NCBI RefSeq assembly: GCF_014279755.1
Contig: NZ_CP047951.1
Coordinates: 248,001-312,000, forward strand
Origin: Synechococcus sp. PROS-U-1
GTDB taxonomy: Bacteria; Cyanobacteriota; Cyanobacteriia; PCC-6307; Cyanobiaceae
Reading direction: 5' to 3'
DNA: 64,000 nucleotides
This document shows, piece by piece, positions 1-64,000 of the stretch. Under the pieces are notes generated by a model, which did not search any database, had not been told where the DNA came from, and worked only from the letters and a program-made list of their open reading frames with translations. Made by a program: the position numbers and the translations under genes. The stretch's first letter is position 1. Each line of letters opens with the position of its first letter.

Positions 1-2205
<2,205 letters not shown>

Positions 2206-2218
2206 GTCATCGGTCCCC

Positions 2219-2770
2219 TCAATCGTTGCGGTCTTTCCAGCCGTCACGGCGCAGGCCTTTCCAGCGTCCACGCACTTGAAGAATGCGCTCCGCCAGTTCA
2301 CGGACGGCCCCATGGCCGCCCCGGCGGCGGAGCACCGCATCGGCACCCCGGCGGACGGGTCGGCAGGCGTCGGCGGGGGCGAACAACAGCCCGACAACAG
2401 GCCGAACGGCCAGGTCGTTGAGGTCATCCCCAACGAAGGCTGTCTGGTCTTCGCGCACCCCCAGCTGGTTCTGCAGGGACGTGAGGGCGGTTGGCTTGTC
2501 TTTGATGCCCACAAGGCAATGGCTGATGCCCAGTTGTCGGGCTCGCACCTCCGTCGCTCCCCCTTGCCCACCACTGAGGAAGGCGATCTCAAGACCAGCC
2601 TGCAGCAGCAGGCGGATGCCGAGTCCATCGCGCACATCAAAGCGCTTGCTCAATTGCCCTTCGGCATCGAACCAAAGGCCGCCGTCGGTGAGAACACCAT
2701 CCACATCCAACACGAGCAGCTGAACCGATCCCAATCGGCGCCGCAGCAACCACCAGCGCAGACGGTTCAC
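2219..2770 (-). CDS. kdsC: KdsC-like HAD phosphatase (Kdo-8-phosphate phosphatase)
   Basis: Small haloacid-dehalogenase phosphatase of the KdsC/YrbI type, expected to remove phosphate from 3-deoxy-D-manno-octulosonate 8-phosphate. The 183 residues lack a cap domain, as in KdsC. Motif I is LVLDVDGVLTDGG with the nucleophile and acid/base aspartates at residues 22 and 24. Motif II is FLSGG, the motif III lysine is in GIKDKP, and the motif IV acidic pair is in FVGDDLNDL. The GTG start overlaps the stop of the upstream isomerase gene by 4 bp (GTGA), so the two are translationally coupled. The pairing with a KdsD-type isomerase supports a role in Kdo or a related ulosonate. The substrate could differ in this lineage. 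Confidence 0.88.
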   Translation of the reverse strand: MNRLRWWLLRRRLGSVQLLVLDVDGVLTDGGLWFDAEGQLSKRFDVRDGLGIRLLLQAGLEIAFLSGGQGGATEVRARQLGISHCLVGIKDKPTALTSLQNQLGVREDQTAFVGDDLNDLAVRPVVGLLFAPADACRPVRRGADAVLRRRGGHGAVRELAERILQVRGRWKGLRRDGWKDRND

Positions 2771-3780
2771 GCGAGTCCCGCCTGCACCAGATCATGCAGG
2801 CGCAGCAGACCCATCAGTTGGTGTTCTTGATTGACCACCGGCAGCACCGAGATGGGTTTACGCCGGTTGTGCTCCATCTGCTCCAAGGCCTTCACGACCA
2901 GGACATCGGCCTTCACGGTGATCGGATCCGCGGTCATCAGGTCCTTTGCCGTCAGATGGGTCCATGTTTCAGGACTGTGATCCTGCAGCGCTCGGCGCAG
3001 GTCGCCATCCGTGAGGATGCCGAGCAGGCCTCCGGGGCTGTCCGGGTTCTCGACCCATCCACTGCCGATCCCATCGCGTGTCAGGCCGCCGATCACCTCG
3101 GGCAAGGGGGTGTGGGACTGGAGAGGATGCAATTGGCTCGCAGGCACCATCAGGTCGGCAGCCGTCAACGTCAGTTGTTTGCCAAGGGATCCGGCGGGGT
3201 GATTCAGCGCGAAGTCAGCCGGTGAGATGCCCCGTCGTTCCATCCACACCGCAGCCAGGGCATCACCGATGGCCATGGCCACGGCTGTGCTCGCGGTGGG
3301 GGCCAGGTTCAAGGGACACACCTCACGGTCCACGCCGGCTTCCAGCACGACATCACTGCCTCTGGCTAGCGAGGAGTCGGCGCGTCCAACGATCGCGATC
3401 CTGCCGGTACCGCGCCGTTTGAGATGGGGGAGCACCTCAATCAGCTCGCTGGTCTCGCCACTGTTGGAGAGAAGCAGGCAGACGTCCTCAGCGGCCACAA
3501 CACCCAGATCGCCATGCAGCGCGTCGGTGGGATTCAGAAAGAGGGCCATGAGCCCGATTGAGGAGAACGTGGCCGCGATTTTGCGAGCCACAATGCCGCT
3601 TTTACCTACACCGGTGATCACCAGCTTCGCCTTGCGATCTGCACAGCGCTCCAGCAGGGCGAGGGCTGCTTCTACCTGGTCGCTGTTCAACCGTTCTGCG
3701 GCAGTGGCAATCGCCGAGGCTTCCTCCTGAAGGCAGCGGGTGAGAGCGGACAAGGACGAGATCCGTGATGATCGGCCCAT
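2767..3780 (-). CDS. kdsD: KpsF/GutQ-type sugar-phosphate isomerase (arabinose-5-phosphate isomerase)
   Basis: Interconverts ribulose 5-phosphate and arabinose 5-phosphate, the first step toward Kdo. It has an N-terminal SIS domain (ITGVGKSGIVARKIAATF, then LLSNSGETSELIEVL) followed by two CBS domains in the C-terminal third (first from about TAADLMVPASQL, second from LTAKDLMTADPITV). The start is ATG at 3780 (MGRSSRISS), giving 337 residues, the normal family length. The frame stays open for 50 more codons upstream, but that stretch lies over the divergent cca gene and has no family similarity. Only about 15-18 bp separate the two start codons, so the promoters must lie inside the opposing coding regions or be shared. 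Confidence 0.9.
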   Translation of the reverse strand: MGRSSRISSLSALTRCLQEEASAIATAAERLNSDQVEAALALLERCADRKAKLVITGVGKSGIVARKIAATFSSIGLMALFLNPTDALHGDLGVVAAEDVCLLLSNSGETSELIEVLPHLKRRGTGRIAIVGRADSSLARGSDVVLEAGVDREVCPLNLAPTASTAVAMAIGDALAAVWMERRGISPADFALNHPAGSLGKQLTLTAADLMVPASQLHPLQSHTPLPEVIGGLTRDGIGSGWVENPDSPGGLLGILTDGDLRRALQDHSPETWTHLTAKDLMTADPITVKADVLVVKALEQMEHNRRKPISVLPVVNQEHQLMGLLRLHDLVQAGLA

Positions 3781-3798
3781 TGTCCTGCACGCCCCGTG

Positions 3799-5010
3799 AT
3801 GGAACTGCCCGGTGTGCCGACTTCGCTGCTGGAGGAGTTGCGGGAGGCGGCGGTCTCCATCGGTGTGTCTCGTTTGGCTCTGGTGGGTGGTGTTGTTCGT
3901 GATCAGCTGCTCCATCAACGCTTCGGCCATCCCTGGACCGGCGTCCCAGATCTGGATTGGGTGGTGGAGGGAGATGCGGTTGCTTTGGCGGCTGAGCTGG
4001 TCCGACGTTGCGGCTCAGACCGGCTGAAGGCCCTGCAGGAGTACGGAGCCTTCGGCACCGTGTCTCTCCAGCTGGATGGCACGCCCCTTGATCTCGCCAC
4101 GGCCCGGCAGGAGCATTACCCGGCACCGGCAGAAAACCCCGTCGTGCAGGCCGGAACGCTGACTGCTGATCTGGTGCGACGTGATTTCACGATCAATGCC
4201 ATGGCCATGGAGCTGGTGGCTGGTGAGCTGATCGATCTCCACGATGGCCAGGAGGATCTGGCATCAGGCCAGTTGCGTTTTCTGCATCGGTGCAGCGTTC
4301 AGGACGATCCCACCAGGGTGTTCCGTGCCGCCCGATACGCCGCGAGGTTGGAGTTCCAGCTGGCAGAGGAGAGCCGAGAGCAAATTCGCAGCACCGTTGA
4401 GCAGTGGCCCTGGGCCTGGCGCCAGGACGACCCTGCGCCGGCGGCACCGCCCGCCCTCTCGACGCGTTTGCGGATGGAATTGGATCGTTTGCTGGAGCGG
4501 GAACCCTGGCGTCAAGCGCTGGATCTGCTGGAGCAGTGGCAGGCGCTCCCCTTGTTGGATCGACAGCTCCAGAACGATCGACAGCGCACCAAGCGGCTGC
4601 GCTGGGCGCGCCGCCTCGGCCTGCCATTGATGCCTGTCTTGCTGATGGGGGCAGCTGATCCCGTCGCCGTAGCCCAGCGGTTGCAGATCCCTGGCCGTCA
4701 GCAGCAATGGTTGCAGCAATGTGCAGAGCTTCTGCACTGGTTGGATGTTGACCCGTTGCCCTTATCAGCGGGCCCGTCGGTTTGGTCCGCTGCTCTGGAA
4801 CAGCACAACTGGCAGCCGGAAGCGGTGGCGCTGGCTGTGACACTGCGGCCGAGGCCATGGAAACCCCTCCTGCGTTGGTGGGGACGCTGGCGCATGATTC
4901 AGGCGCCCCAGACGGCGCGCGACCTGATCGACATGGGTTGGCAGCCCGGGCCGGCCCTGGGTGAGGAGTTGCGCAGGCAGCGCAGCGCAGCGCAGGATCA
5001 AAGCCGATGA
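3799..5010 (+). CDS. cca: tRNA nucleotidyltransferase / poly(A) polymerase family protein
   Basis: Class II nucleotidyltransferase expected to add or repair CCA ends of tRNA. The N-terminal head shows the family signature LVGGVVRD, then the catalytic DLDW and a downstream RRDFTINAMAMEL motif. The neck motif is DDPTRVFRAARYAARL. At 403 residues it is the size of a cyanobacterial CCA-adding or A-adding enzyme; the sequence alone does not settle which. The tRNA gene at 53647-53719 has no encoded CCA, so such an enzyme is needed. GTG at 3796 could also be the start, but ATG at 3799 is the better codon. The stop overlaps the ATG of the next gene (ATGA at 5007). Confidence 0.9.
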   Translation: MELPGVPTSLLEELREAAVSIGVSRLALVGGVVRDQLLHQRFGHPWTGVPDLDWVVEGDAVALAAELVRRCGSDRLKALQEYGAFGTVSLQLDGTPLDLATARQEHYPAPAENPVVQAGTLTADLVRRDFTINAMAMELVAGELIDLHDGQEDLASGQLRFLHRCSVQDDPTRVFRAARYAARLEFQLAEESREQIRSTVEQWPWAWRQDDPAPAAPPALSTRLRMELDRLLEREPWRQALDLLEQWQALPLLDRQLQNDRQRTKRLRWARRLGLPLMPVLLMGAADPVAVAQRLQIPGRQQQWLQQCAELLHWLDVDPLPLSAGPSVWSAALEQHNWQPEAVALAVTLRPRPWKPLLRWWGRWRMIQAPQTARDLIDMGWQPGPALGEELRRQRSAAQDQSR

Positions 5011-6425
5011 AACGGAATTGGCTGCTGCTGGTGGCGGCTCTTTGCCTGGCCTTTGGTCTCCGGGTCTTGTCCCTGATCGATGCCACGGCGCTCTGGAGCG
5101 ATGAGTTGTACAGCGTCGGCAAGAGTTTCCAGCCCAGCTTCATCAGCCTGTTGGCCATGCTGAGGGAGGACACCCATCCCCCGGCTTACTACGGCCTGCT
5201 CTGGCTGTGGGGGCATCTGGTTGGCCAGAGCCCGGTCAGTCTTCGCTTGCTGTCTTGGCTCGCCTATCTGGCCGGTGGCCTGGTGATGGTTCGACAGGCG
5301 ATGGCCCTCGGGGGGGTGCGTCTCAGGGTGGCGGCCATTGCAGCGCTGCTGGCCTTCTGCAGCCCTTACCCGATCCGATTCGCGATCGAGGGCAAGAGTT
5401 ATGCGGTGCTGGTGCTGTTGGTGGCCTTGGCCTGGTGGTGGCGCCGGTCGGCCCATCCCATCGCCTACGGCGCCGTGGCGGGACTCGCCAGCCTGACGCA
5501 CTTTTATGGATTATTCGTGGTGCTGGCGGCCGCGGCTTGGGATGGTTGGCAGCGTCGCTGGACCATCGCCGTCGCTGCCCTGATCGGCGCCCTTCCCGCT
5601 TTGGCCTGGATGGCCTACGCGGCCGGCTACCTGTTCAGCACCCGGGCCGGAAGCTGGATCGGTGCGCCGGATTACGCCTTGTTCGAGGAGATCCTGGCCC
5701 GTGGCCTCGGGCTCTGGCCGCTTCCCAAGTTGGTCCTGATTCTGCTGTTGCTGGTGGTTCTCCGGCGCTGGGGAGGTCTGGGGCCTCTGCGTTGGCCAGA
5801 GCGGGATTTGCTCGATCGAAGCGGTCTGATTCCGTCTCTGCTGATGGTGGTTGGTGTTGTTGTCGTGTCGTTCGTGAAGCCGATGGCCTTCAGCCGCTAC
5901 TTCGTTGTGTTGTTGCCTTCAGTTGTCCCGGTCCTGGCAGTGTTGATCAGCCGTCTTGAGCTCAACCGCTTCGGGCGTAGCTGCGGTCTGATTGTGCTGG
6001 TGCTGTTGATGGCCAGCTGGTGGGGGCCAGGATTCAGCGAGCTCGATGCCGGCGTCGGTGGTGTGAGGGAACAGGACCAGTTCCGTCTGATCAGCCAGCG
6101 CACCAGCGGGCTGGAGGAGCGTTACAGCCCCCGGCCGCGGCTGTTCAACCTCAGCGACCGCATGGAAGCGGCGATGGGGCGGGTTCCCTTGCCGTCATCG
6201 CCATGGGGCGGAAGGGATGCTCTGGAACAACAACTGGAGGCGCGGGATCAGCCGAAGCAGCTCTGGCTGGCCAGCAGCGGCCCACCGCCGGCGATGGACC
6301 GCAAGCTCAAACCATTGCAAGAACTGGTTGAGCAGGCGGGTTTTCGCTGTGAACCACGAGCGAATGACCTCACCCATGCGCGGCTGTTGCGCTGCCGATC
6401 TGAATCCACGGGCCGTTCTGAATAA
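5007..6425 (+). CDS. membrane glycosyltransferase of the PMT/ArnT-like superfamily
   Basis: Polytopic membrane protein of 472 residues with an N-terminal signal-anchor and about nine further hydrophobic segments up to residue 330, then a soluble C-terminal tail. The first loop carries WSDELYSVG followed by DTHPPAYYGLLW, the arrangement of GT-C glycosyltransferases in which an Asp in the first periplasmic loop is catalytic and the sugar donor is a polyprenyl-phosphate sugar. Donor and acceptor cannot be read from sequence. It is translationally coupled to cca by ATGA, probably through compaction rather than shared function. Its last 56 bp overlap the end of the convergent selD fusion gene. Confidence 0.75.
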   Translation: MKRNWLLLVAALCLAFGLRVLSLIDATALWSDELYSVGKSFQPSFISLLAMLREDTHPPAYYGLLWLWGHLVGQSPVSLRLLSWLAYLAGGLVMVRQAMALGGVRLRVAAIAALLAFCSPYPIRFAIEGKSYAVLVLLVALAWWWRRSAHPIAYGAVAGLASLTHFYGLFVVLAAAAWDGWQRRWTIAVAALIGALPALAWMAYAAGYLFSTRAGSWIGAPDYALFEEILARGLGLWPLPKLVLILLLLVVLRRWGGLGPLRWPERDLLDRSGLIPSLLMVVGVVVVSFVKPMAFSRYFVVLLPSVVPVLAVLISRLELNRFGRSCGLIVLVLLMASWWGPGFSELDAGVGGVREQDQFRLISQRTSGLEERYSPRPRLFNLSDRMEAAMGRVPLPSSPWGGRDALEQQLEARDQPKQLWLASSGPPPAMDRKLKPLQELVEQAGFRCEPRANDLTHARLLRCRSESTGRSE

Positions 6426-8394
6426 GCCGTTCCGCGGCCGCGCTGGTGCAGGCCAGCAGCAGGGGGCCGCAGGTCTGCGGGTCCACCAGGAGCTCCAGCA
6501 GGGACGCTGAGGGAGGCTGGTTCAGTTGAACAGGGCCATCCAGCCACCGCCAGGCTGCTCGGTTGGAGGGTGACAGCGTGCTGGAGACGCCGCGGTCGAA
6601 CAGGTCGAACACACCCGGGTAGGCCGGGATGGCAGGACCATCCAGCTGGATCGCGAGTCCTGGTTCGCTCTCAAGCATTTCGCCCAGATGCCCGAGCAGG
6701 CCGAAACCGGTGATGTCGGTGCAGGCATGAACACCCTCACGGACGGGCTCCACCTGCTGAAGAAGCGTGTGCTGACTGCAGGCCATACCCTGCAGTGCCG
6801 TATCCAGATCGCGGGCGGAGGTGGCGCCGGTCATGGCCCCTGCAAACAGCACCCCGGTTCCAAGAGGGCGACTGATCAGTAGGGCATCCCCCGGCCGCAG
6901 GCCCGATTTCATCCAGGGTGATGTGCTGCTGCCGTTCACCGTCAGGGTGATCTGCACCCCCAGGCTTGCCGGCATGGGTGTGGCGCTTCGGGATTCCATC
7001 GTGTGTCCGCCGATCAGCTGGGCACCCTGCTCATCGAGGACCGAGCGGATTCCTGCGAGGGACTGCACCAGCAGCTCCTGCTGTTCGTCGGTAGGGACCA
7101 TCGGCAGCGTGATCGTCGCCATTGCGCTGGAGACCTTGGCCCCGCAGGCCCAGAGGTCAGAGCAGGCATGCAGGGCCGTCAGGCGCCCGTTGAGCCAGGG
7201 GTCACTCACCAGGGCTGGAAAGCCATCCACGCTTTGCAGCAGCTCAGGATGGTCAGGGAGACGGGCCGCATCTTCGGGCTGTCCCCCCAGCCCCACCCGT
7301 TCCAGAGCCGCGACAAGAGGTTGAGCTGGCAACTTGGCGGCACAACCCCGGCAGGCCATGGAAGCGGCCTCGCGCATCGAACTCGGCTGCTGAAAGCCGT
7401 CCATGAAGCTGCGGTCGATGCGTCGCTTCAGGCGCCAAAGCAGTGGGGATGGCCCCAGCTGCCAGGCTCCCCATCGTGCCCAAGCGGAATTTTGATACGT
7501 GCCGATCAGTTGCAGCGCCTGACGCTGCGGTCGCCAGGGGCGAAGTGGTTGGCCCTTGCAGGCCGCTTCCAGATTCGCGGCCAACGGGCGGCCGGCTCGC
7601 ACAGCCCACACCCCTGATGCTGCGCGAGGCGCTGTGCTGATCACGGCGCAGTCTCCGCTGGCAAATAGGGATCGATGGCCTTCCACCCTCAGACAGGCAT
7701 CCGTGAGAATCCGCCCATCGGGATCCAGCGGCAGTCCGGCTGTTGCCAACCAAGCGGGCCCTTGGCTTCCAGTGCACAGCAGGCTGGGTCCGCTGTGGTG
7801 GGTGTCGTCGTCGATCAAGGCGATGCGAGCCCGTTTCAGCACCTGCTGGATGGCTTGATCCAGCTGTCCCCTGCGTTGTTGCAACTGCAGTTCCCGCTGT
7901 GGCCAGCGGCGTCGCAGCGCCAGAGCGACTTCCAGGCCGGCAGCTCCCGCTCCGACCACCCGGAGTGGCCTTGGGTCGGTCCCGCCCTCGCTTTGCAGAA
8001 AGGCAAGCGAGGCTTCCAACGGTTTGATGGGGATCCCGATGGCGCTCGGTCGGCTGACGGCGCCCACGTCCAAACTGAGCAGATCAAAGTGCAGCGCTGG
8101 TCGCTGTTGGAGCCTCAGACAGTTCTGCTGGAGGTTTAATCCAGTGATTTCCGCTTCCACGAAGGCCACGCCTGCCCGATCACAAAGCTGGCGAAGGTCG
8201 ATGGCGAGCTCATCGCGTTGATAGAGGCCAGCGATCAACCCCGGCACCATGCCGGAATAAAGGGATGTGCTGGTGCGATTGACCAGGGTGATGCTGAGTT
8301 GTGGGCGTTGCTGCGGTCGCATCGCCCAGTGTTTGAGCAACAGGGCATGACTGTGGCCACCGCCGGCCAGGAGCAGCTGACCAGCTGCACTCAT
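6370..8394 (-). CDS. selD: pyridine nucleotide-disulfide oxidoreductase - selenide, water dikinase fusion (SelD)
   Basis: Two-domain protein of 674 residues. Residues 1-335 form an NDH-2/sulfide-quinone-reductase-like FAD oxidoreductase: dinucleotide motif GGGHSH at 11-16, a second Rossmann motif GAGAAG at 148-153 and the FAD-binding SLFASGDCAV near 242. Residues 345-674 form SelD, which makes selenophosphate from selenide and ATP. Active-site Cys351 and Lys354 are in GCAAKL, where a selenocysteine or cysteine is usual. Later SelD motifs include SDLWACGA and IGGHTMES. Selenophosphate is probably used for 2-selenouridine in tRNA, because no selenocysteine gene is in the window (inference). The stop overlaps galE's neighbour by design: its ATG at 8394 overlaps the galE stop (4 bp). 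Confidence 0.93.
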   Translation of the reverse strand: MSAAGQLLLAGGGHSHALLLKHWAMRPQQRPQLSITLVNRTSTSLYSGMVPGLIAGLYQRDELAIDLRQLCDRAGVAFVEAEITGLNLQQNCLRLQQRPALHFDLLSLDVGAVSRPSAIGIPIKPLEASLAFLQSEGGTDPRPLRVVGAGAAGLEVALALRRRWPQRELQLQQRRGQLDQAIQQVLKRARIALIDDDTHHSGPSLLCTGSQGPAWLATAGLPLDPDGRILTDACLRVEGHRSLFASGDCAVISTAPRAASGVWAVRAGRPLAANLEAACKGQPLRPWRPQRQALQLIGTYQNSAWARWGAWQLGPSPLLWRLKRRIDRSFMDGFQQPSSMREAASMACRGCAAKLPAQPLVAALERVGLGGQPEDAARLPDHPELLQSVDGFPALVSDPWLNGRLTALHACSDLWACGAKVSSAMATITLPMVPTDEQQELLVQSLAGIRSVLDEQGAQLIGGHTMESRSATPMPASLGVQITLTVNGSSTSPWMKSGLRPGDALLISRPLGTGVLFAGAMTGATSARDLDTALQGMACSQHTLLQQVEPVREGVHACTDITGFGLLGHLGEMLESEPGLAIQLDGPAIPAYPGVFDLFDRGVSSTLSPSNRAAWRWLDGPVQLNQPPSASLLELLVDPQTCGPLLLACTSAAAERLIQNGPWIQIGSATAAHG

Positions 8395-9425
8395 GAGTTG
8401 TTCCGGTACCCCGTTGGGTTGGCCTGTTGCCAGGCCCAGCCATCACGGCACATCTCCTCCAGGGTTCGACGGGCGCTCCAGCCGAGCATGGTCTGCGCAC
8501 TCTGGGGGCAGGCCTCCAGGCGGGGCACATCTCCGGCTCGACGCTCAACGAGCTCGTAGGGAATCGTCAACCCTGTGGCCTGCTCAAATCCGTGCACCAC
8601 CTCCAGCACGCTGAGTCCACGGCCGGTGCCGATGTTCAGCGTCAGGGGATCGGCGTTTTGCCGCTGGAACAAACGGTCCAGGGCCACGCCATGGGCTTCG
8701 GCCAGATCCATCACGTGCAGGTAATCGCGAATGCCGGTGCCATCGGGTGTGGCGTAGTCCTGGCCGAAGATGCGCAACCGTTCGCGACGGCCTGCGGCCA
8801 CCTGGGTGATGAAGGGGAACAGATTGTTGGGTGTTCCCATCGGGTCTTCACCGATCTGCCCGCTGGGGTGCGCACCAACCGGATTGAAGTAGCGAAGACA
8901 GGCCACCTGCCAGGAGCCTGCGCGGCACAGGGCCCCCAGTATCTGCTCCACCGCAACTTTGGTCTGGGCATACGGGTGAATCGGTGCCATCGGCATGTCT
9001 TCCCGCAACGGAAACGTTTGGGGTTCGCCGTAGACGGTGGCTGTGCTGCTGAACACCAGGGTCCGGCAATCGTGGCGGTCCATGGCCGCTGCCAGAACCC
9101 GGCTGCCGTTCACATTCACATCCCAGTAGTGAAGCGGGTTGGCGACGGATTCTCCAACGGCTTTCAGACCGGCGAAATGAATCACGCCATCCACCGTTCC
9201 GGCCGTGCGGAAGGCCTGATCCACCGCCTTGGGGTCCCGGACATCCCCCTCCACCAGGGTCAGCTGGGTCGAGCCCGCCAGCTCCTGCACCCGCCGAAGA
9301 GCCTCTGGACTGCTGTTGTCGAAGTTGTCGAGCACCACAATCTCGTGGCCCTGCTCGAGCAGAACAAGGCAGGTATGACTCCCAATGAAGCCGGCACCGC
9401 CGGTGACGAGGACTCGCCGGCCCAT
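8391..9425 (-). CDS. galE: UDP-glucose 4-epimerase GalE
   Basis: Interconverts UDP-glucose and UDP-galactose in the cytoplasm using bound NAD. Extended SDR fold: VTGGAGFIGSH at the N terminus, DNFDNSSPEAL for the adenosine ribose, VFSSTATVYGE with the catalytic Ser/Thr, and YAQTK for the Tyr-Lys pair. At 344 residues from ATG 9425 it matches the GalE family. The frame extends 62 codons upstream of this ATG without family similarity and into the divergent gene's leader, so 9425 is preferred. It overlaps the selD-fusion start by 4 bp. UDP-galactose feeds surface polysaccharides made with the nucleotide sugars from 17140-20551. Confidence 0.94.
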   Translation of the reverse strand: MGRRVLVTGGAGFIGSHTCLVLLEQGHEIVVLDNFDNSSPEALRRVQELAGSTQLTLVEGDVRDPKAVDQAFRTAGTVDGVIHFAGLKAVGESVANPLHYWDVNVNGSRVLAAAMDRHDCRTLVFSSTATVYGEPQTFPLREDMPMAPIHPYAQTKVAVEQILGALCRAGSWQVACLRYFNPVGAHPSGQIGEDPMGTPNNLFPFITQVAAGRRERLRIFGQDYATPDGTGIRDYLHVMDLAEAHGVALDRLFQRQNADPLTLNIGTGRGLSVLEVVHGFEQATGLTIPYELVERRAGDVPRLEACPQSAQTMLGWSARRTLEEMCRDGWAWQQANPTGYRNNS

Positions 9426-9482
9426 GTCTTCAATTCGTTCAGTCTTCTGATTCTGAATCAGCTTGATTGCAAAAGCCTGACG

Positions 9483-9504
9483 CCCTAGGCAATCGAACCT
9501 AGGG
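9483..9504. repeat. inverted repeat in the galE / peptidyl-prolyl isomerase divergent region
   Basis: Perfect 7-bp inverted repeat, CCCTAGG at 9483-9489 and CCTAGGG at 9498-9504, with an 8-nt spacer. It lies 22 bp before the GTG start at 9526 and 58 bp upstream of galE, in the only divergent gap of this part. It could be an operator or a leader hairpin; there is no T-tract, so it is not a classical terminator. Confidence 0.45.
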
Positions 9505-9525
9505 TTCGCGCGTTGCGTTGGGCTT

Positions 9526-10311
9526 GTGGAAAGCGGAACGGTAGTTCCTGAGTTGCGACGTTCAATCGGAGCGGAAGGTCGTGCCCTGCTCAAACGGTTC
9601 AACCTGCTCAATCCTTTGGTGGAGCAGATGGTGACCCGCGAGGCGATCGCCGCCGTCGTGGTTCCCGAGGATCAGCTCGAGGAGGCGCAGCGTGGCTTGC
9701 TCCAGCAGCGTGGTTATGACGGCATCGAGCAGTGGGCGGAGCTGCTGGACGAGTTGGGGCGGAGCGAGGAGGAGGTGTTCGAGCGTCTTCGCCACGGCAT
9801 CCGTCGCCGCAGCTTCATGCGGGAGCGTTTCGCGGCCAAGGCGGAAGCACGCTTCCTGGAACGCAAGAACCAGCTGGATCAGGTGGTGTACAGCCTCCTG
9901 CGTCTTGAGAACAGCTTTCTGGCGCGAGAGCTCTACCTGCAGATTGAATCCGGCGAATCCAACTTCGCCGATCTGGCCAAGCGCTACGCCGAGGGACCGG
10001 AACGCAACACCAATGGAATCGTGGGCCCGGTTTCTCTCACCCAGGCGCATCCGACCTTGGTGGAGAAGCTACGGGTCGCTCAGCCCGGTGTCTTGCTGGA
10101 ACCTTTCCGAATCTCGGACTGGTGGCTGGTCGTTCGTTTGGAGCGTTACTCGCCGGCCACGTTCACCGATGAGGTCTCCGACCAGATGTGCCAAGAAATG
10201 TTCGACGCCTGGATCGATGAGGAAACCGCCACGAGTTTGAGCCAGCTGGCGTCCGAGACAACGGATTCGGCGCCCACTAGTGATTTCAGCGATTTCAGCA
10301 TCTCCCGATGA
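9526..10311 (+). CDS. parvulin-like (PpiC-type) peptidyl-prolyl isomerase family protein
   Basis: 261-residue protein without a recognisable signal peptide. The C-terminal half (about residues 125-210) resembles PpiC/SurA parvulin domains: GESNFADLAKRYAEGPERNTNG, with the gap-GIVGPV pattern typical of the fold, preceded by a helical N-terminal region rich in Arg and Glu. It starts with GTG at 9526 and overlaps the following ABC exporter gene by 4 bp (ATGA), so it belongs to the secretion operon. I infer a chaperone or foldase role for the exported substrate or for exporter assembly. Catalytic activity is uncertain because the parvulin active-site histidines are not obvious. Confidence 0.72.
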   Translation: MESGTVVPELRRSIGAEGRALLKRFNLLNPLVEQMVTREAIAAVVVPEDQLEEAQRGLLQQRGYDGIEQWAELLDELGRSEEEVFERLRHGIRRRSFMRERFAAKAEARFLERKNQLDQVVYSLLRLENSFLARELYLQIESGESNFADLAKRYAEGPERNTNGIVGPVSLTQAHPTLVEKLRVAQPGVLLEPFRISDWWLVVRLERYSPATFTDEVSDQMCQEMFDAWIDEETATSLSQLASETTDSAPTSDFSDFSISR

Positions 10312-13238
10312 CCCAGACACCGTCTTTCCCTCTGCTGGAGCATCCGGCGTTCCGCGGTTTGTCTGAGGACTCGGCATCCAAGTTGGAGAGCAACTGCAAT
10401 GTGCTCCGTTTCGAGCTCGGTGGACAGCTCTGTGATTCCAAGGACATCACAGCGAGGATTCTGGTCATCCTCCAAGGTCAGGCCCGCCTTGTTGGCCGTC
10501 ATAACGGCCGTTTAACAACTGTCGGTAAGTTCGGCCCCGGCAGTGTGATCGGGGCTGCGAGTCTTCTCTGCGGTGCCCCCTGCGAGAACGTGATCGCCGC
10601 TGAGGAGGTGATTGCCTGCTCCATTTCTGATGAACTCTGGAGAGAGCTCTATTCCAGCGAAGTCTCATTCCGTCACTGGTGTGACCAGCAGCTTTGGCCC
10701 CAGGAGCTACTCAAGCTTTTGGAAGTTCTTGAGCAGAACACCCCTGAGACCGACAGTTCCGCTCTTGAAAAGCTTGAGGACGCTCTTCAGTGCGCCGAGC
10801 GCTGCTCCCCGGATCCAATGGCTGTGGATGCTGCCCTGGCGGCTGGCAAGCAGCTGTATGTAACCAGTGCGTGGGGCGACCTAACGGTCGGTCAACCGGT
10901 CCGATCATCCGCGGACCTACCGCCCTGCGAACCGTTCGCGCTTCGGTTGGTGTCTCTACCAGCACCCGGTGTGACCGATGAGTCCGAAGAGGAACCGACC
11001 AAAACCGGTGGTTCTCTCGTCCCGGTGGAGTCCATTCAGGATGCTGAAGTACTGCCTCCGGTGAGCAGCTTCAGTCCTGAACGCAATGTTGTCGACAGCC
11101 TGCGGTTGATCCGGGCCGATGGTCCCCTCAAGGAAACCCTGGCCTGTTTCCAGATGCTGGCGCAGTTGATGAAGCTGCCGTTTCGCCGGGATTCGATCGA
11201 GAAAGTTCTTCAGGACAATCTCCGTCGGGGTCTCACCCCCAATCTCCAGCTCTGTGGTCAGCTGGCTGCGAGCCTTGGACTCCATGTCATGGCGGCCAAG
11301 GTGCCAGCGGGGGCAGGCACACGGCTGCAGGTGCCCTCCATGCTGCCTTGGCAGGGTGGTTTCGCTCTGGTGATCGCCAGCAACGAGCGGGGGCTGAAGC
11401 TGGCCTCGCCCAAACAGGGCATGGTGACCCTGGAGCCGGACGATCTGGCGGAGCAGTTCCCCGAAGGAATTGAACTGCTGTTGATGGAGCGGTCCAATGC
11501 AACTCCCGATCAGAAATTCGGACCCGGATGGTTCTGGCCCGCGCTGAAGCGCTATCGCGGCGTGTTGATCCAGGTGCTGGCAGCCAGTTTTGTGGTGCAG
11601 CTGTTCACCCTGGCTAACCCGTTGCTGATCCAGGTGATCATCGACAAGGTGATCAGCCAGCGCAGCCTCGACACCCTGCAGGTGCTGGGGATCGCCCTGG
11701 TTGTCGTCACCATCCTGGAAGGGGTGCTGGGAAGCCTCAAGACTTTCCTCTTCGCTGAAACCACCAACCGGATCGATCAGCGCCTTGGGGCTGAGGTAAT
11801 CGACCACCTGTTGCGTCTTCCCCTCGGCTATTTCGACCGTCGCCCTGTGGGTGAACTGGGGACCCGGGTGGCCGAATTGGAGAAGATCCGAAATTTCCTC
11901 ACCGGTCAGGCCCTCACCACCATCCTGGATGCCGCCTTTTCCGTGATCTACATCGCGGTGATGGTGGTCTACAGCTGGCTGCTCACCTTGATTGCCCTCT
12001 CCGTTCTACCGATCCAGATCGGTTTAACGATCCTGGGGGCCCCCCTCTTCCGCCGTCAGTTCCGGGCTGCTGCCGAAGAAAACGCCAAGACCCAGAGCCA
12101 TCTCGTGGAGGTGCTCACTGGCATCCAGACGGTGAAGGCCCAGAACGTGGAGATGGTCAGCCGCTGGCGCTGGCAGGAGTTCTATTCCCAGTACATCGCT
12201 CGCACCTTTGAGAAAACGATCACCGGCACGGCCCTGAACCAGACCAGCCAGGTGCTGCAGAAGATCTCCCAGCTGATGGTGCTCTGGATCGGTGCCTCCA
12301 TGGTGCTGAGTGGTGATCTGACCCTTGGTCAGCTGATCGCGTTCCGGATCATTTCCGGTTACGTCACCCAGCCGCTGCTGCGTCTCTCCACGATCTGGCA
12401 GAACATCCAGGAACTGCGCGTCAGCTTTGAACGGCTTGCCGATGTGATCGATACACCGGAGGAATCCGATGAGGTCGACAAATCCAAGGTGATGCTTCCT
12501 CCGCTGCAGGGAGAGGTGCGGTTTGAGAACCTGTCGTTCCGCTTCCGTCCCGGTCAGCCCCAGGTGCTGAAGGACGTGAACCTCGAGATCCCCTCCGGCA
12601 CCTTTGTGGGCATCGTTGGTCAGAGCGGCAGCGGCAAGAGCACCTTGATGAAGCTGCTACCCCGGCTTTACGACCCCGAGGAAGGTCGGATCCTGATCGA
12701 TGGCTACGACATCGGAAAGGTCGAGCTCTATTCCCTGCGCCGACAGATCGGCATCGTTCCCCAGGATCCCCTGCTGTTCAGCGGAACGGTGAGCGAAAAC
12801 ATCGCGCTGACCAATCCGGAGGCCTCCAGTGAAGAGATTGTTCGAGCCGCGCGTCTCGCCAACGCCCATGACTTCATCATGGATCTGCCCAGTGGTTACA
12901 GCACCCCCGTGGGCGAACGTGGGGCAGCCCTCAGCGGGGGACAGCGACAGCGGGTTGCCATCGCTCGCACCCTGCTCAGCAACCCCAAGCTGCTGGTAAT
13001 GGACGAGGCCACCAGCGCCCTCGATTACGAAACCGAAAGGAAGGTCTGCGACAACCTTCTGGACAATCTTGATGATCAAACGGTCTTCTTCATCACCCAC
13101 CGTCTGTCGACCATTCGTCAGGCCGACATGATTGTGATGCTTCATCAGGGAGCCGTCGTTGAAGTCGGCACGCACGATGAATTGATGACGCATCGCGGTC
13201 GCTACTACGCCCTTTACCGCCAGCAGGAGAGCACCTGA
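10308..13238 (+). CDS. type I secretion ABC exporter with cyclic-nucleotide-binding-like and degenerate C39 domains
   Basis: Inner-membrane exporter half of a type I secretion system, 976 residues. Domain order: cNMP-binding-like domain (about 10-125), an acidic linker, a peptidase-C39-like domain (about 265-390), an ABC transmembrane domain (about 400-690) and an ATPase domain (about 735-976). The ATPase has Walker A GQSGSGKST, signature LSGGQRQRVA and Walker B LLVMDEATSALD. In the C39-like domain the segment ETLACFQMLAQLMKLPF aligns with HlyB-type domains and has no cysteine at the catalytic position. It should therefore bind but not cleave its substrate. It is followed after 2 bp by the HlyD adaptor. 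The substrate is not adjacent. Confidence 0.93.
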   Translation: MTQTPSFPLLEHPAFRGLSEDSASKLESNCNVLRFELGGQLCDSKDITARILVILQGQARLVGRHNGRLTTVGKFGPGSVIGAASLLCGAPCENVIAAEEVIACSISDELWRELYSSEVSFRHWCDQQLWPQELLKLLEVLEQNTPETDSSALEKLEDALQCAERCSPDPMAVDAALAAGKQLYVTSAWGDLTVGQPVRSSADLPPCEPFALRLVSLPAPGVTDESEEEPTKTGGSLVPVESIQDAEVLPPVSSFSPERNVVDSLRLIRADGPLKETLACFQMLAQLMKLPFRRDSIEKVLQDNLRRGLTPNLQLCGQLAASLGLHVMAAKVPAGAGTRLQVPSMLPWQGGFALVIASNERGLKLASPKQGMVTLEPDDLAEQFPEGIELLLMERSNATPDQKFGPGWFWPALKRYRGVLIQVLAASFVVQLFTLANPLLIQVIIDKVISQRSLDTLQVLGIALVVVTILEGVLGSLKTFLFAETTNRIDQRLGAEVIDHLLRLPLGYFDRRPVGELGTRVAELEKIRNFLTGQALTTILDAAFSVIYIAVMVVYSWLLTLIALSVLPIQIGLTILGAPLFRRQFRAAAEENAKTQSHLVEVLTGIQTVKAQNVEMVSRWRWQEFYSQYIARTFEKTITGTALNQTSQVLQKISQLMVLWIGASMVLSGDLTLGQLIAFRIISGYVTQPLLRLSTIWQNIQELRVSFERLADVIDTPEESDEVDKSKVMLPPLQGEVRFENLSFRFRPGQPQVLKDVNLEIPSGTFVGIVGQSGSGKSTLMKLLPRLYDPEEGRILIDGYDIGKVELYSLRRQIGIVPQDPLLFSGTVSENIALTNPEASSEEIVRAARLANAHDFIMDLPSGYSTPVGERGAALSGGQRQRVAIARTLLSNPKLLVMDEATSALDYETERKVCDNLLDNLDDQTVFFITHRLSTIRQADMIVMLHQGAVVEVGTHDELMTHRGRYYALYRQQEST

Positions 13239-13240
13239 CC

Positions 13241-14494
13241 ATGAAGCTCAATCCGCAAAACCTGACGACTTTGGTCAAGCAGGGCTCTAGCAAACTTGTC
13301 ACGACGTCACGCGATTTTCTGCGCCGTTTCGATCCCGGCGCCACACAAGACGCCACCAATGTCGAGACCTACGACGAGTCGATTCTCCAGCAGGGGCGCT
13401 TCTGGATGCGCACCGTCACCTGGACCTTGATTGGCACCACCGTGTTCGGTGTGGGTTGGCTGGCCTTGGCACGGACCGAGGAGATCGTTGTGGCGCCAGG
13501 CCAGTTGGAGCCGATCGGTTCTGTGCAGGACATTCAGATGCCTGTGGGTGGTGTGGTCGCTCAGATTCTCGTGAAGGAAGGGGATCCGGTGAAGGCAGGC
13601 CAGGTGCTGATGAAGCTGGACACCGAAGCCAGCGAGGAACAGCGCAACAGCCTGGAAAAGACGATCAAGCTCAAGAACGAGCAGTTGGTTCTCAAGGACG
13701 AGGAAAAACGCAACTACATGCAGGTCAACCAGGAAGAGGTGCTGATGCTGGAGAGCAATCTCGAGCTTCAGGCTGAAATTTTGGGGCGTCTTGAACAGTT
13801 GGAGGAGGCTGGTGCCTATTCGGAAGTGCAGATCCTCAATCAGCAGAACACCGTTGCTGAAATCCGAGGAAAATTGATGCAGAGCAAGGCCGAGCGCCTG
13901 CGTCAGGTTGCCCTGCTCGATCAGCAAACCGCCCAGTTGAAGTCGGAGCTTGCCGATCTCAATGGCCGCTTGGTGGAGACCAAGGTCACCCTGCGTTATC
14001 AGCAGCTCAAGTCGCCTGTGGATGGTGTGGTGTTTGATCTCAAGCCCACCTCCCGTGGTTTCACAGCGCAGTCCACCCAGACGGTGATGAAGGTCGTGCC
14101 AATGGGTTCGCTCGAAGCAAAGGTGGAAGTGCCGAGCAACAAGATCGGTTTCGTGCAGGTGCCACCGGGTTGCCCCAAGGAGCGCAAGGCCTGCATGGAC
14201 GCCGATATCAGCATCGACTCCTTTCCCTCGACTGATTTCGGGGTTCTCAAGGGGAAGGTGACGCGGATCGGTTCTGATGCCCTAGAGCCAGACCCCCAGG
14301 AGCAGCGACAGGAACTCAGTTTCCCGGTCACGATTGAGCTGGACGATCAACAACTCAAGCTCAAATCCGGATCCTCTCTGCCGTTGCAGGTGGGCATGAG
14401 CCTGACGGCGAACATCAAGCTGCGCAAAGTCTCCTATCTCCAGCTGCTGCTGGGTGAGTTCCAAGACAAGGCGGAATCGCTGCAGCGTCTCTGA
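13241..14494 (+). CDS. HlyD-family membrane fusion protein (type I secretion adaptor)
   Basis: Periplasmic adaptor linking the ABC exporter to an outer-membrane TolC-type channel. 417 residues: a short cytoplasmic N terminus, one membrane segment near residues 48-66 (WTLIGTTVFGVGWLAL), then the half-lipoyl motif GGVVAQILVKEGDPVKAGQ, a long coiled coil (about 125-240) and a second lipoyl half with LKSPVDGVVFDL, then a beta-barrel domain. This order is diagnostic of HlyD/AcrA adaptors. It is 2 bp downstream of the exporter and 4 bp upstream of a glycosyltransferase, in one operon. The TolC partner is not in this window. Confidence 0.93.
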   Translation: MKLNPQNLTTLVKQGSSKLVTTSRDFLRRFDPGATQDATNVETYDESILQQGRFWMRTVTWTLIGTTVFGVGWLALARTEEIVVAPGQLEPIGSVQDIQMPVGGVVAQILVKEGDPVKAGQVLMKLDTEASEEQRNSLEKTIKLKNEQLVLKDEEKRNYMQVNQEEVLMLESNLELQAEILGRLEQLEEAGAYSEVQILNQQNTVAEIRGKLMQSKAERLRQVALLDQQTAQLKSELADLNGRLVETKVTLRYQQLKSPVDGVVFDLKPTSRGFTAQSTQTVMKVVPMGSLEAKVEVPSNKIGFVQVPPGCPKERKACMDADISIDSFPSTDFGVLKGKVTRIGSDALEPDPQEQRQELSFPVTIELDDQQLKLKSGSSLPLQVGMSLTANIKLRKVSYLQLLLGEFQDKAESLQRL

Positions 14495-14498
14495 AGCC

Positions 14499-15749
14499 GT
14501 GCGGATTCTTTTCGTTCATCAGAACTTTCCGGGCCAGTACGTCCACATCATTCAGCGGCTGGCCAAGCACGGTCAGCACCAACTGGTGGCGTTGGGCGTC
14601 AATGCACTGGACCGGGGGCGTGGCATTCCCGAGAGCATCAACCATTTTCGTTACCGCCTCGATCGTGGCAACACCCAGGGAGTTCATCCCCTGGTGATGG
14701 AGACGGAGACCAAGATCATCCGTGCTGAGGGCTGTGCCCGCGCGGCTGAGCAGCTCAAGGCCAAGGGCTTTATTCCCGATCTGATCTGCGCCCATCCCGG
14801 TTGGGGTGAGCCCCTGTTTCTGAAGGCGATCTGGCCAGACGTGCCATTGCTCTGCTACCAGGAATTTTTCTACAACGAGTTGGGCTTCGACTCCAACTTC
14901 GATCCGGAATTCCAGGACGAACGCGGTTGGAGAGAGCAGGCGAAGTTGACGATGAAAAACGCTTATCTGCATCTCACCCTGGAGCAGGCGGATTGGAACA
15001 TTTCACCCACCCACTTCCAGGCCAGCAGCTTCCCAGAGCACTGGCGGCGAAAAATCAGCGTCATTCACGATGGTGTTGATCTTCGAAAGGCGTTGCCCAA
15101 TCCGTCTCCGGCACCGTTGAAGCTGCCCGATGGAACAGTTCTCGAACAGGGGCAATCCATCGTCACCTTTGTGAACCGATGCCTGGAGCCCTACCGCGGT
15201 TGCCACAGCTTCATTCGAGCCATTCCTGAACTGCAGCGTCTGCATCCCGGGGCCCGGTTGGTGATCGTTGGTCAGACCAAAGGCGTGAGTTATGGAGCGG
15301 CCTGTCCAGATGGTGAATGGAAGGATCGCTTCCTTGCGGAGATCGAAGGACAATTTGACCCGTCCCGCGTTCATTTCACGGGAACCCTGCCCTACGACCA
15401 GTTTGTTCCTCTACTGCAGCTTTCGGCTTGCCACGTTTATCTGACCTATCCCTTTGTGATGAGCTGGAGCTTGCTGGAGGCCATGGCCTGTGGTTGTGCT
15501 GTTGTTGGCTCCGATACGGCTCCAGTTCGTGAGGCCATTCAGCACGGGCATAACGGCCTGCTTGTGGACTTCTTCTCTCCCAACGATCTGGCGGCGGCTG
15601 TGGCGGAGATGCTGGTGGACCGTGATCGAGCGGCCGCCTTCGGTGCGGCTGCGCGTGAAACCGTGGAGCGCACGTACGATCTCGATGCTTGCGTTAGCCG
15701 ACAGTTGGCGTTGATGGACCTGGTGGCGAGCCGGAGCATCAACGCCTGA
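14499..15749 (+). CDS. GT4-type glycosyltransferase in the type I secretion operon
   Basis: Cytoplasmic group-1 (GT4, GT-B fold) glycosyltransferase of 416 residues. It begins with the typical beta strand [13 protein letters not shown] and ends with the nucleotide-sugar-binding region: [18 protein letters not shown] followed by [13 protein letters not shown], the E-x7-E type region of GT4 enzymes. The preferred start is GTG at 14499, 4 bp after the hlyD stop; 15 further upstream codons overlap hlyD. Placement inside the exporter operon suggests it glycosylates the exported protein or a surface glycan anchoring it. From memory, an ABC exporter, HlyD and glycosyltransferase group is needed for surface display of the motility protein SwmA in swimming Synechococcus; orthology was not checked. 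Confidence 0.85.
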
Positions 15750-15790
15750 GGCCACCCGGCAGACTGAGCCACTGTACCTGCTTCTCGCAC

Positions 15791-17092
15791 GTGAGTCAGC
15801 TCCAGAGCCTCAGGGGCATGGTGGATCTGCTGCCGGAGACGCTTCAGCGTTGGCAAGCCGTTGAGGCCATGGCGCGACAGCATTTTCAGCGTTCGGGTTT
15901 TGGGGAGATTCGGACTCCTTTGCTGGAGACGACAGATTTGTTCTGCCGTGGCATTGGTGAGGGCACCGATGTTGTTGGCAAGGAGATGTACAGCTTTCAG
16001 GATCGTGGTGATCGCTCCTGCACCCTGCGGCCGGAAGGGACCGCATCCGTTGTGAGAGCTGCTCTTCAGCATGGCTTGCTCAGTCAGGGCCCTCAGAAAC
16101 TTTGGTATGCGGGGCCGATGTTCCGCTATGAACGGCCCCAGGCGGGTCGGCAGCGGCAGTTTCATCAGATTGGTGTGGAGTGGCTGGGCGCGGATAGCGC
16201 CCGCAGCGATGTTGAGGTGATTGCTCTGGCCTGGGATCTGCTGGCCAGTCTCGGCGTCGGAGGCTTGGAGCTGGAACTGAACAGCCTCGGTACGTCGGAG
16301 GATCGCCAGGCTTACCGCAACGCACTGGTGGCCTGGCTCGAACAGCGCTCTGAGGAGCTCGATCCCGATTCCCAGGCTCGACTCAGCACCAACCCGCTGC
16401 GCATCCTTGACTCTAAAAACAAGGACACCCAGGCTCTTCTGGAGCATGCCCCCACCCTGACAGACACGCTTTGTGATGCCAGCCGTGAGCGATTTGCAGA
16501 GGTGCAGCGCGGGCTGAATGCTTTGGGGATTCCCTTCCGGCTGAATCCGCGGTTGGTGCGTGGTTTGGATTACTACAGCCACACGGCTTTCGAGATCACC
16601 AGCGATCAACTCGGGGCCCAGGCCACGGTGTGTGGCGGTGGCCGTTATGACGGTTTGATTGGACAGTTGGGTGGAGCTCCGACCGCCGCTATCGGTTGGG
16701 CTCTTGGGATGGAGCGGCTCTTGCTGGTGCTGGAGGCGGCTGCTCAAGCGGCGCCGGATGGGCCAGCGGCAAAGCTCGTCGCGCAAGTCACGCCAGATGC
16801 CTACGTGGTGAATCGCGGTGACCAAGCCTCTGCTGCTGCTCTCATCCTGGCCAGGGGGCTGCGGGCCAGGGGGTTGGTGGTGGAACTTGATGGATCAGGA
16901 GCGGCGTTTGGCAAGCAGTTCAAACGGGCTGATCGCAGCGGCGCACGATGGGCGCTGGTGTTGGGTGATGACGAGGTGGACGGCCGACAGGTGCGTTTGA
17001 AGCCTTTGCAGCAAGCGGGTGAGCCGCAGAGTTGTGATTTGGACGATCTGCAGGCTCTGAGCGTTGTTCTGGGCTCCAGTTCCGGGGCTTAA
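15791..17092 (+). CDS. hisS: histidyl-tRNA synthetase
   Basis: Charges tRNA-His with histidine in the cytoplasm. Class II synthetase of 433 residues: N-terminal [15 protein letters not shown], motif 2 around [22 protein letters not shown], the HisA signature [14 protein letters not shown], and motif 3 [14 protein letters not shown], followed by the anticodon-binding domain. GTG start at 15791. A 41-bp gap separates it from the secretion-operon glycosyltransferase; it is not functionally tied to either neighbour. Confidence 0.97.
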
Positions 17093-17113
17093 GGCCAGAC
17101 TCTGCATGGTATT

Positions 17114-17135
17114 TTTCCCGGGATTCCGAGGGAAA
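17114..17135 (+). promoter_or_regulatory. possible RBS-occluding hairpin before the UDP-glucuronate decarboxylase gene
   Basis: TTTCCC at 17114-17119 can pair with GGGAAA at 17130-17135 across a 10-nt loop. The 3' arm is the purine-rich Shine-Dalgarno-like stretch (GAGGGAAAGG) that serves the TTG start at 17140. The pairing is short and may be coincidental. Confidence 0.3.
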
Positions 17136-17139
17136 GGCG

Positions 17140-18099
17140 TTGATCAATCTGGTGACCGGCGGAGCCGGTTTTGTGGGTTCTCACCTGATTGACCGTTTGA
17201 TGAATGCCGGAGAGGAAGTAATTTGCCTCGATAATTATTTCACTGGTCGTAAAACAAATATTGCCCAATGGATGGGTCATCCCCGTTTTGAATTAATTCG
17301 CCATGATGTCACCGATCCAATTCAGCTGGAGTGTGATCGAATCTGGCATTTAGCTTGCCCGGCTTCTCCCGTTCACTATCAATTCAACCCAATCAAAACC
17401 GCTAAAACCAGTTTTTTGGGTACCTACAACATGCTCGGCCTTGCCCGTCGAGTGGGAGCGCGCTTGCTTTTAGCAAGCACGAGTGAAGTGTACGGTGATC
17501 CTGAAGTTCATCCTCAGCCCGAGAGTTATCGAGGGTGTGTAAATACCATCGGTATTCGAAGTTGTTATGACGAAGGAAAGCGGATTGCAGAAACCCTGTG
17601 TTTTGATTATCAACGGATGCACGATGTTGAAATTAGGGTGATGCGTATTTTCAATACATATGGTCCGCGAATGCTTCCGGACGATGGTCGCGTTGTCAGT
17701 AACTTTATTGTCCAAGCCTTGAAGGGAGAGGCCCTGACGCTCTATGGCGATGGCTCTCAAACACGTTCGTTCTGTTATGTCGACGATTTGGTGGAGGGGA
17801 TGATTCGCTTGATGAATGGATCCCACACCGGCCCTATGAATATTGGGAATCCAGGGGAATTTACGATACGTCAATTGGCTGAATTGATTCGTGAAAAGGT
17901 CAATCCTGGCCTTGAATTAATTGAAAAGCCATTGCCTGCAGATGATCCGCTACAGCGTCAGCCGATCATCGATCTTGCTCAGAATGAGTTGGGATGGAAC
18001 CCAACTATTTCATTGGAAAACGGTTTGATACCTACAATTGACTGGTTCCGTAAGGTTCTTGAACAACAGGGCGCTCAATCTGCTGGAGCTAACTCATGA
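17140..18099 (+). CDS. UDP-glucuronate decarboxylase (UDP-xylose synthase), SDR family
   Basis: Converts UDP-glucuronate to UDP-xylose using bound NAD. 319-residue extended [25 protein letters not shown] (typical UXS), the [14 protein letters not shown] stretch characteristic of UDP-glucuronate decarboxylases, [11 protein letters not shown] and the catalytic Tyr-Lys in SCYDEGKR. The start is TTG at 17140 with a purine-rich RBS; no in-frame ATG lies nearby. Base composition is clearly AT-richer than in hisS and the following gene (many AAT, ATT, GAA codons), suggesting a separate history. The stop overlaps the ugd start by 4 bp, so substrate synthesis and use are coupled. Confidence 0.92.
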
Positions 18100-19532
18100 C
18101 TGTTCAACGCATCTGTTGCATGGGTGCCGGCTATGTCGGTGGTCCAACCATGGCTGTGATTGCCGATCGCTGCCCTGAGGTTCAGGTCACAGTTGTTGAT
18201 CTCAATGATCAAAGGATTGCTGCTTGGAATGATGCCGATTTAAGTCGGTTGCCTGTGTATGAGCCTGGTCTCGATGCTGTGGTTGGCAGGGCACGGGGAC
18301 GCAATCTGCACTTCTCCACCGATGTGGATGCTGCCATTGCAACGGCCGACATGGTCTTCATCTCGGTCAACACCCCCACCAAGGTGAAGGGTCTTGGTGC
18401 TGGCCAAGCCAGTGACCTGCGCTGGGTGGAAGCCTGCGCACGCCAAGTGGCTAAGGCTTCACAAGGTCACACCATCGTGGTCGAGAAGAGCACGCTTCCG
18501 GTGCGCACTGCGGAGGCCATTCGCACCATTCTCGAGGCTGCCCAGGATCCTCCGACCAATGGTGAGCAGCCCCGCACTTTTTCAGTGCTGTCCAATCCCG
18601 AGTTTTTGGCGGAAGGTACTGCCATTCCCGACCTCGAAGCCCCCGATCGTGTCTTGATTGGTGGTGAAGATGACGCCTCAATTGACGCCTTGGCTGGTGT
18701 TTATGGCCAGTGGGTTCCTCAAGACAAGATTCTGCGGACCAATCTATGGAGCAGTGAGTTGTCCAAGCTCACTGCCAATGCGTTCTTGGCCCAGCGCATC
18801 AGTTCGATCAACTCTGTTGCCGCTCTTTGTGAGTCCACGGGTGCTGATGTTGAAGAGGTTGCCCGTGCGATTGGCACGGACAGTCGCATTGGCCCCAAGT
18901 TTTTGAAGTCTGGTCCGGGCTTCGGTGGAAGCTGTTTTCAGAAGGACATTCTCAATCTCGTGTATTTGTGCCGTCACTTCGGCCTGCCTGAAGTGGCGGA
19001 TTACTGGGAAAGCGTGGTGCACCTGAACACATGGCAGCAGCACCGCATTTCTCGTTTGGTCGTGCAACGTTTGTTTGGCACGGTGACCGGTAAAAAACTG
19101 GCGATCCTTGGATTTGCCTTCAAGGCAGATACCAACGACACACGGGAGGCGCCAGCGATTCGTATCGCGACGGATCTTCTCGAGGAAGGGGCGCAACTGG
19201 CGATTCACGACCCCAAGGTCGAAGCTGCACAGATCTCTCGTGACCTCAGGCTTGAACCAACCGCCGCTGAATCTGAAGCCGGTCCGACAGCGCAGGCCCT
19301 CAGTGGGCAAGGCAGCTGGTGGAGTGCAGGAAGCGTGGAGCAGGCCGTCGCCGGTGCTGATGCTGTTTTGGTCCTAACGGAGTGGAATTCCTACAAGGCT
19401 CTCGATTGGATGGATCTGGCCCGCAGGATGCGTCGTCCTGCCTGGGTTTTTGACGCTCGCTCGGTTGTTAATCCCGAGGATGTGCGTTCGGCCGGCTTGA
19501 CCTTGTGGCGTGTGGGTAACGGCGCGATCTGA
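18096..19532 (+). CDS. ugd: UDP-glucose 6-dehydrogenase (animal/plant-like type)
   Basis: Oxidises UDP-glucose to UDP-glucuronate with two NAD. 478 residues: GAGYVGGPT at the N terminus, the catalytic cysteine in [11 protein letters not shown], and [13 protein letters not shown]. The long conserved stretches [20 protein letters not shown] and [14 protein letters not shown] resemble animal and plant UGDH more than typical short bacterial Ugd or TuaD forms (judged from memory). It sits between the enzymes that use its product, UDP-glucuronate decarboxylase upstream and a 4-epimerase downstream, with 4-bp and 1-bp overlaps, making a three-gene nucleotide-sugar operon. Confidence 0.95.
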
Positions 19533-20551
19533 TGCTGTCTGTTCTGGTTACAGGCGCTGCTGGGTTCATTGGTGCAGCCCTCTGCCAGCGGTTGTTGCAA
19601 CGTGGCGACAGGGTTGTCGGTCTCGACAACCTGAATCACTATTACGACCCGTCCCTCAAACACTCCAGGCTGCGTCAGATCGAAGCCGTCGCCTCACGTG
19701 GGGCCTGGCGCTTTGAGGCGTTGGCTCTTGAGGATGCTGAGGGGCTGCATGCTCTGTTCGCTTCGGAACGCCCCCAGGTGGTCGTCAATCTGGCGGCCCA
19801 GGCCGGTGTCCGTTACTCCCTGGAGAATCCGGCGGCTTATATCCAAAGCAATTTGGTGGGCTTTGGTCATCTTCTGGAAGGGTGCCGCCACCACGGCACT
19901 GAGAACCTGGTGTACGCCTCGAGCAGCTCGGTCTACGGCGGCAATCGCAATCTGCCTTTTCACGAGCAGCAGCCCGTCAACCATCCGGTGAGCCTGTATG
20001 CCGCCAGCAAGAAGGCCAATGAGCTGATGGCGCACACCTACAGCCATCTTTATGGCTTGCCAGCAACGGGTCTGCGTTTTTTCACCGTCTATGGCCCCTG
20101 GGGGCGACCCGACATGGCCCCGATGCTGTTCGCCCGCGCCATCCTTGCTGGCGAACCGATCAAGGTGTTCAACAACGGCAAGATGCAGCGGGATTTCACT
20201 TACATCGATGACATCGTTGAGGGTGTGCTGCGTTGCTGCGACAAGCCAGCAACCGCCAATGCTGCCTTTGATCCGCTTCAGCCTGACCCTGCTACGGCGG
20301 CAGCCCCGCATCGGGTGTTCAACATTGGCAACAGCCGGCCGATCGAGCTTTTGCGCTTCATCGAGGTGATGGAACAAGCGCTGGGCCGGGAAGCGATGAA
20401 GGATTTTCAACCGATGCAGCCCGGTGATGTGGTGGCGACTGCCGCGGATACCTCTGCCTTGGAGCAGTGGGTGGGCTTTAAGCCGTCCACCTCAATCGAA
20501 ACTGGAGTGGACGCGTTCGCGCGCTGGTATCGCGACTATTTCAACGTTTGA
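19532..20551 (+). CDS. UDP-glucuronate 4-epimerase-like NAD-dependent epimerase
   Basis: Extended SDR of 339 residues that probably interconverts UDP-glucuronate and UDP-galacturonate. Motifs: VTGAAGFIGAALCQRLL, LDNLNHYYDPSLK (typical of this subfamily, differing from the DNFDNSS of GalE), YASSSSVYGGN, and the catalytic YAASKKANE. The late motif RFFTVYGPWGRPDMAP is shared with characterised UDP-glucuronate 4-epimerases. Its ATG overlaps the ugd stop by one base (TGATG). Galacturonate has been reported in marine Synechococcus lipid A, which would fit. The alternative is an epimerase for another UDP-uronate. Confidence 0.87.
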   Translation: MLSVLVTGAAGFIGAALCQRLLQRGDRVVGLDNLNHYYDPSLKHSRLRQIEAVASRGAWRFEALALEDAEGLHALFASERPQVVVNLAAQAGVRYSLENPAAYIQSNLVGFGHLLEGCRHHGTENLVYASSSSVYGGNRNLPFHEQQPVNHPVSLYAASKKANELMAHTYSHLYGLPATGLRFFTVYGPWGRPDMAPMLFARAILAGEPIKVFNNGKMQRDFTYIDDIVEGVLRCCDKPATANAAFDPLQPDPATAAAPHRVFNIGNSRPIELLRFIEVMEQALGREAMKDFQPMQPGDVVATAADTSALEQWVGFKPSTSIETGVDAFARWYRDYFNV

Positions 20552-20581
20552 GCTGAGGCTTGTTCTGCGTTGAGAAGACAC

Positions 20582-20607
20582 AAAAAAACCGGCTTAGATG
20601 CCGGTTT
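20582..20607 (-). terminator. Rho-independent terminator of the psbEFLJ operon
   Basis: Perfect 8-bp stem AAACCGGC (20586-20593) / GCCGGTTT (20600-20607) with a 6-nt loop. On the minus strand the stem is followed by a run of seven Ts, directly after psbJ. On the plus strand only TTT follows, so it serves the minus-strand operon better, though it may also stop transcripts from the nucleotide-sugar operon. Confidence 0.85.
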
Positions 20608-20628
20608 GAAGCCTGTTGTTGGTTGAAA

Positions 20629-20829
20629 TCAGGCGGAACCAACACCGGTGTAGGAACCATAGAAAAACAGACCTACAACAAAAAGAACTGCCATTCCCCC
20701 TGCTGTTGCAACCAGCCAGAGAGGTAGGACGCCTTCGGTCCAGCGTGACTTCCAAGGCACAGCGGGACGACCATCAGGCAAGCGATCGGGAATGCGACCG
20801 TCGGGATACGGGGATTTTTTTCCGCTCAT
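20629..20829 (-). CDS. psbJ: photosystem II protein PsbJ
   Basis: Low-molecular-weight PSII subunit near cytochrome b559 affecting electron flow between the quinone sites. 66 residues: a polar N-terminal extension of about 30 residues (longer than the roughly 40-residue PsbJ of plants, as I recall for picocyanobacteria), then the single membrane helix [22 protein letters not shown] and the conserved ending [11 protein letters not shown]. Last gene of psbE-F-L-J; the terminator follows at once. Confidence 0.95.
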
Positions 20830-20839
20830 GGAATAAACC

Positions 20840-20959
20840 TCAGTTGAAGAAGTAGCTGGACATGAGCACGCCGGTCACGAAGACAAACAGAAGACCCAAA
20901 TAGAGGCTCGTGCGGTTGAGCTCAACCGGAAGGTTGTTGGGGTTGGGATTGCGTTCCAT
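20840..20959 (-). CDS. psbL: photosystem II protein PsbL
   Basis: 39-residue PSII subunit at the monomer-monomer interface. Starts [20 protein letters not shown] and continues into one membrane helix ending in SSYFFN, which is textbook PsbL. ATG at 20959 is fixed by the family length; the frame is open further upstream only because it runs over psbF in another frame. It lies 8 bp after psbF and 10 bp before psbJ. Confidence 0.97.
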
Positions 20960-20967
20960 GGATCCAA

Positions 20968-21108
20968 TCAGCGACGGATGAACTGCATCGCGGCGAGAGC
21001 GCCGAGGAAGAACACCGTCGGCACGCCGAGGGTGTGAAGAGCCAGCCAACGCACCGTGAAGATCGGATAGTTGCGTGGTGTTGTTGCAACGGGGGGAGCT
21101 TGTGTCAT
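20968..21108 (-). CDS. psbF: cytochrome b559 subunit beta PsbF
   Basis: 46-residue beta subunit of PSII cytochrome b559. Translation from ATG at 21108 reads [15 protein letters not shown], then [19 protein letters not shown], ending AAMQFIRR. The haem-ligand histidine is His25 in WLALHTLG. It lies 3 bp after the psbE stop, as in all cyanobacteria. Confidence 0.97.
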
Positions 21109-21111
21109 GGC

Positions 21112-21360
21112 TTATTTCAGACGAGTGTCAAGTGCAGACTTGCCTTCGTAGCGCTGGCTGACAACGGGAGCCTTGCTCTCAGATGCCTGGAAATAGGCGT
21201 CTGGACGAGGAGTTCCGAAGGCGTCATAGGCCAAGCCGGTGGACACAAACAGGAATCCTGCCAAAAAGATGGAAGGGAGTGTTACGGCGTGAATCACCCA
21301 GTAACGGATGCTCGTGATGATTTCGAAGAACGGACGTTCTCCTGTTGAGCCGGCGGCCAT
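21112..21360 (-). CDS. psbE: cytochrome b559 subunit alpha PsbE
   Basis: 82-residue alpha subunit of PSII cytochrome b559, sharing one haem with PsbF and required for PSII assembly. Starts [20 protein letters not shown]; the haem-ligand histidine is in [11 protein letters not shown]; the lumenal tail ends in SALDTRLK. First gene of psbE-F-L-J, 71 bp downstream of ycf48. A TAAGAT hexamer on the minus strand at 21385-21390 could be a -10 box of a separate psbE promoter, though no good -35 was seen. Confidence 0.98.
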
Positions 21361-21431
21361 GGCGTTGGGCGTGTCAGGACGATGATCTTAGGAGGTGACT
21401 TTGGTCTGCCGAGGCTGAGGCTGCACCTCAG

Positions 21432-22433
21432 TTACACAGCGTTGCCGACCCAGCGCAGAAGATTTCCGCGCTCCCCGAGCACAAAGGCGTGCTCACCGTC
21501 GAAAACCATCCTGGTGAAGTTGCTTGGTTGACGGTCGCCTACGGGGTCGTTCTCCCAGCTGTCGCCACCGTCGCGGCTCACTAGCAGGGTGCCGTTACCA
21601 CCCCCTGCCCAAATCGCACCATCGTCATCCCATGCCAGATCCATGTATCCGTAGCCATTGGTGATGGGGATGATGGCTTTGCTCCAACTATCGAAGTTTC
21701 CTGGCTCATCGTTGAGGCGAATTTGCGCGCCGCGAGCAACCATCCAGAGATTCCCGTCGGGTTGGAAGCCGATGCTCTGCAAGCGCTGACTGCTAACACG
21801 CTGGTGAACTTGCCAAACGGAATCTCCTGGTTCCCACGTTGCGTAGAAATTTCCAAGCCCGCTGACGCTCACATAGCTGCCGTCGTCGCTACGACGAAGA
21901 TCGCGGACGGCGCCAGCTGCATCGGTCACCTTGGCTTCCCAGCTCGATCCATCGTTATGGGTTTCGTAGACCGCGCCCACGTTGGTGGCGAGTTCTGCGG
22001 AATGGCGATCCAGTGCTGTGATCAGGTAGGGCTCGCCGGGCAGCTTGGTGTCAAGGAACAGCCGAGTCCAGTTCTGACCACCGTCCTCGCTGTGCATCAG
22101 TAGTCCCGGCTGTCCGGCAATCCAGCCTTCATCGCCGTTGAAGTCGATACTGATCAGACGGAAATTCTCTTCGTCGGGAAGGTCAAGACTGCGTTCGTTC
22201 CAGTGGGCGCCGCCGTCGTTGGTTTCTCTGATCATCCGGTTGCTGCCCACCAGGTAGCCATGGCGGCTGTCGGTGAAGGCCACATCCAGTGGGTTGGCTT
22301 GCGTGTCGAGGTCCAAGGCTTGCCATGGGCTGGACGTCGCAAGTGGAACGTGAGTGGTGACGCAGCCGGTGAGGCTGATGCCGAGCACCAGAACCAGCAG
22401 AAACTGGGTTGCAGAATTCAACAGTCGCTTCAT
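21432..22433 (-). CDS. ycf48: photosystem II assembly factor Ycf48 (HCF136-like lipoprotein)
   Basis: Lumenal beta-propeller assembly factor that binds newly made D1 during PSII assembly and repair. 333 residues with a lipoprotein signal: hydrophobic LLVLVLGISLTGC with lipobox Cys24. The repeats show the BNR-like pattern (DGGAHWNERSL, DGGQNWTRLFL, DGSSWEAKV, DGGDSWEND). It is 9 bp downstream of the rubredoxin gene and upstream of psbEFLJ. This rubA-ycf48-psbEFLJ order is conserved in cyanobacteria and reflects a shared PSII-assembly role. Confidence 0.96.
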   Translation of the reverse strand: MKRLLNSATQFLLVLVLGISLTGCVTTHVPLATSSPWQALDLDTQANPLDVAFTDSRHGYLVGSNRMIRETNDGGAHWNERSLDLPDEENFRLISIDFNGDEGWIAGQPGLLMHSEDGGQNWTRLFLDTKLPGEPYLITALDRHSAELATNVGAVYETHNDGSSWEAKVTDAAGAVRDLRRSDDGSYVSVSGLGNFYATWEPGDSVWQVHQRVSSQRLQSIGFQPDGNLWMVARGAQIRLNDEPGNFDSWSKAIIPITNGYGYMDLAWDDDGAIWAGGGNGTLLVSRDGGDSWENDPVGDRQPSNFTRMVFDGEHAFVLGERGNLLRWVGNAV

Positions 22434-22442
22434 GGGGTGGCC

Positions 22443-22874
22443 TCAGCGCAGGGAGTAAAGGGACAAGAAGAAGGCGAAGCCAAGGGCGAGGCCGCCGAAA
22501 ATCAGGACATTCTTCTGGCCTGGGGTCATGCGGTTGACGCCGAGACCGAAATCGAGATTTTCGTCAAAGCCGCTGGCTTTGGTGCGTGGGCCAATGTCGC
22601 GGAACGCGGCCACTCTGCTGCGGCATACCGGACAACGGAACGACATTGGGTCGAGATCCATGAAGGCTGTGCCGGGTTCAACCCCGACTTTTTTCACGCC
22701 TTCATCAGGGTCATAGACGTAGCCGCAGCTGCGACATTCAAAACGGTGGGTCCGTGGATCGCTCTCCGGAGCGGTTTCAACCGGAGTGTCCACCGCTTCG
22801 GTGGTCTCAATCGGTTGGACGGACTGTTGTTCGTCGCTCACCGCTGCGTTGCTGGGAAGGGTGACTCTATCCAC
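22443..22874 (-). CDS. rubA: membrane-anchored rubredoxin RubA
   Basis: 143-residue thylakoid-associated rubredoxin needed for photosystem assembly. An acidic Glu/Thr-rich N terminus is followed by the iron site [13 protein letters not shown] (about residues 47-59) and CPVC (about 81-84), then a C-terminal membrane helix ([19 protein letters not shown]). The C-x2-C ... C-x2-C cysteines are complete. First gene of the rubA-ycf48-psbEFLJ group and divergent from ndhC with a 50-bp gap, which must hold both promoters. Confidence 0.95.
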
Positions 22875-22924
22875 GACAACTCCCGGCGGTGAATGCCAGA
22901 CTGAGCCGGTCTACGGGGACGTAC

Positions 22925-23287
22925 ATGTTTGCCTTACCCGGCTATGACGCCTTCCTGGGATTTCTGCTGATTGCTGCAGCAGTGCCTGTGTTGGCTCTGG
23001 TGACCAACAAGTTGGTTGCTCCAAAAAGCCGTGCCGGTGAGCGCCAGCTCACTTACGAATCAGGCATGGAGCCGATTGGTGGGGCTTGGATTCAATTCAA
23101 TATCCGCTACTACATGTTCGCCTTGGTCTTCGTCATCTTCGATGTCGAGACCGTGTTTCTTTATCCCTGGGCCGTGGCTTTCAACCGCCTCGGTTTGTTG
23201 GCCTTCATCGAAGCCCTGATCTTTATCGCCATTCTTTTGGTCGCCTTGGCTTACGCCTGGCGCAAAGGCGCCCTTGAGTGGAGCTAG
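22925..23287 (+). CDS. ndhC: NAD(P)H-quinone oxidoreductase subunit 3 (NdhC)
   Basis: Membrane subunit of photosynthetic NDH-1, 120 residues from ATG 22925 ([13 protein letters not shown]). Three membrane helices with the conserved loop [20 protein letters not shown] and the [15 protein letters not shown] stretch that characterise NuoA/NdhC. The frame is open 12 codons further upstream into the divergent leader, but homologues start at this methionine. First gene of ndhC-K-J, which form the Q-module connection. Confidence 0.96.
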
Positions 23288-23289
23288 TT

Positions 23290-24030
23290 ATGTCAGAGAA
23301 CACCTCCCCCTCCATCTCGGCTGTACGCGACCTGCGGGAAGCGAGCTGCGGTCCGATCGGTGCCCCGACGGTCACCAATGATCTCAGCGAGAACGTCATC
23401 CTCACCAGCCTGGATGATCTGCACAATTGGGCCCGGCTGAGCAGCCTCTGGCCCCTCCTCTATGGAACGGCCTGCTGCTTCATCGAGTTCGCAGCCTTGC
23501 TGGGCTCCCGGTTTGACTTCGACCGTTTCGGTTTGGTGCCCCGCAGTTCTCCGCGTCAGGCAGACCTATTAATTGTTGCTGGCACGGTCACGATGAAGAT
23601 GGCTCCGGCACTGGTTCGCCTTTATGAGCAGATGCCGGAGCCGAAATACGTGATTGCCATGGGGGCCTGCACGATCACGGGTGGCATGTTCAGCGCTGAT
23701 TCCACCACCGCTGTTCGGGGAGTCGACAAGCTGATACCGGTTGATCTTTATTTGCCTGGGTGCCCGCCACGGCCGGAAGCGATTTTTGATGCAGTGATCA
23801 AGCTGCGCAAGAAAGTGGGCGATGAGTCTCTTGCTGAGCGCCGCAAGCATCAGCAGACCCACCGCTACATGACGGTGACCCACCAGATGAAGCGCGTTGA
23901 ACCTGTGGTGACCGGTTCTTATCTGCGTGCTGAATCCCAGAAAGCCGCTTTGGCTGCAGCTCCAGCTGGTCAGACCCTGGCCACGGATGCCGCCGTGCTC
24001 ACTCCTGCTGCTGAACCGATCGAGTCATGA
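23290..24030 (+). CDS. ndhK: NAD(P)H-quinone oxidoreductase subunit K (NdhK)
   Basis: Peripheral NDH-1 subunit holding the terminal 4Fe-4S cluster N2. About 246 residues; the cluster cysteines are in [20 protein letters not shown] and [10 protein letters not shown]. The preferred start is ATG at 23290 (MSENTSPS), 2 bp after the ndhC stop; a GTG at 23278 would overlap ndhC. The C-terminal tail beyond the NuoB core is Ala-rich. It overlaps ndhJ by 4 bp (ATGA). Confidence 0.96.
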
Positions 24031-24593
24031 GCGAAACCCCTTCCAAGCAATCCTCCGGCGCTGACGACTCAGCTGCTGTTGTTGCCCCCGAGCCTGGTCC
24101 TGTGAGTCATTGGTTGAAGCAGCAGGGCTTTGATCACGACAGCCTTGACCCCGACCATCTGGGCATCGAACAGATCGGTGTTGAGGCTCCTGTGCTTCCG
24201 ATGATTGCGGCGGCCCTCAAGAGCAACGGTTTCGACTACCTGCAGTGCCAGGGGGGCTACGACGAAGGCCCGGGTGAGCAGTTGGTTTGCTTCTACCACT
24301 TGTTGGCGATGGCCGAACAGGTGGACGCCATGACTGCTGACCCTTCAGCCAAGCTGCGGGAAGTGCGGATCAAAGTGTTCCTCAGCCGCGAAGGCACCCC
24401 GTCGATTCCGTCGATTTACGGCCTGTTCCGGGGCGCTGATTGGCAGGAGCGTGAAACCTATGACATGTATGGCATTCAATTTGAGGGCCATCCCCATCCC
24501 AAGCGTCTGCTGATGCCGGAGGACTGGAAAGGTTGGCCTCTTCGTAAGGACTATGTTCAGCCCGATTTCTACGAAATGCAGGACGCCTATTGA
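24027..24593 (+). CDS. ndhJ: NAD(P)H-quinone oxidoreductase subunit J (NdhJ)
   Basis: Peripheral NDH-1 subunit related to NuoC (30-kDa subunit), 188 residues. Conserved core [38 protein letters not shown] and [17 protein letters not shown]. The N-terminal 30 residues are low-complexity Ser/Ala/Pro. Third gene of ndhC-K-J. Its last 7 bp overlap the end of the convergent yvcK-like gene. Confidence 0.96.
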
Positions 24594-25981
24594 TCGCGAT
24601 CTCTGCGATGTGATCGGTAAAAACGCATCACTGCTAAGGCAAGGCTGCGGGAATCGTGGCGCAAGGTGGCTGTTGGTCTGACTCCTTGAAGAGGTGCTTG
24701 ATGGACGTCGTAGCCATCTGAGCGAAGTCCCTCGGCATCACAGCGCACGGGATCCGCGCCGCGGCTTTGGTAGTAGCGCACCAGGTCTGAAGAGGGCAGG
24801 TTGTCCTGCGCAAGGACAGCACTGAACAGTCTGGGTTCAATGCCCAGGCTGGCGAGCTGAGCCTCGATCGCCCGGATGTGACCGCGAACATCCAGACCGT
24901 CGGTTTCACCCGGCTGCGTCATCAGGTTGCAGATGTAGAGCCGAGGAGCCCTGCTGCGTTTGATCGCACTCACCAACTCCGGCACCAGCAGATTCGGGAG
25001 CAGAGAGGTGTAGAGGCTGCCAGGCCCGAGCACGATCAGGTCGGCGTTGGCGATCGCTTCGAGCGCCCGGGGCAGGGCAGGAGGTCGTTCTGGAATGCAG
25101 CCCAGACGAACGATTGGGCTGGGGGCGTTGCCGATGTTGCTCTCCCCTTCAATGCGTTCGCCGTTTTCCAGTTCGGCCCACAGCCGCACATCCACATTGG
25201 TGGCAGGCACCACCTGACCTTGCACCGCCAGCACGCGGCTGGAGGCAGTGATGGCTGTTTCTAGATTGCCCGTGATGGCCGTCAGGGCGGAGAGGAACAG
25301 ATTGCCGAAGCTGTGACCTTCCAGACCACTCCCTGCGGAGAAGCGGTATTGGAAGAGGCGGGTGAGCAGAGGTTCCTCGGTGGAGAGAGCGGCCAGGCAG
25401 TTGCGGATGTCTCCTGGGGGCAGCACTCCAAGTTCCCGCCGGAGAACACCACTGCTCCCACCATCGTCAGCAACGGTGACGATGGCGGTGATGTGGCTGC
25501 TATAGCGCTTCAATCCACTCAGAAGGGTCGATAGGCCAGTGCCGCCACCGATAGCCACGATGTTGGGTCCCCGGTTCAAGCGGCTTTTGGCCCGCAGGGC
25601 ATCCACCAGCACGGTGTCTTTGTCGGGCGCGAGCGCCTGTTGAATCGATCCGAAGCTGCGGCTTTGCCCCCAGAGGAGCAGGCCCATGCCGATCAACACC
25701 ACCAGTGGCCCGGTGACCTCACGGGGCAACACAGTGGTGAGGGTGCTCAGCAGCCAGCTGAGGGTTTCCAGAATCCAGTAAATCGGTTTTAGATCAGCCC
25801 AGACGGCGGCACCCAGGAGAGCCATCAACAGGCCCAAGCCGGAGGTGAGCAGCCATCGCTTGACCACCAGGCCGGGTTGCAACCAGCGCATGGCCCGTTG
25901 GGATCGGGTCATCAGATCCCGTCGCCGCCGATCGCGCAACATCTGGGCCTGGCGTCTGCTTTTCGGGTGCTTCAGCGCCAA
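24587..25981 (-). CDS. YvcK/CofD-like protein with N-terminal membrane anchor
   Basis: 464-residue protein of the gluconeogenesis-factor YvcK/UPF0052 family. The C-terminal domain (from about residue 137) has [39 protein letters not shown] and [11 protein letters not shown], hallmarks of the family. The N-terminal 110 residues have two hydrophobic segments, an extension found in cyanobacterial and some other homologues. In Bacillus, YvcK binds UDP-sugars and affects wall metabolism and carbon flux; its role here is unproved. ATG at 25981 gives the first start; a methionine 14 codons in is an alternative. Divergent from the MCE ATPase gene and convergent with ndhJ. Confidence 0.9.
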
Positions 25982-26064
25982 GGAATGGCTTGATCCGCAA
26001 GTTCACCGAACTGTACGGAGCTTGTCGAAAGGCGGCAGGATGTCTGTGTTTTTCGGCCCAGACC

Positions 26065-26850
26065 GTGCCGCAGCTGGAACCCGTTGTGGAAATGCGGGAC
26101 CTCACGATGCAGTGGGGGCCTCGCCCTGTTCTGGATCGGGTCAACCTGACCCTTCGCCCGGGAGAACGGTTGGCCGTGGTGGGCCCATCGGGTGCGGGCA
26201 AGTCAACGGTTCTGCGTCTGCTGGCCGGTTTGCAGCTGCCCTCCAGTGGCGAGCTGCGTTTGTTCGATCAACAACAGACTTACCTGCGGCTGGATCAGAC
26301 CGATCCGCCGGATGTGCGGCTGGTGTTCCAGAACCCCGCTCTGCTGGCATCGCTCACCGTGCAGGAGAACGTCGGCTTCCTTTTGCGTGAAAGGGCACAG
26401 CTGTCGCGAGAGGAGATTCAGGACCGTGTGAATGCCTGCCTGGAAGCTGTCGGGCTCTATGACGTGGCGCATCTCTATGCCGGGGAACTCAGTGGTGGCA
26501 TGCAGAAGCGGGTCAGCTTCGCCCGTGCCCTGATTGATGACCCCCAGCGCGGGGATCAGTCGATGCCCTTGCTGCTCTACGACGAGCCCACTGCAGGGCT
26601 AGACCCCGTGGCCTGTACCCGGATCGAGGATTTGATTGTGAAAACCACCACCGTGGCGAAGGGATGTTCTGTGGTGGTGAGTCATGTGCGCAGCACGATT
26701 GAACGGACTGCTGAACGGGTGTTGATGCTCTACGACGGCCGCTTCCAGTGGGAAGGTTCGGTGGACGCGTTCCGCACCACAGACAACCCCTATGTCGTGC
26801 AGTTCAGGACGGGTAGCCTGCGCGGACCGATGCAACCGGCGGAGCACTGA
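26065..26850 (+). CDS. MCE-type (Mla/TGD3-like) ABC transporter ATP-binding protein
   Basis: ATPase of a lipid-transport ABC system, about 261 residues. Walker A GPSGAGKST, signature LSGGMQKRVSFARA, Walker B LLLYDEPTAGLDP and a late His switch in VVVSHVRST. The spacing and the MQKR signature fit MlaF/TGD3. It is followed 5 bp later by an MlaD/TGD2-like substrate-binding protein, which fixes the system type. The start is uncertain: GTG at 26065 gives a family-sized protein; the frame opens at 25990 with an unrelated-looking Cys-rich segment. The membrane permease (MlaE/TGD1) is not next to it. Confidence 0.88.
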   Translation: MPQLEPVVEMRDLTMQWGPRPVLDRVNLTLRPGERLAVVGPSGAGKSTVLRLLAGLQLPSSGELRLFDQQQTYLRLDQTDPPDVRLVFQNPALLASLTVQENVGFLLRERAQLSREEIQDRVNACLEAVGLYDVAHLYAGELSGGMQKRVSFARALIDDPQRGDQSMPLLLYDEPTAGLDPVACTRIEDLIVKTTTVAKGCSVVVSHVRSTIERTAERVLMLYDGRFQWEGSVDAFRTTDNPYVVQFRTGSLRGPMQPAEH

Positions 26851-26855
26851 CCACC

Positions 26856-27737
26856 ATGCGACGCAGCGTTCGTGATGCCATCGTCGGTTTCACTGTGATC
26901 GGCGGCATCGTCGGGTTTTCTTCGATGGCCTTGTGGTTGAGGGGGGTGCGTTTGGGGTCCAGTCATTGGACATTGACCGCTCGTTTCAATGATGCGGCTG
27001 GTTTGGCGGAACGTTCCCCTGTCACCTATCGGGGCATCCTGGTGGGCTCAGTGCGCTCGATTGCGGTGACACCTGAAGCGGTGGTTGCTGAGCTCGAAAT
27101 TGATAAAGGTGATTTGCGCTTACCGCTGCCCGTCACGGCCACGGTCGCGTCAGGCTCTTTGTTGGGGGGTGATGCGCAGGTTTCTCTCGTGAGTCGAGGC
27201 AATCCGTTGCCAAAAGATGCCCCCCTTCCCCGTGCTGCTGACTGCCGCACTGAACAGCAGCTCTGTGATGGCAGCACGGTCGACGGTCGCGAAGCAGCCA
27301 GCTTGTCCACCGTGACGGAGGCACTGCAGGAGTTGCTGGCCGAGGCTCAGAAGGAACGGGTGATCCCCCACGCGGCGGACTCGTTGGAGCAGATCGATGC
27401 CACTGCGAAGCAATTCGAAGTGCTGACCGTGAAGCTCCAGGACGAGCTCGCCAAAGCTGCTCCAGTCATTCGCAACTTGGAGACAGCCACGGCCAATGCT
27501 GTGGCGGCAACGTCGCATGTGAACAACATCGCGTCTTCTCTCGACAATCCCCAGACGTTGAGTGAGCTCAAGCAGACGGCCGCCAATGCCGCACAGCTCA
27601 CCGCCAAGATCGATGCTGTCGGCGGCGATGTGGCACGACTCACTGGAGACCCTGAGTTCATGAAGGGCGTGCGCAATCTCACCATCGGCCTGGGTGAACT
27701 GTTTGGTGAGATCTATCCGGCGCAGACCGCCCAGTAG
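26856..27737 (+). CDS. MlaD/TGD2-like MCE-domain substrate-binding protein
   Basis: 293-residue membrane-anchored MCE protein. One N-terminal helix (IVGFTVIGGIVGFSSMALWL) is followed by the MCE domain, with the pattern LTARFNDAAGLAERSPVTYRGILVGSV (residues about 40-70), and then an alpha-helical C-terminal region of about 130 residues rich in Ala, Thr and Asn. MCE proteins form hexameric rings that carry lipids between membranes; in plants TGD2 does so between the chloroplast envelopes. It forms a two-gene unit with the ATPase. Confidence 0.88.
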   Translation: MRRSVRDAIVGFTVIGGIVGFSSMALWLRGVRLGSSHWTLTARFNDAAGLAERSPVTYRGILVGSVRSIAVTPEAVVAELEIDKGDLRLPLPVTATVASGSLLGGDAQVSLVSRGNPLPKDAPLPRAADCRTEQQLCDGSTVDGREAASLSTVTEALQELLAEAQKERVIPHAADSLEQIDATAKQFEVLTVKLQDELAKAAPVIRNLETATANAVAATSHVNNIASSLDNPQTLSELKQTAANAAQLTAKIDAVGGDVARLTGDPEFMKGVRNLTIGLGELFGEIYPAQTAQ

Positions 27738-27771
27738 ACGCGATATTTCATGGGAAACGTGTCGATTCAGT

Positions 27772-27794
27772 CACGATATTTGGGCGATATCGTG
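27772..27794. terminator. perfect hairpin between mce and chlD convergent genes
   Basis: CACGATAT (27772-27779) and ATATCGTG (27787-27794) form a perfect 8-bp stem with a 7-nt loop in the 61-bp gap between two convergent stop codons. There is no T-run on either side, so it may be a weak terminator or a 3'-end stabiliser. Confidence 0.5.
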
Positions 27795-27798
27795 CCGC

Positions 27799-29907
27799 CT
27801 AAATGCTGCTGATCGCGTCCATGGCCACCGCTGCGATTGCCTGATCGCTGGCCTTGGGCAGCTGCACGTATTTGCCTCCCGCGGCTTCGGCGAGGTCCTT
27901 GCCCATGCCGCTGCCGATGAACTTGCGTTCGGTGTCGATCACCAGAAGCTTGATGCCCAGCATCCGGTAGCGCGCGGCCACATCCAGCACCTCTTGCTTG
28001 AGGTCGGGTTTCTCCTCGCCCTCCAGTTCCGGTTGGCCCAGGGAGGTGCTGAGGGGGACGTTGCCGCGTCCGTCGGTGATCGCCACCACCACCACCTGGC
28101 CGAGATCACCTGTGGCCAGCGCATTGGCGCCGACGCGGGCGGCCTGGGTGAGCCCATGGGCCAAGGGTGAGCCACCGCCGCAGGGCATTGATTCCAGCCG
28201 GCGGCGGGCGGCGGTGATCGAGCGGGTGGGGGGCAGCAGCACTTCCGCCTGATCGCCGCGGAAGGGGATCAGGGCCACTTCATCGCGGTTTTCGTAGGCC
28301 TCGGTGAGCAGCCGGATGACGGCGCCTTTCGCGCTCTGCATCCGGTTCAGGGCCATTGATCCGCTGGCATCCACCAGGAACACCACCAGGGCACCGGCTT
28401 TGCGCTGCAGCAGCTTGGCCCGGAGGTCGCCCTCTTCGACGATGACCGAGCGGCCTGGTTCCCGCTCCCGCCGGATCTTTTGATAGGGCGCGGCGGCGCG
28501 CAGAGTCGCATCCACGGCGATCCGGCGCACCGGACCGCGGGGCAGCATCGGTTTTACGTAACGACCGCGGCTGTCGCTGAGCACCACCGAACGGCTGCCG
28601 CTGTTACCGCTCTTGGCCTTGGCGGCATTGAACAGCAACAGATCGGGGTCCACGTCGATCGCCTCCGGATCGAGCATGAACTCCTCGGGCACCGCCGGTG
28701 GAGTCTGATCGTCCTCGCCGTCGCCCTCATCATCGTCGGTGTTGTCGTCGTCGCTGCTGTCCTCCGGTGGATCGTTCTCTTCCTCGTCGGATCCCTCCGG
28801 TGGCGGCGGAGGATTCTCCTGCTGCTGGTCGCCTTGGTCCTGGGGTGGTGGCGGCGGCTCCTGATCTTCCGGCGGTGGCGGTTCCATCTGCTGGTCCGGT
28901 GGCGGCATCTGGGAGGCCCGCGGCGCAATCACCAGGGCGACGGCCACCTGAAGGTCGTCGGCTTCCACACGATCCCGGCCGCTCAGGGCGGCATGGGCCT
29001 TGGCCACCCGCACTGCGTAGAGCTCGGAGCGGTGGCCTTCCACACCGCCGCGGATCGCTTCGGTCACCAGGTATTCGATCTGCTCGCGGGTGATCTGCAC
29101 ATCTGGCAGCCACTGGCGGGCCAGCAGGAGCTGGGTGGCCAGTGCATCGGTTTCCTCGCCCCACTTTTCGGCAAAGCTGCGGCTGCACTGGCCATGGCTG
29201 ATCACTGCATTGGTGATTTCCACCCGCTGCTCGGTGCTCACCAGTTGGTTCGCCGAAAGCGCGATGGCAAAGCGGTCCAGCAGATGATCACGGACGTTGC
29301 CTTCCTCCGGGTTGTAAGTCGCGATCAGCAGCGGCCGGCAGGGATGGCTGAGGCTGAGACCTTCCCTCTCGACCCGGTTCTCGCCGCTGCCCACGGCCGC
29401 CAGCATCAGGTTCACGATGCCGTCATCCAGCAGGTTCAGCTCATCGACGTAGAGAACGCCGCGGTGAGCATCGGCCAGAAGCCCCGGCTGAAAGACGGCA
29501 CTGCCGCTGGAGAGCGAGGCGGCCACATCCACGGCACCTACCAGACGGTCTTCGGTGATGCCAAGGGGGATTTGGATGAAGGGGGCGGGGATGACCGCGG
29601 AGGGGGCGTCGCCGGTGATTCGCTCCCGTGTGGCCGCATCCCATTCCTCTGGGTTTTGCGGGTCGAGGTTGCGCCCGACACCGCCTTCAGCATCCAGAAC
29701 GTCGATGGGGGGGAGAAGGGCGTGGAGCCCCCTGGCCAGGACCGATTTGCCGGTGCCGCGCCCGCCGGCGATCACCACTCCGCCCAGGCCGGGATCCACG
29801 GCGGCCAACAGCAGCGCCAGTTTCAGGGTCCCGTGTCCGGTGATCGCCGCCAGCGGAAAGGCACGGGTGGCCTGGTCGTCCTTCACCGCTACACCGGTTG
29901 CCACCAT
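27799..29907 (-). CDS. chlD: magnesium chelatase subunit ChlD
   Basis: Subunit D of the ChlH-ChlI-ChlD complex that inserts Mg into protoporphyrin IX for chlorophyll. 702 residues from ATG 29907. N-terminal AAA domain ([14 protein letters not shown] near 48-61, then [11 protein letters not shown]), a Pro- and Asp/Glu-rich linker in the middle ([13 protein letters not shown], then a long acidic run), and a C-terminal von Willebrand A domain with the MIDAS motif [14 protein letters not shown]. This order is specific for ChlD. The frame continues 57 codons upstream over folK without family similarity. Convergent with the mce gene. Confidence 0.97.
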
Positions 29908-29945
29908 GGACACGTTCAGCCCGTTCGTGCGCGCCAGTCTCGCTG

Positions 29946-30422
29946 ATGCCCTCGATTGATGATGCTTCTGTTGCGGTGGCGCTGGGAGCAAACCGACCCA
30001 GTGCGGTCGGATCGCCGCGCGAGACGTTGCTGGCGGTACGGCCTTTGCTGGAAGAGCTCTTTGGAGGCTGGGCCGCACAAGATCTTCGCTTTTGCTGGTC
30101 GCAGCTGTTGGAGACCGAGCCCATCGGACCGATCCAGCAGCCTGACTTTGTCAATGCGGTGGTGCTGGTGAAGGGCCTGAGGGTTGTGCCTTCCGAACGA
30201 TTGGCTCTGGATTTGTTGCAGCGCTTGCATGGGCTTGAACGTCGCTTTGGGCGTGAGCGGTCCCAAGAGCAGCGCTGGGGTCCCCGCAGCCTCGATCTCG
30301 ACTTGTTGTTCTGGGGTGAACTACGCCTCGACCATCCCCAGTTGATCCTTCCCCATCCCCGGATGCATTTGCGGACCTTTGTGCTGGAGCCGCTGTTGCA
30401 GGCGATGCAGCAGCGGCCATAA
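29946..30422 (+). CDS. folK: HPPK, 6-hydroxymethyldihydropterin pyrophosphokinase
   Basis: Folate biosynthesis enzyme that pyrophosphorylates 6-hydroxymethyl-7,8-dihydropterin. 158 residues from ATG 29946: [17 protein letters not shown] at the N terminus, [18 protein letters not shown], and the catalytic signature [15 protein letters not shown] with the two metal-binding aspartates, then [16 protein letters not shown]. Divergent from chlD with a 38-bp gap. The frame upstream of 29946 lies over chlD and is not part of the protein. Confidence 0.95.
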
Positions 30423-30428
30423 CTGGTC

Positions 30429-32444
30429 TTAGATCAAGCTTGAGTTGATCACGTAGGTGCCGGTTTCATCCCCACCGCTTGCGGTCGCATTAAGGAAATA
30501 GAGCCCTTTCTTATTGATCGTTGCTGCGATCAAAGCGTCGTTGCCCTTGCCGCTGTCGTCATCGGAAAGAATGACTTTGCCTTTCGAATTCAGCAGTTGA
30601 AGGGCTGGGTCGGTGAGAGAGCTCCCTTGTAGATCAAATCGATAATTACCAGGCTTCAGTTTGAGTTTGAACCAATCTTCATCGGTTTGATAATCGATGG
30701 TGCCTGATTGGCTTCGCCCCATTTTGTACGTCTTGGCTGTTTTGGAGGATTCGTCCGTCTGCCATGCCGCAATCGTGTAGCTCCCCGTTACGGCATCGCG
30801 ATTGCCGCTGGCGTCGAGGATGTGCATGCCGCTCTTTTTCGGGGTGAATCGGATGACGGCATCTTTTCCGCTGCCACTGTCGTTATCAGAAGACAGGATC
30901 TTGCCTTTCTTGTCACGAAGGTTGAGGTAAGGATCAGACAGCGTGTTGCCCTTGAGCTCAAGGTGATAAGTGCGCCCCTTTTTGAGCTTCAGTTTGAACC
31001 AATCATGATCTGTCAGGTAGTCAATGGCCTTTTGCGTTGGATTGTTTGTTTTGAGTTTGATGGCACCTTGCGCTGTGGAATCACGATCGATGACCTTTAC
31101 TGTTGTTAATTTGTAAGTTCCGGTGTCGTTGCTTTGGATTGCTCCGGCATCGAGAAAGTAGGTGCCTGCTGTTGCGGCGGTGAAGCCGATCGAAGCATTG
31201 TTGCCCGCTCCACTGTTGTCGTCAGAGGTGATGAGAGTCCCGCTGGAGTTCCGCAGTTTGAGTTCGGGGTCTTTGAGGGTGATTGAGTTGAGGTTGAAAT
31301 TGTATCGAGTGTTTTTAGTGAGCTTTATTGCATACCAGTCTTTGTCTTTTGGATGTTGCACGTTGCCTGCAACGGATTTGCCAACCTTTAAGTTATTGGC
31401 TGTGCTTGCGCTTTCATCGGTTTGAAGGGCGATGAGTTTATAGCTTCCTGTTTTGGTATCACTGCTGTCACTTACATCGATATAAAAAGTCCCTGTTTTG
31501 CTTGGCTTGAAGTTTAGTATCGGATCATTGCTTGTATCAATGTTGTCGTTTTCGGCTAAGAGCGCTCCATAAGAGTCTCTGAGTTGAATTTTTGGATCAT
31601 TGAGCTCTGATCCCTCGACTGAAAATCGATAACCCTTTTTGCTAGAAAGATTGATTTTGTACCAATCATTGTCGCCTTTGTAGAGGATGGAGCCTTGTTT
31701 TGTTTCGCCGGGGTTGATTGAGTTTGCTGTGCTCTTGGATTCGTCGTAGTTGAGTTGCTTGGTGCTCAGTGTGTATGTCCCCCACCGATAGCCAGCGTCA
31801 CTTGCAATAAGATAGAAATCATCTGTGCTTGGAGCGGTAAAAGTAATGAGTGCATTATTGATTTCGTAGCCGCTATCGTTATCTTCGGCTAAGGTCTTGC
31901 CTTGAGAATCTTCAAGTATCAGATAGGGGTCGTATAATGAGGATTTTTCCATTTCGAATTGATAGGTACGACCTTCTGTGAGTTTTATCTTGTAGGAGTC
32001 TTCGTCCAGCTCGTGCTCAATTGTGGAGGCTTTGTTGGTGCCAACCGATATCGAAGTTGAGGTCGATTGAGTGTCGTCAGTTTTCCATGCGCTGATTTCG
32101 AAAGATCCTGTGTGGTACCAGGGATAAAAGGCTGGGTCTGGTGTGTCTGTTACCTCGAGGTAGTAAGTTCCCGACTGGGTTGGAGTGTAATAAATTAATG
32201 AGTTGAGGGAGTCAACATTTACTGTTTTTCCCGAATACCAGCCTGGCCCCAAATCATCGTTAGAATCGAGGGTTGAATTAGAAGAGTTGAGTAGGTATAG
32301 GTTGCTGTCTGAAAGTGATATTCCTTCTACGTAAAAGGCGTATTCGATTCCTGCGGATAGTTCGACGGAATACGTTTTGTAGTCACCCTCATTACTGATT
32401 TCTCCCCTAGTGCGTTCTCCAATGGGAAGGTTGATTGAGCTCAT
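30429..32444 (-). CDS. six-repeat PPC-like extracellular protein, no signal peptide
   Basis: 671-residue protein built almost wholly of six tandem domains of about 100-115 residues resembling bacterial pre-peptidase C-terminal (PPC) domains. Each repeat shows a D-x-D-W-[FY]-x-[IVL]-x-L core, a YxF/L-x-[VLF]-x-G segment, a D-P-x-[LI]-x-L-x-[DN]-[SK]-x-G turn, an acidic DDxSGxGxD loop and an F-x-P/A-x3-G-x-[YF] strand. There is no N-terminal signal peptide and no catalytic domain. Codon use is AT-richer than both neighbours. Absence of a signal plus Asp-rich beta domains suggests type I secretion, perhaps by the exporter at 10308. The last residues (TYVINSSLI) are Asp-free and hydrophobic, as in type I signals. 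All of that is inference. Confidence 0.8.
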   Translation of the reverse strand: MSSINLPIGERTRGEISNEGDYKTYSVELSAGIEYAFYVEGISLSDSNLYLLNSSNSTLDSNDDLGPGWYSGKTVNVDSLNSLIYYTPTQSGTYYLEVTDTPDPAFYPWYHTGSFEISAWKTDDTQSTSTSISVGTNKASTIEHELDEDSYKIKLTEGRTYQFEMEKSSLYDPYLILEDSQGKTLAEDNDSGYEINNALITFTAPSTDDFYLIASDAGYRWGTYTLSTKQLNYDESKSTANSINPGETKQGSILYKGDNDWYKINLSSKKGYRFSVEGSELNDPKIQLRDSYGALLAENDNIDTSNDPILNFKPSKTGTFYIDVSDSSDTKTGSYKLIALQTDESASTANNLKVGKSVAGNVQHPKDKDWYAIKLTKNTRYNFNLNSITLKDPELKLRNSSGTLITSDDNSGAGNNASIGFTAATAGTYFLDAGAIQSNDTGTYKLTTVKVIDRDSTAQGAIKLKTNNPTQKAIDYLTDHDWFKLKLKKGRTYHLELKGNTLSDPYLNLRDKKGKILSSDNDSGSGKDAVIRFTPKKSGMHILDASGNRDAVTGSYTIAAWQTDESSKTAKTYKMGRSQSGTIDYQTDEDWFKLKLKPGNYRFDLQGSSLTDPALQLLNSKGKVILSDDDSGKGNDALIAATINKKGLYFLNATASGGDETGTYVINSSLI

Positions 32445-32463
32445 CTACTTGAATTTTTGAGGT

Positions 32464-32477
32464 TGATAACCTTATCA
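32464..32477. promoter_or_regulatory. 14-bp palindrome upstream of the PPC-repeat gene
   Basis: TGATAA (32464-32469) and TTATCA (32472-32477) form a perfect inverted repeat with a 2-bp centre, 20 bp upstream of the minus-strand start at 32444. Its position over the expected promoter makes an operator plausible. The rest of the 148-bp divergent gap to the Nudix gene (32445-32592) shows nothing else I can name. Confidence 0.4.
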
Positions 32478-32592
32478 GTTGCTGGCAGCGCACTTCGTGT
32501 CAATCGTGCTCCCAAGACTGTCGTCTGACTTGTTTCGCTGAGCGGAGTCGTGCCCTCACTTGCCATGCTGGTGACCATTTCCTCCTGACCCC

Positions 32593-33153
32593 ATGGCGCC
32601 GTTGCCGGCCCCGGAGCCTTTTGAGTTGCTGGACACCGTTGAGGCGGTGGATGTGGGCAAGCTCCGTTTTGAGCGCAATCGGATCAAGTTGCCGATGGGT
32701 GTAGAAGCCACCTTCGGAATGATTCGCCATCCCGGCGCTTCTTTGGCGGTGCCGATCACAAACGATGGTCAGGTGGTGCTGCTGCGGCAGTACCGCTTTG
32801 CGGTGCAGGCCCGTCTGCTCGAGTTCCCCGCCGGCACCTTGGAAGAAGGGGAAGACCCCCTGGAATCCATGCAGCGGGAGTTGGGTGAAGAAGCCGGCTA
32901 CAGCGCGTCGCGCTGGGATGTTCTCGGCCCGATGCTCCCTTGCCCCGGCTATTCCGATGAGGTGATTCATTGCTTCTTGGCCAGGGAGCTCACCCCACTG
33001 GAGAACCCACCTGCCGGTGATGACGATGAAGACCTGGAGGTGGTGCTGATGAGCCCAGCCCAGCTGGACATGGCGCTGGCTTCGGGTGATGAATGGCTTG
33101 ATGGCAAGAGCGTCACCGCCTGGTTCCGCGCCAAGCAGCTTCTCGGCCTCTGA
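32593..33153 (+). CDS. Nudix hydrolase, ADP-ribose pyrophosphatase-like
   Basis: 186-residue Nudix enzyme probably cleaving ADP-ribose or a nucleotide sugar. The Nudix box runs GTLEEGEDPLESMQRELGEE, with the preceding LLRQYRFAVQARLLEFPAG typical of ADP-ribose pyrophosphatases. ATG at 32593. It overlaps phrB by one base (TGATG), so the two are co-transcribed; the pair Nudix-photolyase suggests a damage-response unit (inference). Precise substrate unknown. Confidence 0.88.
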   Translation: MAPLPAPEPFELLDTVEAVDVGKLRFERNRIKLPMGVEATFGMIRHPGASLAVPITNDGQVVLLRQYRFAVQARLLEFPAGTLEEGEDPLESMQRELGEEAGYSASRWDVLGPMLPCPGYSDEVIHCFLARELTPLENPPAGDDDEDLEVVLMSPAQLDMALASGDEWLDGKSVTAWFRAKQLLGL

Positions 33154-34586
33154 TGACAACCTCACGTGTTCTGTTCTGGCACCGCCGCGACCTGCGCCTG
33201 GAGGACAACCTCGGGCTGACGGCTGCTGTGGAGATCAGCCCCGCGGTGACCGGGGTGTATGTGCTCGACCCTCTGGTGATCGATCCTTCGGAACATTTGC
33301 CCCCGATGGCCCCGGCTCGGCTGTGGTTCTTGCTGGAAAGCCTGGTGGAATTGCAGCAGCGTTGGCGCGAGGCCGGCAGTCGGCTGTTGATCATTGAAGG
33401 CGACCCTGTGCAGGTGCTGCCGCAGCTGGCGCAGCAGATCAGTGCTGAGGCTGTGGTGTGGAACCGCGATGTGGAGCCCTATGCCCGTGAGCGTGACCGC
33501 CAGGTGGCCAAACGGTTGCAGGCCGATGGCTGCAAGGTGGTGGTGGATTGGGATCAACTCCTGATTGCTCCGGAGTTGCTCAAGACCGGCGCCGGCGATC
33601 CTTACCGGGTGTATGGCCCCTTCCTGCGCAACTGGCGCGGCCAGGTGCTGGCCCAGCAGCCCAGCACTATTGCAGCTCCTATGGGGCTGGTGGATCTGGA
33701 TCCAGCTCAAGTGCCGGCGGCAGATCCCCTGCCAGCCCTGCGGGAGAACCACGGGTTCAAGGGCGCCGAGATCTGCCCCTGTCGCCCTGGCGAGGCGGCG
33801 GCCCTGGAGCAACTCACCACGTTCTGTGATGGGCCGTTGCTCGGCTATGAGCCTGACCGCAATTTCCCCGGCACTCCCGGCACCTCGTATCTCAGTGCTG
33901 CTTTGAGTGTGGGCACCCTTAGCCCCCGCCAGGCTTGGAGCACCGCACAGACGGCCCGCGAGCAAGCCCGCAGCGAAGAGCAACTTCAGGCCATCGCCGT
34001 TTGGGAACAGGAGCTGGGCTGGCGCGAGTTCTACCAGCAGGCCTTGTTTCATTTTCCGGAACTGGCGGATGGTCCCTACCGGGAGCAGTGGCGTCGCTTC
34101 CCCTGGGAGAACAACGAGGACTGGTTCGACTTCTGGAAGGAGGGCCAGACCGGCATGCCGATCATCGATGCCGCCATGCGTCAGCTCAACCAGACCGGCT
34201 GGATGCACAACCGCTGCCGCATGATCGTGGCCTCCTATCTGGTTAAAGATCTGATCTGCGACTGGCGCTGGGGCGAGCGTGCCTTCATGGAGATGGAGGT
34301 AGACGGGGACCTGGCCGCCAACAACGGTGGGTGGCAGTGGAGTGCCAGCAGTGGCATGGACCCCAAGCCACTGCGGATCTTCAACCCCGCCACCCAGGCA
34401 TCCAAGTTCGATTCAGCCGGCGATTACATCCGCCAGTGGGTGCCTGAGCTGCGCCACGTGAACACCAAGGATCTGCTCAGTGGTGACATTGGCTCCCTCG
34501 AACGGCGGGACTATCCCGCACCGTTGGTGGATCACAAGAAACAACAGGCCAAATTCAAAGCGCTTTACGCCACCATCCGGTCCTGA
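33153..34586 (+). CDS. phrB: deoxyribodipyrimidine photolyase (class I CPD photolyase)
   Basis: Light-driven repair of cyclobutane pyrimidine dimers, FAD dependent. 477 residues: antenna-binding N-terminal domain (VLFWHRRDLRLEDNLGL; Rossmann-like, residues 5-130) and FAD domain with WEQELGWREFYQQAL, GMPIIDAAMRQLNQTGWMHNR, and DGDLAANNGGWQWSASSG. All signature regions are present. The cyanobacterial relative uses 8-HDF as antenna, as known for the Anacystis enzyme. Its last 22 bp overlap the end of the convergent aminotransferase gene. Confidence 0.96.
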   Translation: MTTSRVLFWHRRDLRLEDNLGLTAAVEISPAVTGVYVLDPLVIDPSEHLPPMAPARLWFLLESLVELQQRWREAGSRLLIIEGDPVQVLPQLAQQISAEAVVWNRDVEPYARERDRQVAKRLQADGCKVVVDWDQLLIAPELLKTGAGDPYRVYGPFLRNWRGQVLAQQPSTIAAPMGLVDLDPAQVPAADPLPALRENHGFKGAEICPCRPGEAAALEQLTTFCDGPLLGYEPDRNFPGTPGTSYLSAALSVGTLSPRQAWSTAQTAREQARSEEQLQAIAVWEQELGWREFYQQALFHFPELADGPYREQWRRFPWENNEDWFDFWKEGQTGMPIIDAAMRQLNQTGWMHNRCRMIVASYLVKDLICDWRWGERAFMEMEVDGDLAANNGGWQWSASSGMDPKPLRIFNPATQASKFDSAGDYIRQWVPELRHVNTKDLLSGDIGSLERRDYPAPLVDHKKQQAKFKALYATIRS

Positions 34587-35806
34587 TCGCGAGCATCATC
34601 TCGGCGGAACTGGGCGGGAGCGTTGGACACCAGCAGTTGTCGCAGCGTGTCGATCACGGCCCGCTGCTGCTCGCCATTGAGCTCCGGGAAGATCGGCAGG
34701 CTGAGAACCTGGCTGCAAAGCTGTTCGGTCACCGGCAGGGAGCCTTGCTCTAACCCCAGGTGGGCGTAGGCCGGCTGCCGATGGATGGGGATCGGGTAAT
34801 AGATGATCGTGCTCACACCACGCTCTTGCAGGGTCTGCTTGAGCCAGTCCCGGCAGCAGCTCTCTGGGATCCCATGGCGTGCACTCGTTGTGGAGGGATT
34901 GCAGCTGGCGTTGCAGAGCGGTTGGCCCGTGGGGCAGCTGCCAATGCGCACCACGAACTGGTTCCAGCTGTGGCCGTCGTCGGCTGTTGGAAGGGTGAGT
35001 CCGTTGAGATCACCCAGGGCTTTCCGGTAACGCGCGGCAATGGCTGCACGTTTGCCGATCCAGCTCTCCAGCTGCGGCAGCTTGACGTTCAGCACAGCGG
35101 CCTGGATCGCATCAAGCCGGGTGTTGTATCCAAGGCTGGTGTGCAGGTAGCGCTCGGGCATGCCATGCACGGCAAGCTCGCGCATGGTCTGGGCCAGCTC
35201 GGAGTTGTTGGTGGTGGCCGCACCACCGTCTCCCGCCGCGCCGAGGTTCTTGGTGGGGAAGAAGCTGAAGCAGCCCACATCGCCAAAGCTGCCTACGGGT
35301 TGACCGTTCCAGCGGGCTCCTGTGGCTTGGGCGCAGTCCTCGACAACCTTCAGCTGGTGCCCCTCGGCGATCGCCATTAGCCGGGACATGTTCACCGCCC
35401 GGCCGAACAGGTGCACCGGCATCAGGGCCTTGGTGGCTGGGGTGATCGCGGCCTCGATCTGATCGAAATCGATCAGATAAGTGGCGGGGTCGACGTCCAC
35501 GAACACCGGCGTGGCTCCGACGGCGCTGATCGCCTCAGCGGTGGCGAAAAAACTGAACGAGCAGGTGATCACCTCATCGCCGGCACCAATGCCTAGGGCC
35601 CGCAGGGCAAGGATCAGTGCATCGGTGCCGCTGTTGCAACCCACGGTGTGGTCGCAGCCAACGCTGGCAGCAAAGGATTCCTCGAAGCGTTTGATCTGCG
35701 GACCACCGATGTATTGGCCGCTGTGCAATACCCCAAGGACCGCCTCTTCGAGGTCCACACCCAGATCGTCGATCTGCTGGCTGAGGCTGAAGGGAGGTAC
35801 CTGCAT
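34565..35806 (-). CDS. DegT/DnrJ/EryC1-type PLP aminotransferase
   Basis: PLP-dependent sugar aminotransferase of 413 residues. N-terminal GQYIGGPQIKRFEESFAAS is typical, and the internal aldimine lysine is in FFPTKNLGAAGDGG (here Gly-Asp-Gly-Gly instead of the usual Gly-Glu-Gly-Gly). The active site also includes the nearby EDCAQATGA. Expected to transfer an amino group to a keto-sugar nucleotide for surface glycans, along with the other sugar genes. Substrate not deducible. A 19-bp gap separates it from the upstream thioredoxin-like gene; both may be one unit. Confidence 0.9.
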   Translation of the reverse strand: MQVPPFSLSQQIDDLGVDLEEAVLGVLHSGQYIGGPQIKRFEESFAASVGCDHTVGCNSGTDALILALRALGIGAGDEVITCSFSFFATAEAISAVGATPVFVDVDPATYLIDFDQIEAAITPATKALMPVHLFGRAVNMSRLMAIAEGHQLKVVEDCAQATGARWNGQPVGSFGDVGCFSFFPTKNLGAAGDGGAATTNNSELAQTMRELAVHGMPERYLHTSLGYNTRLDAIQAAVLNVKLPQLESWIGKRAAIAARYRKALGDLNGLTLPTADDGHSWNQFVVRIGSCPTGQPLCNASCNPSTTSARHGIPESCCRDWLKQTLQERGVSTIIYYPIPIHRQPAYAHLGLEQGSLPVTEQLCSQVLSLPIFPELNGEQQRAVIDTLRQLLVSNAPAQFRRDDARDQDRMVA

Positions 35807-35825
35807 AAAGCAAAGCTTAAGTGGC

Positions 35826-36410
35826 TCAGCCGAACCACTCCGGTTCGTGTCCGGGGTTCCACTTCACATTGCAGCCCACAGAGGCATTCTGCTTCTCGTT
35901 CACCGGCGATCCCGTCAGCACTGCATCCAGGGCGGCCCGTAGATCTCGGCCGTCGAGGGGCTGTTCATTGCCGGGTCGGCTGCCATCCAACTGCCCGCGA
36001 TAACGCAGGGTCTGCACGCAGTCGCTATCGGGTGAAAACAGGTAGAACTCCGGCGTGCAGGCGGCCTTGAGCGCCATGGCCAGGGTCTGCTGCTCATCCA
36101 GCAGGTAAGGAAATCCCCAGCCGTGGCGACGGGCCTGCTCCGCGAGCTGCTCTGGTCCGTCCTGAGGGTGGGTGACCAGGCTGTTGCTGCTCACACCGAT
36201 CAATTGCACCCGGTCGCCGAAGTCTCGATCCAGCCGCGTCAGTTCCGGTTCCACATGCTTCACGAACGGGCAATGGGCGCAAAGCACCATCAGCAGCAGG
36301 GGCCGTTGGTCCAGCGAGGAGTTGTCGAGCCGGCTGCCCGTGACCAGGGGGAGATCAAAGATGGGCAGGGGGGTGCCGAGCGCCAGCATCGTGGATGGTG
36401 TTAGAGCCAT
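35826..36410 (-). CDS. thioredoxin-fold AhpC/TSA family protein
   Basis: 194-residue thioredoxin-like protein from ATG 36410. The redox motif is CAHCPFVKH; the region GVSSNSLVTHPQDGP and the C-terminal ASVGCNVKWNPGHEPEW match a family common in cyanobacteria and marine bacteria (AhpC/TSA, sometimes called redoxin). No signal peptide. A third cysteine pair candidate is the C-terminal Cys in VGCNVKW. Upstream codons to 36623 are open but overlap the divergent lipoprotein gene and are not conserved in appearance. Substrate unknown. Confidence 0.85.
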   Translation of the reverse strand: MALTPSTMLALGTPLPIFDLPLVTGSRLDNSSLDQRPLLLMVLCAHCPFVKHVEPELTRLDRDFGDRVQLIGVSSNSLVTHPQDGPEQLAEQARRHGWGFPYLLDEQQTLAMALKAACTPEFYLFSPDSDCVQTLRYRGQLDGSRPGNEQPLDGRDLRAALDAVLTGSPVNEKQNASVGCNVKWNPGHEPEWFG

Positions 36411-36467
36411 GACGCGCAGACAGATTGGGTGAATCTGCTTCAGGATGACCATCTCCGGTGGTGATGG

Positions 36468-36986
36468 ATGCCGCGCCTGAGTCTGTTTTTGGGAGTTGCC
36501 TTGCTGCTGGCTGCTTGCGCTGGCTCTGAGGAACCGCCCAGTTGGCGATTGTTCTCCCTGCAGCGGTATGCCCCCCATGACGGGGTGGCCGTGGTGAATC
36601 AGCCCGATGGTTACGGGCTTCATATCTATCTGGAAACTGACACCAGCTTCCCGGGGGTGTGTCGTCCCCGTTGGCTTCCCGATCCAGCCCGGCTGTTCAA
36701 TGGCAACGGATCCACCCCATTCAGTTCCGGGCTGGCCACCCGTCAGGAGTTCTTTGATGCCGTGGCCCGTAGTGATGTGCGGGATCTGCTGGAGAAGGAG
36801 CTGGAGGCTTTATGCCAGGCCCGCGCCCCTGAGGACCGCTGGCAGTGGACCGAGCCGCCCAGAAGCGAAGACCAGGTGGTGCCTGTGCAGCTGCCATCTC
36901 TGGAGGAAGAGGACCTGCTCACCAATCCTGTGGAGGAACTGAAGCGGGCTCGGCAACTGCTCAAGGATCAGCGCGCTGGTGAGTAG
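36468..36986 (+). CDS. hypothetical lipoprotein
   Basis: 172-residue protein with a lipoprotein signal: hydrophobic LFLGVALLLAAC with lipobox Cys17. The mature part has no family I recognise: SWRLFSLQRYAPHDGVAVV, a Cys in FPGVCRPRWLP, then a charged C-terminal half with a Glu-rich tail. Both Cys in the mature part (VCRP and ALCQ) could form a disulfide if exported. Start ATG 36468. Its last 19 bp overlap the convergent photolyase-like gene. Confidence 0.6.
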   Translation: MPRLSLFLGVALLLAACAGSEEPPSWRLFSLQRYAPHDGVAVVNQPDGYGLHIYLETDTSFPGVCRPRWLPDPARLFNGNGSTPFSSGLATRQEFFDAVARSDVRDLLEKELEALCQARAPEDRWQWTEPPRSEDQVVPVQLPSLEEEDLLTNPVEELKRARQLLKDQRAGE

Positions 36987-37408
36987 CCCTCCCACACCAC
37001 CGCTTCGGCGTCCCGCCAATAGCGGCTGAATCGACCCAGCCGTGGTGGACGTGGCAGCTCCACGAAGGGCTGGGGATGCAACAGCTCCAGCGGCAGTTCC
37101 GCATCGATCGCTTCGCTAATCCGCTCCAGGCGCGGATCCACCGCACTGCTGCTCACCACACCGTCGGCCCCGTGGCGCCGGGCAAAGGCGAGCACCTCAG
37201 CGGCTACATCTCCTTTGCGCAGGGTGAGGGGAAGGTCGAGTGCATTTTCGTAGAGGAAGCCGAGCCGTTTGCGGCTGATCCGTGCGTCTCGGATCCAATG
37301 GGTGTCAAACACAAACACCGCTGGGGCATCGGGCCAGGTCTGCAGAGCCGGGTTGGTGGCACCGAGAGCTTCCTCGTGAATCCATAGGATCGGATGTTGA
37401 AACGTCAT
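36968..37408 (-). CDS. stand-alone photolyase/cryptochrome N-terminal (alpha/beta antenna) domain
   Basis: 146-residue protein that resembles only the N-terminal domain of photolyases: it begins TFQHPILWIHEEALGATNPAL where photolyases have LxWFRRDLRLxDNxAL, then AVFVFDTHW, FLYENALDLPLTLRKGDV, and HGADGVVSSSAV. No FAD domain is attached. The gene that would supply it is immediately upstream on the same strand (FAD domain, stop 14 bp before), so the photolyase fold is split between two proteins and in reversed gene order. It has no residues known for antenna binding that I can assign. Function unknown. Confidence 0.75.
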   Translation of the reverse strand: MTFQHPILWIHEEALGATNPALQTWPDAPAVFVFDTHWIRDARISRKRLGFLYENALDLPLTLRKGDVAAEVLAFARRHGADGVVSSSAVDPRLERISEAIDAELPLELLHPQPFVELPRPPRLGRFSRYWRDAEAVVWEGYSPAR

Positions 37409-37422
37409 GGGTGATCTCCTGC

Positions 37423-38328
37423 TTATCGCTTGGGACGGGCCAGGGCGGCACTGGCGCCACCGCTGCTCCTCCGTTGGCGTTGGCGGTTGCGGTCGTTGCC
37501 GCTGTCGCGGATTGCCGGCATCGGGGCGAACAGCTGGTGCTCCAGTTGGTCGTAGCTGCCGTCGAATGGGCAGGTGTTAGCGCTGGGGCAGGTGTCGCAG
37601 TAGCGCGCGTCGCTGTAACGCTCGAGGTTGCCGCGATTGAAGAAGTAAGGCTTGTGGCTGAAGGTGCTGGCCACCCACTGCCAGCTCAGATGGTTGCTGG
37701 CTGGGTCGCCATCCAGCAGGTGCTGTAGGAACCAGTCGGCTCCTGCCTTCCAGTGCACCCGGCGCCAGTGCACGAGCCAGGCGGCCATCCACATCCGGGC
37801 GTGGTTGTGCAGCCAGCCGGTGGTCACCAGTTGATCGCGGAAGCCATCCATGCAGGCCAGCCCGGTGGTGCCATCACGAACATCGCCCGGCAGCTCCCGG
37901 GAATAGGCGCCGGCGTCATGGCCCGTCTTGAACGGTTCCTGATCGTCGTTGATGCCATCGCCCAGATCGAGCCACATCCGTTGCCAGAAGTCGCGCCAAC
38001 CGAGTTCGTTGATCAGTTTTCCGCCCTCATCGCGATTGCGGATCTGTGTGAACACTGAATCGCGCACCTCGGCCAGGCCCAGAACGCCATGGCGGATGTA
38101 GGGCGACAGCCCGGTGACCGCGCCCTTGAGGTGGTTGCGGCTCTTGGCGTAGCGCTTGGCGTCGATCCGCCGCAGCTTTTTGTCGGCTGCCTCACGGCCA
38201 CCGCGGATCGGGCTGAGGGCCCCTTCAGCCTCAGGAAACTCCTGCGCCAACAGAGCATTTAGCGCATCCCGTGATGCGAATTGCCGCGGCAGATCGCCGT
38301 CGATCGGGGGTGACGCAGCGCTGGGCAC
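37423..38328 (-). CDS. stand-alone photolyase/cryptochrome FAD-binding domain protein
   Basis: 301-residue protein corresponding to the C-terminal FAD domain of photolyases: LSPYIRHGVLGLAEVRDSV, ELGWRDFWQRMW, TTGWLHNHARMWMAAWLVH and LDGDPASNHLSWQWVAST. There is no antenna domain; the gene for one lies 14 bp downstream. The C-terminal end carries YCDTCPSANTCPF, three cysteines in C-x2-C-x5-C spacing, and another cysteine in GLACMDGFRD in the position where photolyases have PIIDAAM. A metal or FeS site, as in the iron-sulfur cryptochrome/photolyases, is possible but unproved. The basic Arg-rich tail may bind DNA. The divergent fabI starts 83 bp away. Confidence 0.82.
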   Translation of the reverse strand: MPSAASPPIDGDLPRQFASRDALNALLAQEFPEAEGALSPIRGGREAADKKLRRIDAKRYAKSRNHLKGAVTGLSPYIRHGVLGLAEVRDSVFTQIRNRDEGGKLINELGWRDFWQRMWLDLGDGINDDQEPFKTGHDAGAYSRELPGDVRDGTTGLACMDGFRDQLVTTGWLHNHARMWMAAWLVHWRRVHWKAGADWFLQHLLDGDPASNHLSWQWVASTFSHKPYFFNRGNLERYSDARYCDTCPSANTCPFDGSYDQLEHQLFAPMPAIRDSGNDRNRQRQRRSSGGASAALARPKR

Positions 38329-38411
38329 CGGCCTTCATGAGTAGAGGAGCGGTGATCCTGGCGGGGGATGGAGGAGAATCGCGCGAATGCAACCCGTTCC
38401 GGTCTGTCCCG

Positions 38412-39194
38412 ATGCTGCTTGATCTCACCGGCAAGAAGATTCTCGTCACCGGCATCGCCAACAACCGTTCGATCGCCTGGGGCATCGCCCAGCAGTTGAA
38501 GGCGGCGGGCGCTGAGCTGGGTATTACCTACCTGCCCGACGACAAAGGCCGCTTTGAGGCCAAGGTGCGTGAACTCACCGCTCCGTTGGAGCCCAGTCTG
38601 TTTCTGCCCTTGAACGTGCAGGACGCCGACCAGATGGCTGAAGTGTTCGGGGAGATCAAGGAGAAGTGGGGGGTTCTCGATGGCCTGGTGCACTGCCTGG
38701 CCTTTGCGGGCAAGGAGGAGTTGATCGGCGACTACAGCGCCACGACAGCTGAGGGCTTCGCCCGCTCCCTCGACATCAGCGCTTATTCCTTGGCTCCTCT
38801 CTGTGCACACGCCAAGCCTCTGTTCAGCGAGAAGGCCGGTGTGATCACCTTGTCGTATCTGGGCGCTGAACGAGCCATCCCCAATTACAACGTGATGGGT
38901 GTGGCGAAGGCCGCGCTGGAAGCGTCTGTTCGCTACCTCGCCGCTGAGCTGGGTCCCGAGAAGCAGGTGCGCGTGAATGCCATTAGTGCTGGCCCGATCC
39001 GCACCCTGGCCAGCTCCGCCATTGGTGGCATCCTCGAGATGATCCACAACGTGGAGGAGAAGGCTCCATTGCGTCGCACGGTCACCCAGATGGAGGTGGG
39101 CGGCACCGCAGCCTTCCTGCTCAGCGATCTGGCCAGCGGCATTTCCGGTCAGACCATTTATGTGGATGCGGGCTACTGCGTCACGGGGATGTAA
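38412..39194 (+). CDS. fabI: enoyl-[acyl-carrier-protein] reductase (NADH) FabI
   Basis: Last reduction step of type II fatty acid synthesis. 260 residues from ATG 38412 ([14 protein letters not shown]). Family features: [26 protein letters not shown], the catalytic Tyr-x6-Lys in [13 protein letters not shown] and [17 protein letters not shown]. The frame is open 47 codons upstream but that part lies over the divergent photolyase-like gene. A GGAGGAGA stretch at 38371-38378 is too far to be the RBS. hisB follows 29 bp later in the same direction. Confidence 0.97.
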
Positions 39195-39211
39195 GGCACG
39201 ATGTGAACAGT

Positions 39212-39216
39212 GGAGG
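39212..39216 (+). promoter_or_regulatory. Shine-Dalgarno of hisB deciding the start
   Basis: GGAGG at 39212-39216 lies 7 nt before ATG 39224, ideal spacing. The alternative GTG at 39203 in the same frame has no RBS. Confidence 0.8.
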
Positions 39217-39223
39217 TGGAGTG

Positions 39224-39832
39224 ATGGCACGCCAGGGAGACATTCATCGGGTCACCGGTGAAACCGATGTGAAGGTGCGTCTGGATCTGGATGGCTCCGG
39301 CCAGTGCCAGGCCAATACCGGAGTGGCATTTCTCGATCACATGCTTCACCAGATCAGCAGTCACGGTCTGATCGATTTGGAGATCAATGCGGTGGGAGAC
39401 ACCCATATCGACGATCACCACACCAATGAAGACGTGGGCATTGCCGTGGGGCAAGCTTTGGCTCAGGCCTTGGGAGACCGCCGTGGTATCTATCGCTTCG
39501 GGCACTTCGTGGCACCGCTGGATGAGGCCCTGGTGCAGGTGGCACTGGATTGTTCCGGTCGCCCGCATCTCAGCTACAGCCTGATGATTCCCAGCCAGAA
39601 GATCGGCAGCTACGACACCGAGCTGGTCAAGGAGTTCTTCGTGGCGGTGGTCAACAACAGTGGCCTCACCCTGCACATCCGTCAGCTGGATGGCGTCAAT
39701 TCACACCACATCGTGGAAGCCTGTTTCAAGGCCTTCGCCCGGGCACTGCGCATGGCTACCGAGGTGGATCCACGCCGGGCCGGTGCCATCCCCAGCAGCA
39801 AAGGGGTGCTGGAACAGGCCGGCGCGAATTGA
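39224..39832 (+). CDS. hisB: imidazoleglycerol-phosphate dehydratase
   Basis: Sixth step of histidine synthesis, a Mn-dependent dehydration. 202 residues, single-function enzyme without the phosphatase domain. The two metal-binding motifs of the tandem fold are [13 protein letters not shown] with [12 protein letters not shown], and [18 protein letters not shown]. Start chosen at ATG 39224 from the strong GGAGG; the GTG at 39203 is in frame but unsupported. Not clustered with other his genes. Confidence 0.97.
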
Positions 39833-39872
39833 CGCTGGCGCCGCGCTTCATAGTCCGTTACGAGAGGATGGT

Positions 39873-39889
39873 CGAACGTTGATCGTTCG
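39873..39889 (+). promoter_or_regulatory. hairpin directly before the carotenoid oxygenase start
   Basis: CGAACG (39873-39878) pairs with CGTTCG (39884-39889) across a 5-nt loop, ending 3 nt before the GTG at 39893 and covering the place of a Shine-Dalgarno, which is otherwise absent. It may limit translation, or it may be a remnant of a terminator for hisB. Confidence 0.4.
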
Positions 39890-39892
39890 CCC

Positions 39893-41362
39893 GTGACCGT
39901 CGCCCCCGCCCGCAGCTACGACCGCAGCGACTGGTCCAGTTCCTTCGTCAATGTGGAGGAGGAGCTCACCGATGTGGCCTTAACGCCGGTGCGTGGAAGG
40001 GTTCCGGTGGAGCTTCAGGGCACCTTCTACCGCAATGGTCCCGGGCGTCTTGAGCGGGCTGGTCATCGTGTGCATCACCCCTTTGACGGCGATGGCATGA
40101 TCGCGGCGATGCGGTTTGAGAGCGGCAGCGTCCAGCTCAGCAACCGCTTTGTGCGCACCGAGGGCTGGCTGGCGGAGGAGAAGGCCGGCAAGGTGCTTTA
40201 TCGGGGCGTGTTCGGTAGCCAGAAGCCCGGTGGTCGTCTGGCCAATGCCTTCGATCTGCGTCTGAAGAACATCGCCAACACCAACGTGGTGCGCCTTGGC
40301 GATCAGCTGCTCGCCCTCTGGGAAGCTGCGGAACCCCATGCGCTGGATCCCCGCAGCCTGGAAACCCGGGGTCTCTCTCGGCTCGATGGTGTGCTGAAAA
40401 AGGGTGAAGCCTTCAGTGCTCACCCCCGCTTCGACCCCGGCCACAACGGTCGTCCCTGCATGGTCACCTTCGGGGTGAAGACAGGGCCCCGCAGCACCAT
40501 CCGTCTCATGGAGTTCGCCACCGATGGCCCTGAGGCCGGCGCGTTGCTGCATGACCGTTCCGACAGTTTCCCCGGTTTTGCCTTTCTGCACGACTTCGCT
40601 ATCACCCCCAACTGGGCGGTGTTCCTACAGAACGCCATCGCTTTCAACCCTCTGCCTTTTGTGACCGGCGAAAAGGGTGCGGCCCAGTGCCTGGCCTCTC
40701 AACCCGGTGGCAAGGGGCGTTTTTGGTTGATCCCCCGCGACTCCGGTCGTTTTGCCGGCCAGAAGCCACGCATCCTCGAAGCCCCAGATGGCTTCGTTTT
40801 CCATCATCTCAATGCGTTTGAGGACGGCGATCACGTGGTGGTGGAGAGCATCGTCTACGACGATTTCCCGTCCATCGGCCCCGATGACGACTTCGCCCAG
40901 GTGGATTTCGACACGGTTCCGGAGGGAATCCTTCACCGTTGCCGCCTCGACCTCAGCCGGGAATCGGTGCAGACCGAGCGGATCAGCGAGCGCACCTGCG
41001 AGTTCGCGATGGTCAACCCCGAGCGTCAGGGGCTCAGCGCTCGCTATGCATGGATGGCGGTGGCTGAGCGGGAGACGGGCAATGACCCCCTGCAGGCCAT
41101 CCAGAAGCTTGATCTGGACTCCGGTGCAACCCACACCTGGAGTGCGGCGCCCCGTGGCTTCGTGAGTGAGCCGCTGATGGTGCGTCGCCCCGGTGCTGAA
41201 GCCGAGGACGACGGTTGGGTGCTGGATCTGGTCTGGAACGGAGCCCGGGCCGCATCTGATCTGGTGATCCTCAACGCCCGTGATCTATCGGAGGTGGCGG
41301 TGCTGGAGCTGCCGTTGGCCGTGCCTCATGGTTTGCATGGCAGCTGGGCCTCGGCAAGCTGA
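39893..41362 (+). CDS. carotenoid cleavage oxygenase
   Basis: Non-haem iron dioxygenase cutting carotenoids or apocarotenoids, 489 residues. All four iron-ligand histidines are in place: SAHPRFDPG, FLHDFAITP, FHHLNAFEDG and VPHGLHGSW. N-terminal RNGPGRLER with HHPFDGDGMI is also typical. Substrate (beta-carotene, zeaxanthin or an apocarotenal) cannot be told from sequence. No rhodopsin gene is in the window, so retinal supply is speculative. GTG start at 39893 behind a small hairpin; 60 bp after hisB. Confidence 0.93.
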   Translation: MTVAPARSYDRSDWSSSFVNVEEELTDVALTPVRGRVPVELQGTFYRNGPGRLERAGHRVHHPFDGDGMIAAMRFESGSVQLSNRFVRTEGWLAEEKAGKVLYRGVFGSQKPGGRLANAFDLRLKNIANTNVVRLGDQLLALWEAAEPHALDPRSLETRGLSRLDGVLKKGEAFSAHPRFDPGHNGRPCMVTFGVKTGPRSTIRLMEFATDGPEAGALLHDRSDSFPGFAFLHDFAITPNWAVFLQNAIAFNPLPFVTGEKGAAQCLASQPGGKGRFWLIPRDSGRFAGQKPRILEAPDGFVFHHLNAFEDGDHVVVESIVYDDFPSIGPDDDFAQVDFDTVPEGILHRCRLDLSRESVQTERISERTCEFAMVNPERQGLSARYAWMAVAERETGNDPLQAIQKLDLDSGATHTWSAAPRGFVSEPLMVRRPGAEAEDDGWVLDLVWNGARAASDLVILNARDLSEVAVLELPLAVPHGLHGSWASAS

Positions 41363-41392
41363 CCGTCAACGGTTGCTTTGGTTGTGCGGCCC

Positions 41393-42100
41393 ATGCGTCG
41401 AATGTTGCCCTTCGAAAGGATCGCCTTGCCCGTTGCCTCCATGGGCCTCCTTTTGTTGTCTTCGATGGGTCCCGTGCTGGCCCATGAGCCGTCCTGTGCT
41501 GGGACGTTGCTGCAGGTGTCTGTTGTTGAGCAGGGCTCGACCGTTGTGGCCCGTTTCCGTTTCTCGTTGGTCGTGTCTGGCGAAGGCCCCACTGAGCAGG
41601 CTGCATTGACGCAGCTGAATCAGCGCCTGGCCCGGTTGCGTCAGTCGCTCCAGCCGTTCATTCAGGGACGCCTCACTGTTCCCTCTCCCTCCACTTATCC
41701 ACGCTCTGGGAGCAATGGGGCAAAGACATCCTTCATGGCCAACACCGGTGTCTCCGGTGAGGTGAATCGCCAGATGTACACCCAATTCATTCAAGCGGTG
41801 GGCGGGCAACCCGGCGTTCGGATGCAGGGGATGGAGTCCATCGCCAATGCACAGGCCGAGGCAGCACTGCGGCAACGCTTGACGGCTGCGGCACTGCGGC
41901 AAGGCAAAGCTGAGGCCGACAGCACCGCTGCGGCGATCGGAGCGACCCGTGTGCGGATCTTCAGGATCAATCGCAGTGATTCGATTCGGGGTCCCCGGCG
42001 GGTTCAGCTGTCGGGGACCATGAGCTCTGGTTTCGATCCCAGTGAGGCCCCGGAGCCAACCGCAACAGCGCGGATGGAACTCCATTACTGCCTCACATAG
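41393..42100 (+). CDS. exported SIMPL-domain (DUF541) protein
   Basis: 235-residue protein with an N-terminal signal peptide (PVASMGLLLLSSMGPVLAHEP, cleavage after Ala). The mature part fits SIMPL/DUF541 domains: VVARFRFSLVVSGEGPTEQAALTQLNQRLARL, then a beta-rich C-terminal half with IGATRVRIFRINRSD and an ending HYCLT. SIMPL proteins are cell-envelope proteins of poorly known function. ATG 41393 preferred; GTG at 41384 also possible. It lies 30 bp after the oxygenase gene. Confidence 0.75.
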   Translation: MRRMLPFERIALPVASMGLLLLSSMGPVLAHEPSCAGTLLQVSVVEQGSTVVARFRFSLVVSGEGPTEQAALTQLNQRLARLRQSLQPFIQGRLTVPSPSTYPRSGSNGAKTSFMANTGVSGEVNRQMYTQFIQAVGGQPGVRMQGMESIANAQAEAALRQRLTAAALRQGKAEADSTAAAIGATRVRIFRINRSDSIRGPRRVQLSGTMSSGFDPSEAPEPTATARMELHYCLT

Positions 42101-42112
42101 CCTGCTGATACC

Positions 42113-43198
42113 TTGAGTTCTCAAGCTGGGAATCTGGTGTCAACTGCATTCACACGTCCGCAGATCAATCGTGACGAGCGGATGCTGTGGATCCATGCGG
42201 GTCCCCACAAGGCAGCCAGTAGCTACGTCACCGAGCGGCTCCGCCAAAACCGGGGAAACCTGGCCGCCCAGGGTGTGTTGATGGATGGGGATGACAACTG
42301 TCTTGCCAATGCGATTGCTGAAAAGAGATATGAGCCTGTCGAGGAGGTTTTGGCCACGCTCCCTTCCTCATTCCACAGGGTTTTGCTCAGCAGTTCGTCT
42401 TTGGATGATCGGATTCTTAGTCGAACTGTCTTGGGCAGATTGCAGGCCCTGGTTGAGCGTCAAGGATTCAAATTAGGCGTTAGTTATTTCATTCGAGATC
42501 AGCAGTCTTGGTTGAATTCGGTGTATGCGCACCGGGTTCGACGATTTCGTGAAACGCCTGATTTTGAGCAGTATTGTGATTATATTATGTGTGATTCCGA
42601 GTCATGGAATATTGCTTATCCATCTAAATTTCGTGTTTTAAGTCGCTTCCCGTCGATTGCGACGTTGTATCTCCCCCTCTCCAAGCAGGTGGCGATTGCG
42701 GATCCGTTCCTTGCGCTGGTTGACGCCTTGGGTCTGGGCACTCCAGCGGGTCAAGAAGGCTGGCTTGCGGGCCGTTCCTCCAAGCAGAACATTCAGCCCG
42801 GAGCTCGCGGAATCTGGATGTCGGCCCTCTGCCGTCGCTTGATGGTGGACACGGGTTTCGATCCGGAATTGCTCAAGCGGAAGGGCAAGGTCATCCGTGA
42901 TCTCGCCATTGAACGTGGCTGGGATCGGGAGAAGTTCGATGGCTTTGATCAACAGCTTCAAGACCGCCTGTCGGCCTTTTATGCCAGCTCTAACGAGGCT
43001 TTTGCACAGGAGCACTGGGGCGTGAGTTGGCAAAGCCTCTTCCCCGCGCGACCTGCTGTTCAACGTGTGTATGTGGGGCCTCAGAGCGAGGTGGATCACA
43101 AGGAGATGCGAGCTCTGATGGTTCGCGTGTTGCGCGAGTTGCGTTTTCCCTGGCGGTTGCGGCGTCGTTTCTTCTCTCTTTACGACGCCGCTGTGTGA
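42113..43198 (+). CDS. sulfotransferase-like protein of unknown substrate
   Basis: 361-residue soluble protein. The N-terminal segment LWIHAGPHKAASSYVTERL (from about residue 25) matches the 5'-phosphosulfate-binding loop of PAPS-dependent sulfotransferases (G-x2-K-[AG]-[GA]-[ST]-[ST]), and the 3'-phosphate region could be VSYFIRDQQSWLNSVYAHRVRRF, with the usual Arg-x-Pro replaced. Hence a sulfotransferase-like nucleotide-binding protein is likely and activity uncertain. TTG at 42113 is the first start; ATG at 42182 (LWIHAG) is a plausible alternative. The central part, about 42300-42660, is AT-richer than its ends, a mosaic sign. Confidence 0.6.
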   Translation: MSSQAGNLVSTAFTRPQINRDERMLWIHAGPHKAASSYVTERLRQNRGNLAAQGVLMDGDDNCLANAIAEKRYEPVEEVLATLPSSFHRVLLSSSSLDDRILSRTVLGRLQALVERQGFKLGVSYFIRDQQSWLNSVYAHRVRRFRETPDFEQYCDYIMCDSESWNIAYPSKFRVLSRFPSIATLYLPLSKQVAIADPFLALVDALGLGTPAGQEGWLAGRSSKQNIQPGARGIWMSALCRRLMVDTGFDPELLKRKGKVIRDLAIERGWDREKFDGFDQQLQDRLSAFYASSNEAFAQEHWGVSWQSLFPARPAVQRVYVGPQSEVDHKEMRALMVRVLRELRFPWRLRRRFFSLYDAAV

Positions 43199-43210
43199 GG
43201 GCGGCTCAGC

Positions 43211-44776
43211 TCAGCTGAGGCCCTCGCGCTTGGCCTCTTTCCAGGCCAGCCTTGGCGCTGACCAAAGGGTTGCCAGCACCAAGGGCGTGACAGGAACCGC
43301 AGCAATCACAATGAAGGCCTGAAGGGCGTTGATGGATGTGGGATCAGTCAGGCTGGAGCCGACCCGGAGCAGCACCAGCGTGAGGCTGCCGATCATGAGA
43401 GCCCAGAAGAGGCGGAGTGGTGCTGGGGGTTCATCCCGGCCGCTCACCACCATGGCTGCGGCATAGCTCATCGAGTCGGCGCTGGTGCACATGAACAGCA
43501 CCACCAGCAAAAGACCAATTGGAATCAGAAGTCCCGACAGCGGAAGCTGGCTGAGGATTGTCAGCAAGGTGGATGCGGCGGCATTGATGCCGTCGCTCTC
43601 AAGTGCACTGGTGATGTCCTTACCGTTCAGGTCTAGATACATCCCTGTTCCACCCACAAGCGTGAACCAGAGATTGGTGACCAGTGGGCAGAGAATGGCG
43701 ACCGCAAGCACTAATTCCCGGATGCTGCGTCCACGGCTCACCCCGGCGGTGAATAGGCCCATCAGGGGTGCGTAGCCGAGGAACCAGCCCCAGTAGAAGA
43801 TCGTCCACCAGTTGAGCCATTCGCCGGTTTGGGCATTGCGAGGAAGGAGGGCCATCTGGGGGAGATGAACCACATTGCTCAGCAGTGCGCTGAAGAAGTG
43901 TTGGATCAGCCAAAGTCCAGGGCCCAGAAGCAGCAGCCCAGCCGCCAGGGCGATGGTGAGCCACACGTTGAGCTCCGACAGCCATTTGATGCCTTTCTGA
44001 ATGCCGCTGACGGTTGATGTGGCGAACACGGCAGTGAGTAGGACCACCACGAGCGATTGCAGACCAGCACTGTTGGTGAGCCATGGCAGTTTGCCGGCAG
44101 CATCGCTGAGCTGAAGGGAGAGAAACCCAAGCGGCCCAACGGTGCCGGCGATGGCTGCGACCACTGAAAGCCCATCTGCGAGATCTCCGATGGGTCCGTC
44201 CACCCACCCCCTTGGCAGCACAGTGACCAAAAGGGTGCGGGGGCGAAGGGGTTCACCACGCCGCTCAAGAATCGAGAAGGTGATGGTGGTAGTGGTGGCG
44301 ACCAGGGCCCAGGCGAGGAATCCCCAGTGCAGAAAACTCACGGCCAGGGCTGGATCCACGGCCGCAGCCGTTTTCCCCTCAACCCCTGCTGCTTGAAATA
44401 GAGGGGAAGGGGTGAGGTAGTGAAACAGCGGTTCGGCTGCTGACCAGAACACGCCACCGCCGGCGAGCAGGGTGCAGATCAATACTGCACACCAGTCAAA
44501 GAACTTGAAACTTGGTTTTGCGTTCTCACCCCCCAGTCTGAGCTTCCCGACAGGGCTAACTGCGATGGCCAGCGCGATCAGGAACAGCAGCAGCACCATC
44601 CACTGCCAGAGCCCACCGAGCAGCGTGCTGATCAGTGTTTGGCCCTGATCGGTGAACTTTTTGGCCAGGGCCAGGTCGATGGCTGACACCACCAGGAACA
44701 CCAGCAAAGGGCCTGCTCCCACCCATAGCGGTGGTTGGCGCCACCAGGGGCGAGGGGAAGAGGGGGATTGCGACAT
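43211..44776 (-). CDS. BCCT-family betaine/choline-type transporter
   Basis: Secondary transporter of the betaine-carnitine-choline family, 521 residues, 12 predicted membrane helices. The signature region WWTIFYWGWFLGYAPLMGLF (323-342) and VSRGRSIREL (346-355) match BCCT; helix 3 AGGGVFWSAAEPLFHYLTPSP (105-125) also fits. Relative to BetP, the aromatic-box Trp374 position is Phe332 and the next conserved Trp is Tyr335, so the substrate may not be glycine betaine. Last gene of a four-gene operon after an NikD/sarcosine-oxidase-like enzyme (36 bp apart), an amino acid dehydrogenase and a SABATH methyltransferase. I infer it carries the operon's product. Confidence 0.9.
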   Translation of the reverse strand: MSQSPSSPRPWWRQPPLWVGAGPLLVFLVVSAIDLALAKKFTDQGQTLISTLLGGLWQWMVLLLFLIALAIAVSPVGKLRLGGENAKPSFKFFDWCAVLICTLLAGGGVFWSAAEPLFHYLTPSPLFQAAGVEGKTAAAVDPALAVSFLHWGFLAWALVATTTTITFSILERRGEPLRPRTLLVTVLPRGWVDGPIGDLADGLSVVAAIAGTVGPLGFLSLQLSDAAGKLPWLTNSAGLQSLVVVLLTAVFATSTVSGIQKGIKWLSELNVWLTIALAAGLLLLGPGLWLIQHFFSALLSNVVHLPQMALLPRNAQTGEWLNWWTIFYWGWFLGYAPLMGLFTAGVSRGRSIRELVLAVAILCPLVTNLWFTLVGGTGMYLDLNGKDITSALESDGINAAASTLLTILSQLPLSGLLIPIGLLLVVLFMCTSADSMSYAAAMVVSGRDEPPAPLRLFWALMIGSLTLVLLRVGSSLTDPTSINALQAFIVIAAVPVTPLVLATLWSAPRLAWKEAKREGLS

Positions 44777-44812
44777 GGATTTCTGGGGAGGGAGCGAGGC
44801 GCGGATGTGGAT

Positions 44813-46003
44813 TTAGGCGCGGACAGCGTCGCGTTGGTGGCTCCAGCAGGACAGGTCCACCGCAGGTTGTTCGTTGCTGGCGAGGCGTGCCAGAGAATCG
44901 CCGATCAGGGGAGCGAACTTGAAGGCCTGGCCGGAACCTCCTGCGAACAGGCTGAGCTTCGGGGTGAGCCGATCCAGTACGAAGTTCACGTCGCTGGCCA
45001 TGGAATATGGGCTGATCACGGTCTCCACTCGCTCCTGAACTCCCTCCAGTTCGTTGAACAGGAAGGTGTCGAGCAGCTCCACCAAGCGGGCCGGTGGTTC
45101 GGTGGCCATGGCGTTGGGTGCGGCCACCCGCAGCTCCCTTGGGGCCCAGTCGATGCCGGCTTTGATCCGAGGCCGGCCATCCGCCGTTCGGCTCAGCACG
45201 GGGAAGCCGTAGTACAGGCCGCCGTCATCGCCCCGTTCCTGCTGGAAGCAGAACCACTGGGGATAGCGATCGGCAAGTGCCGGGTCGACGGTGTAATGGG
45301 CCCAAAGCATTGGCCACACCTCGAGTTTCGGTGCCAGGCCGAGGGGAGCCAGCAGCAGCTGGCTCCAGATCCCGCAGGCCACAACCAATTGGCCGGCGGC
45401 AATGTGCTTGCCGTTCTCGAGGGTGACGCCTCCACCATCCGGATCGAGGCCCGCCACGGGGCAGTGCTCAATCAGCTGATGGCCGGCGTTGCGGGCGGTG
45501 TTGATCCAGTGGGCCACGACCCTGTCGCTGCGCACGGCACCTGCGGTGGGTTCGAACAGGCCGGTGAAGCCCGCCTTCGGCTTCAGCGGAAAACGGGCTG
45601 AGATTTGTTGGGCATCAAGGGCCTCATAGGGGATGCCCTGATCGTCCATGACGCGACGGGCCCCGGGGATGGATCCCTCGATCGTCTCTTCATCCCAGCT
45701 TTCGCCATAGAAGAGAAGACCGTGGGTTTCCCGCAGCTGTTCGCCGGCATGACTCTCCTCCTCTCGCCAAAGACGATTGGCTTCCTGGGCCAGACGGCAG
45801 AGCACCGGGTCGGAGTACATCTCCCGGAACATCCTGGTTTCGCCGTAGCTGCTGGCCTTGGCGTGGGCCAGGGTCTGGGCTTCCAGCAGCACCACATCGC
45901 GCACGCCGCGGCGGGCGAGGGATGCAGCGCAGCTGAGGCCCGCCATGCCGCCGCCGACGATCACAACCGCCGCGCTGCTGGGCAGGGAGGACGGAGTGCT
46001 CAT
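44813..46003 (-). CDS. FAD-dependent amine oxidase of the monomeric sarcosine oxidase/NikD family
   Basis: 396-residue flavoenzyme: FAD motif VVIVGGGMAGLS (13-24), MSOX-type SSYGETRMFREMYSD (51-65), the oxygen-activating lysine in GRPRIKAG (Lys281), and the C-terminal GGSGQAFKFAPLIGD (355-369). The position of the covalent FAD cysteine of MSOX and NikD aligns with Ser331 (SPYSMASD), so the flavin is probably not covalently held. Families: sarcosine oxidase, N-methyltryptophan oxidase, pipecolate oxidase, and NikD, which turns piperideine-2-carboxylate into picolinate. It overlaps the dehydrogenase gene by 4 bp. A NikD-like role is inferred from the operon. Confidence 0.88.
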   Translation of the reverse strand: MSTPSSLPSSAAVVIVGGGMAGLSCAASLARRGVRDVVLLEAQTLAHAKASSYGETRMFREMYSDPVLCRLAQEANRLWREEESHAGEQLRETHGLLFYGESWDEETIEGSIPGARRVMDDQGIPYEALDAQQISARFPLKPKAGFTGLFEPTAGAVRSDRVVAHWINTARNAGHQLIEHCPVAGLDPDGGGVTLENGKHIAAGQLVVACGIWSQLLLAPLGLAPKLEVWPMLWAHYTVDPALADRYPQWFCFQQERGDDGGLYYGFPVLSRTADGRPRIKAGIDWAPRELRVAAPNAMATEPPARLVELLDTFLFNELEGVQERVETVISPYSMASDVNFVLDRLTPKLSLFAGGSGQAFKFAPLIGDSLARLASNEQPAVDLSCWSHQRDAVRA

Positions 46004-47055
46004 TCGTTGTCTCCGAAGCTCAGGCCGATGGGTTCGGTGGAGGGTGTCGCCGCCACTTCCTCGAGGGCGGCACCAGCTGACAATCCCTGCTCGCGCTGAT
46101 TCAGGTAGTCGCTGGCCCGCCGCCGTACTTCATCCCGGACGAAGGCATAGACGTCCTTGGCGCCGGCGTCTTTCCAGGCATCGGGGGAGAACCGTTCGAT
46201 CGAATCGGCGATGACGGCGCCGGCATTCACCAGGGGGTCGGGCAGCACCCGCACACCGCGACGACGCAGGTCATCCGCCAACTGGGGTTGCTGAAAAGGG
46301 GCATTGGCTGCAGGCACCACGGCGGGGGTCCGCAGCGCCGTCGCCATTTCGGCGTTGATCAACCCGGAGATGGAGCAAGGCAGCATCAGGTCGAGGTCAA
46401 GTTCCCACCAGGGGCAGCTGTCCGGCAGAGGGGTCGCACCGGGGAAACTGGCTTTCCCACGATCCAGATCCACGGTGAACACCGTCCATCCGTGATCGAC
46501 CAGATGGCGTGCCACCGTCCCGCCGACGGCGCCGCAACCATGCACAAGGGCTCGGCCTGGGCTGGCGTGATCGAGGTCCTTTTCCAGCACTGCTTCCACG
46601 GCGCCGAGAGTGCCATGGGCCGTGGCTGCACTGGCATCGACCGGGCTTCCCACCGCCGCCAACACATGGGGGGTGAGCGCCGTTAGACGCTCCATGTCCC
46701 CAAGGGTGGTGTTGAGATCGCAGCCCGTGATCATGGCGCCATCGAGCGATTCCAGCAGCTCAGCGGTGACGCTGATCAGTTCATCTTTCACCGCATCGGG
46801 TTCAGCGGCCCTGGCGACGATCTTGCCGCCGGCGAAACCGGTGCCGTAGAGATCGTGCTTGTTGGTCATCAACCCCGCAAGGCGTTGTCCGTCAGCAATG
46901 CAGGCCTCATCGCTGGGGTAGTTGAGCAAGCGCAGGCCCCCGTTGGCGGGGCGCTTGGCATCAGTGTCTTCCGCCACAACGAACACCGAGAGGTGATCGG
47001 AGACGTGTTCCGCCAGCACCGACACGGTCGGTGCTGTTTTCTTGCCGGTGCTCAT
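46000..47055 (-). CDS. Glu/Leu/Phe/Val-type amino acid dehydrogenase (leucine dehydrogenase-like)
   Basis: NAD-dependent amino acid dehydrogenase of 351 residues from ATG 47055. Substrate-domain lysines Lys66 (MTNKHD) and Lys78 (AGGKIV) and the catalytic Asp113 (GCDLNTT) align with the active site of leucine dehydrogenase. The Rossmann domain has GCGAVGG (173-179), an NAD-preferring Asp near 196 (TVDLD), and PLVNAGAVIAD. The substrate is not readable; in this operon I infer oxidative deamination of lysine at the alpha carbon to piperideine-2-carboxylate, a reaction known as lysine dehydrogenase EC 1.4.1.15. Overlaps the methyltransferase stop (ATGA) and the oxidase start by 4 bp. Confidence 0.88.
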   Translation of the reverse strand: MSTGKKTAPTVSVLAEHVSDHLSVFVVAEDTDAKRPANGGLRLLNYPSDEACIADGQRLAGLMTNKHDLYGTGFAGGKIVARAAEPDAVKDELISVTAELLESLDGAMITGCDLNTTLGDMERLTALTPHVLAAVGSPVDASAATAHGTLGAVEAVLEKDLDHASPGRALVHGCGAVGGTVARHLVDHGWTVFTVDLDRGKASFPGATPLPDSCPWWELDLDLMLPCSISGLINAEMATALRTPAVVPAANAPFQQPQLADDLRRRGVRVLPDPLVNAGAVIADSIERFSPDAWKDAGAKDVYAFVRDEVRRRASDYLNQREQGLSAGAALEEVAATPSTEPIGLSFGDNE

Positions 47056-48092
47056 CAGACCACTTTCTCCATCATCTGGTGGTGTTCGACGTAGTCGAGG
47101 CTCCATTCGCTGGGGTCTTCGGAGATGCGCTGCTGCAGACGCTCGTACACCGTGTCTGCAGCGCTGTCACCGGCAGCACTTGCGAAGCTGTGGCGGCTCC
47201 AGCTGCGGATCGTCGCCATCAGACCGGCGGCGAAAGCAGCCGTGTCACCGTTCTCGTTCCAGCGGCGTCGGTACGGGCACTTCACATAGACCGTGCGCTC
47301 GTCCACGAGGCGCAGTCCGTTGCGGTAGGCGGGGCTGCTCTCGTCCTTCAGCGGAGCCATGAACTCCTCAGGGGACTTGTAGAAATTCAGAACGGTGCCT
47401 TGTTTGTATTGCTCCGCGTTAATCAGGCCTTCCTCAGCCATGGCGTGCCAGATCTGGTGCAACTGGTCGTGCACATTGCGGGTTTCGCCGCCGTTATGAC
47501 CGAGATAACGGCCTTCGCCATCACGGGAGAGGTTCACCGTCAGCAGTCGCCCGCCCACCTTCAGCTCGCGGCTGCGCAGTTCGAGGACGTGGTTCCAGTC
47601 CTTCATCGCCTGGGCGGTGAAACGCTGAAGGGCGTCGGCATCTCCTGAGGCCAGCACGTGGGTGTGGCTGTCGAGTGGTCCGGGAGAGGCGCTCAGCCAG
47701 TGCATGGCGGTCGCGGAGAAGCCGAAGCTCACGCTGTCCGGGGCCACGGAGGGTTCGTAGAAGCTGCGGGCACTCACCAGCACTGTTGGCTTCGGATCAC
47801 GGGGGATCTGCAAGGCCAGGTTTTCAGCCAGAGCAAGGTTGTCGTTGCTCGGTAAGTCGTTACCGATCAGCGTCAGGTGAGCATTCGGCTGGTTGGCATG
47901 CAAGCGATCCAGCACTTCATTCCAGAGCCCCACGGCAGTGCCTCCATCGGCAGCTCCGTAATCGATCAGGACATGGCTGTCTGCGACAGCCAGTTGATTC
48001 ACACAAGTCAAGGCCCAGTCCGAGGCGGCTTCAATGCACAGAAGAGCGCCTTCGGTCTGCGCGCTGTAACCCGTGGTCATGGCGATGGCCAT
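47055..48092 (-). CDS. SABATH-family SAM-dependent methyltransferase
   Basis: 345-residue methyltransferase, first gene of the operon. SABATH marks: SAM loop VLIDYGAADGG (41-51), GNDLPSND (77-84), the FSATAMHWLSASPGP motif (125-139) that equals plant SSYSLHWLS, and ELKVGGRLLTVNLSRDG. SABATH enzymes methylate carboxyl groups (salicylate, jasmonate, indole-acetate) or ring nitrogens (caffeine, theobromine, and in coffee nicotinate to trigonelline). A ring-N methylation of picolinate is my inference. ATG at 48092 or 48080 (4 codons in) could be the start. Follows rdgB after 69 bp with no visible terminator, so read-through from pgm-rdgB is possible. Confidence 0.9.
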   Translation of the reverse strand: MAIAMTTGYSAQTEGALLCIEAASDWALTCVNQLAVADSHVLIDYGAADGGTAVGLWNEVLDRLHANQPNAHLTLIGNDLPSNDNLALAENLALQIPRDPKPTVLVSARSFYEPSVAPDSVSFGFSATAMHWLSASPGPLDSHTHVLASGDADALQRFTAQAMKDWNHVLELRSRELKVGGRLLTVNLSRDGEGRYLGHNGGETRNVHDQLHQIWHAMAEEGLINAEQYKQGTVLNFYKSPEEFMAPLKDESSPAYRNGLRLVDERTVYVKCPYRRRWNENGDTAAFAAGLMATIRSWSRHSFASAAGDSAADTVYERLQQRISEDPSEWSLDYVEHHQMMEKVV

Positions 48093-48161
48093 GGACCTCG
48101 TCAGCGGCAGGTCTCACCGTACAGACCATGTCCCGGGGCCCTTTGTATCCGTGGTTCTTCT

Positions 48162-48743
48162 TCAGGATGCTTCGAGCAACTGACGCAGTTTGGGTTCCAG
48201 CAGGGTGAAGGCCTTGCCGCGGTGGCCGTGCTGCTTTTTCTCCGCCAAAGGCATCTCGGCGAAGGTGCGGCCGGTTCCAGCGACTTCGAAGATTGGGTCG
48301 TAGCCAAAGCCTTGATCCCCCCGGGGAGATGCTGTGATCAAGCCGTCGCAACGGCCTTCCACCTCCAGCAGGATCGTGCCGTCTGGCGCGGCGATGCAGA
48401 GGGCGGCGCAGAAATAGGCCTCGCGTTGGTTCGATCCCTTCAGGGCCTTCAACAGTCGTGCAATGCGCTCTGGATCGGTGGGGGCGTAGCGGGCGGAGTG
48501 AACGCCAGGGGCGCCATCAAGGGCATCAACGCTGAGGCCTGAATCGTCGGCCAAAGCCCATTCGCCTTTTGCAGCTGCAACGGATTGGGCTTTAAGACGG
48601 GCATTTGCAGCAAACGTGGTGCCTGTTTCCTCCACCTCCAAGCCCTCAGGCTGGGGGCACACGGTGACGGGGACGGCCTGCAGCAGACCCTGAAATTCAC
48701 GAATTTTTCCGGCGTTCCCGCTGGCGATGACCAGTGTCTTCAT
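48162..48743 (-). CDS. rdgB: XTP/dITP diphosphatase
   Basis: Housecleaning enzyme that removes ITP, XTP and dITP. 193 residues: IASGNAGKIREFQGLL at the N terminus, ETGTTFAANARLKA, ADDSGLSVDALDGAPGV, and DQGFGYDPIFEV, all typical of RdgB/HAM1. The ATG at 48743 overlaps the mutase stop by 4 bp. Confidence 0.96.
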   Translation of the reverse strand: MKTLVIASGNAGKIREFQGLLQAVPVTVCPQPEGLEVEETGTTFAANARLKAQSVAAAKGEWALADDSGLSVDALDGAPGVHSARYAPTDPERIARLLKALKGSNQREAYFCAALCIAAPDGTILLEVEGRCDGLITASPRGDQGFGYDPIFEVAGTGRTFAEMPLAEKKQHGHRGKAFTLLEPKLRQLLEAS

Positions 48744-50203
48744 GCGGCCTCTGCGAACTGCCTGGCCCAGGCCAGCACTGCATCCACCCGATCAGCATCC
48801 GGACCTTCGCAGTAGAGGCGCAGCAGAGGTTCGGTGCCTGAAAAGCGCAGCATCAGCCAGTGACTGGGCCCCATCCTCAGTTTGATCCCGTCTGTGGTGA
48901 TCACGTCCAGTACCTCTACGCCTGCGACGGTCGAAGGTGTGCTCTGGGCCAACAGGGTCTCGAGCCTCCGGCGTGCCTCCATGTCAGCCAACCGCAGGTC
49001 GAGGCGGTCGTAGTGGCTGCTGCCTCCGTGCTGCTGCTGAAGAGCATCCAGCCGAGCTCCCAGGGGTTGTTTGCCTTCTACAAGGGCTTCCAGCACCAGC
49101 ATCGCCGCGAAGAGTGCGTCCCGCTCGGGCAGGTGCATGCCAAAACCGACACCACCAGATTCCTCGCCGCCGATCAGCACGTCCCCCACCAGCATCTCTG
49201 CGGCGATGTATTTGAAGCCCACTGCGAGCTCAAGAACGTCGCGCCCCTGGGCTTCCGCCACCAGCCGCATCAGATCTGAGCCGCTGACGGTCTTGACCAC
49301 CGTGCCCGGCAGCTGCCGGGCACGGGCCAGGTGATCGATCAACAGGGGCATCAGGAGCTGGGTGCTGCAGAACCGACCGGTTTCATCCACGGCGGCGATG
49401 CGATCACCATCGCCGTCGAACACCAGCCCTACGGCGGGAGTCCCGGCGGTTGTTGAGGCCTTGACCGAAGTGATCAGTTCTGCGAGGTAAGGCGCCAGGG
49501 GTTCCGGCGGATGACCACCGAACAAAGGGTTGCGATCGCTGCGGATTTCCTCAACCACTCCATGGGCGTCAGGGCCAAGCAGTTCCGTCACACACCCGGC
49601 CGCTGATCCGTGCATCGGATCCACGATCACCTTCAGGTTGATGGCCTTGAGGCCGCGCACCAGTGCGGGGAGGTCCAGCTTGCGCCGCAGACCCTCAAGA
49701 TGCTCACCGCGACCATCAAAACGGGGGACATCTGCCTTGATCGGTGCCGTGATGCCGCCGGCGGCCAGGCGTCGTTCCACCGCGGCGGTGAAGTCTCCCT
49801 CGACCGATCCACCGAAGGGGCCCTTGATCTTCAGCCCCAGCCACTCCGGCGGGTTGTGACTGGCGGTGATCACCAGAGCTCCCAGGGCTTTGCGCTCCAC
49901 CACGGCCCAGCTGCAGGCGGGTGTGGGGACAGCGGTGTCTGTCAGCAGAGGCTCGAGTTCACAACCCCGTACGGCGGCAGCGATGGCTTCCCCAAGTTCG
50001 GGGGCAAGGAAGCGCCGGTCGTAACCGATGACCACCGTTCGGCTGTTGAGGCCCTCTGGTGCGCGATGCGCGAGCTCCTGGGCAGCGGCAGCGGCAACGG
50101 GTAAGAGCCGTTCCACCGTGATGTCGACGCCGATGATTCCGCGCCAGCCATCGGTGCCGAACTTGATCGGAGCTGGGCTTAGGGGGAGGGGAGCCGACGC
50201 CAT
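48740..50203 (-). CDS. phosphoglucomutase/phosphomannomutase family protein
   Basis: Alpha-D-phosphohexomutase of 487 residues, interconverting sugar 1- and 6-phosphates. N-terminal IKFGTDGWRGIIG; active-site phosphoserine loop ITASHNPPEWLGLK; metal-binding loop DGDGDRIAAVDETGR; sugar loop GGEESGG; phosphate loop RFSGTEPLLRLYCE. Substrate could be glucose, mannose or glucosamine phosphate; the sugar-nucleotide genes nearby would need glucose 1-phosphate. Overlaps rdgB by 4 bp. Confidence 0.92.
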   Translation of the reverse strand: MASAPLPLSPAPIKFGTDGWRGIIGVDITVERLLPVAAAAAQELAHRAPEGLNSRTVVIGYDRRFLAPELGEAIAAAVRGCELEPLLTDTAVPTPACSWAVVERKALGALVITASHNPPEWLGLKIKGPFGGSVEGDFTAAVERRLAAGGITAPIKADVPRFDGRGEHLEGLRRKLDLPALVRGLKAINLKVIVDPMHGSAAGCVTELLGPDAHGVVEEIRSDRNPLFGGHPPEPLAPYLAELITSVKASTTAGTPAVGLVFDGDGDRIAAVDETGRFCSTQLLMPLLIDHLARARQLPGTVVKTVSGSDLMRLVAEAQGRDVLELAVGFKYIAAEMLVGDVLIGGEESGGVGFGMHLPERDALFAAMLVLEALVEGKQPLGARLDALQQQHGGSSHYDRLDLRLADMEARRRLETLLAQSTPSTVAGVEVLDVITTDGIKLRMGPSHWLMLRFSGTEPLLRLYCEGPDADRVDAVLAWARQFAEAA

Positions 50204-50256
50204 GGCACAGCCTGCACTTCAGTGGATCTAGCAGCTGGCAGCCGTAGGGTCGGCGG

Positions 50257-51732
50257 ATGGGTGACACCCCGCCTGCCGACAACCCCCTCACCGACCGGTT
50301 GCTGCGCAGTTGGCTGCGTTGCCGTCGCAAGGCCTGGCTGGATCGCCACGGGGATCCAGCAGAACGACGCTGGACCGCCCACCGCAATCTTCTGCTCGAT
50401 GACCAGCAGCGGTGTTTTGTGGCGTTGGTGCCCCGAAAACCAGACCATGGCTTGGCCGCTTGTGCTGCTGGTGCCGAGGCCGTTGTGGGTCTGCGGTTGA
50501 AGGGTCTGGGGCCCTCCGGTGAACCCCTGGAGGCGCATCCTCCCCTGCTCCGGCGGGTCAAGGGCCAGAGCCGCTGGGGTGACTTCGCCTACCAACCGGT
50601 GTTGGCACGTCAGGGCCGCCGCACCACCCGGGAACATCAGCTTCCTCTGGCCCTGATGGCTCTGCTCCTCGAGCAGGAGCAACAGGCTGATGTCCCATCC
50701 ATGCTGGTTCTGGGCGGCGGCGGCCGACGGCTGGAACAGGAGCGGGTCCATCTGTCGAACGGCCTGCGCCGACAGCTTGCGGAAGGGCTGCGCAAACTGC
50801 AGGCCGACCTCGAGCGACCGCTCCCCCCTCCCTTGGCGGCCGACCGCCGCAAGTGCTCACTCTGCAGCTGGCGGGTGACCTGCAACGCCGTGGCGGCGGA
50901 GGAAGGACATCTGAGTGAGGTCAGTGGCATCGGGGCCAAGCGGCGTGAAATGTTGCTGGAACTTGGGATTCGCGGTCTCTCCGATCTGGCCGCTGCTGAT
51001 CCGACGCAGCTCGCCGAGCGGATGCAACGCTTTGGGGATCAGCATGGGGAGGTGGCTGCTTCCCTCGTGGCCCAGGCCAGGGCGCAGCGGGATGGTCGCG
51101 TTGAACGTTTGGACGCCGCACCGGTCCTTCCGGAATTGCGCGACTGCCCTGGTGTGCTCCTGTACGACATCGAGTCCGATCCAGATGCCCGTCACGACTT
51201 TCTCCACGGTTTTCTGGTTTTGCCCAGAACTGAAAGTGGGGACTGGGACCTTGCGTCAGTGGCGTATCACCCGATCCTGGCTCTGGCTGAGCACGGCGAA
51301 GCCCGTTGTTGGCTCCGGCTGCAACGGTTGCTCAATCACTATCGGAGCTGGCCGATTCTTCACTACGGGGAAACAGAAAGCCTCGCCCTGAGGCGGCTTG
51401 CTGAGCGGCGGGGCGCTGCTGAGGACGAGCTGCTGCAGCTTCGTCATCGTCTCGTGGATGTGCATGCCCGGGTGCGGCGTCACTGGCGCCTGCCGTTGGC
51501 CAGTTACGGCCTCAAGGCCGTCGCCGGTTGGCAGGGATTTCACTGGAATCAGGCCGGTGCCGACGGGGCCCGGGCGTTGCTGTGGTGGAGGCAGTGGCAG
51601 GGCGATGGTCTCCATCGACGCGGCAACAGGCATGGGCTGCGCTGGATCTTTGATTACAACCGCGATGACTGCCTCGCCACCTGGGCCGTTGCCGCCTGGT
51701 TGCTTCAGCGAGATCAGGGCTCGGGATCCTGA
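50257..51732 (+). CDS. TM0106-family RecB-like nuclease with RNase H-like domain
   Basis: 491-residue protein. N-terminal half resembles Cas4/RecB-type nucleases: an early cysteine (WLRCRRKAWLD) and a later cluster CSLCSWRVTC give the four cysteines of a 4Fe-4S site. The nuclease motif itself is doubtful: after GDFAYQP the usual E-x-K is not clear. A helix-hairpin-helix (VSGIGAKRREMLLELGI) follows, then a C-terminal RNase H-like 3'-5' exonuclease domain with LLYDIESDPD and FDYNRDDCLATW (DxE ... D). Domain order matches the TM0106 family, whose biology is poorly known. Its last 19 bp overlap the convergent ygfZ-like gene. Confidence 0.78.
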   Translation: MGDTPPADNPLTDRLLRSWLRCRRKAWLDRHGDPAERRWTAHRNLLLDDQQRCFVALVPRKPDHGLAACAAGAEAVVGLRLKGLGPSGEPLEAHPPLLRRVKGQSRWGDFAYQPVLARQGRRTTREHQLPLALMALLLEQEQQADVPSMLVLGGGGRRLEQERVHLSNGLRRQLAEGLRKLQADLERPLPPPLAADRRKCSLCSWRVTCNAVAAEEGHLSEVSGIGAKRREMLLELGIRGLSDLAAADPTQLAERMQRFGDQHGEVAASLVAQARAQRDGRVERLDAAPVLPELRDCPGVLLYDIESDPDARHDFLHGFLVLPRTESGDWDLASVAYHPILALAEHGEARCWLRLQRLLNHYRSWPILHYGETESLALRRLAERRGAAEDELLQLRHRLVDVHARVRRHWRLPLASYGLKAVAGWQGFHWNQAGADGARALLWWRQWQGDGLHRRGNRHGLRWIFDYNRDDCLATWAVAAWLLQRDQGSGS

Positions 51733-52508
51733 AACGCTTCAGGTCGGCTGATCCGGAGCTGTTCTCCATTGGGTCCCTCCAGCATTTCACTGGCAAGCCA
51801 CTGACGGCGCACCAGGGCCAGTCCAATCCAGCTCCCGTCGTGTTCCAGAGCACTGGTGATCACGCCGGCCCGCTCTCCGTCCAGTGTGAGTTTGGTGCCG
51901 GTCGAGAGCGGGCAGCGGCAGCTCCAACAGCGCAGCTGTTGTTTCACTCCCGCCTGGCCAACGAGTTTGGCCATGGTCTCCTGGCCCAGATAGCAGCCCT
52001 TCTCTGTGCTGATCCGTGCGACGAGTCCGAGTTCCAGAGGGTTGGTCTCGCCATTGAGTTCACCGGGTCCCGGTGGGAAGCCGCTCTGGAGCCGCCAACG
52101 CTCCAACACTGCTGCATTGACGGGCTGTCCGGATGCCCAAGGTTCCGGCAGTGCCGCATTTGGCTCGAACCAGGCCGCAGCAGTGTTGGGCTCCAGCCAC
52201 TGCAGCCGGCGCAGCTGGTCCAGAGGCTGGAGTCGTATCCGATCGGCCGGAAAGATCACTTGATCGAATCCGGCCTGAACGGCAGATGCATCCCCCGCTA
52301 GAACGATCACATCAGCTCCGTCCGCATCCAGACGGACTTCCAGCACCGCACGCAAGCGTCCCGTCGCCGTCAGCCAGCAGGTTTGAAGCAGATCTCCAGG
52401 GTGGAGTGTGCTGAGGTCAGCACTGGTCTGGCCTTGGAGAAACTGGCGTGCTCCGCTGCCGTTCAGGCGCAGCCGGGGAAGGTTGGCGTCCCAAAACAGC
52501 ATGGTCAT
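51714..52508 (-). CDS. ygfZ: YgfZ/GcvT-like folate-binding protein
   Basis: 264-residue folate-binding protein that assists iron-sulfur enzymes, such as MiaB in E. coli. The YgfZ signature [13 protein letters not shown] is complete (KGCYxGQE), with [10 protein letters not shown] near the N terminus as in the GcvT fold. Glycine cleavage T-protein is excluded by length. ATG at 52508 overlaps the pyrE stop (ATGA); translationally coupled. Confidence 0.9.
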
Positions 52509-53077
52509 GCCGGTGTGAAAGCGGCGATTTCAGTCAGTTTGTAAAGGCTGATCAATTCCAGATCGTCAGCGGCCATGGCGGCGTCGCCCCCTTCTTCCCG
52601 GTCGACGATGGTGACGACCCGGTTCACGCCGTAGCCGGCGTCGCGCAGCTGCCGGACCGCCTTGAGGGAGGACCCCCCAGTGGTCACAACGTCTTCCAGA
52701 ACTGTGATCAGAGATCCGGGGGCTGGTAGCGGTCCCTCCAGCCATGCTCCGGTGCCATGGCCTTTGGCTTCCTTGCGCACGATCAGTGCATCCAGGTTCC
52801 GGCCCTGATCGGCGGCGGCCATGGCGACACCACTTACTAGTGGGTCGGCACCGAGGGTGAGGCCGGCCACGGCGACCGCATCAGCTTCCACGTGCGTCAG
52901 CATGGCCCGACTGATCAAGGCCAGTCCGGAGCCGCTCAGGCTCACGGGCTTGCAGTTCACGTAATGCTCGCTCTTGCGGCCTGAGGCAAGGGTGAAGTCT
53001 CCGCGCCGGTAGGCCAGGGTGGCCAGGCGGTGCAGCAGGTTCTCCCGCTCAGTCAGGACACTCGACGATTCAGGCAT
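52505..53077 (-). CDS. pyrE: orotate phosphoribosyltransferase
   Basis: Pyrimidine synthesis step from orotate and PRPP to OMP. 190 residues: [17 protein letters not shown], the PRPP loop [16 protein letters not shown], and [15 protein letters not shown]. Full-length OPRTase. Divergent from the small exported protein with a 32-bp gap. Confidence 0.96.
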
Positions 53078-53109
53078 GGGACTGGCCGCGCTTCGCAGGT
53101 GTCCTTAGT

Positions 53110-53634
53110 TTGCGCGTAGAGCTGTTTCTTCCGGTGCTGCTGCGCTCGTTCTTTTGCTCAGGATTGCTGGTGCTCGCCGGTCCATCGGTGCTGGCAGGCC
53201 CGCTGTTCTGCACCACCAGCGTCGAGGCTCCTCCACCCTGCAGTCGTTCTGCACCCGTGGAGGTGACGGTGTGCCATCCCACGGAGACCACCAGTGAGTT
53301 GATCAACCGTCGCCTCTACACCTGGACGTCACCCATGGCCCGGGGCGTGGATCCCCTGCATCAACTGACCGATGTTCTGGGTATCGCCGTTGGAGGAATC
53401 GAGGGGAATCGGGTGATGGGGCTGGGTTTTTCGGACCAGACCCTGGTCTGGGACGGGTCTGCACTGCACAACACGACGGGAGCTCTGCTCGAGGAACAGA
53501 CCCCGGCACTGCCGTTGCGAACCCTGGATATTCCGAGTGGATTTGATGGCAGTCTCGCGGCCACCGGCGTGAATGAACCTGGTCTAGAGCCGCCCCGAGC
53601 TGAAGACTTCCCCGACATCACTCCCCTGTGGTAA
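53110..53634 (+). CDS. small exported hypothetical protein
   Basis: Up to 174 residues with a signal-peptide-like N terminus (SFFCSGLLVLAGPSVLAGP) and a mature part with a CSRS-type and a VTVCHP-type cysteine and an Asp/Glu/Pro-rich ending (DFPDITPLW). No family recognised. The start is uncertain: TTG at 53110 or GTG at 53134, neither with a clear RBS. The region before it is only 32 bp, shared with the divergent pyrE. Confidence 0.5.
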   Translation: MRVELFLPVLLRSFFCSGLLVLAGPSVLAGPLFCTTSVEAPPPCSRSAPVEVTVCHPTETTSELINRRLYTWTSPMARGVDPLHQLTDVLGIAVGGIEGNRVMGLGFSDQTLVWDGSALHNTTGALLEEQTPALPLRTLDIPSGFDGSLAATGVNEPGLEPPRAEDFPDITPLW

Positions 53635-53646
53635 CACTCTCCTTGA

Positions 53647-53719
53647 GGGGGTCTAGCAATCTGGTGAATGCAGCGAACTCATAATTCGCCTAAGGCGAGT
53701 TCGATCCTCGCGACCCCCA
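53647..53719 (+). tRNA. tRNA with anticodon CAU (probably elongator tRNA-Met)
   Basis: A 73-nt cloverleaf reads through. Acceptor GGGGGTC (53647-53653) pairs with GACCCCC (53712-53718) with discriminator A53719. The D arm is short (GCAA ... ATGC with a 13-22 mismatch). The anticodon stem GCGAA/TTCGC encloses CTCATAA, anticodon CAT. The T arm GCGAG-TTCGATC-CTCGC is perfect. CCA is not encoded. It lacks the three G-C pairs of initiator tRNA and the 1-72 mismatch, so it is not tRNA-fMet. It could be elongator Met or the lysidine-type Ile tRNA; I prefer Met. Confidence 0.85.
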
Positions 53720-53732
53720 TTCCCCCCTGTTG

Positions 53733-55016
53733 ATGCGGCTCCTCCTGCTGGCTGTCCTGCTGGTTCTGCCGGCCTTCTTCGCGGCCGCAGAGGTGGCTTT
53801 ATTGCGGCTTCGCCCCAGCCGCGTCGAAGTGCTGGTGGAAGAAGAGCAGGCTGGCGCGCGTTCCATTCAGCGTCTGCAGCGACGCCTGCGGAGAGCGCTG
53901 CTGGTCTCCCAGCTGGGGGCCACTCTCGCTCTGGTGGCCCTGGGTTGGGCCGGCCGCGGTCTTGGGGGAAGGCTTTGGTCGGATGGGGCCCTGGGTGTGG
54001 CCTGGCGCGACACAGGGCTGTTCCTCGGCATCGTGCTGCTGGCCACGCTGGTGGCTGGTCTGTTGCCCAAGGCTTGGGTGCTGAACCGTCCGGAATCCTC
54101 GGCGCTTCGACTTGTGCCCCTGCTCGAGGTGGTGATGCGTTGTCTGGCACCGCTGCTCAACTTGCTTGAGGCACTGGCGGGCCTGCTGATGCGTCTGCTT
54201 GGTTTGGCTCCCCAGTGGGATGTGTTGGTGCCAGCACTCTCTGCCGGTGAATTGGAAACCCTTGTGGAATCGGGGCGGGTCACGGGTTTGTTCCCCGATG
54301 AGAAAAGCATTCTTGAAGGTGTCTTCGCCCTGCGGGACACCCAGGTGCGGGAGGTGATGGTGCCGCGGTCCGGGATGGTCACGCTGCCGGCCACGGTCCG
54401 TTTCGCCGAAATGATGGAAGCCGTGCATCACACCCGTCACGCGCGGTTCCCGGTGATCGGCCAGTCGCTGGATGACGTGCGCGGCGTTCTGGATCTCCGC
54501 CAGATGGCCGAACCGATCGCAAGGGGGCAGCTCCAGGCCGATTCGCTGCTGGAGCCCTATCTCCAGCCTGCGGTCCCTGTGCTGGAGACTTGCACCCTGG
54601 CGGAGCTGCTGCCGATGATCCGCAGTGGCCAGCCGCTTCTCTTGGTGGTGGATGAGCACGGCGGCACCGAAGGGCTCGTCACAGCAGCAGATCTCACCGG
54701 AGAAATCGTCGGTGATGAGGACCCCGGAGAGACCGATGAACCGGACCTCATCGAGGAGAAGGACTCTTCTGGTTCCTGGCTAGTGGCGGGAGATCTGGAG
54801 ATCTTCGAGCTCAACCGTCAGCTGGATCTCGATCTGCCGGAAGCAGATGACCATCACACCCTGGCGGGTTTCCTGCTGGAGCGTCTTCAGCACATTCCAG
54901 CCGCCGGAGAGGCGCTGCATTTCAACGGCCTGCAGTTCGAGATCACAGCCATGGCTGGGCCACGCATTGAGCGGGTCCGGCTCGTTCTTCCCAGTTCAGT
55001 GGATGATCTCGAATGA
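53733..55016 (+). CDS. CNNM/CorC-type membrane protein with CBS pair
   Basis: 427-residue protein: DUF21 membrane domain (about 1-180, four hydrophobic segments beginning MRLLLLAVLLVLPAFFAAAEVALLRL), then a CBS pair (PDEKSILEGVFALRDTQVREVMVPRSGMVTLPATV; EHGGTEGLVTAADL) and a C-terminal CorC/HlyC domain (GSWLVAGDLEIFELNRQL). Family members are thought to move or sense Mg or other divalent cations. ATG 53733 preferred over TTG 53730. The tRNA lies 13 bp upstream. Confidence 0.88.
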   Translation: MRLLLLAVLLVLPAFFAAAEVALLRLRPSRVEVLVEEEQAGARSIQRLQRRLRRALLVSQLGATLALVALGWAGRGLGGRLWSDGALGVAWRDTGLFLGIVLLATLVAGLLPKAWVLNRPESSALRLVPLLEVVMRCLAPLLNLLEALAGLLMRLLGLAPQWDVLVPALSAGELETLVESGRVTGLFPDEKSILEGVFALRDTQVREVMVPRSGMVTLPATVRFAEMMEAVHHTRHARFPVIGQSLDDVRGVLDLRQMAEPIARGQLQADSLLEPYLQPAVPVLETCTLAELLPMIRSGQPLLLVVDEHGGTEGLVTAADLTGEIVGDEDPGETDEPDLIEEKDSSGSWLVAGDLEIFELNRQLDLDLPEADDHHTLAGFLLERLQHIPAAGEALHFNGLQFEITAMAGPRIERVRLVLPSSVDDLE

Positions 55017-55053
55017 AGGCCGATAGTCTTCCCCCAACCAACCACCCGTGCTG

Positions 55054-56061
55054 ATGTCTCCCGACCCCATGGTCCCAGTGAAGGTCGGGGTGATCGGAAT
55101 CGGCAACATGGGCTGGCACCACGCCCGGGTGCTCAGTCTTCTTCGGGATGCCGATCTGGTGGGGGTCGCGGATCCCGATGCTGAACGCGGACAGCTCGCC
55201 ACAGAGCAATTCGGCTGCCGCTGGTTCGCGGACTACAACGCCATGCTCTCCGAGGTGGAGGCCGTCTGCATCGCTGTTCCAACCCTCCTGCACCACCCCG
55301 TGGGTCTGGCTTGTCTTCGTGCTGGTGTGCATGTTCTGATCGAAAAGCCGATCGCGGCGAGTCAGGACGAGGCCACCGCGCTGATTGAGGCCGCGACTGC
55401 AGCGGGTCGTCTGCTGCAGGTTGGTCACATCGAGCGGTTCAACCCCGCGTTTCGTGAACTCATCAAGGTGGTCGCTAACGAGGAGGTGGTGGTCCTCGAG
55501 GGGCGGCGCCACAGCCCCCACTCCGATCGGGCCAATGATGTCTCCGTGGTGCTGGATCTGATGATCCATGACATCGATCTTGTGCTGGAGCTGGCCAAGG
55601 CACCCGTGGTGCGACTTGCCGCTGCCGGTGGTCGCAGTGCCGAGGGGCCGATCGATTACGTCAATGCAACGCTGGGCTTCGAGAACGGTGTCGTGGCCAG
55701 CCTCACGGCCAGCAAGATGAGCCACCGCAAAATCCGCAGCCTCAGTGCTCACTGCCGTTCGAGCCTGGTGGAGACAGACTTCCTCAACCACACCCTGCAC
55801 ATCCATCGCCGCGCCCATGAGTGGTACTCCGCCGATCACGGTGAGCTGCTGTACCGCAATGACGGCTTCATCGAGGAGGTGAGCACCACGTCGATCGAAC
55901 CCCTCTATGCAGAGCTGGAGCACTTCCTCCAGTGCGTGCGCGGTCGGGAAACTCCTGCGGTGGACGGTCTTCAGGCATCGCGGGCTCTCAAGTTGGCGGA
56001 TTTGATCGAGCAGGCGGTCGAACACCCCGATACCGGGGCGCCCTTGCCTGCACCGATCTGA
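55054..56061 (+). CDS. Gfo/Idh/MocA-family oxidoreductase
   Basis: NAD(P)-dependent oxidoreductase of about 335 residues. Rossmann motif GVIGIGNMGWHHARVL, the LIEKPIAAS stretch with the family lysine, and LLQVGHIERFNPAFREL. Substrate probably a sugar or sugar nucleotide; its placement among surface-sugar genes is suggestive only. Start candidates GTG 55048, ATG 55054 and ATG 55069; the first good RBS is not evident. A myo-inositol or UDP-sugar dehydrogenase cannot be excluded. Confidence 0.85.
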   Translation: MSPDPMVPVKVGVIGIGNMGWHHARVLSLLRDADLVGVADPDAERGQLATEQFGCRWFADYNAMLSEVEAVCIAVPTLLHHPVGLACLRAGVHVLIEKPIAASQDEATALIEAATAAGRLLQVGHIERFNPAFRELIKVVANEEVVVLEGRRHSPHSDRANDVSVVLDLMIHDIDLVLELAKAPVVRLAAAGGRSAEGPIDYVNATLGFENGVVASLTASKMSHRKIRSLSAHCRSSLVETDFLNHTLHIHRRAHEWYSADHGELLYRNDGFIEEVSTTSIEPLYAELEHFLQCVRGRETPAVDGLQASRALKLADLIEQAVEHPDTGAPLPAPI

Positions 56062-56076
56062 CGAACCTGTCGCGGA

Positions 56077-59000
56077 TCAGACCAGCCCTTTTTGTTCGGC
56101 CAGCTCGCGCAATGCTGTGACCTGCCAGCGACGGCAGTCACCTGGTGAGGATCGATAGAACTGCCCCCAGGCCTGGGCTTTGTGCTGTGGGTAGGTTTCC
56201 GGACGGAGGGAGGGATGGCTCTGTTGCCAGCCCACTCGGACGGCATGACCGATCACCACGTCGAGGGCCAGGTCATCCTCGAAGCGCACCTCCGGATTGG
56301 CTTCGACAAACGCCATCAGCGAGAGCAGGCATTCGCTGCAGAGTTGGCGGTATTCCGGGGCCTTGATGCGACTCAGCAGATGGTCGACTTGGGCGGCGAA
56401 ATTGCGTTCGCCGGGTGTTTTCTCGAGGACGAGACGGCTGTTGAGTCGATTGCGCCGTTCCAGCTTGTCGCCTATCACCAGGCCGCGGCAGTGTTGCAGC
56501 AGGGACCAGATTCCGGCATAGAAATCACGGGGAACTTTTTGGAATGAGCCGAGGCGGATGCGGTGCTGAAGCCAGTCGCCGCCACCTGGTGTCTCCTCCA
56601 ACGGGTCGGGAACCGACCACTGCACCCTGCCGCTCACATGCAGTTGTTCGCCGCGTTGCAGGGCGGCCCTGGCATGCTCCACATCCCCGAGCACGGCGCG
56701 CAATCGTTTGCGGATGGCGTGGGGTGCTTCGCTGCAGAGGGCTTCAAAGGCCTCGTCCTGAGTGAGTGTTTTCTCTACCGCCAGTTCTGATGTCAGCAGC
56801 AACATCAGCTGGCCCAGCTGAAGCGTGAGGCTGCCTTTGAGCAGGGCGGGCTCCCGCCGCGCCACGCTGTCGAGAGCGAGCAGGAGTTCCTGTTCGAGCA
56901 TGCGTTCACGGCCGTCGATCCCACTGGTGGTCTCAATCCGTTCGGCGATGGCAGCACTGTCCATCGGTTGACGAAGCCGGGAGTCACCGGTGTAGTTGCG
57001 CCCCACCACCACCTGTTTCTGACGGACGAGAAGATCGGTCAGGGCATCCTCCAGCTGGGGATGCACCATGCCCATGGCGCCGGCGCAGCGCCGCACCACA
57101 TTCCAGTCTTCACAACGCAAGCCCCGGTGATACACCTCTTCGAGGAGGTTTCGCAGGGCCACAGGATGTCCATTGGGGCTGCGTTGAATCCCCTGAGGGC
57201 CGAGACGCCGTTGCAGCAACTCGAGCACTTCGGCCTGTTCATGCAGTAGTCCACTGCTCCAGAGGCGCTGACTCAACTGATCGATCGGAGTGTCATCCAG
57301 CTCCTGCTCCTCAGCGGCCGTCAGATCCCGTAGATCAGTGGCGTCGCGCAGAACGTGCTGGGGTTGATCGGATGTTGAGACCGGTTTCTGCTGAAGCGGA
57401 GGCAGTTGGACGTTCTGCCCATGATCCACCAGCTCACTGAGGCGGCCCAACCGGACGGGGATGCTTTCAATGACGCCGCTGCCAAGTTGCCGGGCCAGTT
57501 TGAGGACGATGTCGCGATGTTGCTTCAAGGCGGCTTCGCGAATGGGAATGACCAGAAGGGGCTGTCCCACGCCGCGCCAGTGCCGTTGCAGCAGATGCAG
57601 CTCGTCCACAACAGTTTCCAGCAGCTCCTCCGGGTCATCAGCCAGATAGCTGCTGCGGTCCTCCAGCACAGACGGGGTAAACACGCTGATGGTGCCGTCC
57701 TGGTGGTAGACGCGTGCGGTGTCCTCGGTTTCCACCCGGTGTCCCGGGCGTCCGCTGAGCTTCAGACGGGGATTGGTGCCAGCTGCTTTCAGCCGTTGCT
57801 TCAGCTCGTCGGACGACAGCACAGGAATCACCATGGTTGGATCGATCGGCACCTCTGCCGCCATCAGGTCCTGGCGCACGGCATCCGTCTCCGGAGCCAT
57901 CGCCACAAGAACTGACTCGGCGCCTAGTGGCTGCGGCTCCCTGCGGCCACAGGGGTCAATGTCTTCGGGGCGGATCAGATCCTCGAGCAGCATTTCCCCC
58001 AGCCAGACGAGGCTTTGGGTCCAGATCAGCGGCAGGTTGGTGTTGGCCAACCGGGCCTGGCTGCCTGGATTCAGCCGTTCCTGATCGACGGCACTGGCAG
58101 GGACCTGGTAAAGCTCGGGGTAGAGACGTTCTCCGTTCTGTTCAACGGCAAGAGCCTTGAGCTGGTTGTGCAAGCGCCGGGCCTCGTCCCAGCGGCTTTC
58201 GCAGCATGCGGTGACCAGTTCGAAGGCCAGAAACAATGGCCACTCCGACTCGATCCCTTCAAAGGCGGCGAGCTCTTCGGGTTCGTAGTGCAAGCGGGTG
58301 ATGTCTTCCACCACCGTCTGGTGGCCGTCCCGGAGGAAGCGTTTGTAGCCGTAAGCCCCGCCGAGTTCCCGTCGAATGCGACGGCCGGTGCGCTCCACCA
58401 GGGCGGCATCTTCCACCGCCCAGGCGGGATAACCAATCACCGACAGACAGGCACTGTCGGCCTCCTTGCTGGCGGATTCCCGCGGCAAGAGGCCTTGCAA
58501 GGCGCGCCTTAGGCGCACGATGGCCCCCTGGGGAATCAGCAGGATGCAGCTGCCGTCCCCATGGAGGCCGTAGAGGTCAAGGCCATCCAGGGCCTCCAGG
58601 GCGGCCTTGGCCATGCCGATCGAGCTCGCATTGCGCTCCGGCAGGCCATGGTTGCCTTTGTCGCCCCGTTCCCAGATCCCGTAGTCGGGGGTGCGGTAGG
58701 CCCTTGAGATGTAGTGCACCAGGTTTTGGAGAAAATCCACCTCGTCACGGCTTTGCACCACGGGGCAGCTGCCCTTCGTTAACTGCGCCAGCTGCAGTAA
58801 GAACAGTGAGGTGGCATCCAGTTGAAGATGGCCCCAGGCGTCATCGGCCACCACCGGTTCGCCCGTGCAGCTGTCGTACTTGGCATGAAGTGCGTCGAGG
58901 GGATGCAGGCTCTCCTTGAAGCGTTCAACTTTCCCCGCCTGGCGCATCATCGAGCGCATCAGGCCACGCATGAGGGCCACCACGCGCTGCTCCAGTTCCC

Positions 59001-59286
59001 AGGAGCGTTTGCTGCTCTCCCCCTGCTGGCGTTTGTGGGCCAGGGCCAATCCCCACACACATTGCACCGAATAGACGCAGTCCCGTACCCAGGCATCGCC
59101 GTAGTTGCCATGGATGGTGTGGGCGGTGCTGGCGGGGAGCAGTCCACTGATCGGGTCTTGCCGATCGAGAACGACCCGTTGGATGGACTGATCCAGACGC
59201 TGAAGGCTTGTGGCGTGGTGCTGCGGAAGGGTTTCCGTCGTCGTCAAAACCATGCCCTCATCCATCACCACCTCTAAATTCTCCAA
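56077..59286 (-). CDS. phosphorylase kinase alpha/beta-like (GH15-related) protein
   Basis: 1069-residue protein resembling eukaryotic phosphorylase-kinase regulatory subunits alpha/beta, which share a glucoamylase (GH15)-like domain. The N-terminal region (about 25-430) has LDRQDPISGLLPAS, YGDAWVRDCVYSVQCVWGLALAHKR, DDAWGHLQLDATSLFLLQLAQL and YGIWERGDKGNHGLPERNASSIGMAKAALEAL, the pattern of PHKA-like proteins. The rest is alpha-helical with a long Gln/Leu-rich middle. No kinase catalytic domain. In eukaryotes such subunits regulate phosphorylase; a glycogen-related function here is inference. Start ATG 59286, divergent from a glycosyltransferase at 15 bp. Also the longest gene in the window. 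Confidence 0.82.
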   Translation of the reverse strand: MENLEVVMDEGMVLTTTETLPQHHATSLQRLDQSIQRVVLDRQDPISGLLPASTAHTIHGNYGDAWVRDCVYSVQCVWGLALAHKRQQGESSKRSWELEQRVVALMRGLMRSMMRQAGKVERFKESLHPLDALHAKYDSCTGEPVVADDAWGHLQLDATSLFLLQLAQLTKGSCPVVQSRDEVDFLQNLVHYISRAYRTPDYGIWERGDKGNHGLPERNASSIGMAKAALEALDGLDLYGLHGDGSCILLIPQGAIVRLRRALQGLLPRESASKEADSACLSVIGYPAWAVEDAALVERTGRRIRRELGGAYGYKRFLRDGHQTVVEDITRLHYEPEELAAFEGIESEWPLFLAFELVTACCESRWDEARRLHNQLKALAVEQNGERLYPELYQVPASAVDQERLNPGSQARLANTNLPLIWTQSLVWLGEMLLEDLIRPEDIDPCGRREPQPLGAESVLVAMAPETDAVRQDLMAAEVPIDPTMVIPVLSSDELKQRLKAAGTNPRLKLSGRPGHRVETEDTARVYHQDGTISVFTPSVLEDRSSYLADDPEELLETVVDELHLLQRHWRGVGQPLLVIPIREAALKQHRDIVLKLARQLGSGVIESIPVRLGRLSELVDHGQNVQLPPLQQKPVSTSDQPQHVLRDATDLRDLTAAEEQELDDTPIDQLSQRLWSSGLLHEQAEVLELLQRRLGPQGIQRSPNGHPVALRNLLEEVYHRGLRCEDWNVVRRCAGAMGMVHPQLEDALTDLLVRQKQVVVGRNYTGDSRLRQPMDSAAIAERIETTSGIDGRERMLEQELLLALDSVARREPALLKGSLTLQLGQLMLLLTSELAVEKTLTQDEAFEALCSEAPHAIRKRLRAVLGDVEHARAALQRGEQLHVSGRVQWSVPDPLEETPGGGDWLQHRIRLGSFQKVPRDFYAGIWSLLQHCRGLVIGDKLERRNRLNSRLVLEKTPGERNFAAQVDHLLSRIKAPEYRQLCSECLLSLMAFVEANPEVRFEDDLALDVVIGHAVRVGWQQSHPSLRPETYPQHKAQAWGQFYRSSPGDCRRWQVTALRELAEQKGLV

Positions 59287-59301
59287 CGCAGCCCCACGGC
59301 C

Positions 59302-60036
59302 ATGGACTCAGTCAGCACCACTCCCGATGACCGTCGCCGCTGCAAGGTGCTTGGCGTGCCCGTGGATGCCTGCCGCGACGTTTGTGCTGCAGCCCTCGGA
59401 CTGCACGCCCGGGGAGGGGGGCGCATCGTCACCCTCAATGCTGAGATGACGATTTCCGCTCGGGCGGATGCCTCTCTTGGGCAGGCGATCGGGACGGCTG
59501 ATCTGGTGATCCCCGATGGAGCTGGCGTGGTCTGGGCTCTGGGCCGTCAGAAGGTCCGCGTCGTCAAGACGGCAGGGATCGAGCTCGCCTGGACCTTGCT
59601 GAACTACGCCGCAGCCCATCAATGGCGTGTGGCTCTGGTGGGGGCATCACCTGAGGTGATGGAGACCCTGCGCGCGGATTTGCCTCAGCGCATCGTTGGG
59701 CTCAACCTGGCTTTCACGGTGGATGGCTATCAATCGCCCGAGACCTGGCCCGGCATCGAGGCTCAGCTCAAGCAATTGCAGCCGGACCTTGTACTGGTGG
59801 CCCTGGGTGTGCCTCGTCAAGAAACCTGGTCTGAGCGCGTAGCGGCCGGACAACCTGGACTTTGGATGGGAGTTGGAGGAAGTTTTGATGTCTGGGCCGG
59901 CACCAAAAAACGTGCACCCGGCTGGATGTGCCGGATGCAGCTCGAGTGGATGTATCGGCTCATCCAGGAACCATCCCGATGGCGACGCATGCTTTCGTTG
60001 CCTGCCTTCGTTCTGGATGTGATTCGGATGGGCTGA
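59302..60036 (+). CDS. WecG/TagA/CpsF-family glycosyltransferase
   Basis: 244-residue cytoplasmic GT26 glycosyltransferase. Family features: ILGVPVDAC-type start, IVTLNAEMTISARADASL (T-x-N-x-E), the DLVIPDGAGVVWALG stretch with the catalytic Asp, and a C-terminal AxRAPxWM-like segment (KKRAPGWMCRMQLEWMYRL). These enzymes add ManNAc-type or related sugars to lipid-linked intermediates of surface polymers. Only 15 bp from the divergent PhK-like gene; psbK converges 4 bp after. Confidence 0.9.
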   Translation: MDSVSTTPDDRRRCKVLGVPVDACRDVCAAALGLHARGGGRIVTLNAEMTISARADASLGQAIGTADLVIPDGAGVVWALGRQKVRVVKTAGIELAWTLLNYAAAHQWRVALVGASPEVMETLRADLPQRIVGLNLAFTVDGYQSPETWPGIEAQLKQLQPDLVLVALGVPRQETWSERVAAGQPGLWMGVGGSFDVWAGTKKRAPGWMCRMQLEWMYRLIQEPSRWRRMLSLPAFVLDVIRMG

Positions 60037-60040
60037 GGCT

Positions 60041-60184
60041 TCAGCGGAAGCCCACAGAGGCTTGCCAAACGAAGGCAAGAAGCAGGAAGAACACTGGGAT
60101 CAACGGAAGGATGTCGATCAGCGGCGAGAAGGCCTGATAGGCCTCGGGCAGCTGTGCCAGCAGGTCGAGGGTGAAGGCGGCCAT
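60041..60184 (-). CDS. psbK: photosystem II protein PsbK
   Basis: 47-residue PSII subunit from ATG 60184 ([19 protein letters not shown]). The mature part carries [22 protein letters not shown], the conserved ending of PsbK. The first residues are the cleaved leader of psbK products. The frame is open 33 codons further upstream but only as overlap with the tgt end; Met at 60193 (MQGMAAF) is the only other candidate. It lies downstream of tgt on the same strand, the usual cyanobacterial order. Confidence 0.95.
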
Positions 60185-60215
60185 CCCTTGCATCAAAAAG
60201 GCGTTCGGCTGGACG

Positions 60216-61334
60216 CTACCACGTGTGATGGGCTGGCGAGTCTGGCTCCCAGGGAGCGAAATCCTCTGAAAAACAGCCGTCACGGATGGCTTGTGCCATG
60301 GCGGACGTGAAACGCACCAGCTGGGTGATGTTGTGAATGCTCAGCAAGGTGAGGCCCAGGAGTTCTTCGCTACGAATCAAGTGATGCAGATAGGCCCTGG
60401 TGTGTCCGGTGCAGGCCATGCAGGAGCAGCTCGGATCCAAGGGTGTGTGGTCGTGGCGGAAACGTGCATTGCGCAGATTCCAGCGTTCTCCACCAACGAG
60501 GGCCGTGCCATGGCGACCCAGTCGGGTGGGCAAGACACAGTCGAAGAGGTCGATCCCGTTGGCCACGGCGATGGCCATCTCGCGCAGAGTGCCGATGCCC
60601 ATCAAGTACCGGGGTTTGTTGGTGGGGAGCAAGGGCGTGACATCCCGCACGATGCGGTGCATGTCCTCCACGGGCTCACCGACGCTGACGCCACCGACGG
60701 CGATCCCTGGCAGATCGAAGGAGGCCACGGCACGGGCACTCTCCCGCCGCAGATGCGGGAAACAGCCCCCCTGAACAATGCCGAACAGGGCCTGGTCCAT
60801 GCGTGTGTGGGCTGTGACGCAGCGCTCGAGCCAGGCATGGGTACGGCGACAGGCATCGATGACGTCGTTTTCCGTCGCCGGATAGGGCGGGCACTGGTCG
60901 AAGGCCATGGCCACATCCGCCCCGAGGGCCATCTGGATGTGGGTGGCATGTTCCGGTGTCATGTCGATGGTGCGTCCATCGCGGGGGTTCCGGAACACCA
61001 CGCCGCGGTCATCGATCTTGTTGAGGTCCCCCAGGCTGAACACCTGAAACCCCCCGGAGTCGGTCAGCATCGGGCCGTCCCAGCCCATGAACCGGTGCAG
61101 CCCCCCCGCAGCTGCCACGATGTCCTCACCGGGTTGCAAATGCAGGTGGTAAGTGTTGGAGAGCACCATCTGGGCACCCGTGTGCCTCAGTTGCTCGGTG
61201 CTGATGCCCTTGACGGTCGCAAGAGTCCCCACTGGCATGAAGCGTGGTGTGTGCACCGGTCCATGCGGAGTCTCAAAGGTGCCGCACCGGGCTGCTGTGT
61301 TGGCGCAATGCGCGTTGATCTCAAAGCCGAACAA
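60216..61334 (-). CDS. tgt: queuine tRNA-ribosyltransferase
   Basis: Exchanges guanine 34 of tRNAs with GUN anticodons for the queuosine precursor. 372 residues: [13 protein letters not shown], catalytic region [13 protein letters not shown] and [16 protein letters not shown], and the zinc site [17 protein letters not shown] followed by LLSIHN. Start ATG 61334 ([10 protein letters not shown]). Divergent from cobS at 29 bp and followed by psbK. Confidence 0.97.
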
Positions 61335-61363
61335 GGCTGATCCGCCCCTGCAATGACCCTACG

Positions 61364-62134
61364 GTGAGGGCTGATTGCACCCGTCACGCCATTCCCCGGA
61401 TCGCTCCGTCCTGGCTGTCTGATCTGGCGGGAGCCTGGATCTTTTACACAGTGCTGCCTGCATGGCCTTGGCCGCAGCCCTCGTTTCAGCGCATTGCACG
61501 ATTCGCTCCCTGGATTGGGCTGTTGATCGGTGCGCTGCAGGGGCTGCTCTGGAGTGGTCTGTCCAGGTTGGGTTGGCCTCCTGAAGCCTGTGCCCCATGC
61601 GTTGTGGCTCTTGGTATCCAACTCAGTGGTGGATTGCACCACGACGGCTTGATCGATACGGCGGATGGCCTTGGGGCGCCTGAGGAACGGCGGCTCGAGG
61701 CCATGGAGGACAGCCGTGTGGGCGCCAGTGGCGTGCTGGCTCTCGTGATGGTGGTCCTGCTGCAAGTCGCGGCATTGATCCAATTGGGGCCCAAGGCCCC
61801 GATCGGGCTCTGTTTGGCTGCGTTCTGGGCGCGGGTGTCCCCGCTCTGGGCCATGGCGCGTTTCGACTATCTCCGGGCCGATGGCACCGCTGCTTTTCAT
61901 CGCGACCATGCCAGGCCGCTCTGGGATGCCCTGCCCACACTGCTGGTGGTGGCTCTGCTGGCCGGGGTGGTCGCGCCCTTCCCTCTTCTCTTGGGGATGG
62001 TCGTGGCGATCCTTGTCGCCCAGGCTCTTGGGCGACGCCTGGGGGGGCACACCGGTGACAGCTATGGAGCGGTTCTTGTGTTGACCGAGATGATCACGCT
62101 GCTTGGCCTGGCGTTGCTTCTGCCGGCCAGTTGA
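61364..62134 (+). CDS. cobS: adenosylcobinamide-GDP ribazoletransferase
   Basis: Late cobalamin synthesis enzyme joining alpha-ribazole to adenosylcobinamide-GDP in the membrane. 256 residues, six or seven hydrophobic segments, with the CobS signature GGLHHDGLIDTADGLG and GASGVLALVMVVLLQ. GTG start at 61364. Its last 41 bp overlap the end of the convergent kinase gene. Marine Synechococcus make pseudocobalamin, so the base attached may be adenine (known for the group). Confidence 0.93.
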   Translation: MRADCTRHAIPRIAPSWLSDLAGAWIFYTVLPAWPWPQPSFQRIARFAPWIGLLIGALQGLLWSGLSRLGWPPEACAPCVVALGIQLSGGLHHDGLIDTADGLGAPEERRLEAMEDSRVGASGVLALVMVVLLQVAALIQLGPKAPIGLCLAAFWARVSPLWAMARFDYLRADGTAAFHRDHARPLWDALPTLLVVALLAGVVAPFPLLLGMVVAILVAQALGRRLGGHTGDSYGAVLVLTEMITLLGLALLLPAS

Positions 62135-63215
62135 GGACGAACGCGTTGCCCTGAGTGGGCAGATCCGGAGCGATCGTGGATGGCTCCACGCAGAGGCTCA
62201 GGCGGCGGCCCTGCCGTTCCGCCAAGGAGCGTGCGAGGGCGAGTCCAAGGCCGGTACCGGGTCGGTCTTGGCCGGTGGATCCCCGTTCTCCCTGCTCGAA
62301 AATCAGATCCCTTTCCTCCGTGGGGATCGGTGGCCCGTTGTCCCAGACGCAGAGCCCGTTGGGCAACAGACACAGTCCGACGGTGCAACCCGCTGGGCTG
62401 TAGCGGAACGCATTCTCCAGGAGGTTGGCGACGATTTCCGCGATGGTGCCGTCCTGGGACGGCTGGTCGATCCATTGGGGCCACTGCTGCGGCCCTTGCC
62501 AGGGGCGGCCCTGCAGGCTTGCTGTTGCTTCCGCCCGCTCCAGCAGGGGCATCAGCAGGGTTTGCATTGTTGCCTCGCCTTCGGCCGGCCCTGGGGGCAA
62601 CAGGGTGGGCCCCAGATTCTCTTGCTGCGGAAGACGCTTCTGCCCAAGGCCATCCAGAACGTCGATGTACTGGCCGAGTTGCCGTTGCTCCGAGAGCATG
62701 CCCTCCACAAGTGGACGATGGGAGCTGTCCGCTTCAAGCCGCCGCATCAGCAGCTGGGCGTAGGTGCGCAGGGCCGCCAGTGGATTGCGCAACTGATGAA
62801 CGAGTGTGCGCAGTTGATCGTTTTGTTGGCTCAGTTCCTGGCGGAGTTGTAAGCATTCCAGGTCCCGCCCCAGAGCGTGGCTGATGGCGGCAGCACTGCG
62901 TCTCATCCGTTGGTCCAGGGTCAGAGTCCAGCTCCGTTGAGGATCCAGGTCGGCGCGCAGGGCCCCCAGGATTAATCCGGCATCCTGCAGTGGGTACCAG
63001 CGCCGACTCTGATGGGGTAAGCGGAGGTTGGGGTCTGCGTCGGCGGCGGGGAGGGAGCGTTCATTGGCGGACCATTGCCGAATCAGCAGCAAGGGCGGGC
63101 CTTGTTGATTGGGTGGTGCACTGACATAAAGCCCCAGATGCTGAATGCCCTCTTTGGCGGTTAGATCTGCCAGCTGTTGGTCTGTGAAGTCGAAGAATCG
63201 ATCTGTCAGCTGCAT
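62094..63215 (-). CDS. sensor histidine kinase, soluble
   Basis: 373-residue cytoplasmic histidine kinase with no membrane segment. N-terminal GAF-like sensor region (about 1-125), H-box VHQLRNPLAALRTYAQL (about 147-163) and ATPase motifs ENAFRYSPAG (N box), VWDNGPPIP (G1) and GTGLGLALARSLA (G2). Which sensor kinase of cyanobacteria this is (for example Hik2/CSK-type) I cannot tell. It has no receiver partner nearby. A 381-bp region follows on its upstream side. Confidence 0.88.
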   Translation of the reverse strand: MQLTDRFFDFTDQQLADLTAKEGIQHLGLYVSAPPNQQGPPLLLIRQWSANERSLPAADADPNLRLPHQSRRWYPLQDAGLILGALRADLDPQRSWTLTLDQRMRRSAAAISHALGRDLECLQLRQELSQQNDQLRTLVHQLRNPLAALRTYAQLLMRRLEADSSHRPLVEGMLSEQRQLGQYIDVLDGLGQKRLPQQENLGPTLLPPGPAEGEATMQTLLMPLLERAEATASLQGRPWQGPQQWPQWIDQPSQDGTIAEIVANLLENAFRYSPAGCTVGLCLLPNGLCVWDNGPPIPTEERDLIFEQGERGSTGQDRPGTGLGLALARSLAERQGRRLSLCVEPSTIAPDLPTQGNAFVLNWPAEATPGQAA

Positions 63216-63266
63216 CGGATCCGGCCGATCAATTCACGCGCTCAAGCAAGCCTGCGCGAGGGGGAC

Positions 63267-63294
63267 TTGAAAAATCTGGGAAAAGTCTTAAGAT
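63267..63294 (+). promoter_or_regulatory. candidate sigma70-type promoter
   Basis: TTGAAA at 63267-63272 and TAAGAT at 63289-63294 with 16-bp spacing. A start near 63301 would leave about 295 nt of leader before the DUF3155 gene. Confidence 0.5.
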
Positions 63295-63314
63295 CCTCCT
63301 ATCGACCGAAGGCG

Positions 63315-63331
63315 CTGTTCATTGTGAACAG
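63315..63331. repeat. inverted repeat in the long upstream region
   Basis: CTGTTCA and TGAACAG, perfect 7-bp arms with a 3-nt loop, about 15-30 nt downstream of the candidate transcription start. Confidence 0.5.
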
Positions 63332-63352
63332 ACGCCCGCCATCTCTCACAAA

Positions 63353-63373
63353 GGTTGCATTTGTTTTGCAACC
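63353..63373. repeat. second inverted repeat in the long upstream region
   Basis: GGTTGCA and TGCAACC, perfect 7-bp arms with a 7-nt T-rich loop. No T-run follows. Confidence 0.5.
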
Positions 63374-63595
63374 AAAGCTACAGCAGAGGTTGATGTGTCC
63401 TCGGCTGCTTCTCGCTTGGGTGTTGGTGTTCTGCAGGTGATTGTGGTTTGTCCTCAATCGCCTCAACGCGGTCCCTTGCGTCTGGCGTTTTACGCCGACG
63501 GCTACTGACGATTCCGTGGTGATGGTCTTCGCCGAAACGGATTCCGTCTGTTCTGACGAATCACCCTGTTCTTCCTTTCGTATCGGAGCCCTTCC

Positions 63596-63964
63596 ATGTC
63601 CAAGAAGCGCAAGCGCATCAGTCGTCGTCGCCTGGCAGGTCAACGGGTCCTGGCGCATGTGCCAACCCACCACCTCGAAACCGGTGAGTACAAGCCCGTT
63701 ACTGCGGCTCGTCGGTACATCGCTGAGGCTGGAATGGTGCCACCGGCTCTTCTGAACGTGCGCCGCAACGAGCACACCACTGATCGTTTCTTCTGGGGTG
63801 AGAAGGGTCTTTTCAGTGCGCAATACGCCGAAGAGAACCATTTCCTCTTTCCATCGTTGCGCATCATTGTTGATTCAATCGGTGAGGACCAGCTCTTTGA
63901 AGGCCTTGAGCTTGGTGCCGATGATTGGGAAGAAATGGAGGAGTACGAGTACGCCTTTGTTTGA
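63596..63964 (+). CDS. DUF3155-type conserved cyanobacterial protein
   Basis: 122-residue protein. A very basic N terminus (MSKKRKRISRRRLAGQRVL), then a conserved-looking core LETGEYKPVTAARRYIAEAG, and an acidic C terminus (DDWEEMEEYEYAFV). I recall this as a DUF3155 family found throughout cyanobacteria; function unknown. The basic N terminus suggests nucleic-acid binding (inference). ATG 63596 with a GGAG about 10 nt before it. Confidence 0.75.
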   Translation: MSKKRKRISRRRLAGQRVLAHVPTHHLETGEYKPVTAARRYIAEAGMVPPALLNVRRNEHTTDRFFWGEKGLFSAQYAEENHFLFPSLRIIVDSIGEDQLFEGLELGADDWEEMEEYEYAFV

Positions 63965-64000
63965 TCAAAGACGCTCCAGCACTCGCTCGATAAACATCAA
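63965..64000 (-). CDS. possible C-terminal end of a minus-strand gene
   Basis: Reading the minus strand into the window edge gives ...LMFIERVLERL followed by a stop at 63965-63967. The palindrome TTTGATCAAA joins this stop to the stop of the plus-strand gene. Only 11 codons are visible, so this is tentative and no product is proposed. Confidence 0.3.
   Translation of the reverse strand: MMFIERVLERL

Follow-up and report, generated by a model that had tools for sequence, protein, structure and literature searches.

A candidate lysine-to-homarine biosynthesis operon in marine Synechococcus and some Prochlorococcus

Which genes make homarine (N-methylpicolinate) in picocyanobacteria is the question raised by a compact locus of Synechococcus sp. 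PROS-U-1. A 2021 study places homarine among the most abundant metabolites in open-ocean particles, with a daily oscillation and with amounts that possibly carry a standard problem corrected elsewhere; it also states that missing genetic information on homarine synthesis and degradation limits the inference of sources and sinks. The sequence-only reading of this DNA knew of no genes assigned to homarine synthesis, in agreement with the literature searched, with bioRxiv and most subscription papers outside its scope, in which we found none. We consider it likely that the four-gene locus is an operon for lysine-to-homarine biosynthesis, whose BCCT carrier would move homarine or a similar zwitterion; the substrates, methylation at the nitrogen and the cargo are those we infer from the comparisons below.

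The analysed window is a 64,000-nt stretch (NZ_CP047951.1, assembly GCF_014279755.1, 248,001-312,000 of the forward strand), and all coordinates are window positions (Table 1). The analysis confirmed the place and strand of four packed minus-strand genes with 1-4 bp overlaps and one 36-bp gap, as first described. The SABATH stop overlaps the dehydrogenase start by 1 bp (TGATG), the dehydrogenase and oxidase overlap by 4 bp (ATGA), and the gap of 36 bp separates the oxidase from the BCCT gene. Pfam matched all four families that had been named, with E-values of 7e-22 (Methyltransf_7), 1e-15 (ELFV_dehydrog), 1e-44 (DAO) and 2e-127 (BCCT). The dehydrogenase frame as listed opens at 47106, upstream of the ATG at 47055. 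The latter is most likely the true start, judging from a stop at codon 4 of the longer frame, upstream of the ATG, in all six relatives compared (three Prochlorococcus and three Synechococcus-type), and from the TGATG or TAATG at the SABATH/dehydrogenase junction of the Prochlorococcus loci L096, L100 and L102. No Rfam match was found across 41000-51000, and no sigma-70-like promoter in 43100-48400, where the scan is uninformative for this organism.

Table 1. Genes of the candidate operon and its upstream neighbour, in window positions
Feature	Position	Strand	Description
SABATH methyltransferase	47055..48092	-	345 aa; Pfam PF03492 (Methyltransf_7); proposed picolinate N-methyltransferase making homarine
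ELFV-family amino-acid dehydrogenase	46000..47055	-	351 aa from ATG 47055; Pfam PF00208 and PF02812; proposed lysine alpha-dehydrogenase giving piperideine-2-carboxylate
NikD-like FAD oxidase	44813..46003	-	396 aa; Pfam DAO; proposed piperideine-2-carboxylate oxidase giving picolinate
BCCT-family transporter	43211..44776	-	521 aa; Pfam PF02028; proposed zwitterion carrier; tryptophan box altered
HAM1/RdgB-type non-canonical NTP pyrophosphatase	48162..48743	-	Pfam PF01725; 69 bp upstream of SABATH; no pathway role proposed

Analysis of the 150 genomes of the order (PCC-6307) revealed the three enzymes together in the same 42 genomes, with identical genome sets for all three; G089, G181 and G190 show apparent frameshifts, and G174 gave no match to any of the three under the thresholds applied. 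Beyond the 42, one genome (G030) has a genuine lone ELFV dehydrogenase with neither of the other enzymes, and the only further matches were in G102 (SABATH, 6e-8) and G227 (ELFV, 9e-4). The order SABATH-dehydrogenase-oxidase is kept in 40 of the 42 named-genome loci, including L085, whose contig ends within the oxidase, and such constancy excludes a chance adjacency of the genes; L104 and L106 are the remaining two, their contigs being cut off within the SABATH gene. Judged by their co-occurrence, the SABATH enzyme, the dehydrogenase and the oxidase are one unit. Ten of the 42 named loci, all of Prochlorococcus, carry the triad with no adjacent BCCT match in the stretches examined, and the SABATH gene is present in 10 of 200 Prochlorococcus genomes. 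Among the named Synechococcus-type loci, 28 have sequence upstream of the SABATH gene, and the HAM1 gene lies there in 27 (the exception being L085); it is absent from all ten Prochlorococcus loci and from beside the cassette of G092 (L058).

A SABATH profile search across 291 genomes of the class gave 12 strong matches, all within the family Cyanobiaceae. Three weak matches elsewhere (G257, G276 and G312; 4e-35 to 4e-28) were rejected as cassettes, with no dehydrogenase or oxidase match within the 15-16 kb around each; two of them (L111 and L112) look PKS-like, as judged from translations of open reading frames only. Likewise, the stretches read around weak matches in G102, G180 and G212 (L060, L114 and L115) held no dehydrogenase or oxidase match, and L114 gave no SABATH match at 1e-3 on re-search; G180 and G212 carry the full cassette elsewhere in the genome. 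Outside the class, coverage consisted of one SABATH pattern scan of named genomes. A scan of viral contigs with the SABATH protein picked six stretches by pattern, none of which was a relative, and phage carriage was set aside.

The dehydrogenase retains Lys66, Lys78 and Asp113, presumably the catalytic residues of ELFV dehydrogenases, in all 101 loci. In its pocket, the leucine dehydrogenase pair Leu40/Val294 and the glutamate dehydrogenase pair Lys89/Ser380 are both absent, replaced by Asn38 (100 of 101 loci, one being unreadable) and Asp284 (101 of 101), at positions named as ELFV specificity sites (PMC2723916). The corresponding motifs PxNGG and NAGAVIADSIE occur in 12 of 12 cassette dehydrogenases. 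Control ELFV proteins have PxKGG in 30 of 34 cases; the second motif could be located in 21 of these 30, and each of the 21 carries Ser at the second position. By its residues, the Asn/Asp pocket, compared with the Lys/Ser of glutamate dehydrogenases, would suit a cationic side chain. The nearest NCBIfam model, tryptophan dehydrogenase ScyB, scored 97 bits, far below its cut-off of 600.

Profile search revealed NikD as the best PDB match of the oxidase (1.5e-42), ahead of the best sarcosine oxidase (1.1e-36). In the Foldseek search NikD took places 1-3 and a sarcosine oxidase followed closely in place 4; the query model had a moderate pLDDT (71). This model and that of the SABATH enzyme (pLDDT 72) were built from alignments of 11 rows, and for these reasons both were used for fold ranking only. 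We take the NikD active site to comprise Arg53, Glu101, Tyr258, Asp276 and Lys358, with Trp355 beside the substrate and Cys321 as the covalent FAD link. The first five correspond to Arg60, Glu109, Tyr265, Asp285 and Lys362, without exception in the loci reaching the sites, which number 100 for Glu109 and 80 for Asp285. Asp285 was placed by the motif K/R-x-G-x-D/H, at the position of sarcosine oxidase residue 269, the HMMER pairing being two residues off. Ala stands at the place of Glu109 in the monomeric sarcosine oxidase displayed. The flavin-linking cysteine is not kept: its equivalent, placed via the sarcosine oxidase alignment, is Ser331 in 79 of 80 loci and Asn in one. The Trp355 equivalent is likewise replaced, by Gln359 in 80 of 80. 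Among NCBIfam models, the oxidase scored best against N-methyltryptophan oxidase (191 bits, cut-off 257) and then the monomeric sarcosine oxidase type (148 bits, cut-off 480), reaching the cut-off of neither.

The SABATH protein is the sole PF03492 match in its genome, scoring 78.4 bits where the model's cut-off is 29.8. Its closest solved relatives, by both profile search and Foldseek, are the mycobacterial fatty-acid O-methyltransferase (FAMT; 5f2k), at an identity of about 20 percent in Foldseek, and then plant SABATH enzymes; these searches did not settle N- versus O-methylation. Ala16 occupies the position of a Gln in geniposidic acid methyltransferase, and Ala was found in all 101 loci matching at 1e-20; we take the equivalent Gln25 of SAMT to tether the substrate carboxylate. 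Coffee SABATH enzymes N-methylate nicotinate, and trigonelline synthases are presumably SABATH methyltransferases.

The carrier falls short of each of the five listed NCBIfam BCCT cut-offs, reaching 297 of 650 bits for the glycine betaine model, and its best solved relative matched at 1.6e-48. Phe332 replaces a Trp shared by the three solved members displayed, and Val159 stands at a position that is aromatic in two of them; both residues are present in 36 of 36 loci reaching the sites. In L070 and L072 the BCCT protein is far closer to that of the window than the enzymes are to their counterparts, as if the carrier had been exchanged separately. This mismatch, together with the Prochlorococcus triads with no adjacent BCCT, makes the assignment as a homarine carrier the weakest part of the reading. 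A 2010 osmoregulation model lists a five-gene operon of WH8102, SYNW0229-0233, in which SYNW0229 is called BetT and the other four, SYNW0230-0233, are put forward as possible subunits missing from the transporter (PMC2874817). The fifth gene of this predicted operon is probably the HAM1 gene.

Homarine has been reported from Synechococcus WH8102 and WH7803, at up to 18 mM in the former and about 0.2 mM in the latter, roughly 90-fold apart. Direct inspection found the cassette of WH7803 intact and its genes open; WH8102 presumably has the locus, to go by the operon list in PMC2874817. Two of two reported Synechococcus producers would therefore have the locus, in a comparison that covers these two strains only. 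As the genes of WH7803 are open despite its lower content, having the cassette does not determine how much homarine is present. Homarine is also reported from four diatoms and from one strain of Emiliania huxleyi.

We propose the following route. The ELFV dehydrogenase would use NAD(P)+ to remove the alpha-amino group of L-lysine oxidatively, and the resulting keto acid would cyclise to piperideine-2-carboxylate. The NikD-like FAD oxidase would then remove four electrons, using two O2 and making two H2O2, to give picolinate, to whose ring nitrogen the SABATH enzyme would move a methyl group from S-adenosylmethionine. The product would be homarine, a zwitterionic compatible solute. The BCCT protein may recover or exchange this compound, or a zwitterion resembling it, across the membrane. 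The lysine-picolinate-homarine route is favoured because NikD is the nearest solved relative with its active-site acids kept, the dehydrogenase has the Asn/Asp pocket, and the locus occurs in both homarine-containing Synechococcus, in WH8102 presumably. Of the homarine pathway first suggested, the enzyme core has gained support, including from co-occurrence and from the SABATH enzyme lacking the Gln; its substrates are still inferred.

Several observations count against homarine: the low content of WH7803 despite open genes, the loss of the Cys321 and Trp355 equivalents, the carboxyl O-methyltransferase as nearest solved SABATH relative, the N-methyltryptophan and sarcosine types as best NCBIfam matches of the oxidase, and the presence of homarine in diatoms and E. 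huxleyi. The same three-step logic might yield another product, such as an aromatic pyrrole acid made from ornithine by way of pyrroline-2-carboxylate, or methyl picolinate made from lysine through O-methylation of picolinate. An acidic pocket would take ornithine as well as lysine, and the SABATH relative methylates carboxylates; however, NikD acts on piperideine-2-carboxylate, the tethering Gln is Ala in every locus, and both homarine-containing strains have the locus (WH8102 presumably), which makes such a product unlikely. We regard as distinctly improbable a scheme that begins with methylation, gives the oxidase an N-methyl amino acid as substrate, in the style of sarcosine or N-methyltryptophan oxidase, and has the cassette tailor some other N-methylated osmolyte. 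To add a methyl group and then have an oxidase remove it would be futile, and NikD ranks ahead of both families by profile and, by a small margin, by fold, even if the under-cut-off NCBIfam matches point the other way.

Reading the locus as one for glycine betaine uptake, with the other genes accessory to it, follows the WH8102 annotation and agrees with the BCCT family of the carrier and with the listing of BetT and possible subunits. Yet the partner genes encode enzymes, the Prochlorococcus loci retain these with no BCCT match, and the carrier has an altered tryptophan box and a score far under the betaine-porter cut-off; this explanation is very improbable. Least probable of all, the SABATH enzyme may make trigonelline or another pyridine betaine from nicotinate, as the coffee enzymes do, with the dehydrogenase and oxidase serving something else. 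This would leave the three-gene linkage unexplained, and trigonelline in transect particles amounted to 1-300 pM against 0.02-2.7 nM homarine after correction.

Altogether, we lean towards a homarine operon present in much of marine Synechococcus and some Prochlorococcus, comprising a new ELFV L-lysine alpha-dehydrogenase with changed pocket polarity, a NikD-like oxidase lacking the flavin-linking cysteine and a bacterial SABATH picolinate N-methyltransferase. If so, lysine alpha-dehydrogenation would gain genes within the ELFV family, and metagenomes and transcriptomes could be searched with a gene marker to learn which picocyanobacteria make homarine, and when. At strain level, homarine would be expected in Prochlorococcus MIT 9201, MIT 9401 and HNLC1, and not in certain close relatives.

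The nikkomycin pyridine branch (NikC lysine 2-aminotransferase and NikD), which leads from lysine through piperideine-2-carboxylate to picolinate, follows the same logic, as does an Amycolatopsis cluster with a proposed NikD/CrmD-like step; among solved structures, NikD is the one closest to the oxidase. Compared to the nikkomycin branch, the first step here would be catalysed by an NAD(P)-dependent ELFV dehydrogenase instead of an aminotransferase, the oxidase lacks the Cys321 and Trp355 equivalents, and the product would be methylated by a SABATH enzyme. The latter shares family and fold with mycobacterial FAMT and plant SAMT, IAMT and caffeine-pathway enzymes, but at low identity and with Ala16 for the tethering Gln. 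Similarly, the dehydrogenase has the ELFV domains and the three catalytic residues in common with leucine, phenylalanine, tryptophan and glutamate dehydrogenases, and differs in the specificity pair, Asn38/Asp284 against Lys/Ser in glutamate and Leu/Val in leucine dehydrogenase. The carrier belongs to the same family as BetP, BetT, DddT and the TMA transporter; its Phe332 sets it apart from the three displayed solved members and its Val159 from two of these. A bacterial pathway reportedly described by Ferrer-Gonzalez et al. in 2026 concerns the same compound, but is, by its title, one of homarine catabolism, in contrast to the synthesis proposed here.

The operon comprises four genes, all present as the sequence-only reading had stated and with their families confirmed by Pfam. 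The tight packing it described also held. On the coding strand, the SABATH and dehydrogenase genes share one base (TGATG, the dehydrogenase starting at 47055), the dehydrogenase and oxidase genes overlap by 4 bp (ATGA), and a 36-bp gap separates the oxidase from the BCCT gene. The dehydrogenase ORF as listed is longer, opening at 47106; in the six relatives checked this longer frame has a stop at codon 4, upstream of the ATG matching 47055. The overlapping SABATH/dehydrogenase junction is seen again in Prochlorococcus. In the genome containing the window (one contig, 2,576,003 bases), the SABATH methyltransferase METHYLTRANSFERASE is the sole PF03492 match, and a pattern scan of named genomes found its most similar counterparts in Synechococcus, e.g. 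MU1642 (95 percent). Just past the operon lies a 361-aa ORF that has no match in Pfam or NCBIfam and sits near BCCT in only some relatives; the segment from BCCT to a carotenoid-oxygenase-like gene is of differing content and length from one Synechococcus strain to the next.

Features of the operon and its surroundings (window positions, unless a locus is named)
Feature	Position	Strand
HAM1/RdgB-type pyrophosphatase	48162-48743	-
SABATH methyltransferase	47055-48092	-
ELFV dehydrogenase	46000-47055	-
NikD-like oxidase	44813-46003	-
BCCT carrier	43211-44776	-
361-aa ORF	42113-43198	+
Variable segment (equivalent region in other strains)	41378-43198	
Lone dehydrogenase of genome G030	L052:10572-11585	

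One sample of 150 genomes from the order was searched separately with each of the three enzymes, giving SABATH matches in 43 (42 strong, plus G102 at 6e-8), oxidase matches in 42 (threshold 1e-30) and dehydrogenase matches in 44 (42, the lone gene of G030 and a weak match in G227), the same 42 genomes recurring in all three. Of the 34 genomes in the window's genus, 28 match the oxidase strongly. Four of the remaining six are less than 80 percent complete; the last two, G174 and G223, are 98-99 percent complete and gave none of the three enzymes at the thresholds used. A family-level SABATH search yielded strong matches in 19 of 151 genomes and weak ones in 2. Apparent frameshifts in three of the 42 genomes (oxidase in G089; SABATH in G181 and G190) may reflect either sequencing error or decay. 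The lone dehydrogenase of G030 is 60 percent identical and retains both Asn38 and Asp284; neither SABATH nor oxidase accompanies it within the 20 kb read.

The scan of named genomes returned 42 loci, including two pairs from one genome each: 31 titled Synechococcus, one Cyanobacteria bacterium TMED177 and ten Prochlorococcus (MIT 9201, MIT 9401, HNLC1 and uncultured cells). Synechococcus loci usually run HAM1-SABATH-dehydrogenase-oxidase-BCCT, and 27 of 28 Synechococcus-type loci having upstream sequence contain HAM1; in locus L085 it was not found in 526 upstream bases. Genome G092 carries all four genes away from the usual neighbourhood, none of the window's flanking genes being matched in the 16 kb read. 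The ten Prochlorococcus loci contain SABATH-dehydrogenase-oxidase (48-55 percent identity); neither BCCT nor a flanking gene was matched at 1e-10 within the stretches read. The enzymes therefore move together as a triad, to which the carrier is an apparent addition. The SABATH gene occurs in 10 of 200 Prochlorococcus genomes (4 of 66 good ones). In two Prochlorococcus genomes (G215 and G175), inspected ORF translations place the cassette downstream of two genes, which we take to be TenA- and ThiD-like. Distant SABATH domains lie close to the end of long ORFs in G276, G257 and G312, and the neighbours in the first two resemble polyketide-synthase genes.

Against each of the five listed NCBIfam BCCT models, the carrier scores below cut-off. 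In the displayed alignments, its Phe332 replaces a Trp of all three solved porters, and its Val159 an aromatic residue of two of the three; both residues are kept in all 36 loci reaching the sites. In strains UW105 and UW140, BCCT is 96-98 percent identical to that of the window, compared to 82-89 percent for the adjacent enzymes and less for flanking genes; it thus seems to have had a separate history of exchange, which suggests that it passed between clades independently of the enzymes.

The dehydrogenase has Lys66, Lys78 and Asp113, presumably catalytic, in 101/101 loci (74 distinct aligned sequences). Its Asn38 and Asp284 differ from both the Leu/Val pair of leucine dehydrogenase and the Lys/Ser pair of glutamate dehydrogenase, the register of Asp284 being anchored by a Glu three positions further along (NAGAVIADSIE versus NAGGVVVSYLE). 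According to PMC2723916, the corresponding positions (Leu 40 and Val 294; Lys89 and Ser380) bear on specificity, and exchanging them alone did not interconvert the two enzymes. The 34 ELFV control proteins, taken from the class, lean to glutamate dehydrogenases because they comprise the 30 best-scoring loci and four hand-picked ones; the first pattern read PxKGG in 30, PAIGG in one and had no match in three. Among the 30 PxKGG controls, the second motif was found in 21, all with Ser, and the pattern gave none in the other nine; the shorter controls L149, L150 and L151 have Ala at this site. Judged from these residues, a carboxylate replacing the carboxylate-binding pair would suit a substrate with a positively charged side chain, for example lysine.

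Among solved structures, the SABATH enzyme comes closest to a mycobacterial fatty-acid O-methyltransferase, followed by plant enzymes methylating carboxylates or ring nitrogens. In SAMT, the substrate carboxylate is held by Gln25; the equivalent Gln, in the YAQNSSYQ stretch of geniposidic acid methyltransferase, aligns with Ala16, which is present in 101/101 loci. Ala16 is compatible with N-methylation, without proving it.

Heal et al. 2021 found homarine in the two Synechococcus strains they tested, in four out of six diatoms and in one strain of Emiliania huxleyi, and the correction to that paper lists up to 18 mM intracellularly in Synechococcus and about 0.2 mM in WH7803. All four cassette genes are open in WH7803. 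For WH8102, PMC2874817 places SYNW0229, annotated BetT, within an operon SYNW0229-0233 and guesses SYNW0230-0233 to be possible transporter subunits; as this operon has five genes and its BCCT homologue is terminal, we infer that they correspond to BCCT-oxidase-dehydrogenase-SABATH-HAM1. Homarine differs ~90-fold between two reported producers that both apparently have the locus, a main weak point of the homarine reading. PMC8269247 points out a lack of genetic data on how homarine is made and degraded, and a 2026 publication concerns a homarine catabolism pathway. Altogether, homarine synthesis is the best-supported explanation of the operon and probably the correct one, with a putative N position of methylation.

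An oxidase of sarcosine or N-methyltryptophan type would speak for another substrate, and the top NCBIfam matches are of these types, both under cut-off. However, when solved structures were searched with a profile of 11 cassette oxidases, NikD came top (1.5e-42); the best sarcosine oxidase reached 1.1e-36 and N-methyltryptophan oxidase 1.8e-29. Foldseek, using a moderate-quality model (pLDDT 71), placed NikD at ranks 1-3, followed by the same two types with close E-values. Arg60, Glu109, Tyr265 and Lys362 correspond to NikD Arg53, Glu101, Tyr258 and Lys358; at the Glu101 position, the monomeric sarcosine oxidase displayed has Ala. Asp285 corresponds to NikD Asp276 by the motif K/R-x-G-x-D/H, the HMMER pairing being two places off. 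HMMER also pairs Lys281 and Asp285 with sarcosine oxidase residues 265 and 269, the latter being His in the wild type and named in a PDB title. The five residues have no exceptions in the 80 or 100 loci reaching the sites, some sharing one genome. By contrast, the flavin-linking Cys321 of NikD is missing (Ser in 79/80, Asn in one), as is Trp355 (Gln in 80/80); therefore the enzyme is termed NikD-like, not NikD. In nikkomycin synthesis, the route from lysine via piperideine-2-carboxylate to picolinate is documented in PMC4021061, and PMC11446937 holds a related proposal. Going by the literature examined, entering a nikkomycin-type route by way of a dehydrogenase would be new.
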